Source: Cohaesibacteraceae bacterium (GTDB lineage: Bacteria > Pseudomonadota > Alphaproteobacteria > Rhizobiales > Cohaesibacteraceae). From it: DNA of 11,777 nucleotides. The stretch is taken from contig JAESRR010000195.1 in the NCBI GenBank assembly GCA_016764535.1, positions 2,624 through 14,400 of the forward strand. Reading direction: 5' to 3'. The number at the start of each line of letters is the position of its first letter. The stretch's first letter is position 1. A program made the position numbers and the translations under genes. Shown here piece by piece: positions 1-11,777 of the stretch. The notes under the pieces were generated by a model. That model was given only the letters and a program-made list of their open reading frames with translations, was not told where the DNA came from and ran no database searches.

Positions 1-42
1 GCGCTGAAGAACGCAGAAAATCGCGTTTCGCGAATTCGATAA
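1..42 (+). CDS. 3' end of an upstream gene, possibly the sugar ABC binding protein (partial)
   Basis: Frame 1 is open from the first base to a TAA at 40-42 and reads ALKNAENRVSRIR. Only 13 codons are present, so the family cannot be recognised. A sugar-binding protein usually precedes the permease genes in this type of operon, and a charged helical C-terminus fits such a protein. The stop lies 22 bases before the permease start, so it is probably the same transcript. The identity is inference from gene order; the open frame itself is seen. Confidence 0.45.
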   Translation, partial: ALKNAENRVSRIR

Positions 43-64
43 ATAGATAAAAGGAGTGCGGGCA

Positions 65-958
65 ATGTTTGGCCAGCGTCAAAAACGGGAAAAGTGGTTT
101 CTCCTGGCGCCAGCCATGATGTTGCTCGCACTCATCACCTTACTGCCACTGGTCAAAACGCTATGGTTGAGTTTTACAGACGCGCGGATTACGGCCCTTG
201 AAACGACAGTACAGTTCATCGGCATTGAAAATTATCGGTATGCCCTGACCGACACGGAATTTCTCGATGCCATTGGCCGAACATTGTATTTCACCTTTGT
301 ATCGGTGGGTCTTGAAGGTTTTCTGGGGGTTGGTATTGCACTTCTTTTAAATCAAAAATTTCGAGGCTGCTTCATATTGAGGGCAGTAATTATACTGCCC
401 TGGGCAGTGCCGACCATTGTCAACGCTGTCGCCTGGAGGATGATCTATCATCCCGAATATGGTGCCTTGAATTCCATGCTGTTCCAATTGGGATTTATCG
501 ATAATTATCGGAGCTGGATAGGAGACCCGGCAACAGCAATGAACATGGTGATCCTCGCAGACGTCTGGAAGAATTTTCCATTGATCGTTTACGTTACACT
601 CGCCGCACTTCAAACCATTCCAGGAGATTTGCTGAAAGCAGCTGCCGTTGAAGGCGCAGGAGCCATTAAACGTTTCCGCTCAATCGTATTGCCATGGATT
701 GTTGGACCGTTGCTGGTTGTTATGGTTTTGAGAACTATTGAAGCTTTTCGCGTTTTTGATATCGTCTATGTCATGACAAGAGGCGGCCCGGCAGACTCTA
801 CCAAAACAGCCAGTTTTTATGTCTATCAGGAATATTTTAGCTATCTGCGTTCCGGAAGTGGCGCATCCTATGCAGTGTTGGTTGCGGGTATCAGTGCTGT
901 GCTTATTCTGGCGTACTATTCAGGTGCGCGGCGTCAGAATGCAGGAACCCGGGCATGA
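65..958 (+). CDS. Sugar ABC transporter permease, MalF/ThuF-like
   Basis: This is one of two inner-membrane subunits of a carbohydrate importer (CUT1 type). It is 297 aa with about six hydrophobic segments; the first follows a short basic cytoplasmic tail. The cytoplasmic coupling loop is clear near residue 195 (AAAVEGAGAIKRFRSIVLP), the EAA-G-I-LP signature that contacts the ATPase. It lacks the large periplasmic insertion of E. coli MalF, as is normal for the short family members. AAGGAG at 51-56 sits eight bases before ATG 65; an in-frame GTG at 56 overlaps that ribosome site, so ATG 65 is preferred. Its stop overlaps the next start (ATGA), suggesting translational coupling. Substrate is not readable from the sequence; the glucokinase downstream suggests a glucose-containing sugar such as trehalose, maltose or sucrose. 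Confidence 0.93.
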   Translation: MFGQRQKREKWFLLAPAMMLLALITLLPLVKTLWLSFTDARITALETTVQFIGIENYRYALTDTEFLDAIGRTLYFTFVSVGLEGFLGVGIALLLNQKFRGCFILRAVIILPWAVPTIVNAVAWRMIYHPEYGALNSMLFQLGFIDNYRSWIGDPATAMNMVILADVWKNFPLIVYVTLAALQTIPGDLLKAAAVEGAGAIKRFRSIVLPWIVGPLLVVMVLRTIEAFRVFDIVYVMTRGGPADSTKTASFYVYQEYFSYLRSGSGASYAVLVAGISAVLILAYYSGARRQNAGTRA

Positions 959-1794
959 ACCGTTCAATTAAATATTCCATATTTCTTTACGCGACTGCGG
1001 TCCTGGTCACTTTGTTTACTTTACTTCCTCTTGTCTGGATCTTTCTGATGAGCATCAGTTCTCCACATGACCTGACGAAAGCACCTCTGGAATGGATCCC
1101 GTCGGAATTTGATTTTTCCAGATATGGTCGACTTGTCGATCTGGACAATGGTTCGGGTGAACGGTTTTTAAGTGCACTTCGCAATAGCCTCATGACAGCC
1201 GGAGGTGCAACTTTCATCGCGTTGTTGGTTGCGGTTCCAGCGGCTTATGCATTCTCTCGTAGAAACGCATCCATGGCTCTGTTGTTTGCCTTTTTGGCAA
1301 CAATAATGATGCCACCAATCACCTATATTTTGCCGTTATACGACATCTTTAGCCAATTCGGGATGCTCAACAGTACCACGACACTGATCATTGTTTATTC
1401 AGCCATGCTTCTACCGTTTGCAACATGGCTCATGAAATCCAACATAGATGTATTGCCTGTCGAAGTTGAGCATGCTGCTTTTATGGAGGGCGCCTCAACG
1501 CTATTCACGTTGCGACGGGTGGTTTTGCCATTGGCACGTCCGGCGATCGCGGCAACGGCGATATTGTCATTTCTTGTCGCCTGGGACGAGTTTTTCTACG
1601 CATTGATTTTTACCAATGATCTGACTGCCAAAACCCTGTCGGTCGCGATTGCCGATTTTTCGGCTGGGCGCGTTACTGATTATGGTGTAGTTGCTGCCGT
1701 TGGTGTTCTGGCAACCTTGCCTCCAGCGTTTCTTGCTATCTGTTTCCAAAAATTTATCGTGTCTGGTCTTGTTGCCGGCTCCGTAAAGGGTTGA
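955..1794 (+). CDS. Sugar ABC transporter permease, MalG/ThuG-like
   Basis: This is the second permease subunit of the same CUT1 importer, 279 aa, with the usual MalG length and a strongly hydrophobic first segment (about residues 8-32). A coupling loop is visible around residue 172 (HAAFMEGASTLFTLRRVVLP), matching the EAA motif that docks onto the MalK-type ATPase. It starts at an ATG overlapping the previous stop by four bases and ends at TGA 1792-1794, 11 bases before the ATPase ATG. The two permeases should pair as a heterodimer in the inner membrane. No frameshift or missing motif is seen. The sugar transported is inferred only from the neighbouring glucokinase. Confidence 0.93.
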   Translation: MNRSIKYSIFLYATAVLVTLFTLLPLVWIFLMSISSPHDLTKAPLEWIPSEFDFSRYGRLVDLDNGSGERFLSALRNSLMTAGGATFIALLVAVPAAYAFSRRNASMALLFAFLATIMMPPITYILPLYDIFSQFGMLNSTTTLIIVYSAMLLPFATWLMKSNIDVLPVEVEHAAFMEGASTLFTLRRVVLPLARPAIAATAILSFLVAWDEFFYALIFTNDLTAKTLSVAIADFSAGRVTDYGVVAAVGVLATLPPAFLAICFQKFIVSGLVAGSVKG

Positions 1795-1805
1795 AAAGGA
1801 GCTCC

Positions 1806-2957
1806 ATGGACATGCCTTCATTACAAAAACCGGATAATGAAACTTCAATTTCCTCAAAAATTCTCGAAGTTCGGGGATTGCACAAAAAATTTGGTGAAGT
1901 TGAAGTACTTAAAAATATAAATGTCGATCTGGATGACGGGGATTTTTTGGTCCTCGTTGGTCCATCGGGCTGTGGTAAATCAACATTGCTTTCCTGTATT
2001 GCGGGGCTGACAGAAACAACATCGGGTGTGATATCGATCGGTGGTGATGATGTAACCACGCTGGATCCGGCACAACGTGATATCGCTATGGTTTTTCAGT
2101 CCTACGCTCTTTTCCCCAACATGACGGTGGCGGAAAATATCGGTTTTGGCCTCGAAGTCAGACGTGTGCCTCTTGTGGAACGAAAACCCCTCGTGGAAAA
2201 AGCAGCTGCATTGTTAAAAATTGAGGACCTTCTTGACCGCAAACCAGCTCATTTATCAGGTGGGCAAAGGCAACGTGTGGCGATGGGGCGAGCTCTTGTA
2301 CGAGATCCAAAACTATTCCTGTTTGACGAACCGCTATCAAACCTGGATGCAAAATTGCGTGTGACAATGCGCACCGAGATCAAGCGACTGCATAAACGGC
2401 TCGGGGCGTCAATTATCTATGTCACTCACGATCAAATTGAAGCCATGACTCTGGCAACAAAAATAGTTGTCATGGAAGATGGTGTTGTACAGCAAACTGG
2501 TACACCTCGCGAGATTTATAACAATCCAGTCAATATGTTTGTCGCCGGATTTATGGGGGCACCGTCAATGAATTTGATGCAGGCAGATATTGTAGTCAAA
2601 AACGATGTCGCACATATAACGATTGAAAGAGAAAACGATCAACCTCTGGTGCTACAGGACGATGCACCTCCATCAGCGGTTCTGGATAGACAAAATGGCT
2701 CGCTTGTTCTGGGTATCCGTCCGGAATCAATGACCGATTCCACAGCACCAGACAAACAGGTACGAATTGTAGATTGTTTACTTGATGTTGTGGAACCTGC
2801 CGGATCTGACACCTACGCGGTGATCAAAATGGGCGGGATAGAAGCGATTGCAAGATTACATGGTGAAGCCAGTGTAAAGCAGGGCGAACGCACCGGAATT
2901 GGTTTTAACATGTCACGATTATCATATTTTGATCCTGATACAGGGCTGCGTCTATGA
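1806..2957 (+). CDS. Sugar ABC transporter ATP-binding protein, MalK/UgpC family
   Basis: This cytoplasmic ATPase powers the sugar importer. All nucleotide-binding motifs are present in order: Walker A GPSGCGKST (about residues 52-60), Q-loop QSYALFP, signature LSGGQRQR, Walker B with catalytic Glu in LFDEPLSNLDAKLR, and the switch His in THD. The C-terminal third is a TOBE/OB-fold regulatory domain, marked by LGIRPE, as in MalK and UgpC. At 383 aa it is close to the usual length of about 360-370 with a short N-terminal extension. AAGGAG lies at 1796-1801; ATG 1806 is four bases away and ATG 1812 ten bases away, so either may be used. A TTG at 1791 overlapping the previous stop is less likely. 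Its stop overlaps the glucokinase start. Such ATPases may serve several permeases, so it could also supply the ugp system at the right end. Confidence 0.95.
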   Translation: MDMPSLQKPDNETSISSKILEVRGLHKKFGEVEVLKNINVDLDDGDFLVLVGPSGCGKSTLLSCIAGLTETTSGVISIGGDDVTTLDPAQRDIAMVFQSYALFPNMTVAENIGFGLEVRRVPLVERKPLVEKAAALLKIEDLLDRKPAHLSGGQRQRVAMGRALVRDPKLFLFDEPLSNLDAKLRVTMRTEIKRLHKRLGASIIYVTHDQIEAMTLATKIVVMEDGVVQQTGTPREIYNNPVNMFVAGFMGAPSMNLMQADIVVKNDVAHITIERENDQPLVLQDDAPPSAVLDRQNGSLVLGIRPESMTDSTAPDKQVRIVDCLLDVVEPAGSDTYAVIKMGGIEAIARLHGEASVKQGERTGIGFNMSRLSYFDPDTGLRL

Positions 2958-3928
2958 ACCATGTTCAGGCTGTTGTTGCTGACATAGGCGGCACTAACAC
3001 ACGAATTGGTGTTGTCAACGATGAGCAATTGCAACAATCGAGTATAAAACACTATTCCAATATTGGTTTTGAAAATTTTGAAACACTGTTGGGGATGTAT
3101 TGTCAGGAGCAAGGCATTAACCGTTGCGATACAGCTTGCATAGCTGTTGCTGCACCAGTGGTCGATGACAATATTACGCTGACAAATCACAACTGGTGCT
3201 TGACAAGGCGAGGCCTGAAAGACGTAACAGGTGCAAAAAACATATCATTTCTCAATGATTTTGAAGCCCTTGCACTTTCCCTTGATCGGGTTGACCCGGT
3301 GAATTTGATGCATCTGTCAAAGTCTTCCCAACACGGTGTGCCAGAGGGAACCAGACTTGTAGTTGGTGCGGGGACCGGATTTAATTCTGCTTCTGTGAGT
3401 ATAAATAAAAACAGTGCCGATCTGATCGTTGGTGTTGGAGAAACCGGACATATGACATTACCGGTTGAGACGATAATGGAGTTTGAACTACGGGAATATC
3501 TTGCCCGGGGCAGGGGACGGGCATCCATTGAGCGCGCGTTGTCGGGAGCAGGCCTTGTTGAAATTTATACCTGGTTGTGTGAAAGGGCGGGAATTCAATA
3601 TCATGGGTTAAGTGCCCGGGAAATTTCCGAAAGGGCCATTGTTGAAACCGACGGTATTTTTCGCAAGACTGCAGAAATATTGCTTCGTTTTTTTGGACGG
3701 TGTGTTGGCGACCTGGCGCTTGCATTCCTGTCAACTGGTGGGGTGTATTTGAGCGGCGGAGTAACACGCGCACTCAAACCTTTGCTTGATAGTGAATTGT
3801 TTTTCAAATATTTTTTAGCGAAAGGCAGGCAAAGCAGCCTCTTGTCAGGCATACCAGTGTATTTGATCGACGATGACGCGGCCGCTCTTGCCGGTTGCAC
3901 GGCAAAAGCAGTTTCACTTTCAAGATAA
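2954..3928 (+). CDS. glk: Glucokinase (PF02685 type)
   Basis: It phosphorylates glucose with ATP to glucose-6-phosphate in the cytoplasm. The 324-aa length matches E. coli Glk. Seen motifs: phosphate loop ADIGGTNTR at residues 9-17; SFLNDFEAL with the probable catalytic base Asp102; GAGTGFNSA; GETGHM; ALSGAGLVEIY; and the C-terminal LSGGV and IPVYLIDDDAAALAG blocks. This is the Glk family and not the ROK type, since the ROK zinc-binding CxCGxxGC motif is absent. Its ATG overlaps the ATPase stop (ATGA), so it is the last gene of the transporter operon and probably acts on glucose released from the imported sugar. It ends 11 bases from the convergent DUF899 gene, and I see no intrinsic terminator in that gap. 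Confidence 0.93.
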   Translation: MNHVQAVVADIGGTNTRIGVVNDEQLQQSSIKHYSNIGFENFETLLGMYCQEQGINRCDTACIAVAAPVVDDNITLTNHNWCLTRRGLKDVTGAKNISFLNDFEALALSLDRVDPVNLMHLSKSSQHGVPEGTRLVVGAGTGFNSASVSINKNSADLIVGVGETGHMTLPVETIMEFELREYLARGRGRASIERALSGAGLVEIYTWLCERAGIQYHGLSAREISERAIVETDGIFRKTAEILLRFFGRCVGDLALAFLSTGGVYLSGGVTRALKPLLDSELFFKYFLAKGRQSSLLSGIPVYLIDDDAAALAGCTAKAVSLSR

Positions 3929-3939
3929 ATTCGGAATAC

Positions 3940-4647
3940 TCATGCCTGGGAAGGATAACTGTCTCTTCGTTTGAGCCAGGACATTGAATAATCCAGATCA
4001 CTTTCATTGCGGCCAAGCGGTGTTAGATCAAGAAAATGATAGGCACCGTTCATCATATCAAGGCCACGTGAATATGTGGAGTAGGAATGGCAGATTGTAC
4101 CATCTTCAAGCCGGATGAAAACACTGATTCCCGGCATTTCATCCTGGAATGATTTTCCGGAATAATTATATCCCGGGCCCTCGGTCGTTTGACCATCATC
4201 GCAGGAACTCACACCAAAATCGGCGTTAAACCCGGTTCCATTGGAAGATACCCACGGGAAACTCCAGTTCAGACGTTTTCTGTATGTGTCAATCTGCTCC
4301 ATAGATGCGTTTGAAATAGCGACGAATGACGTATCCCGAGCCTCAAGATGTGGTGCAATGTAATTGAAATTATCTGCCCAGAATGAACAGCTAACGCAGC
4401 CTTCCTGCCAGTCTGGACCATACATGAAATGGTAAACCACCAGTTGGGTGCTGTTGCCAAACAAGTCTCCCAACGATTTTTTGCCGTTCCCGGATTGAAA
4501 AATATACTCATTTTCAATTTTCACAAATGGCAACTGTCTTCGTTCTTCAGTTAAGGCATCGCGGGCTTTTGTAAATGCCTTTTCTTTTTCAAGAAACTTT
4601 ATCCGGGCTTTGAGCCATTCCTGACGGGATACAATCGGGTTGTCCAT
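3940..4647 (-). CDS. DUF899 family thioredoxin-like protein
   Basis: This 235-aa protein matches the DUF899 family, which has a thioredoxin-like fold and no settled function. An N-terminal helical stretch (SRQEWLKAR to about residue 37) is followed by the core. LVVYHFMYGPDW leads into a CVSC pair at residues 84-87, a CxxC redox position, followed by SFWAD. The C-terminal block TYSRGLDMMNGAYHFLDLTP is typical of the family. No signal peptide is visible, so it is probably cytoplasmic. Start ATG at 4647 has an AGAGGA ribosome site about eight bases upstream. It lies 90 bp downstream of the molybdoenzyme gene on the same strand, with its own promoter-like and palindromic sequences, so it may be separately controlled. 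A redox role is inference. Confidence 0.88.
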   Translation of the reverse strand: MDNPIVSRQEWLKARIKFLEKEKAFTKARDALTEERRQLPFVKIENEYIFQSGNGKKSLGDLFGNSTQLVVYHFMYGPDWQEGCVSCSFWADNFNYIAPHLEARDTSFVAISNASMEQIDTYRKRLNWSFPWVSSNGTGFNADFGVSSCDDGQTTEGPGYNYSGKSFQDEMPGISVFIRLEDGTICHSYSTYSRGLDMMNGAYHFLDLTPLGRNESDLDYSMSWLKRRDSYPSQA

Positions 4648-4667
4648 TTGGCGTCCTCTTCACAAAC

Positions 4668-4687
4668 AATAAACTAAATGGTTTATT
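4668..4687 (-). promoter_or_regulatory. Palindromic operator candidate upstream of the DUF899 gene
   Basis: AATAAAC and GTTTATT form perfect 7-bp inverted arms around a 6-bp centre in which one further pair matches. The site lies 21-40 bases before the DUF899 ATG and overlaps a GATAAT -10-like hexamer (- strand, plus 4685-4690) and its expected start point; the matching -35 is weak. This is where a dimeric repressor would act, and the TAAAC-N-GTTTA style is common among TetR-family operators. No regulator gene is in the window, so the binding protein is unknown. Confidence 0.45.
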
Positions 4688-4737
4688 ATCATGGAAAATT
4701 CAAACATGCAACCAATTGGTATTATATTTTTGAAATG

Positions 4738-5529
4738 TCAAATGCCAGCGTACCAGGCATAACCGCGATCTTCCCAATAACCACCATTGCCCCGGGCTAT
4801 ATCTTTTAGTGTCGCAACAAGTGTGATTGATTTAACATATTTGGCATGCTTGTAGCCCAGCTGGCGTTCCACTCTCAAACGCAATGGAGCACCGTTTGCT
4901 ACAGGTAGTGTTTTTTGATTTAGACCATATGCCAGTATGGTTTGTGAATGCATTGCATCAACCATATCGATACTCTCATAGTATTTAACCGAGCCGGATA
5001 GCCCACGTTCCATAGTGTCAAAACAATCAAATACAGCGAATCTGGCTTCAGGGTGAGGCTTGGCCATCTCCAGAATGGTGGACAGTTGAACTCCTGTCCA
5101 TTCCCCGATGCAGCTCCATCCTTCAACGCAATCATGACGGGTTATTTGGGCGCGCGCAGGTAATTTTCTTAAAGTATCAAGATCCAGAGAAAGTTCGTTC
5201 CCTACAAGTCCGTTCACTTTGAGACTGTAATCACTGAACTGGTTTGATGCTAGATTAAGGTAATCAACATCCCGGGGTGAGATTGTTCCGTTAGCGTGCT
5301 GTTGCTGACGAATATCACTACGTTGATATTCGCGGGCGAGACTGGTGCCACTGGAAAGCCAGCGTTGAACGCGAAAAGATAAACTGCTGGCACTTTCGAG
5401 TATGGTTCGAGCTGTATGGCCTGATTGAATGAGTGGGTCGAGGCGATTGCATCCTCCAAGAGCAATGGCGCTGCCAGTCGCAAGAGTAGTCCCGAGCAGG
5501 CGTCGACGGGTAATGTTGATATTATTCAT
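4738..5529 (-). CDS. Sulfite-oxidase-family molybdopterin oxidoreductase, Tat-exported putative lipoprotein
   Basis: This is a molybdopterin-binding oxidoreductase (PF00174 fold) of 263 aa, probably acting in the periplasm with the cytochrome b encoded upstream. The N-terminus TRRRLLGTTLATGSAIALGGC has a twin-arginine motif at residues 8-9, a hydrophobic stretch and an LGGC lipobox with Cys27, so it is probably Tat-exported and lipid-anchored. Cys134 in RHDCVEGWSCIGEWTG aligns with the molybdenum-ligand Cys of YedY/MsrP (RCVEAW) and sulfite oxidases. NGAPLRLRVERQLGYKHAKYV is the conserved cofactor and substrate region. ATG 5529 is preferred because GGAGG lies eight bases upstream; a longer form from 5565 would bury the Tat motif. 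It overlaps the cytochrome b stop by eight bases. Substrate is unknown: sulfite, a sulfoxide (MsrP-like) or another small molecule. Confidence 0.9.
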   Translation of the reverse strand: MNNINITRRRLLGTTLATGSAIALGGCNRLDPLIQSGHTARTILESASSLSFRVQRWLSSGTSLAREYQRSDIRQQQHANGTISPRDVDYLNLASNQFSDYSLKVNGLVGNELSLDLDTLRKLPARAQITRHDCVEGWSCIGEWTGVQLSTILEMAKPHPEARFAVFDCFDTMERGLSGSVKYYESIDMVDAMHSQTILAYGLNQKTLPVANGAPLRLRVERQLGYKHAKYVKSITLVATLKDIARGNGGYWEDRGYAWYAGI

Positions 5530-6382
5530 CGGATGAACCTCCGGTTGATTTGGGCGAAGCTTCAATGCGATATCGCCCAGTCACAATTGATCTGACCAGG
5601 TTAATCGGACCGGCGGCAAGGATCATGATCATGTGAATTATAAAGAACCCCGACAGGATGAACATGAACAAAAAATGTACTGTTCGTGCGGTTTGTCGCC
5701 CCCCGAATATCTCTGTTATCCCGGGAAAAATGGCATTGAACCCTGGTGACATCGCCAGACCTGACAGAATTATTATTGGAAAAACGACAAACAAAATAAT
5801 TCCATAAGTCAGTTTCTGGATGGAAACATATTGAGCTGTATGGTAAAATTTCAACTTTATATGATTGAGAAAATCTGCCTTCAATGATCTCAAATCCTGA
5901 CCGCCCGGGATCAAATCCTTGCGTATGTGTCCATTGACCAACCCTGAAACCAGCCAGATCAGAAGTGTGAAAACGAAGAACCATGCAAAGAAAAAGTGAA
6001 CCCGTCGACCTCCGGCAAGATCCTGTCCCGATGGCAGTGTTAACCAGGCTGGAAAAGCCCGGGCACTGTCAAAACCGTTGGTCTTGCTTATTCCAAGAAA
6101 GCCCGTTGTATCGAGCCGGATACCGAATAAGTCGATAAACCCGGTTCCGGTTTTGTAATTGGCACCGATCTCAAGAATTCGGTTACTGAAATCGAACCCT
6201 GATTGATCGCCGATATACAGCACTGGATGCGCATTAAAAATTTGCAATCCCGAAAGCAGCAAAAAGAACAGGCAAATTGCCCAGCTCCAATGGGTAACCC
6301 TTGTTAGAAACCGGTGACGTAATATTAATTTGGTATTTGTTGCACCATGCGACGTTGAAATTTTTTTTGCTGGCCATTTCAT
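5522..6382 (-). CDS. Cytochrome b561-type membrane electron carrier
   Basis: This 286-aa integral membrane protein belongs to the prokaryotic cytochrome b561 / hydrogenase-formate dehydrogenase cytochrome b class (PF01292). Four main membrane segments are seen, near residues 25-50, 129-150, 188-212 and 234-258. Likely haem-ligand histidines are His31 (THW), His129 (RRVHFFF), and His236 and His250 in the last helix (HFLFMF, IIHM). A loop of about 80 residues separates helices 1 and 2. It presumably passes quinol electrons to, or takes them from, the molybdoenzyme whose start it overlaps. GGAG lies nine bases before ATG 6382, and an ECF-type promoter element lies 34 bases further upstream. It differs from MsrQ/YedZ, which has more helices of a ferric-reductase type. 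Confidence 0.9.
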   Translation of the reverse strand: MKWPAKKISTSHGATNTKLILRHRFLTRVTHWSWAICLFFLLLSGLQIFNAHPVLYIGDQSGFDFSNRILEIGANYKTGTGFIDLFGIRLDTTGFLGISKTNGFDSARAFPAWLTLPSGQDLAGGRRVHFFFAWFFVFTLLIWLVSGLVNGHIRKDLIPGGQDLRSLKADFLNHIKLKFYHTAQYVSIQKLTYGIILFVVFPIIILSGLAMSPGFNAIFPGITEIFGGRQTARTVHFLFMFILSGFFIIHMIMILAAGPINLVRSIVTGRYRIEASPKSTGGSSDE

Positions 6383-6415
6383 TCAGAATTACTCCGGTGA
6401 TGTTCCTTGCAAGAA

Positions 6416-6444
6416 AGAACGGAACTGATCGGAAAACAGTTTCA
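6416..6444 (-). promoter_or_regulatory. ECF-type promoter candidate for the cytochrome b / molybdoenzyme operon
   Basis: On the - strand this reads TGAAAC, a 17-base spacer, then CGTTCT, followed by TTCTTG. Both hexamers and the spacing are identical to the element before the FAS1 gene (7780-7808). The hexamers resemble the GGAAC/CGTT pattern recognised by many ECF sigma factors. The -10 ends 33 bases before ATG 6382, a suitable distance. The divergent ECF sigma gene starts 95 bp away, so control by that sigma is a reasonable inference. Confidence 0.7.
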
Positions 6445-6538
6445 CGTGATCTCAAATTAGTTGCTGGAATTATTACTACCAGTCTGCATAGTATGCGGCT
6501 CAGGAATTCTTCCTGTTCGTTATTCGCAGGAAGCTTGA

Positions 6539-7081
6539 TTGGCAACGCCCGGAGACATCGCTAAACTTATTGGACGTACGGCTCTTGGAGACAGAAATGC
6601 CTTCGACGCGCTTTATGCGCATACCTCTGCGAAACTTTTTGGCGTGTTGTTACGTCTCTTAAGGGACAGGGCAGAAGCTGAAGACGCGTTGCAGGAAGTC
6701 TATATCAAAATCTGGCAGCGCTCTTCGCAATACGCACAATCTGAATCCAGCGCTATGTCGTGGCTGATCGTGATTGCACGATATCATGCTATCGATCGGT
6801 TAAGGGCGAGGAAAATGCCCTTGCTGCCAATTGATGATAGTTTTGAAATCGTCGACAAGGCTCCTGATCCTGAAGCCAGTGCCCTGGCGTCATCGCAAAG
6901 GGCGCAAATTGATGAATGCCTGGCGCGCCTTGAAAAGCAGAAGGCAAATGCAATTCGAGGTGCATATCTTGAGGGGTATTCCTATCAGGAGCTGGCAAAC
7001 AAAAACGATATACCGCTGAATACCATGCGAACCTGGTTGAGGCGGAGCTTATTGAAACTAAAGGAGTGTCTTCAGGAATGA
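6539..7081 (+). CDS. ECF RNA polymerase sigma factor, SigK-like
   Basis: This is an extracytoplasmic-function sigma-70 factor, 180 aa. Region 2 spans about residues 10-92, with RDRAEAEDALQEVYIKIWQR (promoter melting and core binding) and SWLIVIARYHAIDRLRAR (-10 recognition). Region 4 spans about 120-178, with the helix-turn-helix YSYQELANKNDIPLNTMRTW contacting the -35. The TTG start is forced: an in-frame TGA sits directly before it at 6536-6538, the next Met is inside region 2, and AGGAAG lies five bases upstream. Cys127 and Cys177 are the only cysteines and flank region 4. Its end overlaps the anti-sigma start (ATGA), the standard sigma/anti-sigma pairing. Likely targets are the two TGAAAC-N17-CGTTCT promoters. 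I did not find that element before the sigma gene itself. Confidence 0.93.
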   Translation: MATPGDIAKLIGRTALGDRNAFDALYAHTSAKLFGVLLRLLRDRAEAEDALQEVYIKIWQRSSQYAQSESSAMSWLIVIARYHAIDRLRARKMPLLPIDDSFEIVDKAPDPEASALASSQRAQIDECLARLEKQKANAIRGAYLEGYSYQELANKNDIPLNTMRTWLRRSLLKLKECLQE

Positions 7082-7773
7082 ACGGCGAGGAACATATGAC
7101 GGACAGAGAGAGCGACGATGCGCTCGCTGCTGAATTCGTCCTCGGCGTTCTTGATGAGGCCGATCGACTGGCGTGTGAACAACGGATGCAGTCAGATGCC
7201 GGTTTCGCGAAGGCGATACAGCAATGGCAGATACAGTTTTCGGCCATGGATGATGGTTTTACGGATGAGGCTCCACCAGCCGGGTTAAAAGCTGGCCTTG
7301 ATCAACGTTTGTTCGGAAATCAAGCAAAGCAAAATGATGGTTTTTGGTCCCGATTGTGGTTCTGGCGCGGATTGTCCGGAGCAGCACTTGCAGGGTTTGT
7401 AGCGGTCGTTTTGCTATTGGTTTTGGAACCTGGATCAAATGCAAATAACGATATTTATATTGCGTCTCTTTCAAGTGAAGCAAGCGATGACAGTTTTATC
7501 GTGTTATTTGAGACAGGCAATGAATCGTTGCGAATTCAGCAGGTGTCAGGCGAAATAGCTTCTGATCGGGATTATGAATTGTGGCTCATTGTCGGGAATA
7601 ACCCGCCTTCTTCTCTTGGCTTGATAAATGGCCAGATCAACACATCCACAATGGAAAATCGTGATGTTGTAGAGGGTGTTACCCTCGCAGTTAGTCTTGA
7701 GCCAAAGGGCGGCTCGGTAACTGGCTTGCCGACAGGACCGGTCATCGCGGTTGGGATTGTTAAAAAAATATAG
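7078..7773 (+). CDS. Membrane anti-sigma factor, RskA (anti-sigma-K) family
   Basis: It probably holds the preceding sigma factor inactive at the inner membrane. The N-terminal cytoplasmic part has the SDDALAAEFVLGVLDEADR helix found in zinc-less anti-sigma domains; the HxxxCxxC zinc motif is missing. One transmembrane segment follows, near residues 98-118 (GAALAGFVAVVLLLVL). A periplasmic RskA domain (PF10099) comes last, with DYELWLIVGNNPPSSLGLI and the ending LPTGPVIAVGIVKK. Two starts are possible: ATG 7078, overlapping the sigma stop with AAGGAG at 7061-7066, and ATG 7096 with GAGG five bases upstream; the second gives 225 aa and also fits the family. Release probably needs proteolysis or a redox change, as described for RskA; the signal here is unknown. 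Confidence 0.9.
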   Translation: MNGEEHMTDRESDDALAAEFVLGVLDEADRLACEQRMQSDAGFAKAIQQWQIQFSAMDDGFTDEAPPAGLKAGLDQRLFGNQAKQNDGFWSRLWFWRGLSGAALAGFVAVVLLLVLEPGSNANNDIYIASLSSEASDDSFIVLFETGNESLRIQQVSGEIASDRDYELWLIVGNNPPSSLGLINGQINTSTMENRDVVEGVTLAVSLEPKGGSVTGLPTGPVIAVGIVKKI

Positions 7774-7779
7774 ATAATT

Positions 7780-7808
7780 TGAAACTTTTCTGAAGTCCGG
7801 GTCGTTCT
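7780..7808 (+). promoter_or_regulatory. ECF-type promoter candidate for the FAS1 gene
   Basis: TGAAAC at 7780-7785, a 17-base spacer and CGTTCT at 7803-7808 lie in the 79-bp gap after the anti-sigma stop, with the -10 ending 44 bases before the FAS1 ATG. The element and the following TTCCTTG match the - strand element at 6416-6444 almost exactly. It would give the FAS1 gene its own sigma-dependent transcript in addition to read-through from the sigma/anti-sigma genes. Confidence 0.7.
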
Positions 7809-7852
7809 TCCTTGTGACCTGCAGCAAGCGGGCAGCAAACAAGGAAAAGACA

Positions 7853-8410
7853 ATGTTCAAATTGATTGGTAAAATCGCCCTCACTGCAATGATTTCTGCT
7901 TCTGCAATATCCATGGCAAATGCCGGCAATCCCATAGTCGGGGGTGCTCCAATGTTTGAAACAAAAAACATCATTGAAAATGCGATAAATTCCAAAGATC
8001 ACACAACACTGGTTGCTGCGGTGAAAGCAGCTGGCCTTGTTGAAACACTGCAGGGCGAGGGGCCGTTTACTGTGTTTGCACCGGTTAATGCTGCATTCGC
8101 AGCCTTACCGGCAGGGACGGTCGAAACTTTGCTAAAACCTGAAAACAAGGATCAACTTGTTAAAATTTTGACCTGTCATGTTGTTGCTGCAAATGCGCTT
8201 TCCAGCGCCATTCAAAAAATGGTCGCTGATGATGGGGGAGCACATGTCATCAAAACAGTTGGCGGTTGTGAGTTTACTGCGATGTATCAGGACGGAGTGG
8301 TCTGGATCAAGGACGGTCAGGGCAATCTGGCTTCCGTCACTATTGCGGATGTCAAACAATCCAATGGTGTCATACACGTCATCGACAAGGTTCTTTTACC
8401 TGCTTCCTGA
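7853..8410 (+). CDS. Secreted fasciclin (FAS1) domain protein
   Basis: This 185-aa exported protein consists of one FAS1 domain, the fold of MPT70/MPT83 and other adhesion or envelope proteins. A Sec signal peptide covers residues 1-24, ending SMANA before GNP. The domain's first conserved box is FTVFAPVNAAFAALP (about 72-86) and the second is GVIHVIDKVLLP at the C-terminus. In the central YH motif region the sequence is LTCHVV, with Cys108 in place of the Tyr; with Cys139 (GGCEF) it could form a disulfide in the periplasm. ATG 7853 has AAGGA seven bases upstream; the longer frame from 7814 would disrupt the signal peptide. It follows the sigma/anti-sigma pair, has its own ECF-type promoter and ends before a strong terminator. 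Ligand or partner is unknown. Confidence 0.93.
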   Translation: MFKLIGKIALTAMISASAISMANAGNPIVGGAPMFETKNIIENAINSKDHTTLVAAVKAAGLVETLQGEGPFTVFAPVNAAFAALPAGTVETLLKPENKDQLVKILTCHVVAANALSSAIQKMVADDGGAHVIKTVGGCEFTAMYQDGVVWIKDGQGNLASVTIADVKQSNGVIHVIDKVLLPAS

Positions 8411-8433
8411 TAATTTCCGGTGGGCAAATAGGG

Positions 8434-8463
8434 GGGCGCTGCTATTGCGGCGTCCTTTTTTTT
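8434..8463 (+). terminator. Intrinsic terminator after the FAS1 gene
   Basis: GGGCGCTGC (8434-8442) pairs with GCGGCGTCC (8447-8455) through nine positions, two of them G-U wobbles. The stem closes a TATT loop and is followed directly by eight T residues. It lies 23 bases after the FAS1 stop, so it ends the sigma / anti-sigma / FAS1 transcript. Confidence 0.9.
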
Positions 8464-8470
8464 CGTTGTG

Positions 8471-8499
8471 TTGAAGGTGCTATCGTGGGGAAATATAGG
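8471..8499 (+). promoter_or_regulatory. Possible sigma70 promoter for the GST gene
   Basis: TTGAAG (8471-8476), a 17-base spacer and TATAGG (8494-8499) match four of six bases at each consensus hexamer. It lies just after the FAS1 terminator and about 125 bases before the GST start, giving a leader of roughly 115 bases. It is the best spaced pair I found in this gap, but the match is moderate. Confidence 0.35.
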
Positions 8500-8623
8500 G
8501 ATATCGTTCCATTTGTACTGGATTGGCTTGTTTGAAAGAGAAATACGTATAGGTTGGCGTTCCCTCCTAACTGCCTCATCAGGAATTGTAGTCCACGACT
8601 TCCTGAAACATCGGGATTAACCC

Positions 8624-9271
8624 ATGCGTGATTTGAAACTTTTTATTGCAAACAAGAAATATTCTTCCTGGTCTTTCAGGCCGTGGATCGCGATCAAGGT
8701 AAAAGAGTTGCCTGTAGAAGAAGTATTTTCCCGTTTTGATTTTGCTTCGGGAAATGTCCATTTTGCGGAATTTTCACCCAATAATCAGGTGCCCGTCCTT
8801 CATCATGGCGATTTGGTTGTTTGGGATTCCCTTGCGATATTGGAATATCTGGCTGAATTGTTTCCAGAAGCAGGGCTTTGGCCACAAGATCTGGCAGCAA
8901 GAGCAAAAGCACGTAGCATTGTGTCCGAAATGCATTCAGGTTTTTCGGCTTTACGGGCTGAATGTCCAATGAATATGAGCAGGCAGCCTGCATCAAAAAA
9001 TGTTTCCAAAGCGGTTATTGCAAATGTTGAACGCATTACTGAGATCTGGAAAGAATGCCTGAAACAAACAGGTGGCCCGTTTTTGTTTGGTGATTTCTCT
9101 ATCGCCGATGCGATGTTTGCCCCCGTCATAAATAGATTTGCGATCTACAAACTGGTTGATGATCCGGTAATTTCCAAATACACAAAAGTAATGACCGGGC
9201 TTGATGCCTGGAAAGAATGGGAAGCTGCCGGTAAAGCTGAAAGCTGGATTGTTGAGCAGGATGAGGACTAG
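8624..9271 (+). CDS. Glutathione S-transferase family protein
   Basis: This 215-aa cytoplasmic protein has the two-domain GST layout. The N-terminal thioredoxin-like domain (about 1-80) begins LKLFIANKKYSSWSFRPW, where a Ser near residues 14-17 may activate glutathione. NQVPVL carries the cis-proline and VVWDSLAILEYL contains the Glu/Asp-Ser glutathione-binding motif. The helical C-terminal domain has the N-capping box GDFSIADAMFAPV. ATG 8624 is required to keep the first beta strand, although only a weak GGGA is present upstream. It stands alone: a strong terminator precedes it and noncoding DNA follows. Substrate is unknown. It is not linked to the neighbouring sigma operon by any clear promoter element. 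Confidence 0.92.
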   Translation: MRDLKLFIANKKYSSWSFRPWIAIKVKELPVEEVFSRFDFASGNVHFAEFSPNNQVPVLHHGDLVVWDSLAILEYLAELFPEAGLWPQDLAARAKARSIVSEMHSGFSALRAECPMNMSRQPASKNVSKAVIANVERITEIWKECLKQTGGPFLFGDFSIADAMFAPVINRFAIYKLVDDPVISKYTKVMTGLDAWKEWEAAGKAESWIVEQDED

Positions 9272-9561
9272 CCCGATTGCAATTTAGGAGATGTGCCCGG
9301 TAAACAACCGAACCAGTCTCTTCACAATTGAAGTGCATGACAGTTTTTAGAAATTTTTTTGCCGGATAGGTTCAACCTATCGTTACATGAGATAAAATTT
9401 GGCGCAAAAAACCTGAATTATTTACGTGAAAGCGCTGTTATGGGCGTACCGATATTTGCTCAACAGGACAATATTGTAATAATTCATCCAAAAAGCCGCA
9501 AAGATCCGCCGTTTCAAACAGACATCTTGTAAACTGCATGGTGCTCTGGTTTCATAGGGTC
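9272..9561. other. Noncoding gap after the GST gene
   Basis: About 290 bases with no convincing gene. A weak hairpin with 5-bp arms (9320-9333) and T-rich runs at 9344-9360 may help end the GST transcript but do not form a clean terminator. A 17-bp palindrome is listed separately. Short frames here lack ribosome sites and family resemblance. Confidence 0.6.
9365..9381. repeat. 17-bp perfect palindrome, operator candidate
   Basis: GATAGGTT, a central C, then AACCTATC form perfectly matched 8-bp arms. No T-run follows on either strand, so it is unlikely to be a terminator; the odd centre and length suit a dimeric DNA-binding protein. It lies about 340 bases before the ugpB-like gene and 94 bases after the GST stop, so its target promoter is uncertain. 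Confidence 0.5.
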
Positions 9562-9590
9562 TGGACAATAGTCTGGTGGTAGAGGATAAT
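9562..9590 (+). promoter_or_regulatory. Sigma70 promoter upstream of the ugp-type operon
   Basis: TGGACA (9562-9567), a 17-base spacer and GATAAT (9585-9590) each match five of six consensus bases. The predicted start, near 9597, falls inside a 16-bp palindrome. The leader to the binding-protein ATG would be about 125 bases. A PhoB-type array begins just downstream, so a second, PhoB-dependent promoter may also exist. Confidence 0.6.
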
Positions 9591-9591
9591 T

Positions 9592-9607
9592 TTGCACAGC
9601 TGTGCAA
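9592..9607. promoter_or_regulatory. 16-bp perfect palindrome over the predicted start site, repressor operator candidate
   Basis: TTGCACAG joined directly to CTGTGCAA is fully self-complementary and begins one base after the GATAAT -10. This position would block transcription if a dimer bound it. The TTG...CAA ends resemble LacI-family operators of sugar genes, but the centre is AGCT in place of the usual CG. Its right half shares bases with the first unit of the Pho-type array, so part of the symmetry may be coincidental. Confidence 0.5.
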
Positions 9608-9639
9608 GATATGTCATCAAATTGTGACGTCTGTGTCAC
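9600..9639 (+). promoter_or_regulatory. PhoB-box-like array of four 11-bp direct repeats
   Basis: Seven-base units CTGTGCA (9600), ATGTCAT (9611), TTGTGAC (9622) and GTGTCAC (9633) are separated by exactly four bases each, so TGT(C/G)(A/C) recurs every 11 bp. This is the geometry of PhoB boxes (CTGTCAT-N4-CTGTCAC). The second unit matches six of seven bases and the others four or five. TATCTT at 9647-9652 could serve as a -10, though it is slightly close. The downstream gene resembles ugpB, a known Pho-regulon member in E. coli, which supports the call. Confidence 0.6.
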
Positions 9640-9722
9640 AGAACAGTATCTTTAGGCTGTTAGGCCTGTGTCCGAACCGTGCAAAGCGGGGATGCCAAGA
9701 GATACTCCAAGGGAGAGATCGA

Positions 9723-11033
9723 ATGAAGTTTCGTAATTATGCGCTGGGTGCAGCGTTTTTTGCTGCGGCAGGTCTGGTGGCTGGAAGTGCTACCGCTGCT
9801 GAAAAAATTGTATGGTGGCATGCCATGGGTGGCAAGCTGGGTGAAACAGTTAATACAATTTCCAAGGATTTTAATGCGTCGCAGAGCGACTATGTGCTGA
9901 CCCCCGTCTATAAAGGTGGTTATGAGGATACGATGACTGCCGCTATCGCAGCATTCCGTGCCGGTGAGCAACCAAACATTGTTCAAATTTTTGATGCAGG
10001 CGCTGCAACAATTATCAATGCCAAGGGTGCCATTGTTCCCGTGCAGGATTTATTGGAGGCAAATGGCGGCAACTTTGATATTAATGATTACATCTCTGGT
10101 GTACGTTATTTCTATGCCGATGAAGATGGCAAAATGATTGGCATGCCTTTCAACTCTTCAACGCCTCTTCTTTATTACAATAAGGAAGCTCTTGCCAAAG
10201 CCGGTGTTGATGCGCCCAAAACCTGGGAAGATTTTGAAGCTATTGCTCCAAAGTTGAAAGAAGCAGGTTATATCGGTCTTGCACAGTCTCATTCCCCATG
10301 GATTTTCTCTGAAAACTTCCATTCGCGCCATAACATCCAGCTTGCATCCAACAACAATGGGTATGGCGGGGCAAAAGGCACAACGATCAACTACAACAAT
10401 GATCATCTGAAAATGCACTGGAGTAAAGTTCTCGAGTGGAAGAAAAACGGCTGGTACGAATTTTATGGTCGCTCATGGGGTGACAACCAGAAAGCCTTTA
10501 CCGAGAAAAAAGTTGCCATGTGGCTCGGTTCATCCGGATCTTTTGGTGGTATGAAATCAGCCGGTATTGTTGATTTTGGAACAACCTATTTGCCGTATTG
10601 GAATTCTATCAACAAAGATGCTGGAAGTACGTTTATCGGCGGTGCAGCCCTTTTTGCAATGTCTGGTAAAACAGATGCAGAAAATATGGGTGTTGCAGAA
10701 TTCTTTAAGTTCCTCACAAAACCTGAAACTCAGTTCTTCTGGCATCGTCAAACCGGCTATGTGCCGATCACCGAAGCTGCGTACGAGCTGGCTAAATCCG
10801 AAGGTTATTACAAAGAGCAACCTGATGCGGAAATTGGCATCAAGCAGCTTAGCCTTCCAGGTGGTGAGTGGACGAAAGGCTACCGTCTTGGTTACTATGT
10901 TCAGATCCGCGAAGTAATGAACGCGCAATATGAAAAAATGTTCGCTGGTGATGTAACAGTCGACGCCGGCTTTAAGGTGATTGAAGAAGAGTCAAACAAA
11001 CTTCTCAAACGCTTTGCTAGAACCGTTAAATAA
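9723..11033 (+). CDS. ugpB: UgpB-like periplasmic substrate-binding protein (glycerol-3-phosphate / glycerophosphodiester ABC)
   Basis: This is the periplasmic binding protein of a glycerophosphate-type ABC importer, 436 aa. A Sec signal peptide covers about residues 1-25 (ending GSATAA), with mature start EKIVWWHAMGG. It aligns along its length with E. coli UgpB: WH(A/S)M, YKGGYED, FNSSTP, SSGSF, TGYVPIT and the C-terminal TKGYRLG...QIR are all kept, and these include most ligand-contact positions. At E. coli's paired tryptophans (GWQGW) this protein reads SHSPW, so His190 replaces the first and Trp193 keeps the second. GGGAG lies seven bases before ATG 9723; an in-frame upstream start at 9576 would bury the signal peptide. 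A UgpA-like permease follows. The upstream array suggests phosphate control. Confidence 0.9.
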   Translation: MKFRNYALGAAFFAAAGLVAGSATAAEKIVWWHAMGGKLGETVNTISKDFNASQSDYVLTPVYKGGYEDTMTAAIAAFRAGEQPNIVQIFDAGAATIINAKGAIVPVQDLLEANGGNFDINDYISGVRYFYADEDGKMIGMPFNSSTPLLYYNKEALAKAGVDAPKTWEDFEAIAPKLKEAGYIGLAQSHSPWIFSENFHSRHNIQLASNNNGYGGAKGTTINYNNDHLKMHWSKVLEWKKNGWYEFYGRSWGDNQKAFTEKKVAMWLGSSGSFGGMKSAGIVDFGTTYLPYWNSINKDAGSTFIGGAALFAMSGKTDAENMGVAEFFKFLTKPETQFFWHRQTGYVPITEAAYELAKSEGYYKEQPDAEIGIKQLSLPGGEWTKGYRLGYYVQIREVMNAQYEKMFAGDVTVDAGFKVIEEESNKLLKRFARTVK

Positions 11034-11043
11034 TTAAACGGTT
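11021..11043 (+). repeat. Inverted repeat across the ugpB stop codon
   Basis: AACCGTT (11021-11027) and AACGGTT (11037-11043) are perfect 7-bp inverted arms around a 9-base AT-rich loop that contains the TAA stop. Only short T runs follow, so it is not a full terminator. A hairpin here could stabilise the binding-protein mRNA or reduce read-through into the permease, as is common in ABC operons. Confidence 0.4.
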
Positions 11044-11105
11044 GATTTTGGACTTTTCGGGAGAGGGTGCCGGCAAGGTATCCTCTTCTGAATGTGGGGG
11101 GTCAA

Positions 11106-11777
11106 GTGAAGAAAGTTCAGTTCCGGCATCCATATGTGCCGTATATGTTGTTGTTCCCGCAACTGGCGATCGTTGGAATATTCTTTTTCTGGCCGGCCGC
11201 CCGGGCCGTTTATCAGTCCTTCCTTTTGGAAGATGCTTTTGGTCTTTCGAGCGAGTTTGTCTGGTTTTATAATTACGAAGAATCGGTTTTCTCTTCGGCT
11301 ACCTATCTTGATTCGTTCCTGTTTACGCTGGTGTTTTGTGCGATTGTTGCATTGCTTTCACTGGGTTTTGCACTTTTGCTGGCAGTGCAGGCTGACAATG
11401 TTGTGCGTGGCCAGTCGAGTTATAAGACGCTTCTGATGTGGGTATATGCGGTTGCGCCTCCCGTTGCCGGAGCGTTGTCCCTGTTTCTCTTTGATATTCA
11501 TATCGGACCGTTACCCAAATATTTTGCGTCTCTTGGCTGGACATTTGAGCCTGGTATATCGGGATTTGATGCTGTTTTCTGGGTTACGACGGCAGCTGTC
11601 TGGAAGCAAATATCGGTGAATTTTATATTTTTCCTTTCAGGGCTGCAGGGTATTTCCATGGCAGTCAGGGAAGCTGCGCTCATTGAATGCAAGAGCGGTT
11701 GGCGACGTTTTTGGACGATAACATTCCCACTGCTTGCGCCGACCAGTTTTTTCCTTCTGGTGATCAACATCACCTAT
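11106..11777 (+). CDS. ugpA: UgpA-like ABC transporter permease (5' part, runs off the window)
   Basis: Inner-membrane permease of the glycerophosphate-type importer; 224 codons are present and the frame is still open at the last base. The start VKKVQFRHPYVPYMLLFPQ resembles UgpA N-termini, followed by the first membrane helix (IVGIFFFWPAARAVYQS). YAVAPPVAGALSLFLFD and WKQISVNFIFFLSGLQ match E. coli UgpA closely. The coupling loop reads REAALIECKSGWRRFWTITFPLL: Glu-Ala-Ala is kept, but Cys-Lys-Ser precedes the Gly. GTG 11106 is chosen by alignment; a G-rich stretch at 11096-11101 is the only ribosome-site candidate, and in-frame GTGs at 11094 and 11067 are alternatives. The 72-base gap after ugpB holds an inverted repeat. 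ugpE and the ATPase would be expected next. Confidence 0.9.
   Translation, partial: MKKVQFRHPYVPYMLLFPQLAIVGIFFFWPAARAVYQSFLLEDAFGLSSEFVWFYNYEESVFSSATYLDSFLFTLVFCAIVALLSLGFALLLAVQADNVVRGQSSYKTLLMWVYAVAPPVAGALSLFLFDIHIGPLPKYFASLGWTFEPGISGFDAVFWVTTAAVWKQISVNFIFFLSGLQGISMAVREAALIECKSGWRRFWTITFPLLAPTSFFLLVINITY

Follow-up and report, generated by a model that had tools for sequence, protein, structure and literature searches.

Genes of the locus

The window (the whole stretch of DNA analyzed here, 11,777 nucleotides) carries an ECF sigma factor gene at 6539..7081 on the + strand, recognized by two Pfam domains (PF04542 and PF08281). The protein is SigK-like. In a structure-database comparison its nearest solved chain is SigK (4nqw, E 1.5e-26), and its cysteines at positions 127 and 177, 50 residues apart, align to the cysteine pair of that structure. 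Among the 54 sigma genes compared below, equivalents of C127 are found in all 54 and of C177 in 53. The model for SigK proper, NF007228, scores 135.5 bits on the protein, short of its cut-off of 226, and the best curated model, NF009167, scores 260.7 bits, just under a cut-off of 265. No homologues of the sigma were found in a scan of viral contigs.

The anti-sigma gene lies on the same strand (7066..7773). Its translation start is probably the ATG at 7078, which overlaps the stop codon of the sigma gene. The product has an RskA C-terminal domain (PF10099, E 5.7e-16; 59.4 bits against a cut-off of 29.4), and this is its sole Pfam match: neither a ChrR-type domain nor the six-helix DUF1109 (NrsF) was found in it. 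An RskA match sits beside the sigma gene in 51 of the 54 loci; it is present in L020-L025 and absent from L069 and L070.

Further along the + strand is a gene for a FAS1 (fasciclin) protein (7853..8410; PF02469, E 8.2e-34), whose N-terminus looks by eye like a signal peptide. Its structure matches are TGFBI and 1w7d and, more weakly, MPT70. Behind the gene lies a terminator-like hairpin with a T run (8430..8459, + strand), which is a consensus match only and of a kind found five times in the region against 4.4 expected.

On the - strand two overlapping genes encode a cytochrome b561-type membrane subunit (5522..6382; PF01292, E 9e-17) and a periplasmic MsrP/YedY-like molybdoenzyme (4738..5565; PF00174, E 1.1e-31). 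The molybdoenzyme likely starts at the ATG at 5529, and its N-terminus is twin-arginine-like by eye. Its nearest solved chain is 1xdq (E 5.4e-20), which we take to be E. coli YedY. The MsrP model NF003767 gives it 97.8 bits against a cut-off of 207. Its membrane partner matches PF01292 only and does not come out as an MsrQ-type partner; MsrQ belongs to a different family from the PF01292 cytochromes b.

Two intergenic elements

An earlier note on this DNA had described one promoter element, TGAAAC-N17-CGTTCT, occurring twice on opposite strands with an ECF sigma gene in between. The description is accurate. One copy (6416..6444, - strand; TGAAACTGTTTTCCGATCAGTTCCGTTCT, read from 6444 to 6416) precedes the cytochrome b/molybdoenzyme genes and the other (7780..7808, + strand; TGAAACTTTTCTGAAGTCCGGGTCGTTCT, read from 7780 to 7808) precedes FAS1. 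The spacer is 17 in both, and a recount gives 33 bases from the -10 hexamer to the ATG at 6382 and 44 bases to the ATG at 7853. The gene between them (6539-7081) is indeed that of a sigma by its Pfam matches. With the weight matrix described below, from whose training set both were left out, the two elements score 20.6 and 19.4, respectively.

That two matches in the window exceed chance is borne out by 200 shuffles, in which the mean was 0.01 and no shuffle held two. The use of the 12-mer as a regulon marker fared worse. In the genome scanned, a draft of 3.86 Mb in 302 contigs that is 87% complete, TGAAAC-N16-18-CGTTCT has six matches, as many as its reversed control, so the 12-mer alone marks no regulon. 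With the 12-mer at control level genome-wide, we also rejected CGTTCT as the -10: in the 24 sites used for training, the constant bases there are CGT and a T four bases on. The constant cores of the motif in those sites are TGAAACT and CGT. The pattern TGAAACT-N15-17-CGTWNTT has two matches in the draft genome, which are the two window elements, against one for its control. The likeness that the note had seen downstream of the hexamers is present in the window (CGTTCTTTCTTG against CGTTCTTCCTTG); other FAS1 promoters do not reproduce it base for base.

One could argue from the genome-wide count of the bare 12-mer, six against six, that the pair is a coincidence. The window shuffles, the placement of both elements before start codons and their conservation in relatives make this extremely improbable.

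Conservation before FAS1

The comparison covers 54 sigma loci: the window, L008-L025 (E up to 2.9e-29, among the matches listed) and L037-L071 (E up to 9e-34). Their sigma genes are 34-100% identical to the window sigma. Copies from the window genome (L005-L007, L090, and L091) were dropped before counting, as were L026-L036 (28-34% identity, E 1.1e-27 or worse) and L072-L089 (21-31%). Because the loci are related, the counts describe conservation and are not independent events.

The stretch around sigma holds a FAS1 match in 36 of the 54 loci. The earlier note had named conservation in orthologous loci as a check, and it is found: 35 of these 36 loci, the window included, have [TC]GAAAC[TC]-N15/16-CGT in the 300 bp before FAS1. 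The sole exception is L068 (Paracoccus), where CAACTTC...CGTG can be read by eye, so the -35 may have drifted there.

The weight matrix was trained on 24 FAS1-promoter sites, with the window and its nearest relative, L008, left out, and was used with a threshold of 16. Over the 54 loci (422 kb) it gives 77 matches, against 0.8 per shuffled set. Thirty-six fall within the sigma gene and 34 precede FAS1, a number that includes the 24 training sites; two precede the cytochrome b gene, and five lie elsewhere. L008 and L068 are the FAS1 loci, among the 36 scanned, with no site of at least 16; the site before FAS1 in L008 is TGAAACTTAATC...CGTTATT. Of the five other matches, L064 has two and L070 one; the match in L017 lies before a divergent gene for a secreted DUF7282 protein, and that in L024 before what looks by eye like a FAS1 start, truncated by the end of the locus.

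At the level of these sequences, then, FAS1 belongs to a conserved cassette with the SigK-like sigma and the RskA-type anti-sigma, a cassette of an already known kind. Of 28 genomes searched with a stricter form of the motif pattern, 14 have a match. This search adds a second FAS1 gene (L118) and DNA photolyase genes (L125, L127), the latter in two Rhizobium-type genomes. Some matches were set aside as chance: L093 and L096 (G003), within frames 502 and 506 codons long on a single strand, L094 (G059), with no long gene downstream, and L121, at the start of or within a VirB4/TrbE-like gene.

The cytochrome b/molybdoenzyme operon

The cytochrome b gene was sought in 61 genomes, of which 11 match, eight of them (the window's included) at E below 1e-70. 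As G042 carries two strong copies, there are eight strong copies outside the window. A site of at least 16 precedes two of the eight. In G009 it scores 23.2, and operon and sigma gene diverge as they do in the window; in G034 it scores 17.2, 46 nt before the ATG, on a contig different from that of the sigma homologue. One of the G042 copies has a weak site (10.8), and five copies have none, among them that of G024, which has the cytochrome b operon and a 58% identical sigma gene, yet is siteless at the operon. That the site is missing or weak in six of the eight copies counts against the circuit proposed below.

The earlier note had joined the cytochrome b, the molybdoenzyme and FAS1 in one regulon with the sigma, a reading that conservation of sequence supports. 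For the cytochrome b operon it rests on the sites of the window, G009 and G034, and is restricted by lineage. With the site before two of eight copies in relatives and no site before five, the link of FAS1 to the cytochrome b and the molybdoenzyme, read from the sites, exists in one part of the lineage and not in the rest.

A different ECF sigma in the cell might serve these elements, the sigma gene of the window being a mere neighbor. The sigma query has at least four matches in G000, i.e., there are further ECF-like genes. The motif nevertheless accompanies the sigma-anti-sigma pair, as the 35 of 36 FAS1 loci attest, and in the three genomes that have the operon with no close sigma relative among the matches listed (G047, G051, and G053) the site precedes cytochrome b in none. 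We hold such service by another sigma to be very unlikely; both promoters of the window presumably depend on the window's own sigma.

A third site inside the sigma gene

The motif has a third copy in the window, within the sigma coding sequence itself. It is CGAAACT-N16-CGTCTCT (6630..6659, + strand; CGAAACTTTTTGGCGTGTTGTTACGTCTCT), covers codons 31-41 in region 2.1, scores 20.3 and points toward the anti-sigma gene. A search for TGAAAC-CGTTCT misses it, because it begins with C and reads CGTCTC. The site is on the sense strand, roughly 410-420 nt before the anti-sigma start. For a promoter of rskA a distance of about 415 nt is far, and this counts against the model.

Sigma genes with an intragenic site of at least 16 number 36 of 54, where synonymous resampling, with codons redrawn from each locus's own usage (a null built on few genes per locus), leads one to expect 0.63 of 54. 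In the codon alignment the site reads mostly xCG-AAA-CTY ... CGT-RTC, and its AAA and CGT persist in genomes with a GC3 of up to 0.91. Codon changes per gene were also counted on the protein tree, in the 85 columns where 35 genes or more share a single degenerate amino acid. Of all 85, R39 and K32 change least: R39 is CGT with no change in 51 genes, and K32 is AAA with two changes in 53; the other arginine columns tested have 9-24 changes each. The AAA of K32 and the CGT of R39 coincide with the -35 and -10 cores of the independently trained motif, with its 17-base spacer kept. The constraint is synonymous and at the level of the DNA. The distant ECF genes that were dropped from the counts (L089 excepted) are without the codon pattern.

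The other 18 sigma genes stay under the threshold of 16, a further count against the model. In L064, L066, and L068 both AAA and CGT are lacking at these positions, and L070 has no lysine there; the remaining 14 keep AAA and CGT.

The exact intragenic pattern is rare in the class as sampled. CGAAACT-N16-CGTNTCTT matches in nine of 385 genomes, once in each, and its reversed control gives seven. By frame, four of the nine matches are in sigma genes (the window, G054, G439, and G403) and five are not. G439 and G403 are from outside the order, and in both the pattern is in frame in a sigma gene that is followed by anti-sigma-like frames. Between the FAS1 sites and the intragenic ones, a purine/pyrimidine agreement in the bases behind CGT (3/7 vs. 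0/28, p 0.005, kinship not corrected) is suggestive only.

We infer that the intragenic site is a sigma-dependent promoter for rskA, giving negative feedback. There are two other ways to account for it. The intergenic promoters could be real and the intragenic likeness a product of constraint on the protein, on codon use or on the mRNA (translation, folding). Region 2.1 is conserved at the protein level, and some other columns are codon-constrained as well, chiefly those at the 3′-end of the coding sequence, at the junction with rskA, along with I56 and Q52. Against this, synonymous resampling, which keeps the protein, yields 0.63 sites where 36 are seen, the two least-changing columns are precisely the -35 and -10 cores of a motif trained independently, and the distant ECF genes in the alignment do not have the codon pattern. 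We therefore find this account unlikely.

In the second account, the site binds sigma-RNA polymerase as a roadblock or repressor of the sigma gene, and no rskA transcript starts there; the feedback would still be negative. The sequence evidence (36 of 54 against 0.63, and the constraint on R39 and K32) fits equally, the site is early in the sigma gene and distant from rskA, and sigma-E of Streptomyces is reported as a direct repressor (PMC10771440). What speaks for a start instead is that the intragenic element retains both promoter cores and the 17-base spacer, and that a worked precedent for an anti-sigma promoter inside a sigma gene is described (PMC3489674). A roadblock without a start thus seems to us improbable, and we continue with the promoter for rskA.

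Our search of the open-access literature turned up no publication that describes a promoter within an alphaproteobacterial SigK-like sigma gene. The conserved intragenic copy, with the shut-off circuit implied by it, is the new part of the present analysis.

Upstream of the sigma gene

No equally strong site precedes the sigma gene: in the matrix scan, none of the 54 loci has a same-strand site of at least 16 within 300 bp upstream. A weak element, TGAAACT followed by a 15-base spacer, occurs immediately before the sigma gene in L047, L048, L054, L057, L059, and L063 (scores 10.1-12.2), all from one Rhizobium subclade, so sigma may be weakly self-activated in that subclade.

In L064 the intragenic copy is lost. 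Sigma there comes last, after genes for an FAD-dependent oxidoreductase, DUF1365, a cyclopropane-synthase, DUF2147, and DUF2177, and a site at 517-546 heads the series; a divergent site at 451-480 precedes a DUF1295 gene. The set resembles the surroundings of mycobacterial sigK. A locus that has no intragenic site and has its sigma behind a site-headed series counts for the circuit. In L066 and L068 the intragenic site is absent and no replacement promoter is visible at the loci.

A proposed shut-off circuit and its likely setting

The usual picture of an ECF sigma factor is one of positive autoregulation, with the anti-sigma gene sharing the operon. From the sites at this locus we infer a circuit in which a SigK-like ECF sigma and a membrane RskA-type anti-sigma would govern a small envelope-protection regulon via TGAAACT-N15/16-CGT. 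Two copies of the motif would drive transcription of the flanking genes, those of the cytochrome b and the MsrP-like molybdoenzyme and that of the secreted FAS1. The cytochrome b and the molybdoenzyme would probably pass quinol electrons to the repair of oxidized periplasmic targets. The signal, probably photo-oxidative or other oxidative stress, would be sensed through RskA and the cysteine pair of the sigma, and it would free the sigma to transcribe the flanking targets. At the intragenic promoter the freed sigma would give an anti-sigma mRNA without full-length sigma, and the rise of this mRNA would close the loop as negative feedback. Given an intragenic promoter and no comparable promoter before sigma, freed sigma would raise its inhibitor, not itself. 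Taken whole (the SigK-like sigma with RskA, one promoter type, an envelope-protection regulon, an intragenic rskA promoter, and negative feedback), we consider the model fairly probable.

We lean, a little less firmly, to a wider claim for the alphaproteobacterial SigK-like lineage: the codons of region 2.1 would also serve the sigma as its own -35 and -10, placed so that the inhibitor and not the sigma is activated. This arrangement would be kept down to 35-40% protein identity and given up where the operon is already headed by another sigma-dependent promoter. Our confidence is slightly lower here because L066 and L068 have neither the intragenic site nor a visible replacement. If the claim is true, many alphaproteobacterial SigK-like systems would be wired for shut-off via a promoter in region 2.1 of the sigma. 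Recoding two codons synonymously would then uncouple the anti-sigma from the sigma, so the feedback lends itself to a direct test.

The regulon would connect a secreted FAS1 with a repair-type molybdoenzyme of the periplasm and, in relatives, also with DNA photolyase. This combination points to oxidative damage of the cell envelope, and damage outside the cytoplasm is the likely setting of the regulon. Singlet oxygen is described as inducing a SigK/RskA-like pair of R. capsulatus, and in the same source a fasciclin gene and a photolyase stand in the table of the R. sphaeroides RpoE regulon (PMC7074977). In M. kansasii, light is reported to raise two FAS1 genes and photolyase (PMC9861118), and a title on an Azospirillum fasciclin protein in photo-oxidative stress is cited in the reference list of PMC12826043. 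ECF-controlled YedY-type reductases are described as serving reactive-chlorine resistance in Azospira and Brucella (PMC5748585, PMC8315932).

Comparison with known systems

The sulfite-responsive ECF26 sigma (RpoE4/SigE) is described as controlling a periplasmic molybdoenzyme, SorT/SorA, from a GGAAT-CGTC promoter (PMC6527743, PMC6180224). We rejected this type for the present locus: the promoter differs, and the SorT and SorA models stay far under their cut-offs (31.6 against 570 and 57.2 against 600 bits). In Azospira SigF/NrsF-MrpX-YedY1 an ECF pair is reported to switch on an adjoining YedY-type periplasmic reductase (PMC5748585), and likewise in Brucella BcrS/AbcS-BcrXQP (PMC8315932). That type is classed as ECF16; its NrsF anti-sigma has six helices, and a methionine-rich peptide belongs to the system (PMC8315932), whereas here there are an RskA anti-sigma, FAS1 and a PF01292 cytochrome b.

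With the R. sphaeroides RpoE-ChrR regulon the likeness is in the targets, since the motif here also accompanies genes for photolyase and FAS1; with the RpoE pair of R. capsulatus it is in the SigK/RskA-like type. Unlike in RpoE-ChrR, the anti-sigma here is of the RskA_C kind, with no ChrR domain found in it. The RpoE-ChrR promoter also differs from the motif here.

SigK-RskA with the FAS1 proteins MPT83/MPT70 is the type to which the sigma's nearest solved relative, 4nqw, belongs (SigK of M. tuberculosis is ECF18 and that of Yersinia ECF19). Its mpt83-sigK-rskA cassette, with a SigK site, is said to be conserved even in Gram-negatives (PMC7509140). The same source gives the SigK cysteines, C133 and C183, in 94% of ECF18, 56% of ECF19 and under 2% of others, and describes the pair as mattering for SigK activity. 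Common to both are the RskA-type anti-sigma, two cysteines 50 residues apart and a FAS1 gene in the cassette. The present system differs from the mycobacterial one in being alphaproteobacterial, in having a cytochrome b/molybdoenzyme operon in its regulon and in scoring below the cut-off of the SigK model NF007228. The intragenic promoter-like site may be a further difference.

Promoters for an anti-sigma within a sigma gene have precedents. In E. coli, promoters of rseA lie inside rpoE. In C. glutamicum, a SigH-dependent promoter within sigH is reported to drive rshA alone, sigH itself having housekeeping promoters, and quick shut-off is proposed as its role (PMC3489674). SigH-RshA resembles the present pair in two ways: a sense-strand promoter sequence of the sigma's own type lies within the sigma coding region (here at the sequence level), and the sigma is not self-driven, there being here 0 of 54 upstream sites of at least 16, save the weaker elements of the six Rhizobium loci and the L064 operon. 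The rshA transcript is described as starting 62-66 nt before rshA, whereas the site here overlaps region 2.1, some 415 nt ahead of rskA. The two systems are also of different ECF type, phylum and promoter, and the arrangement here is conserved over many genera.

Genomic surroundings and motif-bearing genes

In the window, the sigma cassette (the genes for a SigK-like ECF sigma factor, an RskA-type anti-sigma factor and a FAS1 protein) is flanked on one side by sugar ABC transporter genes and glucokinase (56-3928) and on the other by a binding protein and a permease of a second sugar ABC transporter system (9723-11777). The MsrP/YedY-like molybdoenzyme gene (4738-5565, - strand) is followed, after a 90 nt gap, by a DUF899 gene on the same strand (3940-4647). 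The sigma coding sequence itself contains a promoter-like element (6630-6659, + strand), which is conserved at the synonymous level among relatives.

In relatives, the motif also precedes other genes. Two DNA photolyase genes (L125:19-1461, - strand; L127:1569-3011, + strand), both from genomes with the sigma cassette, carry the form TGAAACTTTTGATCCAC...CGTA[GC]CT ahead of a TTG start, which lies 38-39 nt past it. At L017, a gene for a secreted DUF7282 protein (845-1261, - strand), divergent from the sigma gene, has its ATG 49 nt past a motif site (1311-1340, - strand).

Variant arrangements

At locus L064, two motif sites form a divergent pair (451-546): one heads a DUF1295 gene, the other a gene stretch (592-4857) comprising an FAD-oxidoreductase/DUF1365/cyclopropane-synthase/DUF2147/DUF2177 series with the sigma gene last; this sigma gene lacks the intragenic site. 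Genome G042 has a second cytochrome b/molybdoenzyme copy (L108), which is preceded by a weak motif match (score 10.8; threshold 16) and is divergent to another ECF sigma gene (27% identical). Behind rskA in two Paracoccus loci (L066:6250-6320; L068:6240-6310), TGAAACT...CGT is replaced, as judged by eye, by CAACTTC...CGTG, which perhaps reflects a drifted -35 specificity.
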